Positions 1-64,000 of a DNA stretch of 64,000 nt are shown in pieces. Position 1 is the stretch's first letter; every line of letters begins with the position of its first letter. Location: contig JALTVI010000068.1 in assembly GCA_027049035.1 (NCBI GenBank), positions 1-64,000 on the forward strand, written 5' to 3'. Below the pieces are notes generated by a model that made no database searches, was not told the origin of the DNA, and was given only the letters and a program-made list of their open reading frames with translations. The translations under genes and the position numbers were made by a program. The DNA comes from Sulfurovum sp. (GTDB taxonomy: Bacteria; Campylobacterota; Campylobacteria; Campylobacterales; Sulfurovaceae).

Positions 1-100
1 GTCAAGCTTTTGGTGTATTGAAGAGCGGAAAAGCATTTGATAGGAATTATATGGTTTTACAGTAAAATTATTGTATTTTTACTTGACTTTTAACACAGAA

Positions 101-176
101 CATTCCTGACTTGATCAGGAATCTTTGCATCAATCAGCCAATGAGTGTCAAGATCCCGCATCAAGTGAGGGATGAC
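101..176. repeat. Composite palindromic intergenic repeat
   Basis: cattcctgacttgatcaggaatctttgcatcaatcagccaatgagtgtcaagatcccgcatcaagtgagggatgac; same family, opposite orientation, at 24698-24777. Confidence 0.75.
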
Positions 177-271
177 TTAGTCATGGAAAGGAGAATCCCT
201 CTCCGAGCGGGGAATGAATTCCCGGTTTCAGTATAAAATGAAGACCACGAAAGTAGAAAAGAGTCCAAACG

Positions 272-1039
272 ATGAAACGCTCCGAAATCAAAGCGCTCCT
301 TGAAGCTGAAGCGGCAAGACGCAACGATGCTGCTGAACTCTCCTACGACCGTCCCGATCCGCTGCTGGTAGCATCCCGCTACCGTGATGAAACTGTTGCG
401 CTTGTCTGTGCACTCTTTGCCTATGGCAATGCCGGACAGATCGTCAAATTTCTCGAAAGTCTTGATTTTACCCTCCTGGATTCAGATGAGGCAGATATCA
501 AAGAGGCTCTAAAATCACATTACTACCGTTTTCAAAAACCAGAAGATGTCGCAGCACTCTTCATAGCGTTAAAGTGGCTCAAAAGCATTGGCGGCATCGA
601 GTCTCTCTTTTACGAGGGGTATAAAAAGGAGGAGAACATCCTCGATGGGTTGTGGCACTTCATCGCTACGCTAAGAGCGCGCTACCTGCACCAAAGCTAC
701 GGCTACGACTTTCTCATCGGCAAAGTACCCAAAAAACCGTTGTCGGCAGGGACATACAAACGCTATATGATGTTCCTGCGCTGGATGGTGCGCTCCGATG
801 CGCTCGATATGGGGCTCTGGTCGAAGATACCGCCGTCATCTCTTCTGATGCCCCTGGATACACACACGTTCACGGTGGCACGAAAACTGGGACTGCTCAA
901 GCGGAAAAGCTACGATATGAAGGCGGTGTTGGAGTTGACCGAACTTTTTCGAAAGTGGGATCCAGATGACCCTGTCAAATATGATTTTGCACTCTACCGC
1001 ATCGGGCAGGAGAAAATGTCACTTATTCGTCCAGATTAA
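272..1039 (+). CDS. TIGR02757 / DUF2400 family protein
   Basis: 255 aa ORF; family-like segments (SYDRPDPLLVASRYRDETVALVCALFAYGNAGQI; PLDTHTFTVARKLGLLKRKSYD). Confidence 0.8.
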   Translation: MKRSEIKALLEAEAARRNDAAELSYDRPDPLLVASRYRDETVALVCALFAYGNAGQIVKFLESLDFTLLDSDEADIKEALKSHYYRFQKPEDVAALFIALKWLKSIGGIESLFYEGYKKEENILDGLWHFIATLRARYLHQSYGYDFLIGKVPKKPLSAGTYKRYMMFLRWMVRSDALDMGLWSKIPPSSLLMPLDTHTFTVARKLGLLKRKSYDMKAVLELTELFRKWDPDDPVKYDFALYRIGQEKMSLIRPD

Positions 1040-1096
1040 CCCGTAATTTAGTCCTTTTTATGTAAAATACAGCAAATTATGTAATGAGGATGTTTT

Positions 1097-1822
1097 ATGG
1101 AAGGTGTATTTACTTACCTTGGCGGTATCTTGGGAGAGCACAATCATACAGCCGTGATGATTGCACACCTGCTGCTGGTAGCGGGGATTGTTGTATGGAT
1201 CGCAAAGTCTGCAACCAAGAAGATGGAAGCGGTACCGACCGGTACACAGAATGTCATGGAAGCTTACCTTGGCGGTGTTATTGCTATGGGGAAAGATGTG
1301 ATCGGTGAAGAGATGGCGCGAAAGTACCTGCCGCTTGTTGCTGCAGTAGGTCTCTTTATCTTTGTTTCCAACGTGATTGGTATCATTCCTGGCTTCGAGT
1401 CTCCGACATCGAACATTAACATCACACTGCCGCTTGCACTGATGGTTTTCTTCTACTACAACTATGAGGGGATCAGAAAACAGGGGGTCGTACACTACTT
1501 TGCGCACTTTGCTGGACCGGTAAAGATGCTGGCGCCACTGATGTTCCCAATCGAGATCGTTTCACATATCTCAAGAATCATCTCCCTCTCGTTCCGACTC
1601 TTCGGTAACATCAAGGGTGATGACCTCTTCCTGTGGGTACTGCTGATGCTCGTACCGTTCATCGCACCGCTGCCTGCATACCTGCTGCTGACATTCTCGG
1701 CACTACTGCAGACATTTGTCTTCATGATCCTTATCTACGTCTATCTTGCAGGTGCCGTAGCGATCGATGAAGAGCATGAAAAAGCACCGGATCCTGTCAT
1801 CGATACGATGGGAGCTGTGTAA
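1097..1822 (+). CDS. atpB: F0F1 ATP synthase subunit a
   Basis: 241 aa multi-TM ORF with the subunit a signature ([26 protein letters not shown]). Confidence 0.95.
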
Positions 1823-1828
1823 CCCTCT

Positions 1829-2119
1829 ATGCGACTTGAGAACGGACCGCTCGGTTTTGTGATCAATTTCCTTTTGGGTGTCTCATGGGCAATAGTGCTC
1901 ATCGGGGCAACCACCTCTTTTCTCTCCTTTTACCACGACAGTCTTCTTTTTGCCATTGTTTCCGCACTTATCGGTGCCATTCCTGGACTTATCGCTGTTG
2001 TACTGCTCGAATATTTCATTACAGACAAAGAGAAGTTGGAAGAGCTCAAAAAACAGACACGTCTGCTGGAAGAGATAGAAAAGAAGCTTCAGCACTCCCA
2101 AACTACCAAAACGGTATAA
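1829..2119 (+). CDS. Small two-TM membrane protein of unknown function with a charged C-terminal helix
   Basis: 96 aa ORF directly downstream of atpB, hydrophobic N-terminus, Lys/Glu-rich tail. Confidence 0.7.
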   Translation: MRLENGPLGFVINFLLGVSWAIVLIGATTSFLSFYHDSLLFAIVSALIGAIPGLIAVVLLEYFITDKEKLEELKKQTRLLEEIEKKLQHSQTTKTV

Positions 2120-2162
2120 TATCTACCATTTAGCACCCCACACTTTTTCTTAAGGAAAATCG

Positions 2163-3593
2163 ATGTTTGAAACCGTGATCGGTCTTGAAGTCCATGTTCA
2201 GCTCAATACGAAGACTAAACTCTTTTGTGCCTGCCCTACCTCCTTTGCAGAGCATCAGAACAGTAACACCTGTCCTACCTGTCTGGCACTGCCCGGTGCG
2301 CTTCCTGTTGTCAACAAAGAGGCAGCCATCAAGGCGATGCGTCTTGCCAATGCAGTCGATGCCACCATCAACGAAGCGAGCCGCTTTGACAGAAAATCCT
2401 ACTTCTACCCTGACTCTCCAAGCGCCTACCAGATCACGCAGTTCTATGAGCCGATCCTGAGAGACGGGAAGATCACCATAGATCTTGAAGACGGCAGCCA
2501 GAAAACGATCAACATCACCGAAGCGCACCTGGAAGCCGATGCAGGAAAGAACATGCATGAAGGCAACCACTCCAAAGTCGATCTCAACCGTGCAGGTACA
2601 CCGCTGCTTGAGATCGTCTCAGCACCGGACTTGCGCAGCAGTGATGAAACGGTTGCCTACCTCAAGAAGCTCCATTCGATGGTCCGTTATCTTGACATCA
2701 GCGATGCAAACATGCAAGAGGGCTCTTTCCGCTGTGACGTCAACGTCTCCATTCGGCCAAAGGGTGAGGAGAAGTTCGGTACCAGAGTGGAGATCAAGAA
2801 CCTCAACTCCTTCCGCTTTGTCGCCCAGGCGATCGCGTATGAGGTGGAGCGTCAGATAGAGGCGTATGAGGACGGCGTCTATGAGCAGGAGGTGGTACAG
2901 GAGACCAGACTCTTCGATGTCGACAAATGCGAGACCCGTTCGATGCGCGGCAAGGAGGAGGCGGCTGACTACCGCTACTTCCCCGAGCCGGACCTCCGTC
3001 CGCTGGTGGTAACCGAGGAGATGAAAGAGGCTGCACGCCACATTCCCGAGATGCCCGATGAAAAGGTGGCACGCTATGTGGAGGCGCTTGGTATCAGCCG
3101 CTACGATGCACTCGTGATCACTGCAGCCAAAGAGATGGCTGCCTACTTTGAGGAGATGCTTGAAAACGGAGCAACTGCTAAAACGGCTGTGACATGGCTG
3201 ACCTCCGAGCTGCTCGGCCGCCTGAACAAAGCGGGGCTTGCCATAGAAGCGTCACCTGTCGATGCCAAGACACTCGGTACGCTCGTCTCCAAAATAGCCG
3301 ACGGTACGGTTTCGGGCAAGGGTGCCAAAGAGGTACTTGACTTCATGATGGAGAACGACAACCGTGATGTCGATGCGATCATCGAAGAGCTTGGTCTGGT
3401 ACAGGTGAGTGACGATGGTGCCATTCTGGCGATCATTGATGAAATTCTGGCAGCCAATACCGATAAAGTCGAAGAGTACAAAGCAGGCAAAGAGAAACTC
3501 TTTGGCTTCTTTGTCGGACAGACGATGAAAGCAAGCAAGGGTGCAGCAAACCCGGCCAAGGTCAACGAGCTCCTCAAACAGAGACTCTCATAA
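2163..3593 (+). CDS. gatB: Asp-tRNA(Asn)/Glu-tRNA(Gln) amidotransferase subunit B
   Basis: 476 aa; [23 protein letters not shown]...[15 protein letters not shown] is diagnostic of GatB. Confidence 0.97.
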
Positions 3594-3610
3594 CAGAGGG
3601 AGCTGCGGGC

Positions 3611-5146
3611 ATGAATGAAACCATCCTCAAGATTGCCCGAAAGCTTCACAACTCTTCACGCTATCGTAAAACCAAACTGCATATCCGTAATCTGCTGACA
3701 AACCCCCAGAATGATTATAAAAAATATTTTGACCTGACCATCGTCTTTCTGATCGTCACCTCCGTAGTGATCCTCATCTATGAGGTGAAGCATCCTGTAC
3801 CAATATGGATAGAGTATTACGACCTCTATTTTGTCTCCTTTGTGTTTGCCGTGGAGTATCTGCTGCGTCTCTGGGTGGTGAACGATATCTCGGAAATGGT
3901 GCTCGATGAGTATCGCGACAGCCGTTTCCTGGGTAAACCGTTCAGTGCGAAGAAGCCGCTGAAAAAGGCTTTTAGGCAGAAACTTCGCTATATGCTCACC
4001 CCCTCGGCGATCATTGACCTGCTGGCGATCTTCCCTGCTTACCGTCCGGTAAGGGTACTGCGTATCTTCGTCCTCTTCCGGGTGCTCAAACTGCTGCGTT
4101 ATACCAAGAGTATCAACCAGTTCATAGAAGTGTTGAAGAACAAGCAGTTCGAGCTCTATACACTGCTTTTCCTGCTTGCTTTTATGATGATGACTGCAGG
4201 GATTGCCATCTATGTGCTCGAGGAGCGGATCAACCCCAACATCGAATCGCTCTTCGATGCGATCTATTGGGCACTGATCACGATCTCTACGGTCGGTTTC
4301 GGTGATATCGCCCCGGTAACCGATGAGGGGCGTACCATCTCGATTGTCATCATCATATTCGGGATTGCGATGATCTCCTTTGCGACATCGGTGATCGTCT
4401 CTGCATTTTCCGAAAAACTCAATGAGGTCAAAGAGTCGAGGATCATCGAAAAGATCAACAAGAGTGAATCGTTTCTGATCATCTGCGGATACGGGCAGAT
4501 GACCAAAATGTTCCTCCGACAAGGGCACAACGGGAACAAAGACTACATCATTCTTGAAAAGGACAGTGAGCGTGTCGAAGCGGCACGCCGCATGGGGTAC
4601 GATGTTGTGCATGAAGATGCCAGCCGTACCGAAGTGCTGCAGCGCTTCAACGCCAGGTATGCCAAGATCACACTGCTCTGCCTTACAAACAGTGATGTGG
4701 AGAATATCTATATCACGCTCACTGCCAAATCGATCTCAAAAAGAATTGAAGTGATCGTGCGTGCCAATGCACAGAATATGGTCAAAAAGTTTGAATATGC
4801 AGGAGCAGATCATATTCTCCTGCCGCACGAAGTGGTCAACAATATGATCCATATTGCCATTACGCAGCCGACAATGTATAAGGCATTGCATGCTGTTTTG
4901 ACCGGGAAGGATGCAGCCCAGATTTACGAAATTCATATGCGCAGATACAGTGATCTGGCAGGAAAACAGCTTTCACAGATCGATTTCAAATCGTTCAGGC
5001 TGCTCTTTTTGGGTATCCACCGCAACGGGGACTTTCTCTTTAACCCTTCGCCGAATATCACGGTAGAGAATAACGATGTACTATTGGTGATCGGCAGAAG
5101 CATCAGTCTGGAACATTTCGAAGAGATCCACAAAGGGGCTGCGTAA
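3611..5146 (+). CDS. Voltage-gated-type K+ channel with cytoplasmic TrkA-N/TrkA-C (RCK) domains
   Basis: 511 aa; selectivity filter TISTVGFGDIAP, Rossmann motif IICGYGQMTKMFL. Confidence 0.88.
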   Translation: MNETILKIARKLHNSSRYRKTKLHIRNLLTNPQNDYKKYFDLTIVFLIVTSVVILIYEVKHPVPIWIEYYDLYFVSFVFAVEYLLRLWVVNDISEMVLDEYRDSRFLGKPFSAKKPLKKAFRQKLRYMLTPSAIIDLLAIFPAYRPVRVLRIFVLFRVLKLLRYTKSINQFIEVLKNKQFELYTLLFLLAFMMMTAGIAIYVLEERINPNIESLFDAIYWALITISTVGFGDIAPVTDEGRTISIVIIIFGIAMISFATSVIVSAFSEKLNEVKESRIIEKINKSESFLIICGYGQMTKMFLRQGHNGNKDYIILEKDSERVEAARRMGYDVVHEDASRTEVLQRFNARYAKITLLCLTNSDVENIYITLTAKSISKRIEVIVRANAQNMVKKFEYAGADHILLPHEVVNNMIHIAITQPTMYKALHAVLTGKDAAQIYEIHMRRYSDLAGKQLSQIDFKSFRLLFLGIHRNGDFLFNPSPNITVENNDVLLVIGRSISLEHFEEIHKGAA

Positions 5147-5871
5147 TGTCAGTAAAGAACATTCTGGTTTTCGGTTACGGTGCGCATGGCCGTCACATCG
5201 CAAAAGGTCTGCTCGATGACGGTTACCTGCTCAAGATTGTCGAAGAGAAAGAGGAGAACTACAAACGTGCGATAGAGGATGGATTTACAGAAAGCGCCCT
5301 GATCGATATGAGCAGTGACGAGTCGCTTCTGGAGCTTGATCCGCAAAGCTATGACCAGGTTGTCTGCATTATGGATGACGAGCACTACAACGTCTTCATC
5401 ACCCTCTCACTCAGTTCTCTCTTCCCGGAACTCTCCATCGTTGCCATCTCCGACTCCATTCACACCTCGAGCAAGCTCAAACTGGCAGGTGCCACCAAGG
5501 TGATCGACCTCTATGAAGTGAGTGCAAACCGCATCCACAATATCCTCAACCGCCCTGTTGCCACACAGCTGCTCAAAGATTTTGTGATGAGCAAAACCGG
5601 TATCAGTTTTATGGAGATGGAGCTGCCGAAAGGATCGTTCCTGCACGGCAGGAAGATCGATGAGATTGACTTTTCATGCTACGATGTCCTGTTGGTGGGA
5701 CTTGTGGATACAAGTGTTAATATCCACTCTTTTGAGTTTGTTACTGCCGGACATGAGCATGTTTTGGAGAGTGGTGACATTATTGTCTGCATGGGAGAGG
5801 TGGAGAAGCTGCGAAACTTTAAAAAACTGTTGCACAAAAAAGTCGATCTGTGTCGGGAGGTGAAAGCATGA
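5146..5871 (+). CDS. TrkA-N/TrkA-C domain protein (RCK-type regulator)
   Basis: 241 aa; NILVFGYGAHGRHIAKGL Rossmann motif; start overlaps the stop of the channel gene (taATG). Confidence 0.85.
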   Translation: MSVKNILVFGYGAHGRHIAKGLLDDGYLLKIVEEKEENYKRAIEDGFTESALIDMSSDESLLELDPQSYDQVVCIMDDEHYNVFITLSLSSLFPELSIVAISDSIHTSSKLKLAGATKVIDLYEVSANRIHNILNRPVATQLLKDFVMSKTGISFMEMELPKGSFLHGRKIDEIDFSCYDVLLVGLVDTSVNIHSFEFVTAGHEHVLESGDIIVCMGEVEKLRNFKKLLHKKVDLCREVKA

Positions 5872-6755
5872 AAATGGCCGTAATTGGAGCCGGAAAGTGG
5901 GGACAGGCACTCTATCATGCCTACAGCCAGAAAAACGATGTGGTGATCCATTCACGCAAAGCGCGCGATATTGAAAATTTCGTATCGTTGGATGAGGCTC
6001 TGGGACATAAATATCTTGTTATGGCAATTCCGGCACAGTCTGTGCGGGAGTGGATGGAAACCCACTTTGAAGACCGGGGGCAGAAAATACTCGTTGCGGC
6101 AAAAGGTATTGAGACAAGTACAGGATCTTTTTTAAACGAGATATACGAACAGTTTATCTCAAAGGATAGACTCGCCTACATCTCAGGCCCTTCGTTTGCT
6201 GCAGAGGTGATGCAGTCACTGCCGACAGCACTGATGATCAGTTCGACGAATCTTACGCTTGCCCAAACCTTTGCCGATGCTCTGCCCGATTTTATCAAGG
6301 GGTATGTCAGTGACGATGTGGTGGGGGCTGAAGTTTCGGGTGCCTACAAGAATGTCATTGCCATTGCCGGCGGGGTGAGTGACGGACTTGGTCTGGGGAA
6401 CAATGCCCGTGCAGCGCTCATTTCACGCGGTTTGGTGGAGATGACACGTTTTGGAGAAGCCTTCGGCGCCAGGAGTGAGACCTTTCTCTCTCTTGGCGGT
6501 GCAGGCGACCTCTTTCTGACGGCAAGTTCGAAGCTATCACGAAACTACCGCGTCGGTCTGGGACTGGCCGAGGGCAAAAGCATGGATGCCATTCTGGAAG
6601 AACTTGGCGAAGTGGCCGAAGGGGTTCCTACGGCAAGAGCGCTGCATAAAATCGCACAGGAAAAAGGGCTCTACCTCCCTATTGCCGAAGAGGTCTACGC
6701 GATGATCGAAGAGGGCAAGGATCCTCGCCAAAGCGTAAGAGACCTTTTGGGATGA
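5868..6755 (+). CDS. gpsA: NAD(P)H-dependent glycerol-3-phosphate dehydrogenase
   Basis: MKMAVIGAGKWGQALYHAYSQ...GPSFAAEV...YKNVIAIAGGVSDGLGLGNNARAALISRG. The ATG at 5868 is preferred over the track start at 5850. Confidence 0.95.
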   Translation: MKMAVIGAGKWGQALYHAYSQKNDVVIHSRKARDIENFVSLDEALGHKYLVMAIPAQSVREWMETHFEDRGQKILVAAKGIETSTGSFLNEIYEQFISKDRLAYISGPSFAAEVMQSLPTALMISSTNLTLAQTFADALPDFIKGYVSDDVVGAEVSGAYKNVIAIAGGVSDGLGLGNNARAALISRGLVEMTRFGEAFGARSETFLSLGGAGDLFLTASSKLSRNYRVGLGLAEGKSMDAILEELGEVAEGVPTARALHKIAQEKGLYLPIAEEVYAMIEEGKDPRQSVRDLLG

Positions 6756-6801
6756 AAAAAATTATAATGAAGAAACTATTTGTTTTGAAAATGGAGAATA
6801 G

Positions 6802-8628
6802 ATGCAGTTAAAACGATTGGTTACGATGTTTCTTTTGGCAGGAACGCTGCTGATAGCTGAGAGTAACACGACTACACCGGAAGAGAGTACACATGATAAA
6901 GCACTGCTCGCTACAAAGCCTGTGGAGATAGAGGGTGTCGAAGCACTCGACGTCGATGCTGTCTACGATGCCATCTCGGCAGAGCATGCCAGCTTCTTCC
7001 AGTTCTGGAAGGATAAAACACCGACCATCAAGGTAAAGCTTCTTCCTACAGTACGTCCGGCGCTGCGTGCTTTTTACGATTCTGAAGGGTATTACGATGC
7101 AAAGTTCAAAATCGATACAGCAGGTTCTGTCGTCAAGATCAAGATCACCGAAGGGGAACCGGTACGCATTCATGATATCAATGTCACCGGTGATTTTGAT
7201 ATTACCGATGAAATCAAAGCGTTGAAAAAAGGTGAGGTGTTCAAAACAAGCGCCTTTACCCGGGCAAAGGCGAATATCATCAACGCACTGATGAAAGACG
7301 GCTACTGCTCGTACGAGCTTGACTCCAAAGCCTTTGTCGATCTGGACAAACATACGGTAGATATCCGTTTTATCGTCAACAAGGGAGGCGTGTGTACCTT
7401 CGGTAATATGACAGTAACAGGGACGACGACTGTCAGTGATGATGTGATCCGATCGCGTGTGCGTGCCGTTCCCGGAGACCGCTTCAGTACCGAGCGTGTG
7501 CGTGAAACCTACGATGCGCTTGGAGCGTTGAGTGCATTCGACAAGATTCAGGTGGGTGTGGACAGAAAGTTCTACAACGTCGTACCGGTCGATATTGTCG
7601 TGCGTGAGATGGAAGAGCCTTACCATGTCGAGTTTGGTGCGGGGTATGACACCTATGTAGGCGCAAGGGTGCATGGTACGTTTGTGAAGAACAATTTTTT
7701 TGGCAATGCGCAGCAGTTGCGTTTGAGAGCGGCATGGTCGCAGCGTGAGCAGCTGGCGACCGCTTCTTTTTTCAAACCGGTACTCTTCTACCCGTTTGAC
7801 TATGCTATCGATTTTGGCTTGAAACTGGGCTACTCAAATCTCGAATATGAGGGGTTCCGGGAAGAGAAAACATTCATACGTGCCTATCTGGAGCATACCG
7901 ACGAGGTGTGGCTTATCCGGCTGGGGATGGCGTTTGAGAATCCTTCTATCTCCAGTGACTCTATCAGCGAAGGCAAAACACTCTACGTCGATCCCGATAC
8001 CGGTAAAACAGTTCCCATTACCGAAGCGGATTATCTGCTTACCTACCCCTATCTGCGGATTGTGTACGATAAACGTGATGATAAGCTCAACCCGAAAAAG
8101 GGTTACTATATCGCCTACGATACCGAGTTGGGGCTGGCGACTGAAACGGAGTCGAGTTCCTACATCAGGCAGGAGCTGGAGCTGCGTGGCATCTATACAG
8201 TGGCAGATTTGACAATGGCACTTGTAGGCAAGGCAGGTGTTATCGATGATATAGACAAATCTCCGAAAGGCATTCCCGAGTCGAAGAAGTTCCTGGTAGG
8301 GGGTGTCTACTACAACCGTGCCTACGGATACCGTGAGATGGGGGTAATCATGTCGCCTACCTCCTTTGCCGTCAACGGTGCACAGACCATGGCCAACCTC
8401 TCACTTGAGCTGGATTATCCTGTCTGGGGAGACCTCTCTGCGGCGGTATTCAGCGACAATACGATGCTGGCATACGATCCTTACGATTTCAGTGGTGAAG
8501 TGATCAGTGCAGCCGGTGCAGGAGTGCGCTACCTGACACCGATCGGTCCGTTCAAATTAGATGCGGGCTTTAACGTGCATGACACGTCACAGTGGGCAGT
8601 GCATTTCCAGATTGGACAGTCGTTCTGA
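6802..8628 (+). CDS. tamA: BamA/TamA family outer membrane protein (POTRA plus beta-barrel)
   Basis: 608 aa; signal peptide, POTRA-like repeats, C-terminal barrel (GGVYYNRAYGYRE...GPFKLDAGF...HFQIGQSF); followed by a TamB-like gene. Confidence 0.85.
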   Translation: MQLKRLVTMFLLAGTLLIAESNTTTPEESTHDKALLATKPVEIEGVEALDVDAVYDAISAEHASFFQFWKDKTPTIKVKLLPTVRPALRAFYDSEGYYDAKFKIDTAGSVVKIKITEGEPVRIHDINVTGDFDITDEIKALKKGEVFKTSAFTRAKANIINALMKDGYCSYELDSKAFVDLDKHTVDIRFIVNKGGVCTFGNMTVTGTTTVSDDVIRSRVRAVPGDRFSTERVRETYDALGALSAFDKIQVGVDRKFYNVVPVDIVVREMEEPYHVEFGAGYDTYVGARVHGTFVKNNFFGNAQQLRLRAAWSQREQLATASFFKPVLFYPFDYAIDFGLKLGYSNLEYEGFREEKTFIRAYLEHTDEVWLIRLGMAFENPSISSDSISEGKTLYVDPDTGKTVPITEADYLLTYPYLRIVYDKRDDKLNPKKGYYIAYDTELGLATETESSSYIRQELELRGIYTVADLTMALVGKAGVIDDIDKSPKGIPESKKFLVGGVYYNRAYGYREMGVIMSPTSFAVNGAQTMANLSLELDYPVWGDLSAAVFSDNTMLAYDPYDFSGEVISAAGAGVRYLTPIGPFKLDAGFNVHDTSQWAVHFQIGQSF

Positions 8629-8665
8629 TGCATAGCATGAATCAAAAAAGAAACGGGGTGGAAGT

Positions 8666-11600
8666 ATGCGTATGGTAAAAAAAGTGCTGAAGTGGCTGGC
8701 GATATTCGTAGTGACGCTGGTAGCGCTGCTTGTGGTACTGGTCAACTCCTCTTTTGTCATCAAAATGGCAGCGGACAAATTTGCGCCTGACTACAACATC
8801 ACCTACAGTGATATCCGGGGAAATGTCTTTACCGGCATCACCATCGACGGACTGGCGTACAACAGGAAGCCGCTTGTCTCCAAGGTGAAGTTCCATCTTG
8901 ACCCCTCGCAGATGCTCTATAAAACGGTCAAGATCAACACCATCGCACTAGACGACGTCAATATCGATACCATCAAAGCGCTTGCCGCTTCATTCGCAAC
9001 GGATGAAGCAGAGCCTAAACCTGCCGAGAGCAACGAAAGTGCGCCGTTCCCGCTGAAGATCAAGGTGGCAACGGTCCATGTTGCGGTCTCACCGTTTAAG
9101 GAGCAGGGAATCGCATTTGAAAAGGTGGCACTCGATGCCGAAGATATCTTCTATGCTGCCGATGAGGTTGGTGTCGACATGCTCTCTTTGAAACTCGATA
9201 CCGATGTGACACGGCTAAACCTGCAGGCATCGCTCGATGACGGGATATTGAAAGTTGACGTGCTGGACCTGAGCGAAATCGACAGTGAAGCGATTGAAGC
9301 ACTTGTTGCCCGTTTCTCCCAGGAGAGCGATACTACAAAAGCCACACAGAAGAGTGTTGAAGCGAAAAGTGATGAGAAGGCAGAAGAGGCACCGCTCAAT
9401 CCTATGATACCTCGGCAGGTGCGGCTTGCACACTTCAACGCCTCGCTCAAGCAGCGTACCTATAGCGGTATCGGAATAGATAAGGTAGTACTGAGCCTGC
9501 GCGATGTCAAGGCGGATGTACCAAAACTGATGACACCTACTGCGGGTGCCGTGTCGATCGGAGAGCTCGGTGTGGACATCGATACCAACGTCACTAAAGC
9601 CACACTACGTGCCGGACTTCAGGGTGAAACGGTGACGATCGATATACTCGATATCGACCAAGTCGATACTGTGGCGCTGCAGCAGGCTTTCGCTCCGGCA
9701 GCTGAAAATAACGAAACGAATGCTACCGTTGCAGAAGCGACACCGCAGGCCAAAGAGAGCAATACGACTGCAGGAGTGCCGGACAATCCGCTCATTCCAA
9801 AGCAGCTCGAACTCAAGCATTTGCATGTCGGGCTTCTACCTGCACTCTACGATCCTGTGCAGCTGCAGCTTTTGGACCTGAATGTAAGCGATCTTCTCTT
9901 TGCCATCGATGCGTTGAAGGCCAAGACAGGAAAGGTAATGCTGCGCGGCCAGACCAATCTGGCCAACCTCAATTACGATGCCAAGATCAGTGACAACCAC
10001 CTCAAGGGGCGCATTGTAGTCACACCAAATCAGCCGCTCTTCGATACCTACAAACTGCCGCTTCGCAAAGAGGCGATCGGTGACATTGTCATCGACCTCG
10101 ATGCAAGCCAGGAGAAGATCGTTGCAGACCTGGATACCAAAATGCTGCAACTGCTGCAGCTGCCGGCAGAAAACAATATCACGGCAGAGTCCAATGCAAC
10201 GACGCTTGCCGATGCGAACGTCACTGCAGATGCCAATGCAACGGAGCCGTTCAACATCGATGTACCGCTGCTCAAGAGCCATATCGTGTTTGTTCCCAAG
10301 AGCAAAGTGCTTACGGCAGACAGCGAAGTCAAGGTCGATACACCATACGCCAAGGGGGTGCGTCTGACCAACCGTTTTGTCATGGACGGCAACATCTCCT
10401 ATCGTGGAAATCTGCGTGTACCAAAGATTATCGGCATCGATGCAAAACTGACACAGCCGCTGAACGATTTTACGGTGACATACGGCGGTACAGACAAGGC
10501 TGTCCACGTAGCGATCGATGCGGAGAATATGAAAGGAAGTTTTGTTTCGGACGATTTCAAGAAGGGACTCTTCCTGCTTTCGAACAAAAGAACGCTTCAG
10601 CTTGACAAAATGGCACCACTGCCAAAACAGCTTGCGGGGGCAAAAGCTGACTTCTCTGTCAAAATACCGCTTGATTTTGCTAAGATTACGCCGCTCGATG
10701 CTGAAGCGAAGATTACCTCGAATTTGAGCGATATCGATGTGAATGTGCACTATGCGGATACCATCAAGGCCGATGTGACGAGTATAATTCCCAAAAATTC
10801 ACTGCTGAGAAACTTCGACAAAAATCTCCACCTTGATGTCCTTTCTCCGTTGAAATTGAGTGCATCAGCCGGTAAGGAGAAGATCGATGCGAAACTGACG
10901 TCACGTGCGCTCAACGCTACCGTACACTATCTTCCCGAAAACGGTAATGTCGACGGAGTACTTCAGCTTGCCGGACTGCGTATGAATGTCAAGGGCAGCA
11001 CCAAGGGTGATATCGACATCAAGGCCAATGTCGGTTCGGTCAAGGAGATGCTTGCAAGCATCAAATCGGTCTATACTGTTCCGGCTATTCCAAAGGTGGA
11101 AGGGAAGATCGCCCTTGGACTGAAGATCAAAAAGCTCAAAGAGGCGGAACTCTCATTGAGCGCACCGCATATTGTTTATCAGACTGACCGCAAGAGTGCG
11201 ATGAAAGTGGATGATATCAGGGTCGTTCTGGCGGCAAGTACCCAAAAGGTGCAGCTCAAATCCTATACGCTTACCTATGACGGTATGAAAATCTATGCGA
11301 GCAAACCGTCAGTCATTAACCTCAAAGGCAATACCGTAGAGATCAGTCCGTTCTGGCTGAACGATCAGCTAAAAGTCGTCGGCACCTATGATCTGAAACA
11401 GGCCAAAGGCAAGATCGATGCAAATGCGGCACAACTGCACATCAAACACAAGTTTGCCGATATAAAAAGCAAGATCGATCTCAAAACACTGCTCAACGGC
11501 CCCAAAACCAATATCAAAGGTGAAGTGGTGCTGCTTGGTGGCAGGATCACCTATGATCTTGGTCAGAAGAGTTTCCCTACCGATGACGATGTGATCATTG

Positions 11601-12367
11601 TGCAGGATATCAAGAAGAAAAAAGAGGGTGCTGGTCCATCCTTCATGGATGGCTTGAGTACCAGTATTTTCATCAAGAGCAAGGAGCCTCTGCTCTACAA
11701 ACAGAGCGGTATCGATATTCAGGCAATGGTCGATTTGAGCATACAGAAGTCTGAAAATTCACCGCTTTTTGTACTGGGAGATGTCACACTGCTCGAGGGC
11801 GGCAGCTACCAGTTCCAGGAGAAGAAGTTTGTTCTTGACAAGAGCAATATCTACTTTATCGGCGACCCGTCCAAGCCGAGACTCGATATTACCGCGCACT
11901 ATACGACGCTTGATTACTTTGTGAAGATTCAGGTGACGGGTACGCCTGCCATTCCTGTTATTGAGTTCTCTTCGGTACCGCATTTGAAGCGGGAGCAGAT
12001 CCTTTCGTTGATTCTCTTTGGTACAGTCAACGAAGACAGCAGCGGCAACGGAGAGGAGATGATGAAGATGATGGGTGGCGCGATGGCCAAGTCGGCCCTG
12101 GCGAATGCCGGGGTGAAGCTTGACCATTTGGTAATCGGTTCCGGCGGCTTCGAAGTCGGTAAAAAGATTATGGACGATGTGACTGCCATCTACATTCAGG
12201 ATGAAATACCAACGATCAAGATACAGTACGACTACAGCCGTAATATCAAAGGAGATATTCAGTTCAACAGTCAGTCGACCGGGGTGGATGTGCTTTACCG
12301 AAAAGATTTCAAAGGCTTCGGTTCGGACAAAAAAGATGATGATATTGTCATTAAACGCAAAAAGTAA
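8666..12367 (+). CDS. tamB: Translocation/assembly module TamB-like protein
   Basis: 1233 aa; N-terminal TM anchor, long beta-rich repeats, C-terminal DUF490-like region (LLEGGSYQFQEKKFVLDKSNIYFIGDPSKPRLDITAHYTT). Confidence 0.87.
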   Translation: MRMVKKVLKWLAIFVVTLVALLVVLVNSSFVIKMAADKFAPDYNITYSDIRGNVFTGITIDGLAYNRKPLVSKVKFHLDPSQMLYKTVKINTIALDDVNIDTIKALAASFATDEAEPKPAESNESAPFPLKIKVATVHVAVSPFKEQGIAFEKVALDAEDIFYAADEVGVDMLSLKLDTDVTRLNLQASLDDGILKVDVLDLSEIDSEAIEALVARFSQESDTTKATQKSVEAKSDEKAEEAPLNPMIPRQVRLAHFNASLKQRTYSGIGIDKVVLSLRDVKADVPKLMTPTAGAVSIGELGVDIDTNVTKATLRAGLQGETVTIDILDIDQVDTVALQQAFAPAAENNETNATVAEATPQAKESNTTAGVPDNPLIPKQLELKHLHVGLLPALYDPVQLQLLDLNVSDLLFAIDALKAKTGKVMLRGQTNLANLNYDAKISDNHLKGRIVVTPNQPLFDTYKLPLRKEAIGDIVIDLDASQEKIVADLDTKMLQLLQLPAENNITAESNATTLADANVTADANATEPFNIDVPLLKSHIVFVPKSKVLTADSEVKVDTPYAKGVRLTNRFVMDGNISYRGNLRVPKIIGIDAKLTQPLNDFTVTYGGTDKAVHVAIDAENMKGSFVSDDFKKGLFLLSNKRTLQLDKMAPLPKQLAGAKADFSVKIPLDFAKITPLDAEAKITSNLSDIDVNVHYADTIKADVTSIIPKNSLLRNFDKNLHLDVLSPLKLSASAGKEKIDAKLTSRALNATVHYLPENGNVDGVLQLAGLRMNVKGSTKGDIDIKANVGSVKEMLASIKSVYTVPAIPKVEGKIALGLKIKKLKEAELSLSAPHIVYQTDRKSAMKVDDIRVVLAASTQKVQLKSYTLTYDGMKIYASKPSVINLKGNTVEISPFWLNDQLKVVGTYDLKQAKGKIDANAAQLHIKHKFADIKSKIDLKTLLNGPKTNIKGEVVLLGGRITYDLGQKSFPTDDDVIIVQDIKKKKEGAGPSFMDGLSTSIFIKSKEPLLYKQSGIDIQAMVDLSIQKSENSPLFVLGDVTLLEGGSYQFQEKKFVLDKSNIYFIGDPSKPRLDITAHYTTLDYFVKIQVTGTPAIPVIEFSSVPHLKREQILSLILFGTVNEDSSGNGEEMMKMMGGAMAKSALANAGVKLDHLVIGSGGFEVGKKIMDDVTAIYIQDEIPTIKIQYDYSRNIKGDIQFNSQSTGVDVLYRKDFKGFGSDKKDDDIVIKRKK

Positions 12368-12368
12368 T

Positions 12369-12390
12369 AGAAAGTTCAAGCTTTCTTTTA
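12369..12390 (+). terminator. Possible terminator hairpin between tamB and nspC (convergent)
   Basis: agaaag-ttcaag-ctttct followed by ttta. Confidence 0.4.
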
Positions 12391-13527
12391 GGAAAGCCGG
12401 TTTTTGAAATCCTCGTATCCGAATGTTTTGAGAACCTCTATGGTGCCGTCGCATCTTTTTACAGCGATGTCGGGGAGTTTAATGCCGTTGAAAGTGGTCG
12501 CCTTGACCATTGTGTAGTGCATCTGGTCTTCGAAGATGATTCTGTCACCTAACTGCAGGGGGGTGTCGAAGCTGTAGTCTCCCATGATGTCACCTGCCAG
12601 ACAGGTGTTGCCGCCAAGTCGGTAGGTATAGGGTTTCTCTCCCGCCTCTCCTGCACCGCGCACATCAGCCCGATAGGGCATGATGATGGTGTCGGGCATA
12701 TGCGCCTCGGCAGAGGTGTCCAGAATGGCGATATCGATACCGTTGTGGACAATATCAAGCACAGTCGCCACCAGTACGCCGGTTTCCCAGCCGATCGCTT
12801 CACCCGGCTCGAGATAGACCTCTACATCATACTTCTCTTTGACATGTTTGATAAGTGCAATGAGCTTTTCGATATCGTACCCTTTTTTGGTAATGTGGTG
12901 TCCCCCACCAAAGTTGATCCACTTCATCTCTGAAAGATATTTGCCGAATTTCGCTTCAAAGTTTTCCAGCACCACTTCGAGTGCATCGCTGTCCTGTTCA
13001 CAGAGGGCATGGAGATGCAGTCCGTCAAGGCTGGGCAGCAGCTTCTCATCGAAGTTCTCCAGTGTCGTGCCGAGTCTGGAGTAGAGACCACAGGGGTTGT
13101 AGATCTCCTTTGGCGAAGCAGAGTACTCGGGGTTGACGCGCAGTCCGAGGGAGAGGTTTGGATTGGTCTCTTTTGCTTTTTGCGCAAAACGGTGAAACTG
13201 TGACGGAGTGTTGAAGACCATATGGTGCGAGATGGAGGCGATCGCTTCGATCTCTTCTTCTTTGTAGGCAGGAGAGTAGGTGTGTACCTCCTTACCGAAT
13301 TCCTCCGCAGCCAGTTTTGCTTCGTAGAGCCCGCTGGCGCAGCACCCCTCAAGATAGGGGCGGATCGTATCGAAACTTTTCCAGAGTGCATATCCTTTGA
13401 GTGCCAGCAGTACTTTCGCACCGCTTTTTTCCTTGACATATTCGATGATTTTGAGGTTCTCGATCAGCTTATTCTCTTCAAGCAGCCAGCAGGGAGAGGG
13501 GAGTGTTGTGTATATTTCATCTTTCAT
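12388..13527 (-). CDS. nspC: Carboxynorspermidine decarboxylase
   Basis: 379 aa fold-III PLP decarboxylase; TTLPSPCWLLEENKLIENL, YLEPGEAIGWETGVLVATVLDIV. Confidence 0.9.
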   Translation of the reverse strand: MKDEIYTTLPSPCWLLEENKLIENLKIIEYVKEKSGAKVLLALKGYALWKSFDTIRPYLEGCCASGLYEAKLAAEEFGKEVHTYSPAYKEEEIEAIASISHHMVFNTPSQFHRFAQKAKETNPNLSLGLRVNPEYSASPKEIYNPCGLYSRLGTTLENFDEKLLPSLDGLHLHALCEQDSDALEVVLENFEAKFGKYLSEMKWINFGGGHHITKKGYDIEKLIALIKHVKEKYDVEVYLEPGEAIGWETGVLVATVLDIVHNGIDIAILDTSAEAHMPDTIIMPYRADVRGAGEAGEKPYTYRLGGNTCLAGDIMGDYSFDTPLQLGDRIIFEDQMHYTMVKATTFNGIKLPDIAVKRCDGTIEVLKTFGYEDFKNRLS

Positions 13528-13608
13528 AGGCGCATTATATCAGCCAAAACCAAAATATTTTGATATAATTGCCCCATATACAATACTATTAAAAAAACTG
13601 GAGACTCT

Positions 13609-14088
13609 ATGATCAAGCGTGAAACAGATACGAAACGGGGATTGATTCGTTTCAACGGAGACGATATTGCACTCGCTGCTACAATGATTGAAAAGCTGTC
13701 GACGACGATTGACATTATGTATTATCTGATGAACAGACGCGAGGAGCGTTCTTTTGTAATGATGCTGATCTCCGACAGCAAGATAGATGTGGGTGAAATC
13801 GTAGCGGAGCAGAAGCGTAATACAGACATCCTTTTCAAGCTTGATGAAAGCAGGCATATCTATGCGGTGATCTGTCAGGATACGAAGATAGACGGCGGGT
13901 ACCACTTTGCCGACCGTGTCATGCGCCATATGAAGATCAATGAGGCCGAAGATCCCTATTGTGTGGAGATCGAAGTGCGTACGACGGTGCATGAGATCAA
14001 ATTTATCGTCTTCAAACTCCTAGAGGAGTACCTTAAGGCAAAAGAGGAGGGGCTTGGCGGAGAGATTGTCTTCAAGACACTCAACTAA
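13609..14088 (+). CDS. Hypothetical protein, weak resemblance to a degenerate GGDEF-type fold
   Basis: 159 aa ORF with upstream TATAAT (tgatataattg) and no ORF of similar quality on the other strand. Confidence 0.7.
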   Translation: MIKRETDTKRGLIRFNGDDIALAATMIEKLSTTIDIMYYLMNRREERSFVMMLISDSKIDVGEIVAEQKRNTDILFKLDESRHIYAVICQDTKIDGGYHFADRVMRHMKINEAEDPYCVEIEVRTTVHEIKFIVFKLLEEYLKAKEEGLGGEIVFKTLN

Positions 14089-14160
14089 CCATAAGCGCAT
14101 TTTGGATAAAATCGCGTCCAAATATACCCACGCCGTGGGCAAACAAGAAGGAAAAGACAG

Positions 14161-14295
14161 ATGAAACGTACTTATCAACCGCACAACACACCAAGAAAGA
14201 GAACACACGGCTTCAGAACAAGAATGAAGACAAAGAACGGCAGAAAAGTGATCGCTGCAAGAAGAGCAAAAGGCAGAAAGAGACTGGCGGTATAA
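14161..14295 (+). CDS. rpmH: 50S ribosomal protein L34
   Basis: Translated by hand: [44 protein letters not shown]. 44 aa, absent from the ORF track because it is short. Confidence 0.98.
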
Positions 14296-14299
14296 TCCC

Positions 14300-14662
14300 A
14301 TCTCCAAGATCAAGCATTTTACACGCATAAAGACCAGCAAAGCGTTCAACGGCATCTACAAGGGTGCCGACAAAACCTGGCATACTCCCTACTTCGTACT
14401 TTTCTATCAAAAAACAGACAGCTATCAGGTAGGGTTCGTTGCCAGTAAGAAGCTGGGCAATGCGGTACACCGTAACAGGGCCAAGCGTCTTTTGCGTGCC
14501 CACTTTATAGAATTGTGTGACAGGCTTGAAAGCGGATCGTATGTGCTGGTGGCGAAACCGGCACTGCTTGATGAGGGCTACGATGCGACACACAAAGCCT
14601 TTTTGAATGCAACAAAACGTTCCGGGGCACTCAAGCGCCACAAACGTAATTTAACAGACTAA
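14300..14662 (+). CDS. rnpA: Ribonuclease P protein component (start codon uncertain)
   Basis: Translated by hand: ...KIKHFTRIKTSKAFNGIYKGADKTWHTPYFVLFYQKTDSYQVGFVASKKLGNAVHRNRAKRLLRAHFIELCDRLESGSYVLVAKPALLDEG...; RNR motif present; sits between rpmH and yidC. No ATG/GTG/TTG lies upstream of the conserved region; candidate starts are ATC 14300 or CTG 14255. Confidence 0.88.
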   Translation: MSKIKHFTRIKTSKAFNGIYKGADKTWHTPYFVLFYQKTDSYQVGFVASKKLGNAVHRNRAKRLLRAHFIELCDRLESGSYVLVAKPALLDEGYDATHKAFLNATKRSGALKRHKRNLTD

Positions 14663-14703
14663 AGACTATACTGTCATCTTCAGATGATATCAAAGGTACT
14701 ATT

Positions 14704-16326
14704 TTGGAACAACAAGATCTCAACAAACGACTTCTCCTTGCATTGGCACTCTCCTTTCTCGTATTTGTAGGGTACAGCTACCTCTTTACACCAAAGCCGA
14801 CTCCTGCTTCAGCGGAAGCCAACGGTACCGCTGTAACACAGTCGACACCCCAAGCGCCAAAAGCGGCTTCAAAGAGTGCTGAAAAAACAGCGACACCGGC
14901 AAAGAGTGCAAACGGAATGCACACGCCACAGCACAAGGCGCTCTTTTATGTGGTCTCAAATACCTTTAAAATGACATTTGACGAGCTTGGGCGTATTGAA
15001 CAGTATGAACTGCTTGAGAAGAAGTACCAGGATGCCGAGGGGCACAACCTCAAAATTTTGGGCGCCAATGTTGCCAAACCGCTCGAGATCCGTTTCGCGG
15101 ATGCTGCGCTCAATGCCGAAGCGTTCAAGACACCCTATACGGCAACGCTTAGCGGTACGGTCGATGCGAAAAACGGTCCTGTAACGGTGACACTGACACA
15201 GAAGCTCTCCAAAGTGACGGTAACCAAAAAGGTGACCATCCAGCCAAACGGTGCCTATACACTCGACTTGCAGCTCTCCAACGACGAACCATACTTCATT
15301 ACACCCGGGCACAGACCGCTTGCAGACAACTCAATGTATATGCTGGTACGCGGAGCGCTGGTTAAAACCGCTGACGGTGTCATCACGGTCATCGAAGACG
15401 GTGATGCAAAAGGGAACGAAACGTTCAAAAATGCCAAGATCGCCTCTGCTTTCGACCGCTATGTGGCAACGATGTTCTACGACTTCAAGAAAGGGATGGA
15501 TGTTTCGGTCCTGAAAGTCGGTGAGGGCGATCCTCTCCTCTTTGTCAAGGGTAGCCAGTCGCTGCACCTTGGCGGATATGTCGGACCAAAAGAGTATACG
15601 ATTCTTAAGTCGATCAATCCTGAACTGACCGACGCGATCGAGTTTGGATGGTTCACCTTCCTCTCCTATCCGTTCTTCAAGGTACTGCTCTGGCTGCACA
15701 CCCATATCGGCAACTGGGGGTGGGCGATCATTCTCTTTACACTTTTGGTGAAGCTGGTACTCTTCCCGCTCTCCTATAAAGGTATGATGTCGATGCAGAA
15801 GCTCAAAGACCTCGCACCGAAAATGAAAGAGCTGCGTGAGAAGTACAAGGATGACCCTGCCAAGCTCAACATGAAGATGATGGAGATGTACAAGAAGCAC
15901 GGTGCCAATCCGATGGGAGGATGTCTACCGATGCTGCTGCAGATTCCGGTTTTCTTTGCACTCTACCGTGTACTGCTCAATGCTGACGAACTGCAGGGGG
16001 CTGTATGGATCCCAGGCTGGATCGACAATCTTGCGACAGCCGATCCGTACTACATCCTGCCGGTACTGATGGGTCTTTCTATGTGGTTCCAGCAGAAGAT
16101 CACACCGAACAACTTTACCGATCCGATGCAGGAGAAGATCTTCAAGTTCTTCCCGATTCTGATGGCGGGTATGTTCATTATTATGCCGTTCCCTTCAGGA
16201 CTGGTACTCTACTGGGTGGTCAACAACATCTTTACGATCGGCCAGCAGTACATCATCAACAGAGCTTACGAAAAGCATAAAGCCAAAGCGGTAGCAATGG
16301 CACACAAAAAAGGCAAGGAGAGTTAA
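14704..16326 (+). CDS. yidC: Membrane protein insertase YidC (TTG start)
   Basis: 540 aa; NKRLLLALALSFLVFVGYSYLF...MMEMYKKHGANPMGGCLPMLLQIPVFFALYRVL. Start codon reads ttg. Confidence 0.96.
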   Translation: MEQQDLNKRLLLALALSFLVFVGYSYLFTPKPTPASAEANGTAVTQSTPQAPKAASKSAEKTATPAKSANGMHTPQHKALFYVVSNTFKMTFDELGRIEQYELLEKKYQDAEGHNLKILGANVAKPLEIRFADAALNAEAFKTPYTATLSGTVDAKNGPVTVTLTQKLSKVTVTKKVTIQPNGAYTLDLQLSNDEPYFITPGHRPLADNSMYMLVRGALVKTADGVITVIEDGDAKGNETFKNAKIASAFDRYVATMFYDFKKGMDVSVLKVGEGDPLLFVKGSQSLHLGGYVGPKEYTILKSINPELTDAIEFGWFTFLSYPFFKVLLWLHTHIGNWGWAIILFTLLVKLVLFPLSYKGMMSMQKLKDLAPKMKELREKYKDDPAKLNMKMMEMYKKHGANPMGGCLPMLLQIPVFFALYRVLLNADELQGAVWIPGWIDNLATADPYYILPVLMGLSMWFQQKITPNNFTDPMQEKIFKFFPILMAGMFIIMPFPSGLVLYWVVNNIFTIGQQYIINRAYEKHKAKAVAMAHKKGKES

Positions 16327-17199
16327 ATGACAAAGGTGGAAGCAGCGACGCTTGAAGAGGCGTATGAGCTGGCCGCGTCACAACTCTCCTGTTCTGTTAC
16401 GGAACTCAAATATGAGATCATCCAGTACCCAAGTAAAGGGATTTTCGGACTCTTTGGCAAAAAAGCGATCATTGTAGCGACTGTCCATCCCAATGTGATA
16501 CAGAAAAGAGAAGTGCCACCTCAGGCAGAAGAGACACCTGCACCTACCATCGAAGAGACGGTAGCGGCAGTGATCATTGAAACCGTTCAGGAGACGCCGC
16601 AGGAGCGTGAAGAAAACACTCCAAAGCCGTCTGAAACAGACAACATAGTTGAGCAGTTTTTCGATGCCGATACGGACAAGAAAGCTGCTGTTTCTGAAGC
16701 TGACGAAGCTGTGACAGAGAGCGGATTTGAAGACAGAGAGCTGGCACAGAGCATTGAAGAGAGCCTGAAGCACCTGATGGAGCTTTCCTGCTTCGATATC
16801 GACGTGGTCGAGGTCGATGTGGTGGACAACACCGCGCTCATCTTCATCGACGGTGAGGATGCCGCGCTGCTGATAGGCAAAGAGGGGTACCGCTACAATG
16901 CACTCTCCTACATGCTCTTCAACTGGCTGCACAGCAAATACCAGCTCTACATCAAGCTGGAGATTGCAGAGTTCCTTACCACACAGCAGGAGATGATACG
17001 CAACTACATTCAGCCGGTCATTGAGAATGTAGAGAAGTACGGAAAGGGTAAAACCCGTTTCCTTGACGGGATTCTGGTACAGATTGCACTCGAGCAGCTG
17101 CGTGAAGTCTTCCCTGACAAATATGTGGCGATCAAAACCGGAAAGTCTGGCAAGAAGTTCGTCGTCATCAACGAGTTCAACTCCAAGCGTAATGGCTGA
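16327..17199 (+). CDS. Jag/KhpB family RNA-binding protein (Jag-N, KH, R3H-like)
   Basis: 290 aa directly after yidC; N-terminal Jag-N (VEAATLEEAYELAASQLSCSVTELKYEIIQYPSKGIFGLFGKKA) and KH region (LIGKEGYRYNALSYMLF). Confidence 0.88.
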   Translation: MTKVEAATLEEAYELAASQLSCSVTELKYEIIQYPSKGIFGLFGKKAIIVATVHPNVIQKREVPPQAEETPAPTIEETVAAVIIETVQETPQEREENTPKPSETDNIVEQFFDADTDKKAAVSEADEAVTESGFEDRELAQSIEESLKHLMELSCFDIDVVEVDVVDNTALIFIDGEDAALLIGKEGYRYNALSYMLFNWLHSKYQLYIKLEIAEFLTTQQEMIRNYIQPVIENVEKYGKGKTRFLDGILVQIALEQLREVFPDKYVAIKTGKSGKKFVVINEFNSKRNG

Positions 17200-18532
17200 G
17201 ACAATCACTGCCATTGCCACTGCGCACGGTGTCTCCTCCATTTCCATTATCCGCGTCAGCGGTCCGCGTGCGCTTGAAGCGGCACGGCAGCTCTCCAAGA
17301 AAGAGACCATCAAACCCCGCTATGCCCATCTTGTCTCTCTCTATAACAAAGAGAATGATCTGATCGACCAGGCGATCCTCATCTACTTTGCCGCCCCCAA
17401 CAGTTTTACCGGGGAAGAGATCGTCGAATTCCAGTGTCACGGCGGTATGATCGTAGCACAGGAGGTCCTCGATACGATTCTGGCGATGGGCATCAGGCTT
17501 GCACAACCTGGAGAGTTCTCCAAACGCGCGTTTCTGAATGGAAAGATCGACCTCACCGAAGCGGAAGCGATCTCCAAACTCATCGAAGCCAAGAGTGTCG
17601 ATGCGGCGAAGATCCTTGCCAAGCAGATGAAGGGTGAGCTGCGCCATTTTGTTGACGAGAGCAGGGAGGCGCTGCTGCGTTCGCTTGCCTACTCTGAAGT
17701 GATGATCGACTATGCCGAAGAGGATATTCCTGATGACATTATGGAAAGTATCCTCACGCAGCTCGATGGGCTCATAGCACAGATAGAGCAGATTGTCGAA
17801 GCGAGCCACAGAAGAAGAGGGCTTATCGAGGGTTTCAAGGTGGCGATCATTGGAAAGCCCAATGTGGGTAAAAGTTCGCTGCTTAACGCACTGCTCAGCT
17901 ACGAGCGTGCCATTGTCAGCGACATTGCCGGTACGACACGTGATACCATCGAAGAGCAGGTGCGTATCGGATCACATATTATCCGCCTGGTCGATACCGC
18001 CGGTATCCGCAACTCGGAAGATACGATAGAGAAGATAGGTATCGAGCGATCCGAGCAATCGGCTGAGGATGCCGATGTGATCATCGCGCTCTTTGACGGG
18101 TCGCGTCCGCTGGATGAAGAGGATGCACGCATTATTTCTATGATAGAAGCTGCCAAAGAGAAGCATGTGATTGTCGCGATTAATAAGTCGGACCTTCCTG
18201 CCGTGCTTGAACGGGAGAAACTTACTGCGTTCAATCCGATAGAGGTGAGTGCGAAGATGGGATTTGCACGGCTGACTGAAGCGCTGGAAAAGCTGCTTGA
18301 CGGCATTGGCGAGGGGGAGGAGCTGATGCTCATCTCCACACGCCAGATCGAAGCGGTCGAAGCGGCCAAGCGTGCCATTATGGAGGCGAAGATACCGCTT
18401 GAGAATGGGGAGCTTGAGTTCTTCTCCTATCATCTGCAAGAAGCGGTCAAGGCACTCTCATCTATCTCGAAACCGTACGACAGTGAAGAGATACTCGACA
18501 AGATGTTTGGCGAATTCTGTCTGGGGAAATAG
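17192..18532 (+). CDS. mnmE: tRNA uridine-5-carboxymethylaminomethyl(34) synthesis GTPase
   Basis: MAETITAIATAHGVSSISIIRVSG...VAIIGKPNVGKSSLLNALLSYERAIVSDIAGTTRDT...C-terminal GEFCLGK. The ATG at 17192 overlaps the jag gene by 8 nt. Confidence 0.96.
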   Translation: MAETITAIATAHGVSSISIIRVSGPRALEAARQLSKKETIKPRYAHLVSLYNKENDLIDQAILIYFAAPNSFTGEEIVEFQCHGGMIVAQEVLDTILAMGIRLAQPGEFSKRAFLNGKIDLTEAEAISKLIEAKSVDAAKILAKQMKGELRHFVDESREALLRSLAYSEVMIDYAEEDIPDDIMESILTQLDGLIAQIEQIVEASHRRRGLIEGFKVAIIGKPNVGKSSLLNALLSYERAIVSDIAGTTRDTIEEQVRIGSHIIRLVDTAGIRNSEDTIEKIGIERSEQSAEDADVIIALFDGSRPLDEEDARIISMIEAAKEKHVIVAINKSDLPAVLEREKLTAFNPIEVSAKMGFARLTEALEKLLDGIGEGEELMLISTRQIEAVEAAKRAIMEAKIPLENGELEFFSYHLQEAVKALSSISKPYDSEEILDKMFGEFCLGK

Positions 18533-18534
18533 GG

Positions 18535-18834
18535 ATGGGTGATATAGAGATTTATATTTTCGGGGCTTTGGCACTCTTTACCCTCTGGTTCATCCGAAAT
18601 ACGATCAACTACTACCGTGGAGAAAAACGCAAGCTCAAGCATATGCACCGCTTTGCCAAAGAGGGGGATGTGGAAGCGCAGCGTCATCTTGCCAAGCGCT
18701 ACAAAAAGGGTGATATGGTTAAAAAGAGCTGCCAGCAGGCGGCCTTTTGGTATCAGAAAGCGGCATTCAGCGGTGATGAGGATGCCAAGGGCTTTTTGGA
18801 AAAGTATATGGAGAACAAACGCAAGAAGTGCTGA
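18535..18834 (+). CDS. Short Sel1-repeat-like membrane-anchored protein
   Basis: 99 aa; N-terminal TM plus EAQRHLAKRYKKGD...AAFWYQKAAFSGDEDAKGFLEKY (Sel1-like). Confidence 0.7.
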   Translation: MGDIEIYIFGALALFTLWFIRNTINYYRGEKRKLKHMHRFAKEGDVEAQRHLAKRYKKGDMVKKSCQQAAFWYQKAAFSGDEDAKGFLEKYMENKRKKC

Positions 18835-18885
18835 TGTTTCAGCATGTAGTAGTGTATAATACCAAAACAAAATGAGGAAGTGAAC

Positions 18886-19530
18886 ATGAAAAAAATCTAT
18901 ATCAATCTTTTTGCAGCACTGATGGCAGTGCTGTTTCTCTCCGGCTGTGTCGAAAGAAACTTGCCTGTACTCCCGGGTGACCAGAGCGGTTACGGACAGA
19001 GCGGCTGGGGTTCAAGTGAGGATGATGAGGAGAATATCGACATCTCCGACCTTGATGACAATATGACCGAAAGCGGCGCGGTACTCAATGAGGATGGGCA
19101 GAAAGTGGCACGCATCGCGTTCCCGGTCTCCGAATATGCCAAACTTGCCAGAACGGGAAAAGGGACGATCAAGGGGCAGATCTATGTCAGTGACGGCGGT
19201 GGTCAGAGAATCCCGGGTAAGGGTACCAGACTCTACCTCAATCCCAAAACAAGCTACTCCGACCAGTGGTACCGGGAGAGCTACATCGGCGGACACAAAA
19301 TGCAAAAGGCTGACGACAGACTCTTCAACTACCTGCGCTTCACCTCCTCCGATGCGAATGGGAATTTCGCTTTTTACGGTGTACCAAGCGGCAGCTACTA
19401 TCTCATAGGTACCGTCAAGTGCGGTACGGAGTGTGGCTATGACACCCCGAAGAATATCCGTATCGCTACCCTTGTAACGGTCAAAGGAAATCAGGTTGTC
19501 AAGAAAGACCTTGTGGGGAGTATGTACTAA
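18886..19530 (+). CDS. Predicted lipoprotein, carboxypeptidase-regulatory-like (prealbumin-like) domain
   Basis: Lipobox LFLSGC; GKGTIKGQIYVSDGG...DANGNFAFYGVPSGSYYLIGTVKC. Confidence 0.7.
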   Translation: MKKIYINLFAALMAVLFLSGCVERNLPVLPGDQSGYGQSGWGSSEDDEENIDISDLDDNMTESGAVLNEDGQKVARIAFPVSEYAKLARTGKGTIKGQIYVSDGGGQRIPGKGTRLYLNPKTSYSDQWYRESYIGGHKMQKADDRLFNYLRFTSSDANGNFAFYGVPSGSYYLIGTVKCGTECGYDTPKNIRIATLVTVKGNQVVKKDLVGSMY

Positions 19531-19550
19531 GCAGGAAGAGGAGAAAGGAA

Positions 19551-19591
19551 GCGAGAATTCATTCTCGCCAAGGCCGGGAATCAATTCCCGG
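19551..19591. repeat. Twin-hairpin repeat, copy 1
   Basis: gcgagaat-tc-attctcgc followed by ccgggaat-ca-attcccgg; near-identical to 19784-19824. Confidence 0.75.
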
Positions 19592-19694
19592 TTCCGAAAG
19601 TCTTGAAAGCGAAGATTCATTGGTGTCTAAACTCTTGTGTAAACTTGCCAATGCGTGTCACGAATTCGTATCAAATGTGGATGATGAGGGAAAA

Positions 19695-19769
19695 GGAACC
19701 GAAAGCTTCAGCTTCGGCCGAACGTTAAATGGACAAATAACGTTTAGCGGGGCTGAAGCCTCCGATTCC
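19695..19769. repeat. Long imperfect inverted repeat
   Basis: ggaaccgaaagcttcagcttcggccgaacgtta (19695-19727) is the imperfect reverse complement of taacgtttagcggggctgaagcctccgattcc (19738-19769). Confidence 0.7.
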
Positions 19770-19783
19770 AAGAGAAGTTGGAA

Positions 19784-19824
19784 GCGAGAATTCATTCTCG
19801 CCAGAGCCGGGAATAAATTCCCGG
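19784..19824. repeat. Twin-hairpin repeat, copy 2
   Basis: gcgagaat-tc-attctcgc then ccgggaat-aa-attcccgg. Confidence 0.75.
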
Positions 19825-19847
19825 TTCCGGAAACCATATATCAAAAC

Positions 19848-20525
19848 TTACGCCGGATACGCCTCTTCGAGCTTTTGGTACAATTCCTCCGGTGATATCT
19901 GCGGCGTCTCGTCCAGAATGCGCTGCATCGTCACATTATCTTCTTCGCCGTTCCATGTTTTGATGTAGCTCCCCTCTTTGTAGCCGTGGTCCTGTCTGAA
20001 CTGGTTGAGGATGTTTTTGCCGATGTAGAGTTTGTAGAGGCTGTCTAGGTTGAGCCCCGACTGCATCGCGACATCGATAAACTGCATTACGAGCTTCTCC
20101 GTCGAACCGCCGCAGAGCAGGGTGCGCATCATCTCCTCTACCGTTTCGATCTGTTCGTAGTTGTCTTTTTCGGTCGTCACCGTCGGTTCACGGAACGCAT
20201 CGAAGTTGGGCAGATTGATAATGTTGTCCGCCAGCTCCTCAACCGTGCCAAGCTCTTTGGTTTTGTAATCGGCCAGCGCCTGTGACATGATGAAGTGCCA
20301 GATGTCCACCGCTTCGATCTTGATGTTCTCGAAATCCGGATTGGCATCGATATTCTTCCAGTGCTTCCAAGGATAGCTCTCGATCAGTTCGGCGCACTCA
20401 AGATAGGCGCAGCGTTTCCAGTCTATCAGTTTGCCGTTTTTGGTAATACCGTTTTCCCATCCTTCTCCGTTGGTAGCGTCATTGAGCTTCTGTTGGAGAT
20501 TGAGCATTTGGAGTATCTCTGTCAT
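19848..20525 (-). CDS. Dimeric (all-alpha) dUTP diphosphatase
   Basis: MTEILQMLNLQQKLNDATNGEGWENGITKNGKLIDWKRCAYLECAELIESYPWKHWKNI...IEAVDIWHFIMS, typical of the dimeric dUTPase family. Confidence 0.85.
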   Translation of the reverse strand: MTEILQMLNLQQKLNDATNGEGWENGITKNGKLIDWKRCAYLECAELIESYPWKHWKNIDANPDFENIKIEAVDIWHFIMSQALADYKTKELGTVEELADNIINLPNFDAFREPTVTTEKDNYEQIETVEEMMRTLLCGGSTEKLVMQFIDVAMQSGLNLDSLYKLYIGKNILNQFRQDHGYKEGSYIKTWNGEEDNVTMQRILDETPQISPEELYQKLEEAYPA

Positions 20526-20674
20526 AGTGCAGCCTTTGGGGTTATCTTTTCTGTGCATAATGATACCACGTCTTCTTAAACATAGGCTATGCCGGGCCTT
20601 GCTCAAACAGCGCATATTTAGCACATTTTGAGTAAAATAGTACCCTTATTCTACCCGCACAAAGGACACATTTT

Positions 20675-22900
20675 ATGTCACAACCAGTTGAAAATCTAGA
20701 TGAAGTACTCAAGAGCCACAAGCTCTCCAAAGAGGAGTATGAAGATATCCTCCGTATTCTCGACGGGCGCCATCCCAATATCGTCGAGATCGGTATCTTC
20801 TCCGCAATGTGGTCGGAGCACTGTTCGTACAAATCGAGCAAAAAATATCTCAATGGTTTCCCTACCAAAGCACCGTGGGTCATACAGGGACCGGGTGAGA
20901 ATGCCGGCGTCATCGACATCGGTGACGGTATGGCGGCGGTATTCAAAATGGAGAGCCATAACCACCCAAGTTACATCGAGCCGTTTCAGGGGGCTGCAAC
21001 AGGTGTGGGCGGCATCTTGCGTGACATCTTCACGATGGGTGCAAGACCGGTTGCCAACCTCAATGCGCTACGTTTCGGTAAGGTAAGAGGCAACGATGAG
21101 ACCGCCAAATACCAGCGCCACCTGGTTCGCGGTGTGGTTGACGGTATCGGAAGCTACGGTAACTGTATGGGGGTGCCTACCATCGGCGGTGAAGTGAGCT
21201 TCGATGAAAGCTACAACGGCAATATCCTTGTCAATGCCTTCTCTCTGGGGCTTGTCAAAACTGACGAGATTTTCCTCGGTGTCGCTTCGGGTGTAGGCAA
21301 CCCGGTCATGTATGTCGGTTCAAAGACCGGACGTGACGGCCTTGGCGGTGCGGTGATGAGTTCCGACTCCTTTACAGAAGAGTCCAAGTCTCTGCGACCG
21401 ACTGTACAGGTGGGTGACCCTTTCACCGAAAAACTGCTGCTTGAGGCGTGTCTTGAACTCTTCAAGACCGATGCGATTGTAGGGATCCAGGACATGGGTG
21501 CGGCCGGACTCACCTCAAGCTCTTTCGAGATGGCGGGCAAGACCGGTGCGGGGCTTAGAATGGACCTTGACAAAGTGCCTGCGCGTGAAGAGGGGATGAC
21601 CCCGTATGACTTTATGCTTTCAGAATCACAGGAGCGTATGCTCATCTGTGCCAAAAAGGGGCGTGAGCAGGAGATCATCGATATCTTCGAGAAGTGGGAA
21701 CTGGATGTGGCGGTTATCGGTGAAGTGACTGATACAGCACGTATGGAGCTCTTCTGGCATGGAGAGAAGGTGTGTGATATGCCGATTGCGCCAGTGAGTG
21801 AAGAGGCTCCTGTACTTGACAGGCCGACAAAAAGACCGGCGTATCTTGACGAGGTCAATGCCAAGAGTGTCGATGATTTCACACCGATTGAAAATCAGGA
21901 AGCCTATGAAAAACTGCTTGCATCACTTGAAGTGGTGGACAAAGCATGGGTATACAATCAGTATGACTCCATGGTACAGACCAACACGACCAAACACCCC
22001 GGAAGCCTCGATGCTTCTGCCATCCGTGTCAAAGAGAACGGCAAAGCATTGGCAATGAGTTCAGATTGTAATCCACGCTACTGCTACATCGATCCCAAAG
22101 GTGGTGCGGCACTGGCGGTGGTAGAGTCCGGTCGTAACGTTGCAATGACGGGAGCAAGACCACTCTCCATTACCGACTGTCTGAACTACGGGAACCCGGA
22201 AAACCCTGAAGTAATGTGGCAGTTCGCCGAGGGATGTGAGGGGATCAAAGAGGCGTGTAGTGCGCTCGACACGCCGGTCGTCTCCGGAAACGTCTCGCTC
22301 TACAATGAAACCAACGGTGTCTCTGTCTTCCCGACACCTGCCATTGCGATGGTAGGTCTCAATGACGATGAGAATAAAGTGCTGCCTTCATCTTTCCAGA
22401 AAGAGGGATCGCACATCATTCTTGTGGGTGAGACCAAAGGGGAGTTTGGCGGATCGCTCTACATCAAAGAGCTCTACGGCGAGACAGTAGGCAAACTGCC
22501 AAGTTTCGACTACGAAAAGGAGCTTGCGCTTTGGGAACTTGTCATCGAAGCGAACAAAAAAGGCTTGCTGCTCTCTGCCAAAGATGTCAACCTCGGTGGA
22601 ATTGCCATTGCACTGAGCAAGATGGCGGCAGTGGGCGACAAGGGTGTCTTTGTTGACTTTGAACTGGAGAACGCCAGAGATATCTTTGATGAGTCACAAA
22701 GCCGTGCCCTGCTTGAAGTAGGCAGCATCGAAGATCTCGACGCGGTGATGGCGATGGCAAACGAGCTTGGCCTCAAAGCGGAAGTGATCGGGAATGTCGG
22801 CGGTAAAGATGTGAAGGTCAATGAGGTGGTGATGCCGCTGGATCGTGTCAAAGATATTTATTTCAATACCTTTGCTAGAACCATTGAACAAGATCTGTAA
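20675..22900 (+). CDS. purL: Phosphoribosylformylglycinamidine synthase subunit PurL
   Basis: 741 aa; [22 protein letters not shown]...[37 protein letters not shown]. Confidence 0.97.
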
Positions 22901-22913
22901 ATTGTAGTTTCTT

Positions 22914-23037
22914 CCTACTTTTTTTAGAAAAAAGTAGGCAAAAAATCGGTCACTTCGCAAGTCTGCTTCGATGACTCCGGCGCCGTGCTTCGCACATATG
23001 GGCGCCTACGCATCGGCAGACCCGGTGCTCAGTGACC
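22914..23037. repeat. Structured intergenic palindromic element between purL and purH
   Basis: Hairpin cctactttttttagaaaaaagtagg (22914-22938) plus nested stem ggtcact(22948)...agtgacc(23037) with internal pairs gtctgc..cgatg/catcggcagac, ggcgcc/ggcgcc and gtgc-ttc-gcac. Confidence 0.7.
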
Positions 23038-23068
23038 AAAGACTAAATTGTATGAAAAGTGAGAGAAA

Positions 23069-24601
23069 ATGAGAGCATTATTGAGTGTGAGTGACAAGAG
23101 TGGGATCGTTGAGTTTGCCAAGGGGCTTGAGAAGCTTGGATGGGAGATTATCTCTACAGGCGGTACCTACAAGAAACTGAGTGAGGCGGGTGTGAAGGTC
23201 ATCGAGATCGATGAAGTGACAAAGTTCCCCGAGTGTTTCGAAGGGCGCGTGAAGACGCTCAACCCGTATGTACACGGTGGTATTCTGCACAAGCGTGGTG
23301 ACGAGGCGCATGTGGCGCAGGCAAAAGAGCTTGGGGTAGAGGGCATCGACCTTGTCTGCGTCAACCTCTATCCGTTCAAGGCAACCATCGAGCGTACCGA
23401 TGATTTCGATGAGATTATCGAGAACATCGACATTGGCGGTCCAACGATGGTACGCTCCGCCGCGAAGAACTTCAATGATGTACTCATCGTTACAGATGCA
23501 GCGGACTATACTCCTGTGCTTGAAGCGATTGAAAAGGGTGAGGACAGCTTCGAGTTCAGACGCGATCTGATGATCAAAGCCTTTGAACATACCGCAGCCT
23601 ATGACAGTATGATCGCCAACTACATGAATGGACGTTTCAACAACGGCTTTGGGGAGTATCAGTTTATCACAGGTAAAAAAGCGTTCCAGACACGCTACGG
23701 AGAGAACCCTCACCAGGATGGGGCACTCTATGAGTTTGACGGTTTCTTCAGCGAGAACTTCAAACAGCTCAAGGGTGAAGCAAGCTTCAACAACCTCACC
23801 GATGTCAACGGGGCGCTCAAAATTGCTTCAAGTTTCGGGGATGAGAATGCTGTCTGTATCGTCAAGCACGGCAACCCGTGCGGCTTTGCCATCAAAGAGA
23901 CCCTGCTTGAGAGCTACACCGAAGCGCTCAAGTGTGACCCGGTATCTGCCTTTGGCGGTGTGGTAGCGGTCAACGGTGTGGTAGACAAGCCGCTGGCAGA
24001 GAAGATGAACGAAATCTTTCTTGAAGTGATCATGGCGGCAGACTTCACGCCTGACGCACTGGAGGTATTTGAGAAGAAAAAGCGTATCAAACTCTTTGCA
24101 CAGGGTGGCGAAAAGCTTGTGATGGCAGGCGACAAGTACGACTTCAAACATGTTGACGGCGGTTTTGTCTTCCAGAACGCTGACTGCATCTGTGACAACG
24201 AAGTGCATAACGCACAGCTCAAGTCTAAAAAAGAGGCGACAGCACAGGAGATGAAAGACCTTGAGATCGCCTGGAAGGTAGCAGGGCTTACCAAGTCCAA
24301 CTGTGTCGTCTACGTCAAAGACTCGGCAATGGTAGCCGTAGGTATGGGTATGACAAGCCGTGTCGATGCGGCACAGTGTGCACTCAAGAAAGCCAAAGAG
24401 ATGGGACTCGATGTCACCGGTGCGGCAATGGCATCCGAAGCTTTCTTCCCGTTCCGTGACTCTGTCGATGCAGCGGCCAAGGCAGGCGTAAGTGCCATCA
24501 TCGAACCGGGCGGCTCCATCCGTGATGATGAGGTCATCGAAGCTGCAAACGAGCACGGTATTGCGCTTTACTTTACGACGGTAAGACACTTCTTGCACTA
24601 A
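23069..24601 (+). CDS. purH: Bifunctional AICAR formyltransferase / IMP cyclohydrolase
   Basis: 510 aa; [33 protein letters not shown]...KHGNPCGFA...[34 protein letters not shown]. Confidence 0.97.
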
Positions 24602-24619
24602 AAAGCGGATGCTTTTTAG
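24598..24619 (+). terminator. Hairpin terminator candidate after purH
   Basis: ctaaaaagc-ggat-gctttttag, 9 bp perfect stem including the purH stop codon. Confidence 0.6.
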
Positions 24620-24697
24620 TGAGGGAGGAGTGAGGAAGTAGGAGGTAGGAGTGTCGGTATGCTTTGCTGTGCAAAGCTTTTATTGATGATTAATGAT

Positions 24698-24777
24698 AGT
24701 CATCCCACACTTGATGCGGGATCTTGACGTTGATTGGCTAAATGACGCAAAGATTCCTGCTTTCGAAGGGATGACCC
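24698..24777. repeat. Composite palindromic intergenic repeat
   Basis: gtcatcccacacttgatgcgggatcttgacgttgattggctaaatgacgcaaagattcctgctttcgaaggg, reverse-oriented relative to 101-176. Confidence 0.75.
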
Positions 24778-24815
24778 ATTTTTCAGCTTCACTTCAAGCA
24801 ATCTATGCAAAATTT

Positions 24816-24864
24816 GCTCACTGCTCACTGCTCACTGCTCACTGCTCACTGCTCACTGCTCACT
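24816..24864. repeat. Heptanucleotide tandem repeat (GCTCACT)x7
   Basis: Seven exact consecutive copies counted; overlaps the 3' end of the minus-strand methyltransferase gene. Confidence 0.95.
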
Positions 24865-25649
24865 CTTTTGAATTGATACATCATAATCGAAGCCGCAATC
24901 GCCACATTAAAACTCTTGATCTCCGGTTCCATCTCTATGGTGACCACTTCATCACACAATGCCAGAATATCTTCAGCAATACCTAACTGTTCGTGTCCCA
25001 TAAGCAGCACCCATTTCTGAGGAACTTTGACCTGTGAGAGCGGGGTGGAGTCTGGGATGACCTCTGCGGCGAAGATGCGGTAGCCAAGCTGCTTGAGTGC
25101 TTTGAGGGTCTCTTTGATGTCGCTGTAGCGGTGGTAGTGCAGTTTGCCGATGTGGCCCATGCTGATACGCACGGCGCGTCTGGCGTAGGGGTGGGGGCCG
25201 TGTGTCGGGACGAGGTAGGAGTCTACTCCCAGCGCGGCGGCACTGCGGGCGATGGCACCGACATTGTCGGAGTTGCTGATTTCATCGAGCATGATGATAT
25301 GATCGCCTAAAGCCTCAAGCGGTGTCTCTTCGGGGCGCAGGGCGTGCATCATGACATTGTGGTGCAGGCGGTGGCCGACGATCTGTTCGAGTACCGCTTT
25401 GGGGGCGACGTAGGCAACGGGGATGTTGTATTTTGAAAGCCACTCAATGTTTTCGTCATAGTAGCTTTGTGTGGCGAAGATGCTTTTGATTTCCACACCG
25501 GCTTCGATGATGAGTTTGACCACTTTGGGGCTGTCGGCGACAAAGGAACCATCCTTGCCAAATGCATTCTCTCTGAATCGCTGATATATTTGAAGTTCGG
25601 GCAGGTCGAGGCTCTCTACGGGTACTATTTTCATAGTGGTATTGTACAC
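24846..25649 (-). CDS. TrmH/SpoU family RNA 2'-O-methyltransferase
   Basis: 267 aa; IIMLDEISNSDNVGAIARSAAALGVDSYLV...AVRISMGHIGKLHYHRY...WVLLMGHEQLGI, SPOUT motifs. Confidence 0.87.
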   Translation of the reverse strand: MYNTTMKIVPVESLDLPELQIYQRFRENAFGKDGSFVADSPKVVKLIIEAGVEIKSIFATQSYYDENIEWLSKYNIPVAYVAPKAVLEQIVGHRLHHNVMMHALRPEETPLEALGDHIIMLDEISNSDNVGAIARSAAALGVDSYLVPTHGPHPYARRAVRISMGHIGKLHYHRYSDIKETLKALKQLGYRIFAAEVIPDSTPLSQVKVPQKWVLLMGHEQLGIAEDILALCDEVVTIEMEPEIKSFNVAIAASIMMYQFKRVSSEQ

Positions 25650-25705
25650 AAAAGCGGACTATTTTTACAACAGTAAAAAAAAGTGTAAAAAAAGCTTAAA
25701 GTTGA

Positions 25706-25735
25706 TTGACATTGACTAAACTTTTCTGATATAAT
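25706..25735 (+). promoter_or_regulatory. Consensus sigma70-type promoter upstream of cbpA-hspR
   Basis: TTGACA (25706-25711), 18 nt spacer, TATAAT (25730-25735); predicts a ~170 nt leader before the cbpA ATG. Confidence 0.7.
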
Positions 25736-25781
25736 ACGTCTAAAATTAAAGTTACATTAAGAAGTTCTTTAGCTCCTGAGG

Positions 25782-25867
25782 TATTTTATAACAACACTCC
25801 TGCACCTTGCAAACGGCAGAGCCGCCCTTCGGGTTGGGTGCAAGGTTTGTCGCATTGTCATAAAATA
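25782..25867 (+). ncRNA. Candidate structured 5'-leader RNA motif, copy A (cbpA-hspR leader)
   Basis: Outer stem tattttat(25782-25789)/ataaaata(25860-25867), stem accttgca(25804-25811)/tgcaaggt(25839-25846), hairpins cggc-aga-gccg and ccc-ttc-ggg. Core shared with 44106-44188 (-). Confidence 0.55.
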
Positions 25868-25912
25868 TTGTCTGTTGGAGTATTGATCTGATAAGTAGGA
25901 AGAGGTTTAGCC

Positions 25913-26800
25913 ATGTCAAAAAGTCTATATGAAACATTGGGCGTCAGCGAAAATGCGAGTGCTGACGAGATAAAAAAAGCGTATCGAAAACTCGCAAGAA
26001 AATATCATCCGGATATCAACAAAGACCCGGAGGCGCAGGATAAATTCAAGGAGATCAACGCAGCGTACGAAGTGCTGAGTGATCCTGAGAAGAAAGCGCA
26101 GTACGATCAGTTTGGCGACCAGATGTTCGGCGGTCAGAATTTCCATGACTTTGCACGCGGTCAGGGTGCAGAAGTTGACCTTGAAGAGATTCTGCGTCAA
26201 ATGTTCGGCGGAGGCGGAGGTGCCGGCGGCTTTGGCGGATTCGGCGGAGGAAGTGCCCGAGGCGGCTTCGGCGGTAGTGGCGGTTTCGGCGGCGGATACC
26301 AGGCGCCGGATCTGGATATACACGCACGTATCACCGTACCGTTCCTTGTGGCTGTAAATGGCGGGAAACACCATATCTCCATCAATGGAGAGAGTTTCGA
26401 TATCAAGATCCCTGCAGGTATCAAAAACGGTGAAACCCTGCGTGTCAGAGGAAAAGGGAAAAAGGCAGGCGGCCAGAGCGGCGACCTGCTTATCAAGGTA
26501 GAGGTGGCAGATTCACCGGAGTATGAGCGAAAAGGAAACGATCTGTACAAAACCTTCGATGTGCCGCTGAAAACGGCACTCTTTGGCGGTAAGGTACAGG
26601 TACAGACACCGGAGAAAGAGGTCTCTTTGAAAGTACCCAAAAACACCAAGAATGGACAGAAGTTCAGACTTAAAGGCAAAGGGGTACCGGACAGAAAAAC
26701 AGCGTTGAGAGGCGATCTCTACCTCATAGCCAACATTGTTCTGCCGGATGTCGATTCGCTCGATCCTGAGCTTAGAAAAATGTGTGAAGAGAAACTGTAA
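25913..26800 (+). CDS. cbpA: DnaJ-family co-chaperone (CbpA-like)
   Basis: J domain with HPD ([45 protein letters not shown]), Gly/Phe-rich linker, C-terminal domain without zinc finger. Confidence 0.92.
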
Positions 26801-26812
26801 AAGGAGTTGATG

Positions 26813-27184
26813 ATGCATAGTTATGATGAGCCCGTTTATCTGATCTCGGTGGTAGCATCCATGCTCGACATTCACCCACAGACGCTCAGGCAGTATGAGC
26901 GTGAGGGGCTGGTAGAACCCTCCAGAACACAGGGGCGTATGCGTCTCTACTCTCAGCGTGATATTGACCGGATGAAGCTCATTTTGCGTCTGACACGCCA
27001 GCTTGGGGTGAACCTTGCCGGTGTCGACATCATTCTGCAGCTCAAAGAGCAGATCAACCAGATGCAAGAGGAGATCGATCAACTGCGTGAAGAGCTGAGC
27101 AAGGTTAACCGTAACGGCTCTGTGCACAGTTCCAAGGCACTTGTAGCAAAAAACAGTTATGACATCATCATTTTTGAAGAGTAG
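26813..27184 (+). CDS. hspR: MerR-family heat shock regulator HspR
   Basis: YLISVVASMLDIHPQTLRQYEREGLVEPSRTQGRMRLYSQRDIDRMKLILRLTRQLGVNLAGVDIIL, adjacent to cbpA. Confidence 0.9.
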   Translation: MHSYDEPVYLISVVASMLDIHPQTLRQYEREGLVEPSRTQGRMRLYSQRDIDRMKLILRLTRQLGVNLAGVDIILQLKEQINQMQEEIDQLREELSKVNRNGSVHSSKALVAKNSYDIIIFEE

Positions 27185-27201
27185 TGAGGAAGGTTAAAAG
27201 A

Positions 27202-27227
27202 GAAAGGTGCAGCTTTCTGCACCTTTC
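27202..27227. terminator. Bidirectional terminator hairpin between hspR and the convergent lipoprotein gene
   Basis: gaaaggtgcag-cttt-ctgcacctttc, 11 bp perfect stem. Confidence 0.65.
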
Positions 27228-27230
27228 GGA

Positions 27231-27530
27231 TTACCTGGTATAGACGGCACGTCCATTGCTGTCGATGTAGTAGGTTCGGCCGTACTGGTCTCTGTAATAT
27301 TTGCGCTGGCTGTCCTGATGCGCACCGTATGCCGCACCGGAGACACCGCCGAGCGCTGCACCTACTGCTGCACCTCTGCCCCCGTCAACCAGTCCACCAA
27401 TAATGGCACCGCCAGTAGCACCTATGAGTGCTTTCTCTTCAGGGTTGCTCAGCTGTCCGTTGGTACATCCCGTGAGTCCAAGCAGTGCAATGCTCGCTGT
27501 ACTCAAAATCATTAATTGCATCTTTTTCAT
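27231..27530 (-). CDS. Glycine-zipper lipoprotein
   Basis: Lipobox LLGLTGC; ALIGATGGAIIGGLVDGGRGAAVGAALGGVSGAAYGAHQD glycine zipper. Confidence 0.75.
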   Translation of the reverse strand: MKKMQLMILSTASIALLGLTGCTNGQLSNPEEKALIGATGGAIIGGLVDGGRGAAVGAALGGVSGAAYGAHQDSQRKYYRDQYGRTYYIDSNGRAVYTR

Positions 27531-27588
27531 TTATTCTCCTTTAAGTATCTTTAATCTATTCTACCACAAATTCAGGCTCAGTGCAAAC

Positions 27589-27969
27589 TTACATCACGCA
27601 GTTGTTGCCGCGTGATCCCCAATGTACGATGTTGCCTTTTTTGTTGACTTCCAGAAAGAGTTTGCAGGTTTTGTAGTCAATGTCTGTACCGTAGGTGACC
27701 ATCATGCCGCCGTAGTAGCCTCCCCACCCGTAGCCGAATGTCGGTGCCATTTGCGGGTAGGAGTCGATACGGGTCTTTTCATAGACATAAACCTCATTGC
27801 CGTTTGGCAGTTTGTAGGTGGTATCGGGGTAGCCGTAGGAGGCGGTAAAGTAGTGAATGTTCTTGCCTACCCACGTATCGTAGTGTTTGGCAAAGTTTTC
27901 GTGGCTGGCACATCCGGCAAGCAAAAGCAGCGAGAGTGCCGCCAAAAGGGTCTTGAAGTAGCTGCGCAT
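27589..27969 (-). CDS. Hypothetical lipoprotein
   Basis: MRSYFKTLLAALSLLLLAGCASHENFAKHYDTWVGKNI..., lipobox; ATG at 27969 chosen over the longer track ORF. Confidence 0.72.
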   Translation of the reverse strand: MRSYFKTLLAALSLLLLAGCASHENFAKHYDTWVGKNIHYFTASYGYPDTTYKLPNGNEVYVYEKTRIDSYPQMAPTFGYGWGGYYGGMMVTYGTDIDYKTCKLFLEVNKKGNIVHWGSRGNNCVM

Positions 27970-27995
27970 CTTGTGGCTCCTTTGTGCTTTTAAGG

Positions 27996-28904
27996 TTATT
28001 TTATCGCAGAATCGTGTACTGAACGTGAACGGCTGCGTTGAAGTACCTGCACCGAAGCGGTCATTCCTACACGAAGTTTGATGTTTTCGGGCAGCGGATC
28101 GAGCTTGATGCGTACGGGAATACGCTGGGCAAGGCGTATCCACTGAAAGACCGGCTTGACGTTTGGCAACAGGTTGGGGCCGGGATTGCCGTCAGAGGGG
28201 GAGATGCCCCATGCGATCGATTCCACTTTGCCTTTGAGCGGTGTGTCTGGGTAGGCCATAAGGGTTACGACAGCATCGTCACCGACACGTACTTCCGGGA
28301 TGGCATCCTCCTTGAAGAAACCGAATACCCAGAAGGAGGCGGTATCGACAAGGGCAAGCAGCGGTTTGTTGGCTGTCGCCTGTGTACCTATCTGGAAGTT
28401 GATATTGGAGACGTAGCCGTCCACTTCGGCATACACCTTGGTATAGGTGAGGTTGAGTTTGGCAACATTGAGTGCTTCGGTACTGGAGTCGATATCGGCA
28501 AGTGACTTGAAGTAATTGGTCTGACTGCGCACATAGTCTTTCTGTGAGACGGCACCCCTGTCCTTTTCATAAATCTTCTTGATACGCTCATACTCTATCT
28601 TTGTTCCTTTGGCCGCTTCGAGGGTACGCTTCAGGCGTGCTTCGGCCTGTTTGACCTTCAGTTCGTACTGTGAAGGGTCTATCTCGAAGAGCAGGTCACC
28701 CTTTTTGACCTTCTGGTTGTCTTTGACATGAATTTTGGTCACCATTCCCGTTACACGCGGTGCGATCTGGATCACCTGTGTACGCACCTGCCCGTCCCGT
28801 GTCCAGGGATTGTCTGTATACTCCCTGTATTTGCTGTATCCAAAGTAGAGTGCCGCGCCGAGAATCGCCGCTGTCAAAAGCAGTTTGATGATATTTTTTG
28901 CCAT
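27996..28904 (-). CDS. HlyD/EmrA/AaeA-type membrane fusion protein
   Basis: 302 aa; YTDNPWTRDGQVRTQVIQIAPRVTGMVTKIHVKDNQKVKKGDLLFEIDPSQYE. Confidence 0.9.
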   Translation of the reverse strand: MAKNIIKLLLTAAILGAALYFGYSKYREYTDNPWTRDGQVRTQVIQIAPRVTGMVTKIHVKDNQKVKKGDLLFEIDPSQYELKVKQAEARLKRTLEAAKGTKIEYERIKKIYEKDRGAVSQKDYVRSQTNYFKSLADIDSSTEALNVAKLNLTYTKVYAEVDGYVSNINFQIGTQATANKPLLALVDTASFWVFGFFKEDAIPEVRVGDDAVVTLMAYPDTPLKGKVESIAWGISPSDGNPGPNLLPNVKPVFQWIRLAQRIPVRIKLDPLPENIKLRVGMTASVQVLQRSRSRSVHDSAIK

Positions 28905-28913
28905 AGGTGTTCC

Positions 28914-29129
28914 TTAAAATTTGATCCAGAGTGTATCGATGAGCACCAGGTAGAGTGCCATGATTGCGATGAAGACATATGCCGGTGCATAGAAGAAGCG
29001 TGAGAGCTTCAGCCTATTGAGTAGCATGACTGTGATGACTGCAGCTAGAAATGCCAGCAGCACGGCAGGCAGCAAGGGAGAGAAATAGACATCACCGATA
29101 CTTAGTTCGTGCGGAAAAGGGTTACTCAT
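28914..29129 (-). CDS. DUF1656 family small membrane protein
   Basis: MSNPFPHELSIGDVYFSPLLPAVLLAFLAAVITVMLLNRLKL...; position between MFP and OMF genes is typical. Confidence 0.82.
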   Translation of the reverse strand: MSNPFPHELSIGDVYFSPLLPAVLLAFLAAVITVMLLNRLKLSRFFYAPAYVFIAIMALYLVLIDTLWIKF

Positions 29130-30717
29130 GGGTAAATCCTTTCGGCAGTATGGTTGCGTTGCCGTCAAGCATGCTGCCCCAGTCGGTACGTGCCTTCATG
29201 CGTGCTGCAGTCTCCTTGCTGAGGTAGCGTTTGCCTCTGCTGATCTGCCAGCCGCCGCCAAGCGCCTTGTAGAGTGCCACGGCATTGAGTGCGACATTTC
29301 CCTTGATGGTGGCGTAGCGGTCCTGCGTACTGGTGAGCTTCTCGATCGTTGTCAGCAGACGCTGGTAGTTGACCAGACCGTCGTTGTACTGGATGACGGA
29401 GAGGTTGAAGGCGCGCAGCGTCGCGGCAACGGCTTTTTGGTTCTCTTTTTGCTGTTTGAGTGTGAGCGCATACCCCTCAAGCGCGTTGGAGACTTCGGCA
29501 ACGGCACCCAGAACAGCTTTGTTGTAGTTGACAAGGCTCTCTTCGAAGATGGCGTCTTTGAGCCGTATCTGATTTTTGATCTGTCCGTAGTTGAGGATGT
29601 TCCACGAAAACGACGGCCCGATGGTGATGCCAAGCGGATTGTTGCCGTTCAGCCAGCTGCCGTACTGGTTGGTGTTGTGATAGCCGATAGAACCGAATAT
29701 GGAGAAGCTTGGGTAGAGGTCTGCCATACTTGAACCCAGTTTTGCCGCATTGGCATGTACCAGATGTTCAGCGGCCTTGAGGTCGGGGCGCTGTGTGATG
29801 AGGTTTGCGTCGATTCGGTAGTTGGGATTGAGCTTCGCCTTTGGTACCATGTTGACATCGACCAGGCCCTTGAGACCTTCGTTGAGCTGAATGACCCCTT
29901 TATGCATGGCGATGAAGCGGCTGGCATCGGTGTAGGTGCGGCTGTTTCCGTGCTGCAGCATGCGTTCGACAGCCGCCGCGTCCATACCAAGCAGCAGCGC
30001 CATCGCGTTGCGCGCTTTGGCCTTGTTCAGCTCCACGGCGGGAATGCTGGTTCGGGTATTGTAGAGCTGTGTGCGTGCCTGCTGCACATCGAGTTCGGAG
30101 ACATTTCCGGAGTTGAACTGCACCTCCGTCATCTTCGTAACACGCTCCTGGATGATGACGTTGCGTTTCGCATAGGCCAGACGCTCCTGTGCGGTACGGT
30201 AGTTGATGTAGTTGCGTGCCACTTCGGCAATGACAGAGACCATAATGTTGTCATAGGTGGCGACACTCGCATAGAGCCCCGCTTCACCCGCTTCGATACT
30301 GCGTGCGTATTTGCCCCACAAATCAAGCTCCCAGCCCATATCGAAACTCACATCGGCGGTGGCGACATCGCCAAGGCCTGTGCGTGTCGAGGATGCTTTC
30401 GCATTGATCTTCTGTGACTGCGGAAAGGCAAGCCCCTCGGCAATGCCAAGTGCTGCACGCGCCTGGGCGATGCGCAGCCCGGCACTTTTGATATCGAGGT
30501 TCTGTGCGTATGCTTTCTGGACAAGATCGTTGAGTACCGGGTCATTGAAGGTGCGCCACCAGCGTACCACGGGGCTTTTGGATGCTGTATGCTTTTTCCA
30601 TTTCTTGGGAACGGGCGGGTTCTCTATGCCGCTGAAGTCAGGGCCCAGTTTGGCGCAGCCGCCAAGCAGCAGCAAAGCGGCGGTAGCGGTGAGTGTGTGT
30701 AAAACGGGTTTTTTCAT
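29122..30717 (-). CDS. NodT-family outer membrane efflux lipoprotein
   Basis: Lipobox LLLGGC; KWWR-like WWRTFNDPVLNDLVQKAYAQNLDIKSAGLRIAQARA. Confidence 0.9.
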   Translation of the reverse strand: MKKPVLHTLTATAALLLLGGCAKLGPDFSGIENPPVPKKWKKHTASKSPVVRWWRTFNDPVLNDLVQKAYAQNLDIKSAGLRIAQARAALGIAEGLAFPQSQKINAKASSTRTGLGDVATADVSFDMGWELDLWGKYARSIEAGEAGLYASVATYDNIMVSVIAEVARNYINYRTAQERLAYAKRNVIIQERVTKMTEVQFNSGNVSELDVQQARTQLYNTRTSIPAVELNKAKARNAMALLLGMDAAAVERMLQHGNSRTYTDASRFIAMHKGVIQLNEGLKGLVDVNMVPKAKLNPNYRIDANLITQRPDLKAAEHLVHANAAKLGSSMADLYPSFSIFGSIGYHNTNQYGSWLNGNNPLGITIGPSFSWNILNYGQIKNQIRLKDAIFEESLVNYNKAVLGAVAEVSNALEGYALTLKQQKENQKAVAATLRAFNLSVIQYNDGLVNYQRLLTTIEKLTSTQDRYATIKGNVALNAVALYKALGGGWQISRGKRYLSKETAARMKARTDWGSMLDGNATILPKGFTHE

Positions 30718-32882
30718 CAAAATCTGCTCTCTTTGAGTGAGGTGAGGTTCAGGTATGCCATTTTTCTCTCCAGGTCAAAAAAGGTGTGCCAGATGTGCCG
30801 ATACAGAGAGATGGTTTCGTAAAAAGAGACCACCGATTCTCTCTCGTAGCGCTCGGGATTCTCTTTTTTGAAAAAGTCCGAAAGCTCATTTTCAAATCTC
30901 TCTGTCGCAGTCTGCAGGTCGGAAGCGGATGCTGTAAAGGGGTTGTCTGCAAGGTGTTCAAGCGCTTTGGCAAGCGTAGCGTTGTGCCGCTTTAGCAGGT
31001 ATGCCTGCAGCAGCGGATTGTGCTTTTGCGCATCGATGGTGCGGGTGTGTATGAGCAGCAGTGTAGCAAAGCGCTCACAGTTGCGCACATAGGCAAGCAG
31101 CGCCTCTTTCTCTACGTCGTCGAAGTAGCCGGTATCTATCTGCGCGGCCCAGAGCTTCATCTTGGAAACGGTGTTCATCAGGTAGCGAGCGTTGTAGCGC
31201 GCCGCGATCTTTTGCCAGAAGCGTGCTTTGCCCTTTATGAGAGCGTAGTGGTAGCGTGCCAGCTGGAGCGACTGGTTGAAAAAGCGCTTTTGGAAAATGA
31301 GAAAAAGGCGTTCAGGTTTTGTTGAGAACGGCAGGTAGTAAAAGAGAAGCAGCAGAGAGAGAAAGGCGTAGAACATCGTCAATATCAAGAGAAAAATGTC
31401 GAAGGCGTAATACATCTGGTTGGCGATGTTCATCGTTACCAGCCCCAGCAGAAAGAAGATGGAGAGCTGCGCGGGCAGGAAATAGAAGCCAATGAATCCA
31501 TAGAGAAACAAAAAGAGTGCCAGTTCGGCACCGTGGTTGAGATGCGGCAGTACCCCTACATAGGCAGCGGCGGCAAAGAGAAAGGAGAGGGTAAAGACGA
31601 TGATCAGCAGTGAGGGTTTGACGGGGCTGAAAGCGGTAATGACGCTCAGTCCCGTAGCCAGTACGACGACCATGAATCCGCCCGGAGGGTTGAAGAGAAT
31701 CCAGCATGCTACGGCTGTCCAGAAGATGAGAAAGGTCACGACGGAGGCTTTGAGGTGTTCGGGATCGAGCAGGTCGAATGCGCGCGTCTTGACGGGTTCA
31801 TCATCGACAAAGTGTGTTGGTTCCGGGCGGTGCAGTGCATTGAGTTTCCTTGCGATGCGCGAAAGCAGTGCATGAAGCTTTTTTGTCTCGAGCGCAAGGC
31901 TACCAAGTGTGGCGCGCTGCAGCTGGGAGAGTGCATCGGTCGTATCGAAATCGACAGAGAGTTTCGCCTCTTTTGGGATGTCGATAATGCGCTTCTTGTG
32001 CCACCCCTTTACGATGTCATCGAAGAGTGTGTCGATCTGGCTGCGAACACTCTCATACCCTTTGAGATAGTGTGAAGCCGGTTTGGGCAGATCAGAAAGC
32101 TCTGCGGAGGTGGGCAAAAGAGAAAGAAGCGTGTCGAGTGCCTTGAAGTCCCGCATCAGACTGCGCCACTGTGCAGGAGAGAAGTTCGTCTCCATGGTTC
32201 CGGGGATCTGGGGAATGCTTTTAAGCAGCAGCTCCTGAGCCTGCAGCGCTTCGTTGTGGAGCCGGCTCTGTGTCGCCTCATCCTCAAGGCGTGCTTCGTA
32301 GCGATTTTGAAGTGCCCGGGCAAGCTGTTGGGCGTGTTCGAATTCTCTCTTTTTGCCGCTTACCGGCCAGACGAGAATGCCCACCAGTGTATAGACGGCA
32401 ATGCCAAAAAGGGTCATAAATGCCTTGTCTACACCGTAGAGAAAGACATTGTCGGTATCGCCGTTTTGAAACATCATCATCATCGTCATACCGGTCAGCA
32501 TAAAGACGGTCATATCGCCTTTGTAGGTGCGTGTAAGGTGCAGCACGAAGGTGACGGCGATCGAGAGGAGCAGCAGGTACAAAAAGCGCTCCTGCGGAAA
32601 GAGAGCGATGAGCACCATGCCGATAACGGCACCGATGATGGAGCCAAGTACACGCAGCAGTCCGTTCATCACCGCATTCTCAAGCGATCCGACTGCGGCG
32701 ATGAGCATGACGGTTGTGGCGGCTGTGGTGATGTTGCTCCACCCCTGCGCGAAACCGATGAGGTAGACCAGCACCAGGCTGGCGGCAGCCTTGATGGCGA
32801 ACTTCATTTTGTCGTTCAGCAGCGGTGTGGTCTTTGCTTTGCCTTCAGTGTTGCCGTGCAGTGTCGCTTGCGCTGTTGCCAT
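30717..32882 (-). CDS. FUSC family inner-membrane efflux protein (AaeB/YccS-like)
   Basis: 721 aa; two blocks of TM helices with cytoplasmic domains; clustered with MFP/DUF1656/OMF genes. Confidence 0.85.
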   Translation of the reverse strand: MATAQATLHGNTEGKAKTTPLLNDKMKFAIKAAASLVLVYLIGFAQGWSNITTAATTVMLIAAVGSLENAVMNGLLRVLGSIIGAVIGMVLIALFPQERFLYLLLLSIAVTFVLHLTRTYKGDMTVFMLTGMTMMMMFQNGDTDNVFLYGVDKAFMTLFGIAVYTLVGILVWPVSGKKREFEHAQQLARALQNRYEARLEDEATQSRLHNEALQAQELLLKSIPQIPGTMETNFSPAQWRSLMRDFKALDTLLSLLPTSAELSDLPKPASHYLKGYESVRSQIDTLFDDIVKGWHKKRIIDIPKEAKLSVDFDTTDALSQLQRATLGSLALETKKLHALLSRIARKLNALHRPEPTHFVDDEPVKTRAFDLLDPEHLKASVVTFLIFWTAVACWILFNPPGGFMVVVLATGLSVITAFSPVKPSLLIIVFTLSFLFAAAAYVGVLPHLNHGAELALFLFLYGFIGFYFLPAQLSIFFLLGLVTMNIANQMYYAFDIFLLILTMFYAFLSLLLLFYYLPFSTKPERLFLIFQKRFFNQSLQLARYHYALIKGKARFWQKIAARYNARYLMNTVSKMKLWAAQIDTGYFDDVEKEALLAYVRNCERFATLLLIHTRTIDAQKHNPLLQAYLLKRHNATLAKALEHLADNPFTASASDLQTATERFENELSDFFKKENPERYERESVVSFYETISLYRHIWHTFFDLERKMAYLNLTSLKESRF

Positions 32883-32888
32883 AAAAAG

Positions 32889-33557
32889 TCAGCTCCGCTT
32901 CTTTTCGATGCTGTTGAGCCTCAGGCTGATGAGACTTGAGACGATGATGGCCATGTAGAAGACGCCGATGACCGCTTCCATGTAGGCGAAGAATTCGGCA
33001 ATGTGGTTCTTTGGCAGAATGTCGCCGTAACCAAGTGTGGTCAGTGTCACGAAGCTGTAGTAGGCCATGCGCGAAAAGCCCGCCTGCCAGCTTGTCACCT
33101 CTATGCCGCTGAACGCGGTCGGGTCAAAGAGCATAATGATCATGTAAATCACTGCCCAGACAAGCCCAAAAAGCATATAGAGCGTCAGCGATCCGATGAT
33201 CTTGTTGGCATCGATATCCCCTTCGAAGAGTACCTGCCAAAACGCTTTGGCGATGAGGCCGATGAAGAAGACAAGCAGTGTTAGAAGTACCAGGAAGAGG
33301 TAGATTTTTCCGGGAAAAATATGTTCGAGTACGTTGAGTGTGACAAAGACAGGCACAAGAAAGAAGATGACGTTCCTCCAGCTCTTGTCCGTATGCAGGC
33401 TTCTAATGCTAGCGACAAGCATCAGTACTATAATAAGGCCAAAGGCGCCTTTGCTGAAGAGGTTGGTGAACTCTGCGACGATCGCGCCGCTGAGCAGAAA
33501 GAGCAGCAGCGAGACAAAGAGGTAGAGAAAGTTGTTTTCCCGGCTGAGTGGTTTCAT
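32889..33557 (-). CDS. Ion channel (Ion_trans_2-type K+ channel)
   Basis: Pore motif AYYSFVTLTTLGYGDILPKNHIAEFFAYMEAVIGVFYMAIIVSSLI. Confidence 0.83.
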   Translation of the reverse strand: MKPLSRENNFLYLFVSLLLFLLSGAIVAEFTNLFSKGAFGLIIVLMLVASIRSLHTDKSWRNVIFFLVPVFVTLNVLEHIFPGKIYLFLVLLTLLVFFIGLIAKAFWQVLFEGDIDANKIIGSLTLYMLFGLVWAVIYMIIMLFDPTAFSGIEVTSWQAGFSRMAYYSFVTLTTLGYGDILPKNHIAEFFAYMEAVIGVFYMAIIVSSLISLRLNSIEKKRS

Positions 33558-34639
33558 GATGCCTGTTTCGCTTCCTCTTCCTCTTTGACCTCCGCAATCC
33601 AGAGTTCGAAGAGTTTGTAGGCAAGGGCGAAGATGACCGCGCCGATGAAGAGGCCGATCATTCCCATGAGCATCATACCGCCGATGGCACCGATGAGGAT
33701 GACCAGCATCGGAATGTCCACGCCGCGCCCCATCAGCATCGGTTTGAGCACGCCGTCAAGTGCACCGACGATGAGCATGTAGACCGTAAAGACCACTTCG
33801 GGCGTTCCGCTTCCCTGCGAGAATACCCATGCGATGATGGGAGCGATGACGAGGAGGGCGGGCATCTGGATGATGGTCAGGAACATAATGACAAGGGCCC
33901 AGACGATGGCAAAAGGGACTCCCATGAGTACCAGTCCGATGAAGGCGAAGAATGCCTGAATAACGGCGACACCTATCACTCCTGTGACAACGGAGCGTAT
34001 GGTAAGTGTGGAGAGATTCGCCCACTCATCGCCTTTGTCTCCAAGCAGACGGCGCATGATGGTCTTGTAGAAGCGCTCTCCTTCCTCAGCACCCATCAGG
34101 AAAAAGGCGGCGATGACCATGGCGGCGATGAACATCAAAATGGTACCAAGACCGCTGCCCAGTGCGGAGAAGACCGAACCGGCGATGTGTTTGATTTCAT
34201 TCTTGAACGGGGCAAGCGTTTTGGCAAGGTTATGGGAGGCCGAGTTCCATAGTGTGTAGGTCTTCTCCCCGATAAGCGGCCACTCTTTGACCTTTTCTGT
34301 CGGGGGAGGGATGTCGATGGAGCCGTCCTGCAGGGCAGCAGCGAGCTCCTGGCCCGTTTCGACAACCGTATCGGAGAGCGTGTAGGTAGGGACTGCAAGT
34401 GCAGTCACGACGATGGCGGTAAGGGCAATGATGATCTTCTTGCGGTTGCCAAAGCGTTTTTCCAGCATCGCTATTACCGGCTGCAGCGCGACTGCGATAA
34501 TGACAGCCCAGATAATGAGGGCCAAAAAGGGTTTGGCGATAAGGTAGGAGATGTAGATGACAAGGAAGAGAAGACCCAGTTTGATGGCGATCTCTATGGC
34601 AATTGCCACCTTCTCCTCTTTTTCGAGTCTGTCAGGCAT
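33554..34639 (-). CDS. AI-2E family transporter
   Basis: 361 aa; multi-TM, VFTVYMLIVGALDGVLKPMLMGRGVDIPMLVILIGAIGGMMLMGMIGLFIGAVIFALAYKLFE. Confidence 0.87.
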   Translation of the reverse strand: MPDRLEKEEKVAIAIEIAIKLGLLFLVIYISYLIAKPFLALIIWAVIIAVALQPVIAMLEKRFGNRKKIIIALTAIVVTALAVPTYTLSDTVVETGQELAAALQDGSIDIPPPTEKVKEWPLIGEKTYTLWNSASHNLAKTLAPFKNEIKHIAGSVFSALGSGLGTILMFIAAMVIAAFFLMGAEEGERFYKTIMRRLLGDKGDEWANLSTLTIRSVVTGVIGVAVIQAFFAFIGLVLMGVPFAIVWALVIMFLTIIQMPALLVIAPIIAWVFSQGSGTPEVVFTVYMLIVGALDGVLKPMLMGRGVDIPMLVILIGAIGGMMLMGMIGLFIGAVIFALAYKLFELWIAEVKEEEEAKQAS

Positions 34640-34819
34640 AAGATTTCCTTTTGGTTGAAAATTTAAGAATAAAATGTGTACCTATAGCGGAAGTGCACAG
34701 AAAATTTCTATAATTATAGCGTAGAAGACTGTATTTTTGCGGGTAGATTTCGCCTCTAATTAAGTGGAATGGGATATAATGTTTACCATAGACAATACCA
34801 CAAATGTGAGGGGTCCCGA

Positions 34820-35440
34820 ATGAAAACACTGAAGTATGTAGGTGCCAAACCGAAAGTCTCCCAAAAAGGGGTTAGTTTCGATGCCTCCAAACCTGACAGC
34901 TATACCTTTTTGAGTGCTGCAGTAGAACTGCTTGAAACACTTGATTTTACAGGAACTGAGGGAAAAGAGATCAACCTCCATGAGATTCGTGCCAAAGAGT
35001 ATAACGGCAAGGAGCTTGTCGAACTGGTAGGCAAGTACTGCGAGAATATCGATGCGATTTTCGATGAGGGGCAGGCCGGTACGGATGCGCTTGTTTCCCA
35101 GTACCGCAAAAAGGTCGAGGAGAATCCGAACCTCTCCTACGACGAGCGTCAGGCGTGGCTTGGCAACATCGACATCATGCACGACTACTATCTGCAGTAT
35201 ATGACCAATGAGCGCGCCTACCGCTGCCTGCTGCATGTACTGGCTGACAAGATTCACCAAAACCACATCGAGAGTGTGGTGGTGCCGCTTGGTCGAAACT
35301 ATGGACTGGTGCTCGGTGACCTCGCCGATGTACTGCGTGACCATAAACCGCCCTACGATGCGACGATGCGTATTGAGCAGAAGGGCGGCATCGGATATGC
35401 GATACTGGATATGAACCGTCCCGCACCGCTGGACATATAA
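34820..35440 (+). CDS. Conserved hypothetical protein
   Basis: MKTLKYVGAKPKVSQKGVSFDASKPDSYTFLSAAVELLETLDF...; ATG 34820 preferred over track start 34769. Confidence 0.72.
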   Translation: MKTLKYVGAKPKVSQKGVSFDASKPDSYTFLSAAVELLETLDFTGTEGKEINLHEIRAKEYNGKELVELVGKYCENIDAIFDEGQAGTDALVSQYRKKVEENPNLSYDERQAWLGNIDIMHDYYLQYMTNERAYRCLLHVLADKIHQNHIESVVVPLGRNYGLVLGDLADVLRDHKPPYDATMRIEQKGGIGYAILDMNRPAPLDI

Positions 35441-35449
35441 GGATAGCGC

Positions 35450-37174
35450 ATGATTGACCGCATTTGGGAGTTTCTCGGCAACTTCACCGAACTGATACTG
35501 GTACTGCTCTTTATCGGGCTGGTGCTGCTGTTCATTTACGACCGCTATGTGCAGCGCAAACACCAGCTGCTGATCAACTATCCTGTCATCGGCCGTTTCC
35601 GCTACCTCTTCGAAGCGCTGCGTGAACCGCTGCGTCAGTACTTTGCCGAAGAGACCTTTTACGAGTCGCGCGACAAGGTCGAGTGGGTCTACAAGGCGGC
35701 AAAAGATGTACCAAACTACCAGTCTTTCTCTGTCTCCCAGCCCTTTTCTGGGTCGCGTTTCGTGCTCAAGCACTCGGCGAATGTGAAAAACGAAGATGAA
35801 GTCTCCGAAGAGATGTCCGTCACTTTTGGAGAGAATCGCCCCATCCCATTTGTTGCCAAAACACCCATTATCCGTTCAGCCATGAGTGACGGTGCGCTCA
35901 GTCCCGAAGCGGTGCGTGCCTTTTCACTTGGTGCCAAACTTTCAGGCTTTACGGTCAATACCGGCGAGGGGAGCCTGACCTCCAACCACCTCTATACGCT
36001 TGAACCCGGCAAAGAGGATATTGGTTATCTTGAAGTGGTCAAGAGCACGCCGTTTGCCGAATTTGTTTTCAAAGTGTTAGACAAGGTATTCAACCGTGCA
36101 ATGGCACTCAAGGCGTACCGCAAGATTCTACTGAACAAGAAGACAAGCAACACCTACCTCTATGACAAGAAGAGCCATATGCTCTACCGCATTAACTGGA
36201 ATGCACCGCTGGAAGCCTTTCCAAAAGAGGTGCCGGAATCACTGCCCGATATTATTTTCCAGATGAGTTCAGGACTCTACGGTGTGCGTGACAAAGATGG
36301 AAATTTCGATGAAGATCGCTATGCGAAGGTGATGCGTTTCTGCCGCATGACGGAGATAAAGATCGCACAGGGGGCCAAGCAGACGGGCGGCAAGCTTTCA
36401 GGCAAGAAGGTTTCTGCAGATATCGCCTACTACCGTGGTGTAGAAGAGGGCAAGGATCTTTTCTCGCCAAACCGTTTTCCCTATGCCGATACGATCGATC
36501 ATCTGCTCGATTTTGTCGGACGGCTTCAGGAGATTTCCAAAAAGCCGGTGGGGCTCAAAATCGTTATCTCCGATGCGAATTCTGTCGAACAGGTGGTGGC
36601 AAAAGCTGCCATTCGAAAAGAGCTCGGCCAGGCGCTGCCGGACTTTTTGACTGTCGACAGCGGGGATGGGGGAAGTGCTACCGCACCGCTTGAAATGATG
36701 GAGTCTGTCGGGCTTACGACCAACAATGCACTCTATATTTTGGATTCGGCACTGCGCAAGCACGGTCTGCGTGATGACATCAAGATCATCGCCAGCGGGA
36801 AGCTGCTGACACCCGATGACGTGCTTATCACCATGTCGATGGGGGCTGATGCGGTAGGTATCGCGCGCGGCTTCATGATGAGCGGCGGGTGCATCAGGGC
36901 GCGTCTATGTTCAGGGTACGGGTCACATCAGTGTCCGGTAGGGATGGCGACGCAGGATCCAAAGCGAAGAGCCTCCTACCTCGTTGTTAAAAAGGGGCAC
37001 GAGATTGCCAATTATCACAAGAATCTCATCAAGGGGATGCGTACACTGCTTGCCATTATGGGGTTTGATCACATCTCCCAAGTGAGCAGAAAGAACCTCA
37101 CCTATAAAGAGGAGAGCGGTGAGATCTATTTTGACGTGGACAGTTACTTCAAACAGAAGCTCCATCTCAAATAG
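35450..37174 (+). CDS. FMN-binding glutamate synthase family protein (membrane-anchored GltB central/FMN domain)
   Basis: 574 aa; N-terminal TM; TVDSGDGGSATAPLEMMESVGLTTNNALYILDSALRKHGLRDDIKIIASGKLLTPDDVLITMSMGADAVGIARGFMMSGGCIRARLC. Confidence 0.9.
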   Translation: MIDRIWEFLGNFTELILVLLFIGLVLLFIYDRYVQRKHQLLINYPVIGRFRYLFEALREPLRQYFAEETFYESRDKVEWVYKAAKDVPNYQSFSVSQPFSGSRFVLKHSANVKNEDEVSEEMSVTFGENRPIPFVAKTPIIRSAMSDGALSPEAVRAFSLGAKLSGFTVNTGEGSLTSNHLYTLEPGKEDIGYLEVVKSTPFAEFVFKVLDKVFNRAMALKAYRKILLNKKTSNTYLYDKKSHMLYRINWNAPLEAFPKEVPESLPDIIFQMSSGLYGVRDKDGNFDEDRYAKVMRFCRMTEIKIAQGAKQTGGKLSGKKVSADIAYYRGVEEGKDLFSPNRFPYADTIDHLLDFVGRLQEISKKPVGLKIVISDANSVEQVVAKAAIRKELGQALPDFLTVDSGDGGSATAPLEMMESVGLTTNNALYILDSALRKHGLRDDIKIIASGKLLTPDDVLITMSMGADAVGIARGFMMSGGCIRARLCSGYGSHQCPVGMATQDPKRRASYLVVKKGHEIANYHKNLIKGMRTLLAIMGFDHISQVSRKNLTYKEESGEIYFDVDSYFKQKLHLK

Positions 37175-37190
37175 GCAGGGGGTGGGAAAG

Positions 37191-37814
37191 ATGGCCGAGA
37201 AGATGGTGTGCTGCCATGAGTGTGACGAATTACTCCATATTCCCCAAACGCAAAAAGAGGGCCGGTTGAAGTGTCCGCGCTGCGGTACCGTGCTGCTGCG
37301 GCAGAAAAAAGGAATGGTGGAGATTATGTATGCGCTCTCCATCGCTGCAGCCATCCTCTTTTTGCTGACCAACTACTTTCCCTTTCTCTCCTTTCATGTT
37401 GTAGGCAATACATCGCATGCGAACTTCATGACCAGCATCGTCTACTTGTTTGGAGAGGGTGATTGGCTCATAGGTATAGCGGTACTGATGACAACGGTGG
37501 TCGTACCGCTGATCCGCATCGGGCTGATGCTGAGTCTCTTCGGGCCGATCTATCATGGCATCATACCGCCCTATACGGTGCTCGCACTCAAGGTGCTTTC
37601 ACACTCGCTTCCCTGGGCGATGCTCGATGTCTTTCTGGTGGGTGTCTTCGTTTCGATGGTTAAACTGGTGAAGATGGGAACGATTGTTCCCGGACTCTCA
37701 CTCTGGGCCTTCATGGTGATGGTTTTTGTGATGGCGGCGATGCAGGTGGTGTTCGATCCGCATCCGCTGTGGGAGAAGGTTGATGAACGGCGCCGGCAAA
37801 AAGGTATGGCATGA
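37191..37814 (+). CDS. pqiA: Paraquat-inducible protein A family, copy 1
   Basis: Two zinc-finger CxxC pairs (CCHECDELLHIP...LKCPRCGTVL) and four TM segments. Confidence 0.85.
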   Translation: MAEKMVCCHECDELLHIPQTQKEGRLKCPRCGTVLLRQKKGMVEIMYALSIAAAILFLLTNYFPFLSFHVVGNTSHANFMTSIVYLFGEGDWLIGIAVLMTTVVVPLIRIGLMLSLFGPIYHGIIPPYTVLALKVLSHSLPWAMLDVFLVGVFVSMVKLVKMGTIVPGLSLWAFMVMVFVMAAMQVVFDPHPLWEKVDERRRQKGMA

Positions 37815-38455
37815 GAGCGATTGAACTGGGGATGACCAATTGCCATGTATGTAATCAGGTGGTCAAACTCCCGAAGCACAAAGGTGAAGGCACGGTTCTC
37901 TGTCCCCGATGCGGGGAAGAGGTGCATCTGCGCAAACCCAACAGCATTCAGTACACATGGGCGCTGGTTATTGCCAGCATCATTCTGTACATTCCTGCAA
38001 ACGTACTGCCGATGATGGAGGTGGAGACCTTTGCCGGCACACAGGCCGATACGATCATCAGCGGGGTAATCTACTTTCTGGAGACAGGCTCCTATCTGAT
38101 CGCTTCGGTGATCTTCATTGCCAGTATTATCGTACCGATCACGAAGCTGATCATCCTGATCTATCTGCTCGTTTCGGTACAGAAAAAGAGTCCGCTGCAT
38201 AAAAAGAAGCGTAAAAAACTGTATGTGTTGACAGAGCTTATCGGAAAGTGGTCAATGGTCGATGTCTATGTGGTCGCCATTATGATTGCACTGGTCCACT
38301 TCGGCGGTTTGACGGAGATCAAAGCGGGGGATGGTGCAACCTACTTTCTGCTGGTGGTCGTTGTGACGATGATCGCTGCGATGCAGTTTGATCCCAAACT
38401 GATATGGGATACGGAAATTCAAGAAAAGAGGGAAACAGATGCAGGAAACGCATGA
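37811..38455 (+). CDS. pqiA: Paraquat-inducible protein A family, copy 2
   Basis: CHVCNQVVKLPKHKGEGTVLCPRCGEEVHLRKPNSIQYTWALVIASIILYIPANVLPMMEVETFAG. Confidence 0.87.
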   Translation: MRAIELGMTNCHVCNQVVKLPKHKGEGTVLCPRCGEEVHLRKPNSIQYTWALVIASIILYIPANVLPMMEVETFAGTQADTIISGVIYFLETGSYLIASVIFIASIIVPITKLIILIYLLVSVQKKSPLHKKKRKKLYVLTELIGKWSMVDVYVVAIMIALVHFGGLTEIKAGDGATYFLLVVVVTMIAAMQFDPKLIWDTEIQEKRETDAGNA

Positions 38456-40022
38456 GAAAAGCAAAATAGAAGAGGCGGTCTGGGTGGAGAAGAAAAAGGG
38501 CATCTCCGCTGTCTGGATCGTACCTATTGTTGCATTGGTGATCGGAATGTGGCTTTTTTACCAGTCCTGGAGCGAAAAGGGACCGGAGATTGTCATCAAC
38601 TTCAAGTCCGCAGCGGGCATTCAGGCGGGGAAAACGCCCATCAAATACAAAGATGTGGTTGTAGGAAAGGTGACTGATGTGACCTTTGGTGAAGCACTGA
38701 AGACTGTCAAGGTTTCTGCGGAGTTGAAGAAAAACATGAAACCTTTCCTCAGTGAAAATACCCGTTTCTGGGTAGTGCAGGCACGCCTTGGAGTAGGGGA
38801 AGTGCAGGGACTCGATACATTGCTTTCGGGGGTCTATATTGTCATCGATCCGCATGAAGGGAAAGAGAAGGTACGCCAATTCGAGGGGCTTGACCATATT
38901 CCGGTTGTGACTGCGGGAGAGAAGGGACGGACATTTAAACTCAAAGCCGATACCATCGGATCGCTCAGTATCGGTTCTCCTATCTATTACAAGCGTCTGC
39001 GTGCGGGAAGTGTTGCCTCCTATGAACTCGATGCTGACGGAAAATATGTTACGATAGAAGTTTTTGTCAAAGCACCGTTTGACAAACTCATTGATAGCAA
39101 GACGCGCTTTTTCAATGCCAGCGGGATAGATGTCAACGTAGGTGCAAACGGGTTTGAACTGCAGACAGAGTCGCTCATTTCGGTGATGATGGGTGGACTT
39201 GCCTTTGAAAACTTTCCTGAATTCGGCAAGGGAACACCTGTTTCTAAAGGACATCTCTTCAGACTCTATGCCAATAAGCAGGAGGCGAAAAAACGTGAGT
39301 ATAAGCGTGCTCTCTATTTCTGGGTCTATTTTGACGAATCGATCAGAGGACTTTCTGTGGGGGCTCCTGTAGAGTTTCATGGGCTTGAAATTGGAGAGGT
39401 GGTCAACTATTCTCTCGTAGGAAATGCCGATACGGCGGAGTTTAAGATACCGATTTTGATAAAAATAGAGCCTGAACGCTTTACGATATTGGAGCAAAAA
39501 AGCACTGATGATGTGGTTGATCTCTCTGTTTTCAAAAAACTGCTGGACAAGGGGTTCAGAGCGCAGCTTCAGACGGGAAATCTTATTACAGGAGAGCTCT
39601 TTATTGATCTCAGTTTCCATACTGATGCGCCCAAAGCCGAGCTTAGAAAAGAGTACAACTACTATGTGATTCCAAGCGTACCGGCGACGATGGCTTCACT
39701 CAAGTCTGATCTGCAGACAATTCTGAAACGTATTGCGGCTATTCCGTTTGAAGAGATTGGCAAAGAGTTGAATGCAACGCTGAAAGATGCACGCGGTGAA
39801 ACACTGCCGAAACTGAACCAGTCTCTTGACGGATTCTCGAAACTGATTAAAGATACCAATACATTGATGAATGAAGCGCGAAAGAACTATGTTGACAGCA
39901 ATGCGCAGTTGAACAAAAAAATACAGAAGCTGCTTGACGAAGCAACCCGTGCAACGCGTTCGATAAAGAACTTGACAGACTATCTTGAACGCCATCCCGA
40001 ATCACTGCTGAAAGGAAAATAG
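38439..40022 (+). CDS. pqiB: PqiB-like MCE domain protein
   Basis: 527 aa; ISAVWIVPIVALVIGMWLFYQSWSEKGPEIVINFKSAAGIQAGKTPIKYKDVVVGKV, repeated MCE domains. Confidence 0.92.
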   Translation: MQETHEKSKIEEAVWVEKKKGISAVWIVPIVALVIGMWLFYQSWSEKGPEIVINFKSAAGIQAGKTPIKYKDVVVGKVTDVTFGEALKTVKVSAELKKNMKPFLSENTRFWVVQARLGVGEVQGLDTLLSGVYIVIDPHEGKEKVRQFEGLDHIPVVTAGEKGRTFKLKADTIGSLSIGSPIYYKRLRAGSVASYELDADGKYVTIEVFVKAPFDKLIDSKTRFFNASGIDVNVGANGFELQTESLISVMMGGLAFENFPEFGKGTPVSKGHLFRLYANKQEAKKREYKRALYFWVYFDESIRGLSVGAPVEFHGLEIGEVVNYSLVGNADTAEFKIPILIKIEPERFTILEQKSTDDVVDLSVFKKLLDKGFRAQLQTGNLITGELFIDLSFHTDAPKAELRKEYNYYVIPSVPATMASLKSDLQTILKRIAAIPFEEIGKELNATLKDARGETLPKLNQSLDGFSKLIKDTNTLMNEARKNYVDSNAQLNKKIQKLLDEATRATRSIKNLTDYLERHPESLLKGK

Positions 40023-40607
40023 ATGAAATTACGAGTCTTGTTTACCGCCATACTGCTGGGAGTGCTGCTTGGCGGCTGCAGCAGCAAGTCAAACTTTTAC
40101 CAGCTCCATACGGCAAGTATTGATGATGTGCAGCATACCAAACACATCAAGAAAACGGTCGTCGGCATCGCAGAAGTCGGTCTGCCGGAGTATCTTGACA
40201 AGCCGCAGATAGTGACACGTCTTTCTGCCAGCAGACTTAAGATAAATGAAACAGAGCGCTGGGTGGGTGCCTTTGACAAGAATATTCAGATGGTATTGGC
40301 AGATAACCTCTCCAGGATGCTGCCGCAGTACAGTTTTCTGGTACGTCCATGGGAAGACCCGGTCAATGACCGCTATCGTATTTACCTCAGTGTCGAACGC
40401 TTCGACGGTGACGCCCAGACGGGTGTGGTCACTTTCAGCGGCCGATGGAGCCTGGTCGATGTGGAGAACAACAGGCTGATTGTTGGGGAAAATATAGGAT
40501 ACCGTGAGCGCGGCGGTGTGAGTGTCGACGCACTTGTCGACACCCAGAGCAGACTGCTCGAGCGTCTGAGCCGGCATATTGCGCAGCGGGTGAAGCGCTA
40601 TCTGTAA
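40023..40607 (+). CDS. pqiC: PqiC/ABC-type transport auxiliary lipoprotein
   Basis: Lipobox LLGGCSSKSNFYQLH; VVGIAEVGLPEYLDKPQIVTRLSASRLKINETERWVGAFDKNIQMVLADNL. Confidence 0.87.
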   Translation: MKLRVLFTAILLGVLLGGCSSKSNFYQLHTASIDDVQHTKHIKKTVVGIAEVGLPEYLDKPQIVTRLSASRLKINETERWVGAFDKNIQMVLADNLSRMLPQYSFLVRPWEDPVNDRYRIYLSVERFDGDAQTGVVTFSGRWSLVDVENNRLIVGENIGYRERGGVSVDALVDTQSRLLERLSRHIAQRVKRYL

Positions 40608-40610
40608 CGT

Positions 40611-40776
40611 TAAGATCCCGGATCAGGTCCGGAATGACGTGGTTAACGTCATTTCTGCGAAAACAGGAATCTTTGTGTCAATGAGCTAATAAACGTCAAG
40701 ATCCCGCATCAAGTGCGGGATGACAAATGTTCCACACCGTCATTCCTGTGAAAGCAGGAATCTTGGTGTCAGGTCT
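40611..40776. repeat. Composite intergenic palindromic repeat cluster
   Basis: gatcccggatcaggtccggaatgac, tttctgcgaaaacaggaatc, gatcccgcatcaagtgcgggatgac, gtcattcctgtgaaagcaggaatc; related to 101-176 and 24698-24777. Confidence 0.75.
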
Positions 40777-41958
40777 CTATATTTCGTCTATCACCTTTTC
40801 GCACTGCCGTACAATCTCAAGCTCTTCGTTGGTCGGTACGACAAGCAGTGTGACCCTGCTTGTTTGTGTTGAGATCATACCGCCACTCTCCACAGCCTTC
40901 TTATTGGCTTCAGTATCCAGCTCCACTCCCATCCATTCCATCTTGTCACATACCATTGAACGCACCTTTGATGCATGCTCCCCTATGCCGCCGGTAAAGA
41001 CAACAGCATCGACACCGCCCATGGCTGCCGTGTAGGCACCGATGTACTTTTTGATTCTGTAAACATACATCACAAGCGCAAGTTTGGCGTTCTCATCCTT
41101 CTCTTCTGCACGTACAGTGACATCGCGCATGTCATTGGTGCCGCAGATGCCTTTCAAGCCGCTGGCTTTGTTGAGCATTGTCTCGATCGCTTCAATCTCA
41201 AATCCGTTGCGTACGAGGTAGGGGATGATCGCCGGGTCCATATCGCCGCTGCGGGTACCCATCATCAACCCTTCAAGCGGGGTCATCCCCATGGAGGTAT
41301 CGATGCTCTTCCCGTAAGCGACGGCTGCTGCGCTGGCACCGTTGCCAAGATGCAGTGTGATCAACCGCAGTGCTTCAAGCGGTTTGCCCACTATTTTTGC
41401 CGCCTCTTTGGCTACATAGCTGTGCGAGGTGCCGTGAAAACCGTAGCGCCGTACGGCATATTTCTCTTTAAGCTCCAGCGGAATGGCATAATGGTAGGCA
41501 TGTGCGGGCATACTCTGGTGAAAGGCGGTATCGAAGACTGCAATCTGTGGAATAGTGGGGTAGTGGGCCGCAAATGCGTGAATCGCTTCGAGATTGGAGG
41601 GGTTGTGCAGCGGTGCCAGAGGGATGACACGTTCAATCGTTGCAATCACTTCAGGAGTGATCTTTACCGGCTTGGAGAAGTGCTCTCCTCCATGCACCAC
41701 ACGATGGCCGATGGCATCGAGGATATGAAACTCCTCCAGAATACGCTCACTTTTGAAAAGTTCAACAAGCAGAGCAAGTGCTTCATGGTGATTGGCAATC
41801 TGTTTGGAGACGATGTGTGTTTCTTCAGCATACTGCAGCGTTGCCCTGCTCTGCGCCTCACCGATGCGTTCAATGTGCAGCGAGGCAACACTCTTTTGTG
41901 CAACATAGTACTGGCACTTCAGTGAAGAGCTTCCTGAATTAATGACAAGAATTTTCAC
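40777..41958 (-). CDS. ackA: Acetate kinase
   Basis: 393 aa; MKILVINSGSSSLKCQYY...FDTAFHQSMPAHAYHYAIP...RRYGFHGTSHSYV...GNGASAAAV. Confidence 0.97.
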   Translation of the reverse strand: MKILVINSGSSSLKCQYYVAQKSVASLHIERIGEAQSRATLQYAEETHIVSKQIANHHEALALLVELFKSERILEEFHILDAIGHRVVHGGEHFSKPVKITPEVIATIERVIPLAPLHNPSNLEAIHAFAAHYPTIPQIAVFDTAFHQSMPAHAYHYAIPLELKEKYAVRRYGFHGTSHSYVAKEAAKIVGKPLEALRLITLHLGNGASAAAVAYGKSIDTSMGMTPLEGLMMGTRSGDMDPAIIPYLVRNGFEIEAIETMLNKASGLKGICGTNDMRDVTVRAEEKDENAKLALVMYVYRIKKYIGAYTAAMGGVDAVVFTGGIGEHASKVRSMVCDKMEWMGVELDTEANKKAVESGGMISTQTSRVTLLVVPTNEELEIVRQCEKVIDEI

Positions 41959-44051
41959 ACTCTAACCTTTGACTGTGCCTGAATGGCGGTGATGGCGACG
42001 GTGTTGACGATATCATCCACACTGCATCCGCGGCTCAGGTCGTTTACCGGAAGTCTCAACCCCTGCAGTACAGGACCGATGGCAAGTGCACCGGTGGCAC
42101 GCTGAACGGCTTTGTAGGTGTTGTTGCCTGTATTGAGATCCGGGAAAATGAATACTGTGGCATGTCCGGCCACTTTGCTGTCGGGCAGTTTTTTCCTGGC
42201 CACCTCCTCATCGATGGCGGCATCGTACTGGATGGGACCCTCAATGAGCAGGTCGGGGCGCATCTGCTGTGCGAGCTGTGTTGCCCTGCGTACCTTCTCT
42301 ACATCGGGCCCGTGGCCGGAACTGCCTGTGGAGTAGGAGAGCATCGCCACCTTTGGATCGATGCCAAACTGTTTGGCTGTATCGGCAGAAGAGATGGCGA
42401 TCTGTGCAAGCTCTTCGGCGGTAGGATCGAGGTTGACCGCACAGTCGCCGTAGACCAGCACGCGGGTATCCAGACACATGAAAAAGACCGATGAGACGAT
42501 CTTCACTCCGGGTGACGTTTTGATGATCTGCAGGGCCGGGCGGATGGTGTCAGCAGTCGTGTGTGTCGCACCCGAGACCATACCGTCGGCCATCCCCTCA
42601 TAGACCATCATCGTTGCAAAGTAGCTAAGGTGCGCCATGGCATCTCTGGCAGCATTCAGTGTGAGCCCTTTTGCTTTTCGCATCTCATAGAAGCGCTGTG
42701 CGAAGCTCTCCTGCATGGCTGCATCGTTCGGATCGGCAATCTGCACGCTGCCAAGGTCGATACCAAGCGCCTTACAGCGATGCAGGATCTGCTCTTCATT
42801 CCCAAGCAGTGTGATGTCGGCAATGCTGCGATGGGTGATAATCTCCGCTGCTCTCAGAATGCGTTCATCGTCACTTTCGGGGAGCACGATGCGCTGTTTG
42901 TCACTGCGTGCCTTTTCGACAAGGCGGTAGAGAAACATCGTGGGTGTCAAAATCTCTTCAGGCTGTTTTCTAAAAAGCGAGCGCAGCTTCTCCTTGTCTA
43001 CCGCTTCGTCAAAGAGCGCTTTTGCCAGTGTGATTTTTTGCGTACTGCCTGTTGCGATACGCGGAGGGATCCGCTCCATTCTTAGGGCGGTTTGGTAACT
43101 GTCGCTTTCGACAAGCATCATCGGAATGGTATGCGCTTCGAAATCCTCTATGAGTGCCATGATGGCACTGTGCGGTTCGATGCCGCCGCTAAGCACGATG
43201 GCTGCAATGTTGGGATGGTTCCTGCCGTAGTAGGAGAGCAGAGAGAGCATGATGATCTCGCTACGGTCGCCGGGTACGATGACCAGGTCATGGTTTTCGA
43301 TGTGTGCAAGAAAGTTTTCCGCTCCCATGGCGGCAATCTTGTACCCATGGACAATGCGCTGCAGGTCTTTTGGCTCTCCTGCAAGCGGTTTTGCATCCAG
43401 ATGCGCCTGGATCTCACTGAGGGTAGGCCTGTCGAGCTGCGGATGTTCGGGAATGAAAAAGGCATTGAGGTTATGCTTCTCTTTTTCGAATCTCTCTTTG
43501 AGGCTTTTCAACGTTTTCGGGTTACAGCGGTTGACGAACGATGCAAGGTGGTAGCACCCCTCCTGACGGATGATCTCGTCTGTTATCTGCAGCTCCTGTA
43601 ATATCTGCTCTGTACTCTTGCCGTGGGCGTTGAGGACGGGAATGTAGGCAGTACCCAAATTCCTTGCAATGGCAAGATTGATATCGAAATCGAAGAGGTG
43701 GGAGAATGCTTCACGGGGATAGCCTTCTATAAGCACGAAGTCGTACGCTTCATGCAGCGTGCTGAGCTTTCCGATGAGGGCTTCGAGGAGCTCTTCCTGT
43801 CTGTTTTGTGCAAAGGCCTCGACATACCTGCCTGCTTCAAATCCTACACACGCCTCATATGCTATCTTTAGGCCAAAGTGCTCGAGCATAAAGGTGACAC
43901 TCTCATCCTCTTTGCTACCGTCGGCGATGATAGGACGGAAAAAGGCGACCTTTTCGTAGTGCCCTTTGAGCATCTCCATGATGCCGATGGAGACGAGCAG
44001 GCTTCCCGAACGCGGTTCGACAGGTGCAACGTAAATACTCTGATGCTGCAT
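41955..44051 (-). CDS. pta: Phosphate acetyltransferase (with N-terminal DRTGG/P-loop-type region)
   Basis: 698 aa; C-terminal PTA domain (RIVLPESDDERILRAAEII...GMADGMVSGATHTTADTIRPALQIIKT...ATVFIFPDLNTGNNTYKAVQRATGALAIGPVLQGL). Confidence 0.96.
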   Translation of the reverse strand: MQHQSIYVAPVEPRSGSLLVSIGIMEMLKGHYEKVAFFRPIIADGSKEDESVTFMLEHFGLKIAYEACVGFEAGRYVEAFAQNRQEELLEALIGKLSTLHEAYDFVLIEGYPREAFSHLFDFDINLAIARNLGTAYIPVLNAHGKSTEQILQELQITDEIIRQEGCYHLASFVNRCNPKTLKSLKERFEKEKHNLNAFFIPEHPQLDRPTLSEIQAHLDAKPLAGEPKDLQRIVHGYKIAAMGAENFLAHIENHDLVIVPGDRSEIIMLSLLSYYGRNHPNIAAIVLSGGIEPHSAIMALIEDFEAHTIPMMLVESDSYQTALRMERIPPRIATGSTQKITLAKALFDEAVDKEKLRSLFRKQPEEILTPTMFLYRLVEKARSDKQRIVLPESDDERILRAAEIITHRSIADITLLGNEEQILHRCKALGIDLGSVQIADPNDAAMQESFAQRFYEMRKAKGLTLNAARDAMAHLSYFATMMVYEGMADGMVSGATHTTADTIRPALQIIKTSPGVKIVSSVFFMCLDTRVLVYGDCAVNLDPTAEELAQIAISSADTAKQFGIDPKVAMLSYSTGSSGHGPDVEKVRRATQLAQQMRPDLLIEGPIQYDAAIDEEVARKKLPDSKVAGHATVFIFPDLNTGNNTYKAVQRATGALAIGPVLQGLRLPVNDLSRGCSVDDIVNTVAITAIQAQSKVRV

Positions 44052-44105
44052 GGTACTCCTTATTTAGACTCTCACTTAATACATCTGAACAAAATCTGCT
44101 GTAAA

Positions 44106-44188
44106 GGTTTCATTCGATGGCGACAAAGGAGCACTCAACCCATAGGGCGGCTTGCCGTTTGCGACTGCCAGAGCTATCGAATGAAACC
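44106..44188 (-). ncRNA. Candidate structured 5'-leader RNA motif, copy B (pta-ackA leader)
   Basis: On the minus strand: GGTTTCATTCGAT...GCAAACGGCAAGCCGCCCTATGGGTTGAGTGCTCCTTTGTCGCC...ATCGAATGAAACC; 13 bp perfect outer stem; core nearly identical to 25809-25853 (+). Confidence 0.6.
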
Positions 44189-44284
44189 GTAGATGGCTTT
44201 TAAAAGATATCGATTTATTCTATCATAAAAGTACAGAAAGCAAAAGGTATAATGTCACACAACATCCACATTTTCAGGACATCC

Positions 44285-46438
44285 ATGCACTCCTACATCG
44301 ATATTTTCAATTTTACCCCGCCTGCGCGTTTCAAACCGCTTGAGTTACTCGAAGATGAGGTGCGTCAGCGAATGGCGGAGCAGGGGGTGGAGAGGAAGCT
44401 CAGTGAAGAGGAGTCCGAACGCTTTGTTGAAAAGATGATGGCGTGTATGGGAGGCTATTACCGTCTTGTCGGCTTGAATGCACCTTTGTCGCCATCGCGT
44501 GAAACCTCCGTACCGATGGATGGTACTGCCGTTGAACCCAACGGCCTGCTGCCGCGTTTTGCCGGTGTGCTTACAGCCTACTTCAAGAGGCTTGCTTCCC
44601 TGCCTGAGGGCAACAAGGAGATCGCCGTACTGCAGGCTTCGGGAGTGACGACTATCAAGGTGCGCTACAAATACACCGACAGTGTCATCAAAAAGCTTGT
44701 CAAGCTGGGACTGCGCGATATGTCGGTACTGGACGATCCGATAGGTGTCTTTCTCAAAGGTGGTGCGCTGCATGACCTTATCGGGATGCAGTTTGTCTGC
44801 TCGAGCCCCTATGAGCGCGAGTGGGTCGCCAGGGCACTCTACAGCTTTTTCGAGTACGACCACCGCACCGACGATCACCTGCTCTATGGCTTTTACAGCG
44901 TCAGGCGAGAGAGCGGCTACCGTGCGTTGCACTGTGACCACACTACCTTTTATCCGCGTTTCGATGAAAGGGTGGCGAAGGATGATGTTGACAGCACTAT
45001 GTCGGTAGAAACCTACGACACTACAATGGATGACAGAGAGGTACTGAGACGTTTCAGAACGCTTTTCAATGTAGAACTGCAGCTGCACACTGCTTTTGAG
45101 AACCTCTGGGCGGGAATGGAGCATCGCAACAGCTACAATGTACAGGCAAAAGGGGCAGGGCGCAGCGAAAAGATCGCCGTGCAGTGGAATATGCTCTCCG
45201 ATGCCATGAAAAACCTTGAAGCCCAGTTTGAACGGCTGCAGGTCGACACCGAACAGGCACGTTTTGAGGTGGGGTACCGCCACGGCTACACCTTCGTTGC
45301 CAGTGTGCTCAAGCGTCTGGATGAAAAGGCGTACGATACCTACCGTGAGTTTGTCGCCAGAAGCGAGTCGCTCGAGACGCTGCTGCACCACCACGAAATC
45401 TCCAGACAGGCGTATGTGGAGGAGTCACTTGCCACGGCAAAGGAGATAGAAGTGGTCGCGGCCACACAGAGCTACCCCACACTCAAGATTCTCTTTTTGA
45501 TGCAGAGCGCCTTCATCCGCTACGGTCTTGCCAACCACCGCAACTACTTCAACTTCGAAGATATCTACCGTTTCGTTCAGGAGGCGCTGAAGTACTACCT
45601 ATCCATCTACGATATGCTTAAAGCCGATGAGAGCATCTACAAGAGCAATCTGCTAAAAATCATCGTGATTCTGCGCTATCAGCAGCTTGCACAGCAGTAC
45701 GGTCTGGGGCTTATCCATACGGGTGAGGGGGTGATGAGTGAAGCGGAGCGGAAGCTTGCCAACTACGATACCAACTTCGCCCTTTTCAAGGACGTGCTCG
45801 AACAGCTCAACGAACTTACACCCGAAGAGCTGAGCGAGATCAAAGCCGACGATGCCGCATTTTTGAAGATGGTACACCGTACCGACGTGCTGGCGCGTGA
45901 ATGGGAGCTGCTGGTCAACGAACCTCCTAAAGAGCATGCGCGTATCGTAAGAGAGGTAGCACGTTTCAGAGCGCGCTACATTACCCCCGAACTTGCCGAA
46001 CACTTCGAAACGCTGCTGGCGCACAACAAGATCAAAAACGTCAGCTATGTGGTCAAGTTCTACACCACGCTGTTGTGGCACGGGCTGATTCTGCCGCTTG
46101 ACGCATTGCGGCAGATCATCCGTTTCTCCGCCTACGACAAGATAAAGACCAGTGATCTTTTTTACTATGAGCTTGCAGCCTATAAATTCCTTGTGGTAGA
46201 AAGGTGTGAAAGCCTTTCGGAGTGTCGGGAGGAGAAAGAGAACCGCCCCATGAGTGCGCGAAGAGGGGCACATTTTGAGGATTTTCACCGAAAGAATATG
46301 ATACGCCAACTCTTCAAAATCTACAAGAACGAATCACGCTTTGATTTTCTGCGTGCGAAGTTCCGTTTCGAACACTTGACCGGTACGCAGTTCAAGATGG
46401 ACCACTTCAGCGAGAAGTTGAGCAGCACTGTCGCATAA
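44285..46438 (+). CDS. Large RelA/SpoT nucleotidyltransferase-domain protein
   Basis: About 717 aa; TIKVRYKYTDSVIKKL...ALHDLIGMQFVCSS...ESGYRALHCDHTTF...NVELQLHTAFENLWAGMEHRNSYN match the order of RelA_SpoT motifs, followed by a long helical C-terminus. Confidence 0.75.
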   Translation: MHSYIDIFNFTPPARFKPLELLEDEVRQRMAEQGVERKLSEEESERFVEKMMACMGGYYRLVGLNAPLSPSRETSVPMDGTAVEPNGLLPRFAGVLTAYFKRLASLPEGNKEIAVLQASGVTTIKVRYKYTDSVIKKLVKLGLRDMSVLDDPIGVFLKGGALHDLIGMQFVCSSPYEREWVARALYSFFEYDHRTDDHLLYGFYSVRRESGYRALHCDHTTFYPRFDERVAKDDVDSTMSVETYDTTMDDREVLRRFRTLFNVELQLHTAFENLWAGMEHRNSYNVQAKGAGRSEKIAVQWNMLSDAMKNLEAQFERLQVDTEQARFEVGYRHGYTFVASVLKRLDEKAYDTYREFVARSESLETLLHHHEISRQAYVEESLATAKEIEVVAATQSYPTLKILFLMQSAFIRYGLANHRNYFNFEDIYRFVQEALKYYLSIYDMLKADESIYKSNLLKIIVILRYQQLAQQYGLGLIHTGEGVMSEAERKLANYDTNFALFKDVLEQLNELTPEELSEIKADDAAFLKMVHRTDVLAREWELLVNEPPKEHARIVREVARFRARYITPELAEHFETLLAHNKIKNVSYVVKFYTTLLWHGLILPLDALRQIIRFSAYDKIKTSDLFYYELAAYKFLVVERCESLSECREEKENRPMSARRGAHFEDFHRKNMIRQLFKIYKNESRFDFLRAKFRFEHLTGTQFKMDHFSEKLSSTVA

Positions 46439-46440
46439 AT

Positions 46441-46489
46441 TTGACATGGGGAGATCTTTTATATATAATTAAATTAGAATATATAAAAG
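46441..46489 (+). promoter_or_regulatory. Promoter/operator of PIN toxin-antitoxin module 1
   Basis: TTGACA (46441-46446), 17 nt, TATAAT (46464-46469); inverted repeat CTTTTATATA (46456-46465)/TATATAAAAG (46480-46489) overlaps the -10. Confidence 0.65.
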
Positions 46490-46497
46490 GACTTTCT

Positions 46498-46749
46498 ATG
46501 CATACGGTATCCATTGGTGAAATTCAGAAAAACATTACACTGATTACGCAACTGGACGAAGCGGTGACCATTATGGACAGGCGGCGAAACAGGCAGGTGG
46601 CTGTCGTCTATCCGATGGAGACGCAAAACGTTGTCTCAGCGCTTGCCGGAAAATACCGTAAGAGGGTAAAACCGCAGGAAGATCTGCAACAGGCAAAAGA
46701 AGAGGCGATGCGTGAAGCGATGGCGGAGAAGTATGGTTTATCTGATTGA
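46498..46749 (+). CDS. Antitoxin of a type II TA module (Phd/YefM- or AbrB-like, family unresolved)
   Basis: MHTVSIGEIQKNITLITQLDEAVTIMDRRRNRQVAVVYPME...; overlaps the downstream PIN gene. Confidence 0.7.
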   Translation: MHTVSIGEIQKNITLITQLDEAVTIMDRRRNRQVAVVYPMETQNVVSALAGKYRKRVKPQEDLQQAKEEAMREAMAEKYGLSD

Positions 46750-47125
46750 TGCAAATGTGATCATACGCTTTCTGGTAGGAGACCATCCGGAACACCTCGA
46801 GGTATCCGTAAAGATTTTTGAAAAAATAGAAAGAGGGGAGTTGAGGGTAGAGATCCTGGAGTCTGTCCTGATGGAAGTCTATTTTGTGATGACAAAATTC
46901 TATAAACTTCCAAAGCAGGAAGTGATAGCGGACTTGAAAAAGATCATTGCCCTGCCGGGGGTAGTGGGAGAGAAGATAGTGTTGATCGAGACACTGCATC
47001 TGGTAGAAAGCAAAAATATCGATTTTGTCGATGCCCTTATCTGTGCGAAAAGTACACTGTATGGTTACGGGAAACTGAGTTTCGATACCGATGTAACCAG
47101 AAAGTGCCAAGCAGGAGTCAGTTGA
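46733..47125 (+). CDS. PIN-domain ribonuclease toxin (VapC-like)
   Basis: MVYLIDANVIIRFLVGDHPEHLEVSVKIFEKIERGELRV...ESVLMEVYFVM...NIDFVDALICAKS; PIN acidic residues present. Confidence 0.82.
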   Translation: MVYLIDANVIIRFLVGDHPEHLEVSVKIFEKIERGELRVEILESVLMEVYFVMTKFYKLPKQEVIADLKKIIALPGVVGEKIVLIETLHLVESKNIDFVDALICAKSTLYGYGKLSFDTDVTRKCQAGVS

Positions 47126-47138
47126 ACTGCCCCTCTTG

Positions 47139-48353
47139 CTATTCGCTCTTGTCTGCAGGGTGGCTCTTGGCGTACAGAACTGCCAGCGGCTGTGCACTGA
47201 AGCCGTGCAGGAAGATGCTCAGTACAACTGTCAGTGAGGCAACAGCGAAGATGGTCTCATGCCCCTTTACACCGCCAAGCTGATGGACCGCTACAAGGAT
47301 GTAGAGGATGGAGGCGATGCCCCGTGGACCGAACCAGCCGTAGAAGAGGCGGGTTGCGAAGTCGACCTTGAAGAAAGCGAAACTGAGTACGACAGGCAGC
47401 ATGCGCAGTACCGTAAGGCTCAGCAGTGCGAATGCGAAAGCTTTGAGGTCCCAGTAGGGCAGAGAAGTGGGAACGAAGACCATACCGAAGATGAGAAAGG
47501 AGACCATAATGAAGAGTTCTCCCTCGCTTTCGGCAAAACTCTCCACATGTTCACGCAGCACTGCACTGGTGTTGCCCAGAAAGAGTCCGGAAAAGAAGGC
47601 GGCGATGTAGCCGTTGCCGCCAAAGTGTTCCGAAAAGTAAAATGAGAGAACGGCCAGCGCAATGGGGGCGAGGTTGCTGTACTGGTGTACCATCCAGCCT
47701 CTCTTGAGGGCTTTCATCATCACCACAGCACCCGCCCAGCCCATAAAGGCACCCGCAACGGCACCGATGGCGATCTGCTGGGCGATGTATGTCATCCAAC
47801 CGCTTTCGGCCGTGGTACTGTTGGAGGCAATCATCGCCAGCACCGTAAGCAGCACAGGAAAGACAATGCCGTCATTGAGACCGCTTTCTACATTGATGGT
47901 GTTTCGCACCGTTGAAGGAATACGCTCGTCACTGACGACAATCTTCCCCAGCGCGGCATCGGTGGGGGCGAGAATGAGTGCCAGCAGCAGCGCGTAGAGT
48001 GTCTGTTCGTTGGGGTAGAACCACATTGCCGTCAGGGTAGCAAGCACAATGGTAATCGGCAGTGCGACAAAGAGCAGACGCGTGGGCAGCCGCCAGTGGG
48101 CTTTTAGCTGCTGCAGGTTGAGGGCTGCCGCATCACTGAAGAGCACGATGATCAGCGTTATTTCAGCCAATATCTGTACCGATTCGGCATTGGCATGAAT
48201 TTGTTTTTCGCCAAAGGCGAGCGGAGAGATGAGCACCCCGACGATCGTAAAAATCATCGGGCCTGAGATATTGTATTTTGCCAGCACTTTCGAGAAGAGC
48301 CCATAGCCGAGAATAACGATGCTGATTCCCAGAAAGATGAGATGTTCATGCAT
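47139..48353 (-). CDS. Cation:proton antiporter (CPA1/NhaP type)
   Basis: MHEHLIFLGISIVILGYGLFSKVLAKYNISGPMIFTIVGVLISP...ALILAPTDAALGKIVVSDERIPSTVRNTINVESGLNDGIVFPVLL. Confidence 0.88.
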   Translation of the reverse strand: MHEHLIFLGISIVILGYGLFSKVLAKYNISGPMIFTIVGVLISPLAFGEKQIHANAESVQILAEITLIIVLFSDAAALNLQQLKAHWRLPTRLLFVALPITIVLATLTAMWFYPNEQTLYALLLALILAPTDAALGKIVVSDERIPSTVRNTINVESGLNDGIVFPVLLTVLAMIASNSTTAESGWMTYIAQQIAIGAVAGAFMGWAGAVVMMKALKRGWMVHQYSNLAPIALAVLSFYFSEHFGGNGYIAAFFSGLFLGNTSAVLREHVESFAESEGELFIMVSFLIFGMVFVPTSLPYWDLKAFAFALLSLTVLRMLPVVLSFAFFKVDFATRLFYGWFGPRGIASILYILVAVHQLGGVKGHETIFAVASLTVVLSIFLHGFSAQPLAVLYAKSHPADKSE

Positions 48354-48355
48354 CG

Positions 48356-49753
48356 TTATTTGCCTTTGGAAGCGGGTTTGCTTTTTGGCCTGTCGAAACT
48401 GCCGCCAAGGGCAAGGTGCAGGTTGACGCGGTTGACCAGACGCTCTTTGTGAACCTGCAGTTTGAGAATCTGTGCGCCGATCCACTTCGCCTGTACGGTC
48501 AGCACATCGATGTAGGTACCCTGGCCGATCTCATAGTTGGCCTTGGTCATGTCGTAGGTGGTTTTGTACTCTCTGACCATCGTACTGATGTAGGCGTAAC
48601 GTGTAGCAAGCTGCCTTTCAAGGGCAAGAAAGTTTTCAACCTCCTGATAGGCATTGAGTACCGTGCTGCGGTAGTTCTCGATGGCGATCTTCTGCTCGGC
48701 AGTAGCGGCATCGATCTGTGCCTGGATGGCGCCTGCATCGAAGACGGGCATAAAGAGACCTGCAATGATGCGTGAGAGTGTATCCTGGAGTATACTGGCA
48801 CCTGCCTGCGCATTGAGAGTAATGCTTGGCAGTCTTAACAGTTTGACCGCTTTGACATTGTGGAATGCCGCAGCCATCTGATACTGCGCGGCGATGATAT
48901 CCGGTCTGCGGTTTAGCAGGTCTGCCGGTACACCGGCAGGCACACGGGCGGGTACCGGAGGGAGCCGTTTGGCGTGCAGGGCATTGGCGGGGTAGCGACC
49001 TATGAGCACCTCGAGTGCACGGGTGTCGCGCTCTTTTGCCGAGAGTGCCGCCGTACGGTTCTCTTTGGCTTCGGCGACCATCGCGCGGGACATATGCACA
49101 TCACGCTTGGTGCCCTGTCCGATCTTTGCGCGCTGGTCGAGGATATGCTGCGCCTTGGTCTGAATGGCGACGACCTGATCGGTAAATTCGTAGATCATCC
49201 TGTCCGATGCGACAAGAAACCAGAGCTTTGCAGTATTGGCAGAGAGCGACTGGCGTGCCCATTCGTAGTACGCTCCCTGCGCCTGCATGGTAAAGGCGTC
49301 ACGTTTTGTCTGATGGGCGACCTTCCCCCATATATCGGGTTCCCAATCCAGTGAAAGCACAAGGCTTCCCGTTCCCCTGTCTCCATTGACATCGAATGTT
49401 CTGTCGCTGTAGTAACTTCCCCGAATGTTCAGTTTAGGCATCATGCCTGTACTTGTATAACGCATGATCGCTTCTGCCTGAGCGATGCGCTGTGCAGCGA
49501 TCTTGATGTCGGGGTTGTTCTGCTGTGCTTCACGGACCAGCTGGTTTAGTGTATTGTCGCGGAATGTACGAAGCCAGTTGTCCTGCACCTTTCCGCCGAC
49601 ATAGCTGCTGGCGTAGTGTGCAGGGTGCGGCTGCTTTGCCTGGAGTGCGGCGACATCCTCTTTTGGCATCACCGCATCGGTGGCACAGCCGCCAAGCAGC
49701 AGGGCCGCTGCAGCAGAGAGCAGAAAGGGGAGTGTTCTGTTTCGTGTTTGCAT
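48356..49753 (-). CDS. NodT/TolC-family outer membrane efflux lipoprotein
   Basis: Lipobox LLLGGC; NWLRTFRDNTLNQLVREAQQNNPDIKIAAQRIAQAEAIMRY. Confidence 0.88.
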   Translation of the reverse strand: MQTRNRTLPFLLSAAAALLLGGCATDAVMPKEDVAALQAKQPHPAHYASSYVGGKVQDNWLRTFRDNTLNQLVREAQQNNPDIKIAAQRIAQAEAIMRYTSTGMMPKLNIRGSYYSDRTFDVNGDRGTGSLVLSLDWEPDIWGKVAHQTKRDAFTMQAQGAYYEWARQSLSANTAKLWFLVASDRMIYEFTDQVVAIQTKAQHILDQRAKIGQGTKRDVHMSRAMVAEAKENRTAALSAKERDTRALEVLIGRYPANALHAKRLPPVPARVPAGVPADLLNRRPDIIAAQYQMAAAFHNVKAVKLLRLPSITLNAQAGASILQDTLSRIIAGLFMPVFDAGAIQAQIDAATAEQKIAIENYRSTVLNAYQEVENFLALERQLATRYAYISTMVREYKTTYDMTKANYEIGQGTYIDVLTVQAKWIGAQILKLQVHKERLVNRVNLHLALGGSFDRPKSKPASKGK

Positions 49754-49765
49754 CTTCACTCCTTC

Positions 49766-50722
49766 TTAGTGGAAGCGCAGGAAGTACTGCCAGCTCATCA
49801 TACGAAGGAGTACTTTACGGATAATTGCCACATGGCTCCAGAAGCCCTCATGTGCACCGTAGACAGCAGCAACGGCATCGACTCCCAGCGGCAGCCCAAG
49901 TTCCTTGAACGGTTTGTCAAGCTTGATGACCACCGGTATCTGTCCTTCAGGCAGTGCACGGTTGAGCGAATACATGTTACGATTGATATTGAGCTCTCCC
50001 TCAGCAAGGGCGGGTAGCATTTTGACCACCTTGCCCTGGAACGTACGTCCGGGAATACTTGGAAAGATCACCTCCGCAGGGTCTCCGGGCTTGATGTTCT
50101 GTACCGGTTCGGGACCAAATCCTGCAATGAGTGTGGCCGAAGAGGTATCGACAAAGGTCATTGCCGGCAGGGCGGGAATAGTTACTGCCATCTGCCCCGG
50201 GCGCACACGCATATGAGCTACAAAGCCGTCGGTTGGTGCTTTGATGACGGTGCTGTTAAGATCGAACATTGCATCGGCAAGCTGCGCTTTGGCGGTTGCA
50301 ACTTGTTTTTCCCACTCGTAGACATCGAACTTCGATCCTCCGGCTGTTTCAAGAAGTCTTTTTGTGTCTGCAAGACGCTTCTGTGCAAACTCCAGCTGTG
50401 CTTTGATCTCGTCCACTTTCGCCTGGTAGGGGGTCGGGTCAATTTTTAAGAGTACCGTTCCCTTTTTGACAGGCTCGTTGGGCTTGACATCGATCTCGAT
50501 GACCTTGCCGCGTACGTTTGGCACGATACCGGTACTTACAAAGTAGGTACGTGCCGTCTTTGAGCCCGGATGAAAATAGGCCATTCCCATCAGCATAGAG
50601 CCAATAAGCGCCACACCGCCCAGAATGGCAGTGGTGATGGACCACTTGTTGACCGGGATTCTGAAAACCTTGAAGATGATCCAGCAGAAGGTGATGTAGG
50701 TTAAGAGCATTAACGTTTCCAT
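49766..50722 (-). CDS. HlyD family membrane fusion protein (YiaV/EmrA-like)
   Basis: TGIVPNVRGKVIEIDVKPNEPVKKGTVLLKIDPTPYQAKVDEIKAQLEFAQKRLADTKRL. Confidence 0.88.
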   Translation of the reverse strand: METLMLLTYITFCWIIFKVFRIPVNKWSITTAILGGVALIGSMLMGMAYFHPGSKTARTYFVSTGIVPNVRGKVIEIDVKPNEPVKKGTVLLKIDPTPYQAKVDEIKAQLEFAQKRLADTKRLLETAGGSKFDVYEWEKQVATAKAQLADAMFDLNSTVIKAPTDGFVAHMRVRPGQMAVTIPALPAMTFVDTSSATLIAGFGPEPVQNIKPGDPAEVIFPSIPGRTFQGKVVKMLPALAEGELNINRNMYSLNRALPEGQIPVVIKLDKPFKELGLPLGVDAVAAVYGAHEGFWSHVAIIRKVLLRMMSWQYFLRFH

Positions 50723-51165
50723 TACTTTTCACCTCCTTCGTTTTTCGTGTCGTTCCCGGTGATGCTGTCCACCTTATGTTCGTAGCTGTCAATGCCGTTT
50801 TGGGCACTTTCAAGCTGCTTCTCCAGTGTTTCGACCTTTTCACTGAGCTTCTCTATGAGCTTGAGCTGCCCTTTGAGCTCTTCAGAGGGCTCTATCTGTA
50901 CGGTTTCCATGCCCCAGCCTCTGCCGGGTTTGTAGAGATAGGCCCATATCCACAAAAAGGGCCAGATGACATGGAGCAGAAAGAGGCTCACCCATCCGGC
51001 GATATGTATGGCGTCTTGATGGGGATGCTGCCGCTTCTTGGCAATCTCATAGGGTATGTCGTGAATGTAGATGACAAGGTAGATAAGAAAAATAGAGACG
51101 GTGACGAATACGCCAAGCGCCACGTAGTCGAGTGTTCTGGGGTCGATCGCTAAAGCCATGAACAA
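50722..51165 (-). CDS. DUF3302 (YiaW-like) inner membrane protein with C-terminal coiled coil
   Basis: LDYVALGVFVTVSIFLIYLVIYIHDIPYEIAKKRQHPHQDAIHIAGWVSLFLLHVIWPFLWIWAYLY; operon with the HlyD gene as in yiaWV. Confidence 0.83.
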   Translation of the reverse strand: MFMALAIDPRTLDYVALGVFVTVSIFLIYLVIYIHDIPYEIAKKRQHPHQDAIHIAGWVSLFLLHVIWPFLWIWAYLYKPGRGWGMETVQIEPSEELKGQLKLIEKLSEKVETLEKQLESAQNGIDSYEHKVDSITGNDTKNEGGEK

Positions 51166-51298
51166 CCTTTCAGTGTAAGATTAGAATTGGTAAATTATAG
51201 CCAAATAATCTTTATGGATTTTCTTTTATGGATAAAAGCGGCTTTTGTAAGTCGAATATCGGTAGAATTATCCAATAAATTAAAAAAGGAAAAGAGAT

Positions 51299-52063
51299 AT
51301 GCATTGGAAAAAGCCTTTTTTTGCAGTGGCGGCAGGTGTACTGCTGCTGGTTGGCAATGCATCGGCAGCGGAGTTGAAAAAACCGAAGCTGATGGAGAAC
51401 GTCGCCCCCGTACCGTCAGCACTGCTGATGAACTCCTACCGTTACATGGGAAAGCTCAAGCGCTTTTCCATCGATGCGGTCACGACGAGTGACGATACCT
51501 GGCTGGATAAGATGGTGGTCACCTACACGCATCACATCCACATCGACCTCAAGCGTCCGGGGCAGCTTCGCATCATCACCACTGGCGACCTCAAAGAGAA
51601 AGAGTACTACCTCAACAGCGGACACTTTACGGTCTACGATGCCCTGACAAACTATTATGGAGAGCTGGAAGTCCCCAAAACCGTAGACAGGGCACTCGAC
51701 TTTCTTTTTGAGAAGTACGATGTCAAGTCACCGCTGGCGAACATTCTCTACACGGACCTGGAGAGGCGCATTCCTCCTACCAGCAAAGGGTACTACTTCG
51801 GTATGTCCGACGTGGATGATGTCGCCTGTCACCATATCGGTTTTGTCTCTGCAACACAGGAGTATCAGGTATGGATTGAGGCCGATGAGAAGCCGCTGAT
51901 CCGAAAGTTCGTCATCATCGACAAGACAGAGCCCGAACTGCTGCGAAGCGGCACGCTGCTGCGCTGGAAGCTTGATGAGCAGCTCGATGACGGGCTTTTC
52001 TATTTCCATCCGCCAAAGGGTGCTATCAAGATCGACATTGAACCGGCAGGGGAGGGAGCGTAA
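51299..52063 (+). CDS. DUF2092 family periplasmic protein
   Basis: Signal peptide; YRYMGKLKRFSIDAVTTSDDTW...DLKRPGQLRIITTGDLKEKEYYLNSGHFTVYDALTNYYGELEVP. Confidence 0.8.
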   Translation: MHWKKPFFAVAAGVLLLVGNASAAELKKPKLMENVAPVPSALLMNSYRYMGKLKRFSIDAVTTSDDTWLDKMVVTYTHHIHIDLKRPGQLRIITTGDLKEKEYYLNSGHFTVYDALTNYYGELEVPKTVDRALDFLFEKYDVKSPLANILYTDLERRIPPTSKGYYFGMSDVDDVACHHIGFVSATQEYQVWIEADEKPLIRKFVIIDKTEPELLRSGTLLRWKLDEQLDDGLFYFHPPKGAIKIDIEPAGEGA

Positions 52064-53070
52064 TGAAAATGAAATGGTTTATGGTTAAATTCATTGTCGT
52101 GTTTGCCGCCATCGGTTTCTTCTCTCCTACGGTGGAGGTAGAGACAGATGCGCAGACAGGTTTTCAGGAGGTGCACTTTCTGCTGCTCAACAGTGCCGAT
52201 GCCAGACGCGGTGGCGGTATGCGCCGAAGCGGCGGCTTCAACAGGGGCGGCGGACGGAGTTTCAACCGCGGCAGTTTTAATCGCGGCAGTTTCAACAGAA
52301 GCAGCTTCAACCGCAGCAGCATGCGCAGACCATCACCAAGCAGAAGCCGCTACCAGGGCGGTAACTTCCCCAAAAGCAAACGCCCTGCCGTAAGCAGACC
52401 CAAGAGTACCAGACCGGTTTCGAGTAGACCCAAGACACAGCCGGTAAGCAGACCATCGACACGGCCTGCCAAACGTCCAAGTACGCGTCCGGCCAAACGG
52501 CCGACGACCCGGCCTGTAAGCAAACCGGGCAACAGACCTGTTACAAGACCTGTGCAAAAGCCAAGCACGCGTCCATCGACAAGACCCGTTCAAAAGCCAA
52601 GTACGCGCCCCATCCAGCGTCCGGGGACTCCGGCAAAACCGGGAAGACCCAAACCGCCAAGCGGCAAGCCGATTCCTGGCAAGCCTGTAACACCGGTAAG
52701 ACCGGGGCAGCCTGCCAAACCTGTCAAACCGGGAAGACCGGGCATCAACCCTCCTGGTAACCGTCCTCCGGGAGGAGGTCACCGACCACCGAACCACAGA
52801 CCTCCTGGACATGGCGGCGGACACCATCCGCACCATGGACACCACCATCACCACTACCACCACTATCCGTACTACGGATGGGGCGGCTACTGGCCATGGT
52901 TCTGGGGAAGCGCCATCACCATCGGCGCCATCGTCTCCACCATCCCGGACAACGACTGTACCGACATCCATATCGACGGCAAATGGTACAAAGAGTGTAA
53001 CGGTGTCCTCTTCGAGCCTGTCTATCAGGGCGATAATGTAGAGTATAAGGTTGTTGAGATCAAGAAATAG
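52063..53070 (+). CDS. Secreted low-complexity Arg/Pro/Lys/Gly-rich protein with His-rich segment and C-terminal TM/hydrophobic region
   Basis: 335 aa; repeats RGSFNRGSFNRSSFNRSS, RPSTRPAKRPSTRPAKRP, QKPSTRPSTRPVQKPSTRP, then HHPHHGHHHHHYHHYPYYGWGGYWPWFWG; start overlaps the DUF2092 stop. Confidence 0.75.
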   Translation: MKMKWFMVKFIVVFAAIGFFSPTVEVETDAQTGFQEVHFLLLNSADARRGGGMRRSGGFNRGGGRSFNRGSFNRGSFNRSSFNRSSMRRPSPSRSRYQGGNFPKSKRPAVSRPKSTRPVSSRPKTQPVSRPSTRPAKRPSTRPAKRPTTRPVSKPGNRPVTRPVQKPSTRPSTRPVQKPSTRPIQRPGTPAKPGRPKPPSGKPIPGKPVTPVRPGQPAKPVKPGRPGINPPGNRPPGGGHRPPNHRPPGHGGGHHPHHGHHHHHYHHYPYYGWGGYWPWFWGSAITIGAIVSTIPDNDCTDIHIDGKWYKECNGVLFEPVYQGDNVEYKVVEIKK

Positions 53071-53084
53071 GTTTCAGCTTATTT

Positions 53085-53111
53085 AGAAAAGAGGTGCCTT
53101 GCCTCTTTTCT
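53085..53111 (+). terminator. Terminator hairpin after the DUF2092 operon
   Basis: agaaaagagg-tgccttg-cctcttttct, 10 bp perfect stem. Confidence 0.65.
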
Positions 53112-53124
53112 GTATCATTTCGTT

Positions 53125-53475
53125 TTACTTGATTTTATGCATTATCAAGTCAGCTTGCTCACGCGTTAAACTTCGTTTGTCCTGTTCAATAATCAATTCA
53201 TTGTTATCGAGTTTAAAATAGAATACATCTTGTATGTGATGTTTCCCATGTGTGAAGGAAACAGAACAGTTTATGGGATCCCAGGTACATTCATTTTCTG
53301 AAGTGACTATTTTTTTCTTTTTTGTAAGGATGCACCTTCCATTTTTTTTGAAGGTCATCTCCACTTTACCGTCATCACTTTCCCATATACCTGCATAGTT
53401 ATATGGTTCATTTGCAGAAGATGGTGAAAGTATACTGAGTATCAGACCAAGAGTAAGAAATGTATGTTTTTTCAA
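53125..53475 (-). CDS. Hypothetical secreted protein
   Basis: 116 aa; signal peptide MKKHTFLTLGLILSILSPSSA; NYAGIWESDDGKVEMTFKKNGRC. Confidence 0.65.
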   Translation of the reverse strand: MKKHTFLTLGLILSILSPSSANEPYNYAGIWESDDGKVEMTFKKNGRCILTKKKKIVTSENECTWDPINCSVSFTHGKHHIQDVFYFKLDNNELIIEQDKRSLTREQADLIMHKIK

Positions 53476-53522
53476 TCAAGATCCCTTTGTATTATTGCTT
53501 GGAATGGGTAGTATTTTGTAGG

Positions 53523-53599
53523 TGGTGGGTCCTCCGAGACTCGAACTCGGGACCGCCCGGTTATGAGCCGGGAGCTCTAACCAACTGAGCTAAAGACCC
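53523..53599 (-). tRNA. tRNA with CAT anticodon (elongator tRNA-Met, or tRNA-Ile2 if lysidinylated)
   Basis: Minus strand: GGGTCTT TA GCTC AGTTGGTTAGA GAGC-type D arm, CCCGG-CTCATAA-CCGGG anticodon arm, GAG-TTCGAGT-CTC T arm, AGGACCC ACCA; CCA encoded. Confidence 0.95.
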
Positions 53600-54748
53600 T
53601 TATTTGGGAGTGATTGCAGCTTTGGGCTGCATAGTAAGTTTTTCGTCGGAAGTATAACGACTGTAGTCTTTGAATGCAATTAAATTTTCCAAAATTCCGA
53701 AGATGACGGCAAAGATGATAAACGAGGTTCCGCCGTGGCTGAACATAGGCAGTGGCAGCCCTACAACGGGGGCAAGGCCGATGATCATGAAGATATTGAC
53801 CCCCATGTAGACAAAGAAAAGAAATGCCAGTCCCCCCGCAAAGGTTTTGATGTAGTAGTCGCGTTTGTATTTCCACGAGATGTAGAGCAGGTTGAGAATG
53901 AGCAGGATGTAGAGGCCGATGACGGTGACCATCCCTTTGAAGCCAAGACGCTCCCCAAGGTAGGCGAAGATGAAGTCGGTCGAGGAGACAGGCAGGAACT
54001 TCAGCTGTGTCTGCGTAGCATCCTCTTTGGGTTTGCCTTCCATACCGCCGCTTCCGATGGCGATGAGTGCCTGGCGCACCTGGTAGCTTGGTTTGTTGAG
54101 CATGTCGTGAATACGCTTCTTCTGGTAGGGCTTGAGACCTTTTTCATAGATAACAGGTGCACTGACGCCTGCAACAATGGCGATGGTCACCCAGATCTTC
54201 CAGTCTACACCGATGAGAAAGAGAATACCGTACCCGGTAATGAGCAGCACCAGTGCGGTTCCCAGGTCTGGCTCCTTGGCGATAACGAGAAAGGGAATGA
54301 CAATAATGAGTGAGAGTTTGATGAACTGAAAAAGCCCGTAGCCGCTCTCCGGTGGCGGCTTTTTGTGGATGAGGTAGGCAAGCATCATGATGACGTTGAC
54401 CTTGATGAATTCCGAGGGCTGGATGGTCACATGGATGCCCGGAAGTTCAATCCACCGTTTGGCACCTAGGATCGTTTTACCGACAAACTCCACTGCAATG
54501 AGCAGAGCAAGGTTGACAAGGTAGAAGAGCGGTGCGAACCACCACATGATACGACGCCACGGAATAACAACAGCTACGGAGAAGGCAACGAATGCGATGA
54601 AGTAGTAGATCATCTGTTTGTTGAAGAGGTGGCGGTTGATCTCATAGACAAGGTAGGAGGAGATGGCAAAAATGGGGATGAGCTGGAGTATCAACAGATA
54701 GCTGAAGTGCTTGAAGATACGTTTGTCGATATCAAGCCAAGAGTCCAT
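53600..54748 (-). CDS. rodA: Peptidoglycan glycosyltransferase RodA (SEDS family)
   Basis: 382 aa; GAKRWIELPGIHVTIQPSEFIKVNVIMMLAYLI...KEPDLGTALVLLITG...IGSGGMEGK...STDFIFAYLGERLGF. Confidence 0.95.
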   Translation of the reverse strand: MDSWLDIDKRIFKHFSYLLILQLIPIFAISSYLVYEINRHLFNKQMIYYFIAFVAFSVAVVIPWRRIMWWFAPLFYLVNLALLIAVEFVGKTILGAKRWIELPGIHVTIQPSEFIKVNVIMMLAYLIHKKPPPESGYGLFQFIKLSLIIVIPFLVIAKEPDLGTALVLLITGYGILFLIGVDWKIWVTIAIVAGVSAPVIYEKGLKPYQKKRIHDMLNKPSYQVRQALIAIGSGGMEGKPKEDATQTQLKFLPVSSTDFIFAYLGERLGFKGMVTVIGLYILLILNLLYISWKYKRDYYIKTFAGGLAFLFFVYMGVNIFMIIGLAPVVGLPLPMFSHGGTSFIIFAVIFGILENLIAFKDYSRYTSDEKLTMQPKAAITPK

Positions 54749-54810
54749 GCGTCTATTCCCCGTTAAACTAAATTAGCGTATTATATCGTAAAGTAATAAG
54801 AGGGGAAAGT

Positions 54811-55584
54811 ATGGAGCCGTTCTTCCGTTTTGAAAATCTGGGCCGACAGCCGGGGTGTCTGCATGGTGTTACGATGAAGAGCCAGAGCCATCCGCTGGGC
54901 TTCTCTATGGCGCTGCATACGGGTGAGCCAAAAGAGGCGGTTGTATCCAACCGAAAAGTGGTTGAAGCACTTTTTGAAAAGAAAGAGGTGTGCTACTTTG
55001 TGCTTGCCAACCAGACACACAGTGACCATGTCCATGTGGTAAAGGAGCCCAATACCAAAGGCTGGGAGAGCCTTGAGAGTGCCGTTGCAGACTGTGATGC
55101 ACTTGTAACAAACCTGAAAAGCGTTGTGCTTGGTGTTTTGACAGCTGACTGCGTACCGGTTTTGCTCTATGATCCGCAGAGTGAAGCGGTTGCCGCCATA
55201 CACGCAGGATGGAAAGGTACCAAAGCCAATATCGTACTAAAAACTGTGCAGAGGATGCAGCATGAGTTTGGCACAAAACCGGAGAACATTATTGCAGGTA
55301 TCGCACCCTCCATTGGGCAGTGCTGCTACGAAGTGGGAGAGGATGTCGCATCGCACTTTATTGAGATGCCGGAAGTGCTGCAGCATAAAGGCAACGGCAA
55401 AGCTATGCTGGACCTTCCTTTGGCAAACAAAGTGCAGTTAATGCAAGCCGGTATTACTGAAGAGAATATTGAAATGAGTGGCATCTGCACCGCATGTGAT
55501 GTGGAACATTTTTTCTCTTACCGGAAAGAGAACGGATGCAACGGGAGGTTTATGAGTCTTATAGGAATGCAATTGGATATGTAG
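54811..55584 (+). CDS. pgeF: PgeF/YfiH family polyphenol oxidase-like (laccase domain) protein
   Basis: ANQTHSDHVHVV...DCDALVTN...VLTADCVPVLLYDPQSEAVAAIHAGWKGT...GIAPSIGQCCYEVG. Confidence 0.9.
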   Translation: MEPFFRFENLGRQPGCLHGVTMKSQSHPLGFSMALHTGEPKEAVVSNRKVVEALFEKKEVCYFVLANQTHSDHVHVVKEPNTKGWESLESAVADCDALVTNLKSVVLGVLTADCVPVLLYDPQSEAVAAIHAGWKGTKANIVLKTVQRMQHEFGTKPENIIAGIAPSIGQCCYEVGEDVASHFIEMPEVLQHKGNGKAMLDLPLANKVQLMQAGITEENIEMSGICTACDVEHFFSYRKENGCNGRFMSLIGMQLDM

Positions 55585-55675
55585 GGTGCGTATTCACGCA
55601 CCTTTTAAAAGAGCTTTTGGAAAATATTAAATTTTGTATCGTAATTTACGTGGTGCATGGTTACGCACCCTACAT
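55579..55675. repeat. MITE/REP-like element with 14 bp terminal inverted repeats
   Basis: atgtagggtgcgta (55579-55592) and tacgcaccctacat (55662-55675) are perfect reverse complements; the left end contains the pgeF stop codon. Confidence 0.75.
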
Positions 55676-55680
55676 GGTTG

Positions 55681-56388
55681 TTACCTGAAAACATCAAGCT
55701 CCGTATCACATGTCAGCGTCAATTCATAGACCCACTGCTGAAGGTCGAACATCTCTTCGTATATTTTGAAATTTCTGTCGATGATCGCTTCGGAGTGGAA
55801 GGTATTGTCCGGCGGGAAGGTGGTGTAGGCGTAGACGGCTCCCATTTTGTAGAGGTAGCTATGCTCATCATCACCATCACACCCTCTTGGGAACTTCTTG
55901 TATTTTGGTTCGGGTAGCTGGTAGCCTTTTTCTTTCAGTGCTTCAAGAATGGCGTGAAGTTCCTGACGGCGTGCGTCGGTTTGGATGTAGGCCCGGTAAG
56001 CTTTGAGCAGGGTGGGTTTGAAGTTGCGAATGCCCGTGGCGACAAAGACTTCGTTTGGGTCGTAGTGCATATAGAAACTGCTGCTTTGCATCCGGTGCCC
56101 GCTGCCCTGCCACATGATGATGCCAATGCGTGTCTTGATGGGGTCGTCAAGGTGGAAGCGTGCGTCACGGTAGATACGAAAGAGTGAGCGGTTGGTTTTT
56201 GGTTCGGCATGTATGGTGGGAACGAGTATCTGCAAGTGTTCACCCATCTCTTCAACGTAGGCTTTGTTGGGTGCGACAATGTAACGCTCATACTCCTCTC
56301 TGTGGGCATCGAGCCACTCTTTGGAGTTGTTGGCAATGATTTGCGAGAGGAACTGTAACCCCTCTTTGGGAAAACCGTTGAAAGACAC
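55681..56388 (-). CDS. TIGR02453 / DUF2461 family protein
   Basis: 235 aa; FLSQIIANNSKEWLDAHREEYERYIVAPNKAYVEEMG...RSLFRIYRDARFHLDDPIKTRIGIIMW. Confidence 0.87.
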   Translation of the reverse strand: MSFNGFPKEGLQFLSQIIANNSKEWLDAHREEYERYIVAPNKAYVEEMGEHLQILVPTIHAEPKTNRSLFRIYRDARFHLDDPIKTRIGIIMWQGSGHRMQSSSFYMHYDPNEVFVATGIRNFKPTLLKAYRAYIQTDARRQELHAILEALKEKGYQLPEPKYKKFPRGCDGDDEHSYLYKMGAVYAYTTFPPDNTFHSEAIIDRNFKIYEEMFDLQQWVYELTLTCDTELDVFR

Positions 56389-57150
56389 TTAGACTCCTTT
56401 TATCTTTTGCCAGAGTATGCCAAGATACTCATGGAATGCAATGGTCGACTTTTTAAGTGCATTGGCTGAGAAAATTTCAAAATAGTGAGGGTGTGTCAGG
56501 CTTGAGAGATGGTATGTCGGGGCAGGGTAGGGGTGCAGCCCCTCTTGTTGAAACCAGCCAATCGCGCGTGGCAGATGGTAGGCAGAGGAGACCAGGGCGA
56601 GCGGTGCTTTTCCTGCTATGAGCTTGGCTGCTTCGGCTTCATCCTGTGTATCCTGTGCGCCGGGAACAAGAAGTATATCCTTTGGGGGAATGCCCAAAGC
56701 GATAGCGAGCTGCTGTTCCATTCTGGCATGGGTTGTCGGATCATTGAGACCTTTATAGCCTGAAACAATGAGTCTGGTACGGTCATTCAATGCATGGTAG
56801 AGGCGGATGCCCTCACTGAGCCGTACCACAGACTCGGGAACCACCTGTGAGGTCAAAGGAAGCGTTGCATCGGTGTGGTGACCACCGCCAAGCACATAGA
56901 TGTAGCGGGTCTCTTTTGGTGGTTGCAGCAGTGCCGGGTAACGGTGTTCGATGGGGTAAAGCAGCAGGTTGGCAAAAGGGTCATAGGAGAGTAGAAAAAG
57001 CCATCCCAGACCGGCAAGTACCATTTTTTTGCCTGTTTTGGCTTTGTTACGGTAGAGCAGCCAAAGCCCCATAGTGATAATGAGTACACCAAGAGGAAGG
57101 GGCATCAGAAAGGTCGAGATGAACTTCTTCAGCAAAAAAGCGGCGTTCAA
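56389..57150 (-). CDS. YdcF/ElyC (DUF218) family protein
   Basis: 253 aa; TM N-terminus; YIYVLGGGHHTDATLP...RLIVSGYKG...ALVSSAYHLPRAIGWFQQEG. Confidence 0.85.
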   Translation of the reverse strand: MNAAFLLKKFISTFLMPLPLGVLIITMGLWLLYRNKAKTGKKMVLAGLGWLFLLSYDPFANLLLYPIEHRYPALLQPPKETRYIYVLGGGHHTDATLPLTSQVVPESVVRLSEGIRLYHALNDRTRLIVSGYKGLNDPTTHARMEQQLAIALGIPPKDILLVPGAQDTQDEAEAAKLIAGKAPLALVSSAYHLPRAIGWFQQEGLHPYPAPTYHLSSLTHPHYFEIFSANALKKSTIAFHEYLGILWQKIKGV

Positions 57151-57152
57151 GT

Positions 57153-58376
57153 TTAGTTCTCTTTCACTTCCAGCGTCGCATCGGCGTCAAGCTCCATCAC
57201 TTTCCACGGCAGTCCCTGTATATTGAGCTCCTCCATGAACGGGTCCGGGTCGAACTCTTCCATGTTGTGTACCCCCTCTTCGTACCACCTCTTCTCAAGC
57301 ATCAGTTTTGCACCGATCATCGCCGGTACGCCTGTGGTGTAGCTGACCGCCTGGCTCATCACCTCTTCGTAGCACTTCTCATGGTCGCTGACCTGGTAGA
57401 TGTAAACCGTTTTGGGCTCACCGTTTTTGATACCCTTGACAAAGACACCGATGTTGGTCTTGCCTTTGGTGCGGGGACCAAGACTGGCAGGGTCTGGCAG
57501 CAGGGTTTTGAGAAACTCGATGGGGATGATTTTCTGCCCCTGATGCTCGACCGGTTCGATGCCGAGCATACCGACATTCTCCAGTACTTTCATATGGGTC
57601 AGGTAGCTCTCGCCAAAGGTCATAAAGAAGCGGATGCGTTTGAGGTGCGGAATGTTCTTCACCAGTGATTCCATCTCTTCGTGGTAGAGGAGGTAGCTGT
57701 CTTTTGGACCCACTTCCGGGTAGTCCCACACCTGTTTGATCTCCATCGGTTCAGTCTCTATCCACTCACCGTTTTCCCAATATCTTCCTTTGGCACTCAC
57801 TTCACGCAGGTTGATTTCGGGGTTGAAGTTGGTCGCAAAGGGGTAGCCGTGGTCACCGGCGTTGCAGTCGAGGATGTCGATGGTGTGGATCTCGTCAAAG
57901 TAGTGCTTCTGTGCATAGGCGACAAAGACGTTGGTCACTCCGGGGTCGAACCCGCTGCCGAGCAGTCCCATGATGTGCTGCTCTCTAAAGAGCTGATCGC
58001 GTGCCCATTGCTCTTTGTATTCGAACTTCGCCTCATCGGGGTGTTCGTAGTTGGCAGTGTCGAGGTAATCCACCTGGCACGCCGCACAGGCATCCATGAT
58101 GGTGAGGTCCTGATAGGGGAGTGCGACATTGATGACGATATCCGCTTCAGTCTCTCTGATAAGCGTAACGAGCTCCTCAACACTGTCTGCATCGACTTGT
58201 GCAGTATTGATGGTAACACCTGTTTTTGCCTTGACATTTTCGGCGATGGCGTCGCACTTGCTTTTGGTACGGCTGGCAAGGGTGATTTCTCCGAATGTGT
58301 CGGCATTCATCGCACACTTGAAGGCGACAACATTTCCAACACCGCCGGCACCGATGATGAGGGTTTTGTTTGACAT
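57153..58376 (-). CDS. Carboxynorspermidine dehydrogenase (saccharopine dehydrogenase family)
   Basis: 407 aa; KTLIIGAGGVGNVVAFKCAMNADTFGEITLASRTKSKCD...GSGFDPGVTNVFVAYAQKHYFDEIHTIDILDCNAGDHG. Confidence 0.9.
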   Translation of the reverse strand: MSNKTLIIGAGGVGNVVAFKCAMNADTFGEITLASRTKSKCDAIAENVKAKTGVTINTAQVDADSVEELVTLIRETEADIVINVALPYQDLTIMDACAACQVDYLDTANYEHPDEAKFEYKEQWARDQLFREQHIMGLLGSGFDPGVTNVFVAYAQKHYFDEIHTIDILDCNAGDHGYPFATNFNPEINLREVSAKGRYWENGEWIETEPMEIKQVWDYPEVGPKDSYLLYHEEMESLVKNIPHLKRIRFFMTFGESYLTHMKVLENVGMLGIEPVEHQGQKIIPIEFLKTLLPDPASLGPRTKGKTNIGVFVKGIKNGEPKTVYIYQVSDHEKCYEEVMSQAVSYTTGVPAMIGAKLMLEKRWYEEGVHNMEEFDPDPFMEELNIQGLPWKVMELDADATLEVKEN

Positions 58377-58458
58377 GGCTGCTCCTTAAAATAACAAGGT
58401 TGAAAACTGTTGGGCTATTGTAGCACAATCTGTTTGCACGGTTGCTTTTTGAGAATAG

Positions 58459-58480
58459 CTATGTTATAGTATACACATAG
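58459..58480 (+). promoter_or_regulatory. Operator-like inverted repeat upstream of TA module 2
   Basis: CTATGT(58459-58464)-N10-ACATAG(58475-58480), enclosing a TATAGT -10-like box. Confidence 0.45.
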
Positions 58481-58500
58481 ATATACACAAAGGAGTGAGT

Positions 58501-58710
58501 ATGAGAACCAATATTGTCATTGATGACCAGCTGCTTGAAGAGGCGTTTCGCTACTCCAACTTGAAGACAAAGAAAGAGCTTGTCAACCTTGCTCTAAAGG
58601 AGTTTGTGGAGAATGCGAAGAAGCTTTCCCTGATGGAGCTGAAAGGGAAGATTGCCTTTGATGATACATACGATTACAAAGAGGCAAGGAGAGGACATGT
58701 ATCTGATTGA
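58501..58710 (+). CDS. vapB: VapB-type antitoxin
   Basis: MRTNIVIDDQLLEEAFRYSNLKTKKELVNLALKEFVENAKKLSLMELKGKIAFDDTYDYKEARRG; SD aggag upstream. Confidence 0.88.
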   Translation: MRTNIVIDDQLLEEAFRYSNLKTKKELVNLALKEFVENAKKLSLMELKGKIAFDDTYDYKEARRGHVSD

Positions 58711-59086
58711 TACATCCGTTCTAATCGATTTCTTCAAAGGGAAAGAGACAAAGCAAACCAAGAAACTTGAAAACATACTGCTTCACAAGATCCCTTTTGG
58801 TATTTCGGCACTGACCTATCAGGAGTTGCTGCAGGGAGCAAAAGATAGAAGAGAGTATGAAATATTGCGAAAATATCTCACTACCCAGAAGATATACTAT
58901 CCCGGGTTTGAAACATACGATGCGGCAGCAGATCTTTTTTTTAGCTGTCGCAAAAAGGGTATCACCATTCGAAGCAGTATTGATGCACTCATTGCCGCTA
59001 CGGCCATTGAGAATGATTTGATTCTACTTTGCAGTGACAGGGACTTTGCATATATTGCAAAGGTAGTGGCATTAAAAGTGGAATAG
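58697..59086 (+). CDS. vapC: PIN-domain ribonuclease toxin
   Basis: MYLIDTSVLIDFFKGKETKQTKKLENIL...GISALTYQELLQGAKD...SIDALIAATAIENDLILLCSDRDFAYIAK. Confidence 0.9.
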   Translation: MYLIDTSVLIDFFKGKETKQTKKLENILLHKIPFGISALTYQELLQGAKDRREYEILRKYLTTQKIYYPGFETYDAAADLFFSCRKKGITIRSSIDALIAATAIENDLILLCSDRDFAYIAKVVALKVE

Positions 59087-59152
59087 TGCGATTCACTGGT
59101 ACACCAGTATGTTACAGAGAAGCTGAAACCCACATTGTGACAGTGTGGTTCG

Positions 59153-60070
59153 CTAATTCGTATAAAGTGGAACAACCCACATTGTAAAGAGAAACAGTAC
59201 GGGAATGAAAAGCAGCGTACTTAGCAAAATAAGCGCAGTGACATCCTGCGGGCGGCAGTCGTAGAGTGAGGCGAGGTTGATGTTGGCGACGGCAAGCGGG
59301 GTTGTCATCTCCATCAAAACGACAGCTTGCACAAAGAGAGGCAGGTCGGTCAGCGAGAGGATGAGCGCGCTGAAAAAGGGAACGAAGAGAAACTTCTGGC
59401 TGAGTGTACCGGCAAAGAGTTTGGGGTGGACTTCGCGGATCTTGATACCGTAGAGAAAGGTACCCAGCAGAAAGAGCTGTAGCACGATGCCGGCATAGGC
59501 ACCCATTTTGAAAAACTCCAGAATCTCTGCGGGCAGTGATACCTGTGTGAGGTTGAGTACCATTGCAATAGCCGAAGCGGGGATGATGGGGATCTTGATG
59601 ATGTTTAGAAGTGAAGTTCTGACATCGAAACTGCCGCGTGAGTAGATGTAGGCTCCCAGCACATAGACCACCACCACATTGGCGAGGTTGATGAGCGTCG
59701 TGTAGATGACGCTCTGCTCCCCAAAGAGGGCGATGCCAAGCGGGATGCCGATGTTGCCGGTGTTGCCCACAAAGCCGGCAATGGAGAAGATGGAGCGCTT
59801 TTTGGGGTCGTTGAAGATGAGTTTAGCAATAAAAATAGATGGAATGAGCAGAATGAAGATGATACCAAAGTAGATACCTACGACACTGAAGTGCTCCCAG
59901 TGCAGCTTTGCCGTACTGAACCCCCAGACACTCACAAAGGGCTGCATGAAGTAGACTGACATCAGCGTAAGGGTCTTTGGGTCCATCTGTGTTTTGAAGA
60001 GACGTTTGGCTGTGTAGCCAAGGGCGATGAAGACATAGACAAAGAGAATGGAGAGGAGTGTATTTATCAT
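59153..60070 (-). CDS. AEC (auxin efflux carrier) family transporter
   Basis: 305 aa, ~10 TM; FVGNTGNIGIPLGIALFGEQSVIYTTLINLANVVVVYVLG...MTTPLAVANINLASLY. Confidence 0.87.
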   Translation of the reverse strand: MINTLLSILFVYVFIALGYTAKRLFKTQMDPKTLTLMSVYFMQPFVSVWGFSTAKLHWEHFSVVGIYFGIIFILLIPSIFIAKLIFNDPKKRSIFSIAGFVGNTGNIGIPLGIALFGEQSVIYTTLINLANVVVVYVLGAYIYSRGSFDVRTSLLNIIKIPIIPASAIAMVLNLTQVSLPAEILEFFKMGAYAGIVLQLFLLGTFLYGIKIREVHPKLFAGTLSQKFLFVPFFSALILSLTDLPLFVQAVVLMEMTTPLAVANINLASLYDCRPQDVTALILLSTLLFIPVLFLFTMWVVPLYTN

Positions 60071-60091
60071 AGGCGGTATTATAGCAGAGGT

Positions 60092-60150
60092 TCAGTGATA
60101 GTGGGGAGTGATAGTGATAGTGAAAAGTGATAGTGATAGTGATAGAGGGG
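60092..60150. repeat. Imperfect hexanucleotide repeat (AGTGAT)n upstream of the DedA gene
   Basis: cagtgatagtggggagtgatagtgatagtgaaaagtgatagtgatagtgatag. Confidence 0.8.
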
Positions 60151-60208
60151 GGAGGGGCTGTGTTAGTGAAGTTTTGGTAAGATACCCCATTCTATTCGAG
60201 GTTGGATT

Positions 60209-60763
60209 ATGGACTTTTCTTCACTGGAGACCTGGGGATATCTGGCGGTGGCCTTTTTCTCGTTTGGCGGCTCCTTTTTCATCGTTGCAGCAGCAGGGGT
60301 CTTCTCCTATATGGGGCATATGGACCTGGCGACGGCACTGGTGGTCGCGGCAGTTGCAAACTTTATGGGCGACAACTTTCTTTTTTACCTTGGCAAGTAC
60401 CAGAAAAAAGAGGTAATGCCGTACTTCAAAAAGCACAAGCGCAAGCTGGCGCTGGCGACACTGATTATGCGAAAGTACGGTGTGCTGGCGATCTTCATAC
60501 AGAAGTTCATTTACGGGGTCAAGACACTGGTGCCCATCTCTATGGCGCTCTCCAAATATGATTTCAGAAAGTTTGTCTTTTTCAACTTCTTCGCGTCGAT
60601 CGTTTTTGTCTGTGTGATCGGGCTGAGTGCCTACTTTGCGAGTGAAACGATCATTTCGATGTTCGAGGGGCTCAAGCACCGCCCGTGGCTGGCACCGCTC
60701 TTTGCCGTTGCGGTACTGGGCACGCTGTGGTATGTGATGACACGCTTTACAAAAAAGCGCTGA
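60209..60763 (+). CDS. DedA family membrane protein
   Basis: 184 aa; FLFYLGKYQKKEVMPYFKKHKRKL...YGVLAIFIQKFIYGVKTLVPISMALSKYDFRKFVFFNFF. Confidence 0.85.
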   Translation: MDFSSLETWGYLAVAFFSFGGSFFIVAAAGVFSYMGHMDLATALVVAAVANFMGDNFLFYLGKYQKKEVMPYFKKHKRKLALATLIMRKYGVLAIFIQKFIYGVKTLVPISMALSKYDFRKFVFFNFFASIVFVCVIGLSAYFASETIISMFEGLKHRPWLAPLFAVAVLGTLWYVMTRFTKKR

Positions 60764-60766
60764 GTT

Positions 60767-62863
60767 CTAGCGGCTTAGCCAGTATATGAGGCTTGGCAGG
60801 TTCTCTACGCCGAAGTAGAGGTAGTTGTTGTCTTGCACGTTGCCGTGTCGGTAGACATAGGTCATACGGAAGATATCCATGACATCGAGGTAGAGATTTC
60901 CACCGTACGCGCTCTCTCTGTCATAGAATCGGCGCTCCACATTCCCAAAGGCGCTGACTCCCGCACCCACGGTCAGAAAGTCGTTGTATTCGCTGAACGC
61001 ATCGGCATCGAACCTCACAAAATCACCGTCACTTCCGTGGACATTGTAGGAGGCTTTGAAGTCCAGACCGTTAAGGAAGCCCATTTTACGGTACCAGTAA
61101 GCTTCATAGGCGAAGGAGAAGCCGCCGTTGACCGTATCGACGGCGAGTTCCGTAGGAAGAAAGCGCAGCATATTTCTGTAAGCGGCCTCCTTAGGGTCGT
61201 AGGGGGCATTGATTGGTAGAATATCCCACCCCTCCTGCTCTTTGAGCATGCCCGACGCCAGCCATGCACCAAGTCCCATTGCCTTGGCGGTTGGTTTGTA
61301 GCCCGGGTAGACTTTGGCGCGTTCGTTCTCAAGGTAGGTGACACGGTCGACAAGGTAGCGTAGCGGGCGTTTGTACCAGTTGTCGACATCTTTTCTGGCG
61401 TAGTAGAGAAACGTTCCCTTTTTGACGGGCAGATAGCGCATATCGAGTTTGCCAAGAAAGGTTTTGAATGCATCTGCACTGTAGCGTTTGCTGTCTGGAA
61501 GCTTTCGGTCGAATGCGTAGTAGATGGCCCCGTAGCGGTTGTTTCTGTCCGGTTTTTCCAGGTGGAACTCCGTAGCCTTGAAGAAGCGGTAGGCGGTGTA
61601 GGCCTCTTTGCTCTTGTCTATTTCAAGTTTTTGCATCAGCAGGTCCATACGCTCTGGCTGGGAGAGCTCAGTGTAGATACCGATTTTTCCCAGTTTGTCG
61701 GCAAGCTGGTAGATGGCGTCATAGACACCGACGTGGTAGTCGTAGAGGCGGAAGTTTCTGTCCAGAAATGCACCAAAGTGCTCAAGAAAGCCTGCTGTTA
61801 GCGGGTGGTAGCGTGAGGAGAGAATGAGTTTTCGCTCCGGATGGTTTCTGAAGTAGCGGTTGATTGCCTGGTAGAGTTTCATCTGTTGTAGAATTTCTAC
61901 GGAATTGACCAGAGGAATGAGACTTGAAGAGAAAAAACCTATAGGAGGCTCTTCCTCATCTTCATCTGAAGACGGCGGCTCCTTACGCATATTGTTGGGG
62001 TCGATCAGCAGGAAGTTGTTCGCTTTTGGATTGAGCACCGTTGCTAACCCTAAGGGAATATTGTCGTAAACGCCACCATCAATGAAGTAGCTTTCACGTA
62101 CCCTGCCTTTGTAGGTATACCGCAGTTTGACCTGTTCGAACGCGCCGGGAAAGGCGGAAGAAGCAAAGAGGACATTGACAATCCTGGTATAGTCCTTTTC
62201 GATACCAGGGATGGAGAGGTAAAAGAGGGTACTCTTTTCCGGCATTGTTTTGTTTCGTATAGTTACTTTGCCTTGGTGTACAGTGAAATCGAAAGGTACC
62301 GAAAAGTTCTGATTTTTGATAGGGATGTTCTCATAGGTTTCGACAATGGGTGTGACCTTGGTAACGGTGAAGCCCATAGGGACGCTGCACTCCTCCTTGA
62401 AGACAGGTTTTCCCAAATGGGCCATAATCTTGTCAGCCTTTTTCCTCAGCGCCTTGCGGCTGAAAAGTGTGCTCTTGTTGTGAGGGTCGCTGCCTTTGAT
62501 GATGAGGTCCTCAAGTCCAAGATTGACCCAGGTTTCAAAAAAGAGGTTGTCTTCGACACTGTTCTGGTAGCTGTTGGTGGGTTTCTGGCACCAGTAGGTG
62601 GCTATCAGTAGTGCATTGATGGAGCCTGCCGAAGCACCTGCAACAGAGCGGAGATTGGGTTTTATGTGCCATTTGGGTGAAGTGTTGAGGGTGTTGAGCA
62701 TCTTGATCATCGCCCAGTTGTAACCCGATTCATAGGCACCAAGGCTTACGCCGCCGCTGATGACCGTGGCAAAATCGACACTTCTTGGTTGGGGTTGCGT
62801 TGCGTTAAGAGAGATAAGAGAGAGTGACAGGAAAAACAGTGACCTTGAAAAAAACGTTTTCAT
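60767..62863 (-). CDS. Patatin-like phospholipase with C-terminal beta-rich, possibly membrane-embedded domain
   Basis: 698 aa; signal peptide; VISGGVSLGAYESGYNW, GASAGSINALLIATYW (GxSxG), DGGVYDNIPLGLA (DGG dyad). Confidence 0.87.
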   Translation of the reverse strand: MKTFFSRSLFFLSLSLISLNATQPQPRSVDFATVISGGVSLGAYESGYNWAMIKMLNTLNTSPKWHIKPNLRSVAGASAGSINALLIATYWCQKPTNSYQNSVEDNLFFETWVNLGLEDLIIKGSDPHNKSTLFSRKALRKKADKIMAHLGKPVFKEECSVPMGFTVTKVTPIVETYENIPIKNQNFSVPFDFTVHQGKVTIRNKTMPEKSTLFYLSIPGIEKDYTRIVNVLFASSAFPGAFEQVKLRYTYKGRVRESYFIDGGVYDNIPLGLATVLNPKANNFLLIDPNNMRKEPPSSDEDEEEPPIGFFSSSLIPLVNSVEILQQMKLYQAINRYFRNHPERKLILSSRYHPLTAGFLEHFGAFLDRNFRLYDYHVGVYDAIYQLADKLGKIGIYTELSQPERMDLLMQKLEIDKSKEAYTAYRFFKATEFHLEKPDRNNRYGAIYYAFDRKLPDSKRYSADAFKTFLGKLDMRYLPVKKGTFLYYARKDVDNWYKRPLRYLVDRVTYLENERAKVYPGYKPTAKAMGLGAWLASGMLKEQEGWDILPINAPYDPKEAAYRNMLRFLPTELAVDTVNGGFSFAYEAYWYRKMGFLNGLDFKASYNVHGSDGDFVRFDADAFSEYNDFLTVGAGVSAFGNVERRFYDRESAYGGNLYLDVMDIFRMTYVYRHGNVQDNNYLYFGVENLPSLIYWLSR

Positions 62864-62887
62864 AGTGGGAGGGAAGAGAAGAGGGGC

Positions 62888-64000
62888 TTACGCCTCCTTT
62901 CTCTTCTTCACGAACTTTTCGATACGTCTGATACCCTCACGGATGGTCGTGATATCGGTGGCGAACGAGAAGCGGAAGTAGCCTTCGCTTCCAAAGCCGA
63001 TACCAGGAACCACCGCCACGCCTGTTTCCTGCAGCAGCTCCTTGCAGAACGCGATGGAGTCGCTGGAGATATCCTTTGTATTGACAAAGAGGTAGAACGC
63101 ACCCTGCGGCGCAACCACGGAGAGACCATCGATGTCGTTGAAGAGTTTGACCGCCTCAACTGCACGCGCCTCGAACGCCTGACGCATCGTCTCTATCTCA
63201 TCGTCCACTTCGCCAAGCAATGCCGGGATGGCCGCTTTTTGGGTAATGGAGTTGATGTTGGAGGTACTCTGGCTCTGAAGCTTGTTCATCGCCGCAATGA
63301 GCTCCTTGTTCGGGGTGGCAAGATAGCCAAAACGCCATCCGGTCATCGCGACCGATTTGCTGAGCCCGTTGATAGTGACGGTACGCCGGTACATATCCTC
63401 ACTGATGCTTGCCGCAGCGGTAAAGTCAACACCGTAGACAAGCTTTTCATACATTTCGTCGCTGGCGACCAGAATGTCGGTGCCCTCAAGCACCTTCGCG
63501 ATCGCTTCAAGCTCCTCTTTGGTGTAGACCGAACCTGTGGGGTTCGACGGTGAGGTGAGAATGAGCATCTTTGTCTTTGGTGTGATGGCCGCTTCAAGCT
63601 GGTCGGCGGTGATCTTGAACTTGGTCATATCGTTAGTTTCGATAATGACGGGTTTCCCGGCGGCATACTTGACCAGTTCGGGGTAAGTGACCCAGTAGGG
63701 TGCCGGGATGATCACTTCATCACCGGGATTGATGGTCGCCTGAAAGAGGTTGAAGAGCGACTGCTTCGCACCGTTGCTGACAATGATGTCCGAGGGCGCG
63801 TACTCAAGGTTGTTGTCTCTTTTGAGTTTGGTAGCCACCGCTTCGAGCAGTTCGGGGATGCCCGGTACGGCTGTGTACTGGGTAAAGCCTTCGTTGATCG
63901 CCTTGATGGCCTCCTCTTTGATGCGCTGCGGCGTACCGAAGTCGGGTTCGCCTGCGGAGAATGAGAGGATGTCCTTGCCTTCTGCTTTGAGCTCACGCGC
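62888..64000 (-). CDS. aspC: PLP-dependent aspartate aminotransferase (5' end beyond the window)
   Basis: NGAKQSLFNLFQATINPGDEVIIPAPYWVTYPELV...NGLSKSVAMTGWRFGYLA; the open frame continues upstream to the window edge (…ILSFSAGEPDFGTPQRIKEEAIKAINEGFTQYTAVPGIPELLEAVATKL). Confidence 0.92.
   Translation of the reverse strand, partial: ARELKAEGKDILSFSAGEPDFGTPQRIKEEAIKAINEGFTQYTAVPGIPELLEAVATKLKRDNNLEYAPSDIIVSNGAKQSLFNLFQATINPGDEVIIPAPYWVTYPELVKYAAGKPVIIETNDMTKFKITADQLEAAITPKTKMLILTSPSNPTGSVYTKEELEAIAKVLEGTDILVASDEMYEKLVYGVDFTAAASISEDMYRRTVTINGLSKSVAMTGWRFGYLATPNKELIAAMNKLQSQSTSNINSITQKAAIPALLGEVDDEIETMRQAFEARAVEAVKLFNDIDGLSVVAPQGAFYLFVNTKDISSDSIAFCKELLQETGVAVVPGIGFGSEGYFRFSFATDITTIREGIRRIEKFVKKRKEA

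Follow-up and report, generated by a model that had tools for sequence, protein, structure and literature searches.

A structured repeat in the cbpA leader of Sulfurovum is probably an old insertion of a Sulfurovaceae-specific mobile family

Introduction

In Sulfurovum sp. (assembly GCA_027049035.1), the leader of the cbpA-hspR operon contains a sequence that can fold into a branched RNA-like structure. The window analyzed here is the whole 64,000-nt stretch at positions 1 to 64,000 of contig JALTVI010000068.1, and a second copy of the sequence lies in it before pta. An original prediction took the two copies, copy A at cbpA and copy B at pta, for a cis-regulatory leader RNA that may coordinate chaperone and acetate-overflow genes. 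What is this element, which of its strands folds, and does it regulate cbpA? Judging from comparison of sequences, copy A would be, with a probability of about 0.7, an insertion of a Sulfurovaceae-specific mobile structured repeat (about 90-130 nt) that is old and was inherited vertically.

Results

Features of the cbpA leader

The sequence and coordinates given for copy A in the original prediction were correct, and the promoter upstream of it is present and perfect (Table 1). The arms named for the outer stem (P1), the inner stem (P2) and the two hairpins (P3 and P4) pair as claimed, and the core indeed recurs on the minus strand upstream of pta. A third copy is located on the same contig, 211 nt past the window end (C47:64211-64299). 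No terminal inverted repeats were seen at copy A beyond a remnant of 4-5 bp. The GCTCC outer stem around it is retained in six of the eight cbpA copies described below, resembles the outer arms TATTCTNACTCCGG / CCGGAGTAATA of the copies in another genome (G085), and is possibly what is left of an outer inverted repeat. The cbpA promoter region (TTGATTGACATTGACTAAACTTTTTTGATATAAT) is strongly conserved at the cbpA loci of related Sulfurovum and perhaps includes an HspR operator.

Table 1. Features at the cbpA and pta loci (positions in the window)
Feature	Position	Strand	Remarks
cbpA promoter, TTGACA-N18-TATAAT	25706..25735	+	12 of 12 consensus matches; similar promoter before cbpA in relatives with and without the element
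Short outer stem, left arm GCTCC	25772..25776		right arm GGAG at 25877-25880
Element copy A, type 2	25780..25870	-	matched by covariance models R1 and R2; folding strand probably minus, antisense to cbpA
P1 outer stem, 5' arm (plus strand)	25781..25795		pairs with 25854-25868; covariation over 49 copies
Conserved ACTCCTGCA	25796..25804		on the minus strand, bulged side of the kink-turn-like internal loop (...GCAGGAGU...)
P2 inner stem, 5' arm	25804..25811		pairs with 25839-25846; compensatory variants in alignment A4
Three-way-junction tip, P3 and P4	25814..25833		P3 CGGC-AGA-GCCG at 25814-25824; P4 CCC-TTC-GGG at 25825-25833
Conserved TTTGTCGC	25846..25853		on the minus strand, other side of the kink-turn-like loop (GCGACAAA); columns nearly invariant
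P1 outer stem, 3' arm (plus strand)	25854..25868		same covariation, 49 copies
cbpA, DnaJ-like co-chaperone	25913..26800	+	Pfam DnaJ and DnaJ_C
hspR-like MerR-family regulator	26807..27184	+	Pfam MerR_1, E=2.5e-17; HspR name from operon context
Copy B before pta, type 1	44103..44190	+	outer stem GGTTTCATTCGAT/ATCGAATGAAACC; displayed match on minus, folding strand probably plus

A repeat family with uneven copy number

The recurrence of the copy A element in its genome is far beyond chance. A blastn search with the 103-nt region found about 16-17 further copies (E-values from 3e-12 to 1.5e-6), and covariance model R1, built from 18 copies (alignment A1), detected about 31 copies in this genome (G000), 28 in one congener (G002) and none in most congeners. 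With a second model, R2, the element was present in 32 of 78 congeners. The distribution in the family was patchy: R2 found the element in 52 of 175 genomes, spread over 8 of 11 genera, very unevenly and with up to 24 copies (G219). In a pattern scan of GTDB, 37 of the 38 matches were in Sulfurovum MAG contigs and one was in an epsilonproteobacterial symbiont. Strong matches in a phylum-wide sample were confined to Sulfurovaceae, and those weak matches outside the family that were inspected resembled the element in the tip only. Carriage by phages or plasmids was dropped, because pattern and blastn searches of phage records, viral contigs and plasmids found no copy. Rfam 15 gave no match above the gathering threshold at this locus or at 20 loci with copies, its only match in the window being a tRNA elsewhere. 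The original prediction had no confident match to a known riboswitch consensus.

Matches scattered without gene context had been named there as the sign of a mobile repeat, and such a scatter was found for the family as a whole. The proposed coordination of cbpA and pta is unsupported: only one of the 151 copies examined, the window's own, precedes pta, and this copy is of the mobile, orientation-random class. Specific co-regulation of the two genes was thus rejected.

Two classes of copies and their sites

The division of copies into two types is operational: a copy counts as type 1 if it agrees with the type 1 stem at 9 or more of 13 bases. Type 1 comprises 86 copies with the common stem GGTTTCACTCGAT, the pta copy included. 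Their orientations (27 L+R+, 24 L-R-, 24 L-R+ and 8 L+R-) and the 21:21 division of distinct tandem sites by orientation are random. Outer inverted repeats of about 14 bp (GARYYCTCTGAAWA) were found at both ends of 23 of the 86 (at most four mismatches per end), and the units that have both are mostly 127-131 bp in length. In one genome (G230) the outer repeat occurs 27+21 times, against 4+3 times for a reversed control (48 versus 7). The flanking 4-mers are identical at all four positions in 6 of the 23 units, a number that about 2% of 2000 shuffles reach and that is no more than suggestive of target-site duplication. We call the family mobile because copy numbers are patchy, orientation is random and terminal repeats are partly present.

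An autonomous parent was sought in G230 and was not found: no autonomous element or transposase was recognised, and at 20 G230 sites no second inverted repeat at an IS-like distance together with a transposase was recognised. Mobilisation of the REP/RAYT kind was rejected, since copy number was uncorrelated with Y1 transposases; a PF01797 (Y1) match is absent in G031, G258, G259, G264 and G267, each of which has at least five copies. Insertion of the core into pre-existing palindromes was likewise rejected, as no empty TTTCACTCGAT hairpins were seen in nine genomes and element-free cbpA leaders have no such stem. At one G230 site (G230:C36:38446-38576, L287), another palindromic repeat (GTCATTCCGGGCTTGACCCGGAATCC...AGGATGACG) lies within the type 1 outer repeat, and the aaat flanks match; here, palindromic repeats are nested in one carrier.

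Type 2 comprises 65 copies, the cbpA copy included, which have locus-specific, fully paired outer stems. In 61 of the 63 copies with a called right-hand gene, this gene is on the displayed strand, and distinct tandem sites divide 19:2; these gene calls come from a simple codon-score script applied mostly to draft MAGs, and the species are not independent. Many type 2 copies lie 0-21 nt past a stop codon and 25-60 nt before the next start. Copies occupy the same site at cbpA in eight species, in the hsp20-hsp20 spacer in seven, at gltX in six, at batD in five, and at others. Pfam matches support the neighbouring genes as DnaJ, MerR, Hsp20, proteasome-type HslV, RpoZ, NapD and pseudouridine synthase. 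Heat-shock loci among the retained sites (cbpA in eight cases, the hsp20 spacer in seven and hslV-hslU in one) appear to be in excess, an excess that was spotted post hoc and is uncorrected for this choice. In the hsp20-hsp20 spacer, the copy sits exactly between the two genes of all seven species with six different outer stems (L076, L096, L107, L081, L091, L184 and L185). Before a pseudouridine synthase gene in G265:C285 (L210), a tandem pair 96 bp apart also has differing outer stems. Amplified lineages in other genera carry further, lineage-specific outer stems, so that the type 2 copies of Sulfurovum may be remnants of older mobile lineages.

At cbpA, the element is inherited. It lies in the transcribed leader, between the conserved promoter and the start codon, in eight related species, which belong to those whose cbpA protein is closest; in species further away, the spacer is short and has no such stem. 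A species with 92% cbpA identity (G264) is without the element at cbpA, and in two carriers (G270 and G035) the P1 arms at this position are entirely different, which indicates either fast turnover of the stem or repeated insertion. The two copies in the window would fit an old insertion fixed by descent at cbpA and a younger one at pta.

Conserved fold

The fold supported by an alignment of 49 copies (A3) consists of P1 (about 15 bp), an internal loop that is conserved, P2, and the hairpins P3 and P4 joined in a three-way junction. At almost all P1 positions, each of the four Watson-Crick pairs is found among these copies, and the covariation score was 0.588, against 0.150 for shuffled and 0.06-0.10 for slid controls. 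The loop (ACTC...; TTTGTCGC), GCAAAC and the tip contain the conserved bases. The conserved core, consisting of P1, the kink-turn-like loop, P2 and the three-way-junction tip, is probably under selection for pairing. The covariation and the Rfam searches support this part of the original prediction, a structured and evolutionarily constrained element that has no Rfam family.

Variant forms were also observed. In a variant of 160-170 nt, about 78 nt of extra repeated sequence replaces P3 (L025, L026 and L063-L066 in the same genome; weak matches in G002). The tip alone, on a plain long stem that has no kink-turn-like loop, occurs in ychF leaders (L069, L233 and L225) and in a napD leader (L231) of other species, and also in other families (L032, L034 and L039); possibly, these forms are an older or independent use of the tip.

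Strand of the fold and the cbpA mRNA

The minus strand of copy A has a predicted minimum free energy of -36.4 kcal/mol (z=-5.82) and the plus strand one of -27.7 (z=-2.04), whereas the strands of copy B fold about equally (z -3.97 and -4.33). The minus fold was the more stable one in 72 of 86 and 46 of 61 copies. Mismatches in P1 give the same asymmetry. An A.C mismatch on one strand is a G.U wobble on the other, and A.C outnumbered G.U in type 2 (36:9), type 1 (14:7) and other genera (8:4), pooled 58:20 (p=2e-5); the excess thus favours the strand complementary to the displayed one. On the minus strand only, pairs 81-17 (48 of 48 copies) and 80-18 (47 of 49) are standard, and a kink-turn signature at the sequence level (CGAC/GAG) is present in 43 of 49 copies, on the complement only. 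On the minus strand, P4 is a C(GNA)G triloop and P2 has a tandem GA/GA in 21 of the 29 short-P2 copies, which exchanges with Watson-Crick GT/AC. Mismatches in P3 and P4 gave no strand signal, and the wobbles at the cbpA orthologues, taken alone, do not favour the minus strand. Mutation bias did not simply explain why A.C predominates: at fourfold sites, the coding strand has C>G and T>A, a comparison that codon choice confounds. Most likely, the folding strand is the complement of the mRNA, a preference equally expected from folding of single-stranded DNA. Promoters antisense at copy A were limited to weak matches, and an L7Ae-family protein (PF01248) is absent from the genome.

Taken whole, the cbpA leader mRNA does not exceed shuffled sequence in stability (z=+0.5). 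The Shine-Dalgarno region (25870 to 25913) lies outside the element, which speaks against an RNA thermometer; in the minimum free energy structure of the leader, the only partner of the Shine-Dalgarno sequence is a stretch further upstream that is not part of the element, and the centroid structure lacks this pairing. Of the proposed cis-regulatory RNA, a structured element in the cbpA leader of eight species stands, whereas a riboswitch or thermometer in the cbpA mRNA is weakened because the constrained fold is apparently on the complement and because of the z-score of the leader. A cis-regulatory role in the cbpA mRNA is possible but unsupported.

Discussion

In this study, we found that the structured element in the cbpA leader is one of many dispersed copies, and its origin can be pictured as follows. 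The repeat family would amplify in bursts, with an outer-stem sequence particular to each lineage. Younger copies with outer inverted repeats would land in either direction, as expected of a MITE moved in trans by some transposase. Old copies would persist in spacers and leaders only where the weaker-folding complement enters the mRNA; insertions of the opposite orientation, which put the strong fold into the transcript, are likely counter-selected, and this would yield the orientation bias; ERIC is a precedent for transcribed repeats whose effects depend on orientation (PMC3049150). Thus, at cbpA the insertion would have added a moderately structured 90-nt spacer between the promoter and the ribosome-binding site. 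Any effect on cbpA would be indirect, through mRNA stability or processing, and not through ligand or temperature sensing.

It is also conceivable, if unlikely, that the repeat is wholly neutral and that its perfect outer stems are kept by template switching between the arms during replication. Perfect hairpins can arise and persist through template switching, which can also mimic compensatory change by copying changes from arm to arm (PMC8794818). Consistent with this, P1 has been fully replaced yet remains paired at orthologous sites, namely in the hsp20 spacer and at cbpA in G270 and G035. However, template switching explains the paired stems and not the unpaired core: the kink-turn-like loop, the AAAC and the tip are conserved where P1 was replaced. 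The residual mismatches are strand-biased, and P2 and the exchange of tandem GA with GT-AC covary too. The persistence of core and pairing at fixed sites over several species, not expected of a dead insertion, argues for some function in place.

What such a function would be can be pictured in several ways, none of which we consider probable. Old copies might be template-strand elements under selection, acting as antisense RNA or extruded single-stranded DNA, which were recruited from the mobile repeat and kept in one orientation, especially at heat-shock genes; we hold this broad form to be rather unlikely. A function opposite the mRNA that is specific to each locus, as antisense RNA or a DNA template-strand hairpin, seems to us improbable. 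It would account for the strand asymmetry, the kink-turn signature, the near-absolute orientation and the retention at the same sites, but antisense promoter matches at copy A are weak, the genome has no L7Ae-family match, and we know of no precedent for antisense structured elements occurring in such numbers between the genes of operons. Quite doubtful, too, is a true cis-regulatory leader RNA (protein-binding, thermometer or riboswitch), sense in cbpA and other mRNAs, from which the mobile copies derive. The type 2 element is transcribed in the sense direction from the cbpA promoter, has one orientation, often lies 25-60 nt before a start, and recurs at heat-shock loci and at the same sites in up to eight species with compensatory changes. 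Against this, the conserved non-Watson-Crick positions and the wobbles fit the other strand, the cbpA leader shows neither unusual stability nor a Shine-Dalgarno sequence within the element nor an Rfam match, and the downstream genes are functionally mixed (gltX, batD, rpoZ, rbfA, gpmI, ffh, napD and fabG). An old insertion of a mobile repeat remains our preferred reading of copy A.

A supposed riboswitch of two genes has turned out to be a family-wide mobile structured repeat that is missing from the RNA library searched. Its stem evolves freely with pairing kept, and this provides a good natural test of whether compensatory selection or template switching causes "covariation". The case also warns that covariation alone cannot tell which strand is the RNA; here the evidence favours the strand opposite the mRNA. 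If old copies have been recruited at heat-shock operons, this would be a case of a repeat becoming part of an operon.

Among known systems, integron attC sites also fold on the strand complementary to the genes and have a fixed orientation downstream of an ORF. In attC the arrangement is the reverse of that found here, where conservation is central and variation lies at the ends, and no consensus end boxes were seen in the aligned copies. Kink-turn RNAs (PMC4316175, PMC4382518) share the 3-nt bulge followed by tandem G.A/A.G, which was found here on the minus strand of 43 of 49 copies. By a published rule, a Watson-Crick 3b.3n pair predicts no kink-turn folding in ions alone (PMC4382518); the pair here is Watson-Crick, and folding without protein is thus not predicted. 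The C-stem is also very short, and no L7Ae-family protein was found in the genome. Extragenic palindromes (REP) have been reported in a Sulfurovum isolate (PMC3733652). However, REP elements, the palindromes of the REP/RAYT and GTAG/CGTC repeat systems, are 20-40 bp, whereas the present element has a three-way junction and a length of 90-130 nt, and copy-rich genomes without a Y1 transposase match occur. Bacterial MITEs resemble the type 1 units of about 130 bp, with outer inverted repeats at both ends, intergenic location and possible 4-bp target duplications, but here an autonomous parent was not found in the search of G230, most copies are without recognisable outer repeats, and the interior is a conserved RNA-like fold. 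BOX/RUP/SPRITE, ERIC and Correia (NEMIS) elements are likewise short, non-coding, dispersed, palindromic, patchy and often co-transcribed, and orientation-dependent effects of transcribed repeats have been reported for ERIC (reviewed in PMC3049150). The present element differs from them in an outer stem that covaries fully and is specific to a locus or lineage, in a core that is conserved across eight genera, and in old copies that nearly all have one orientation.
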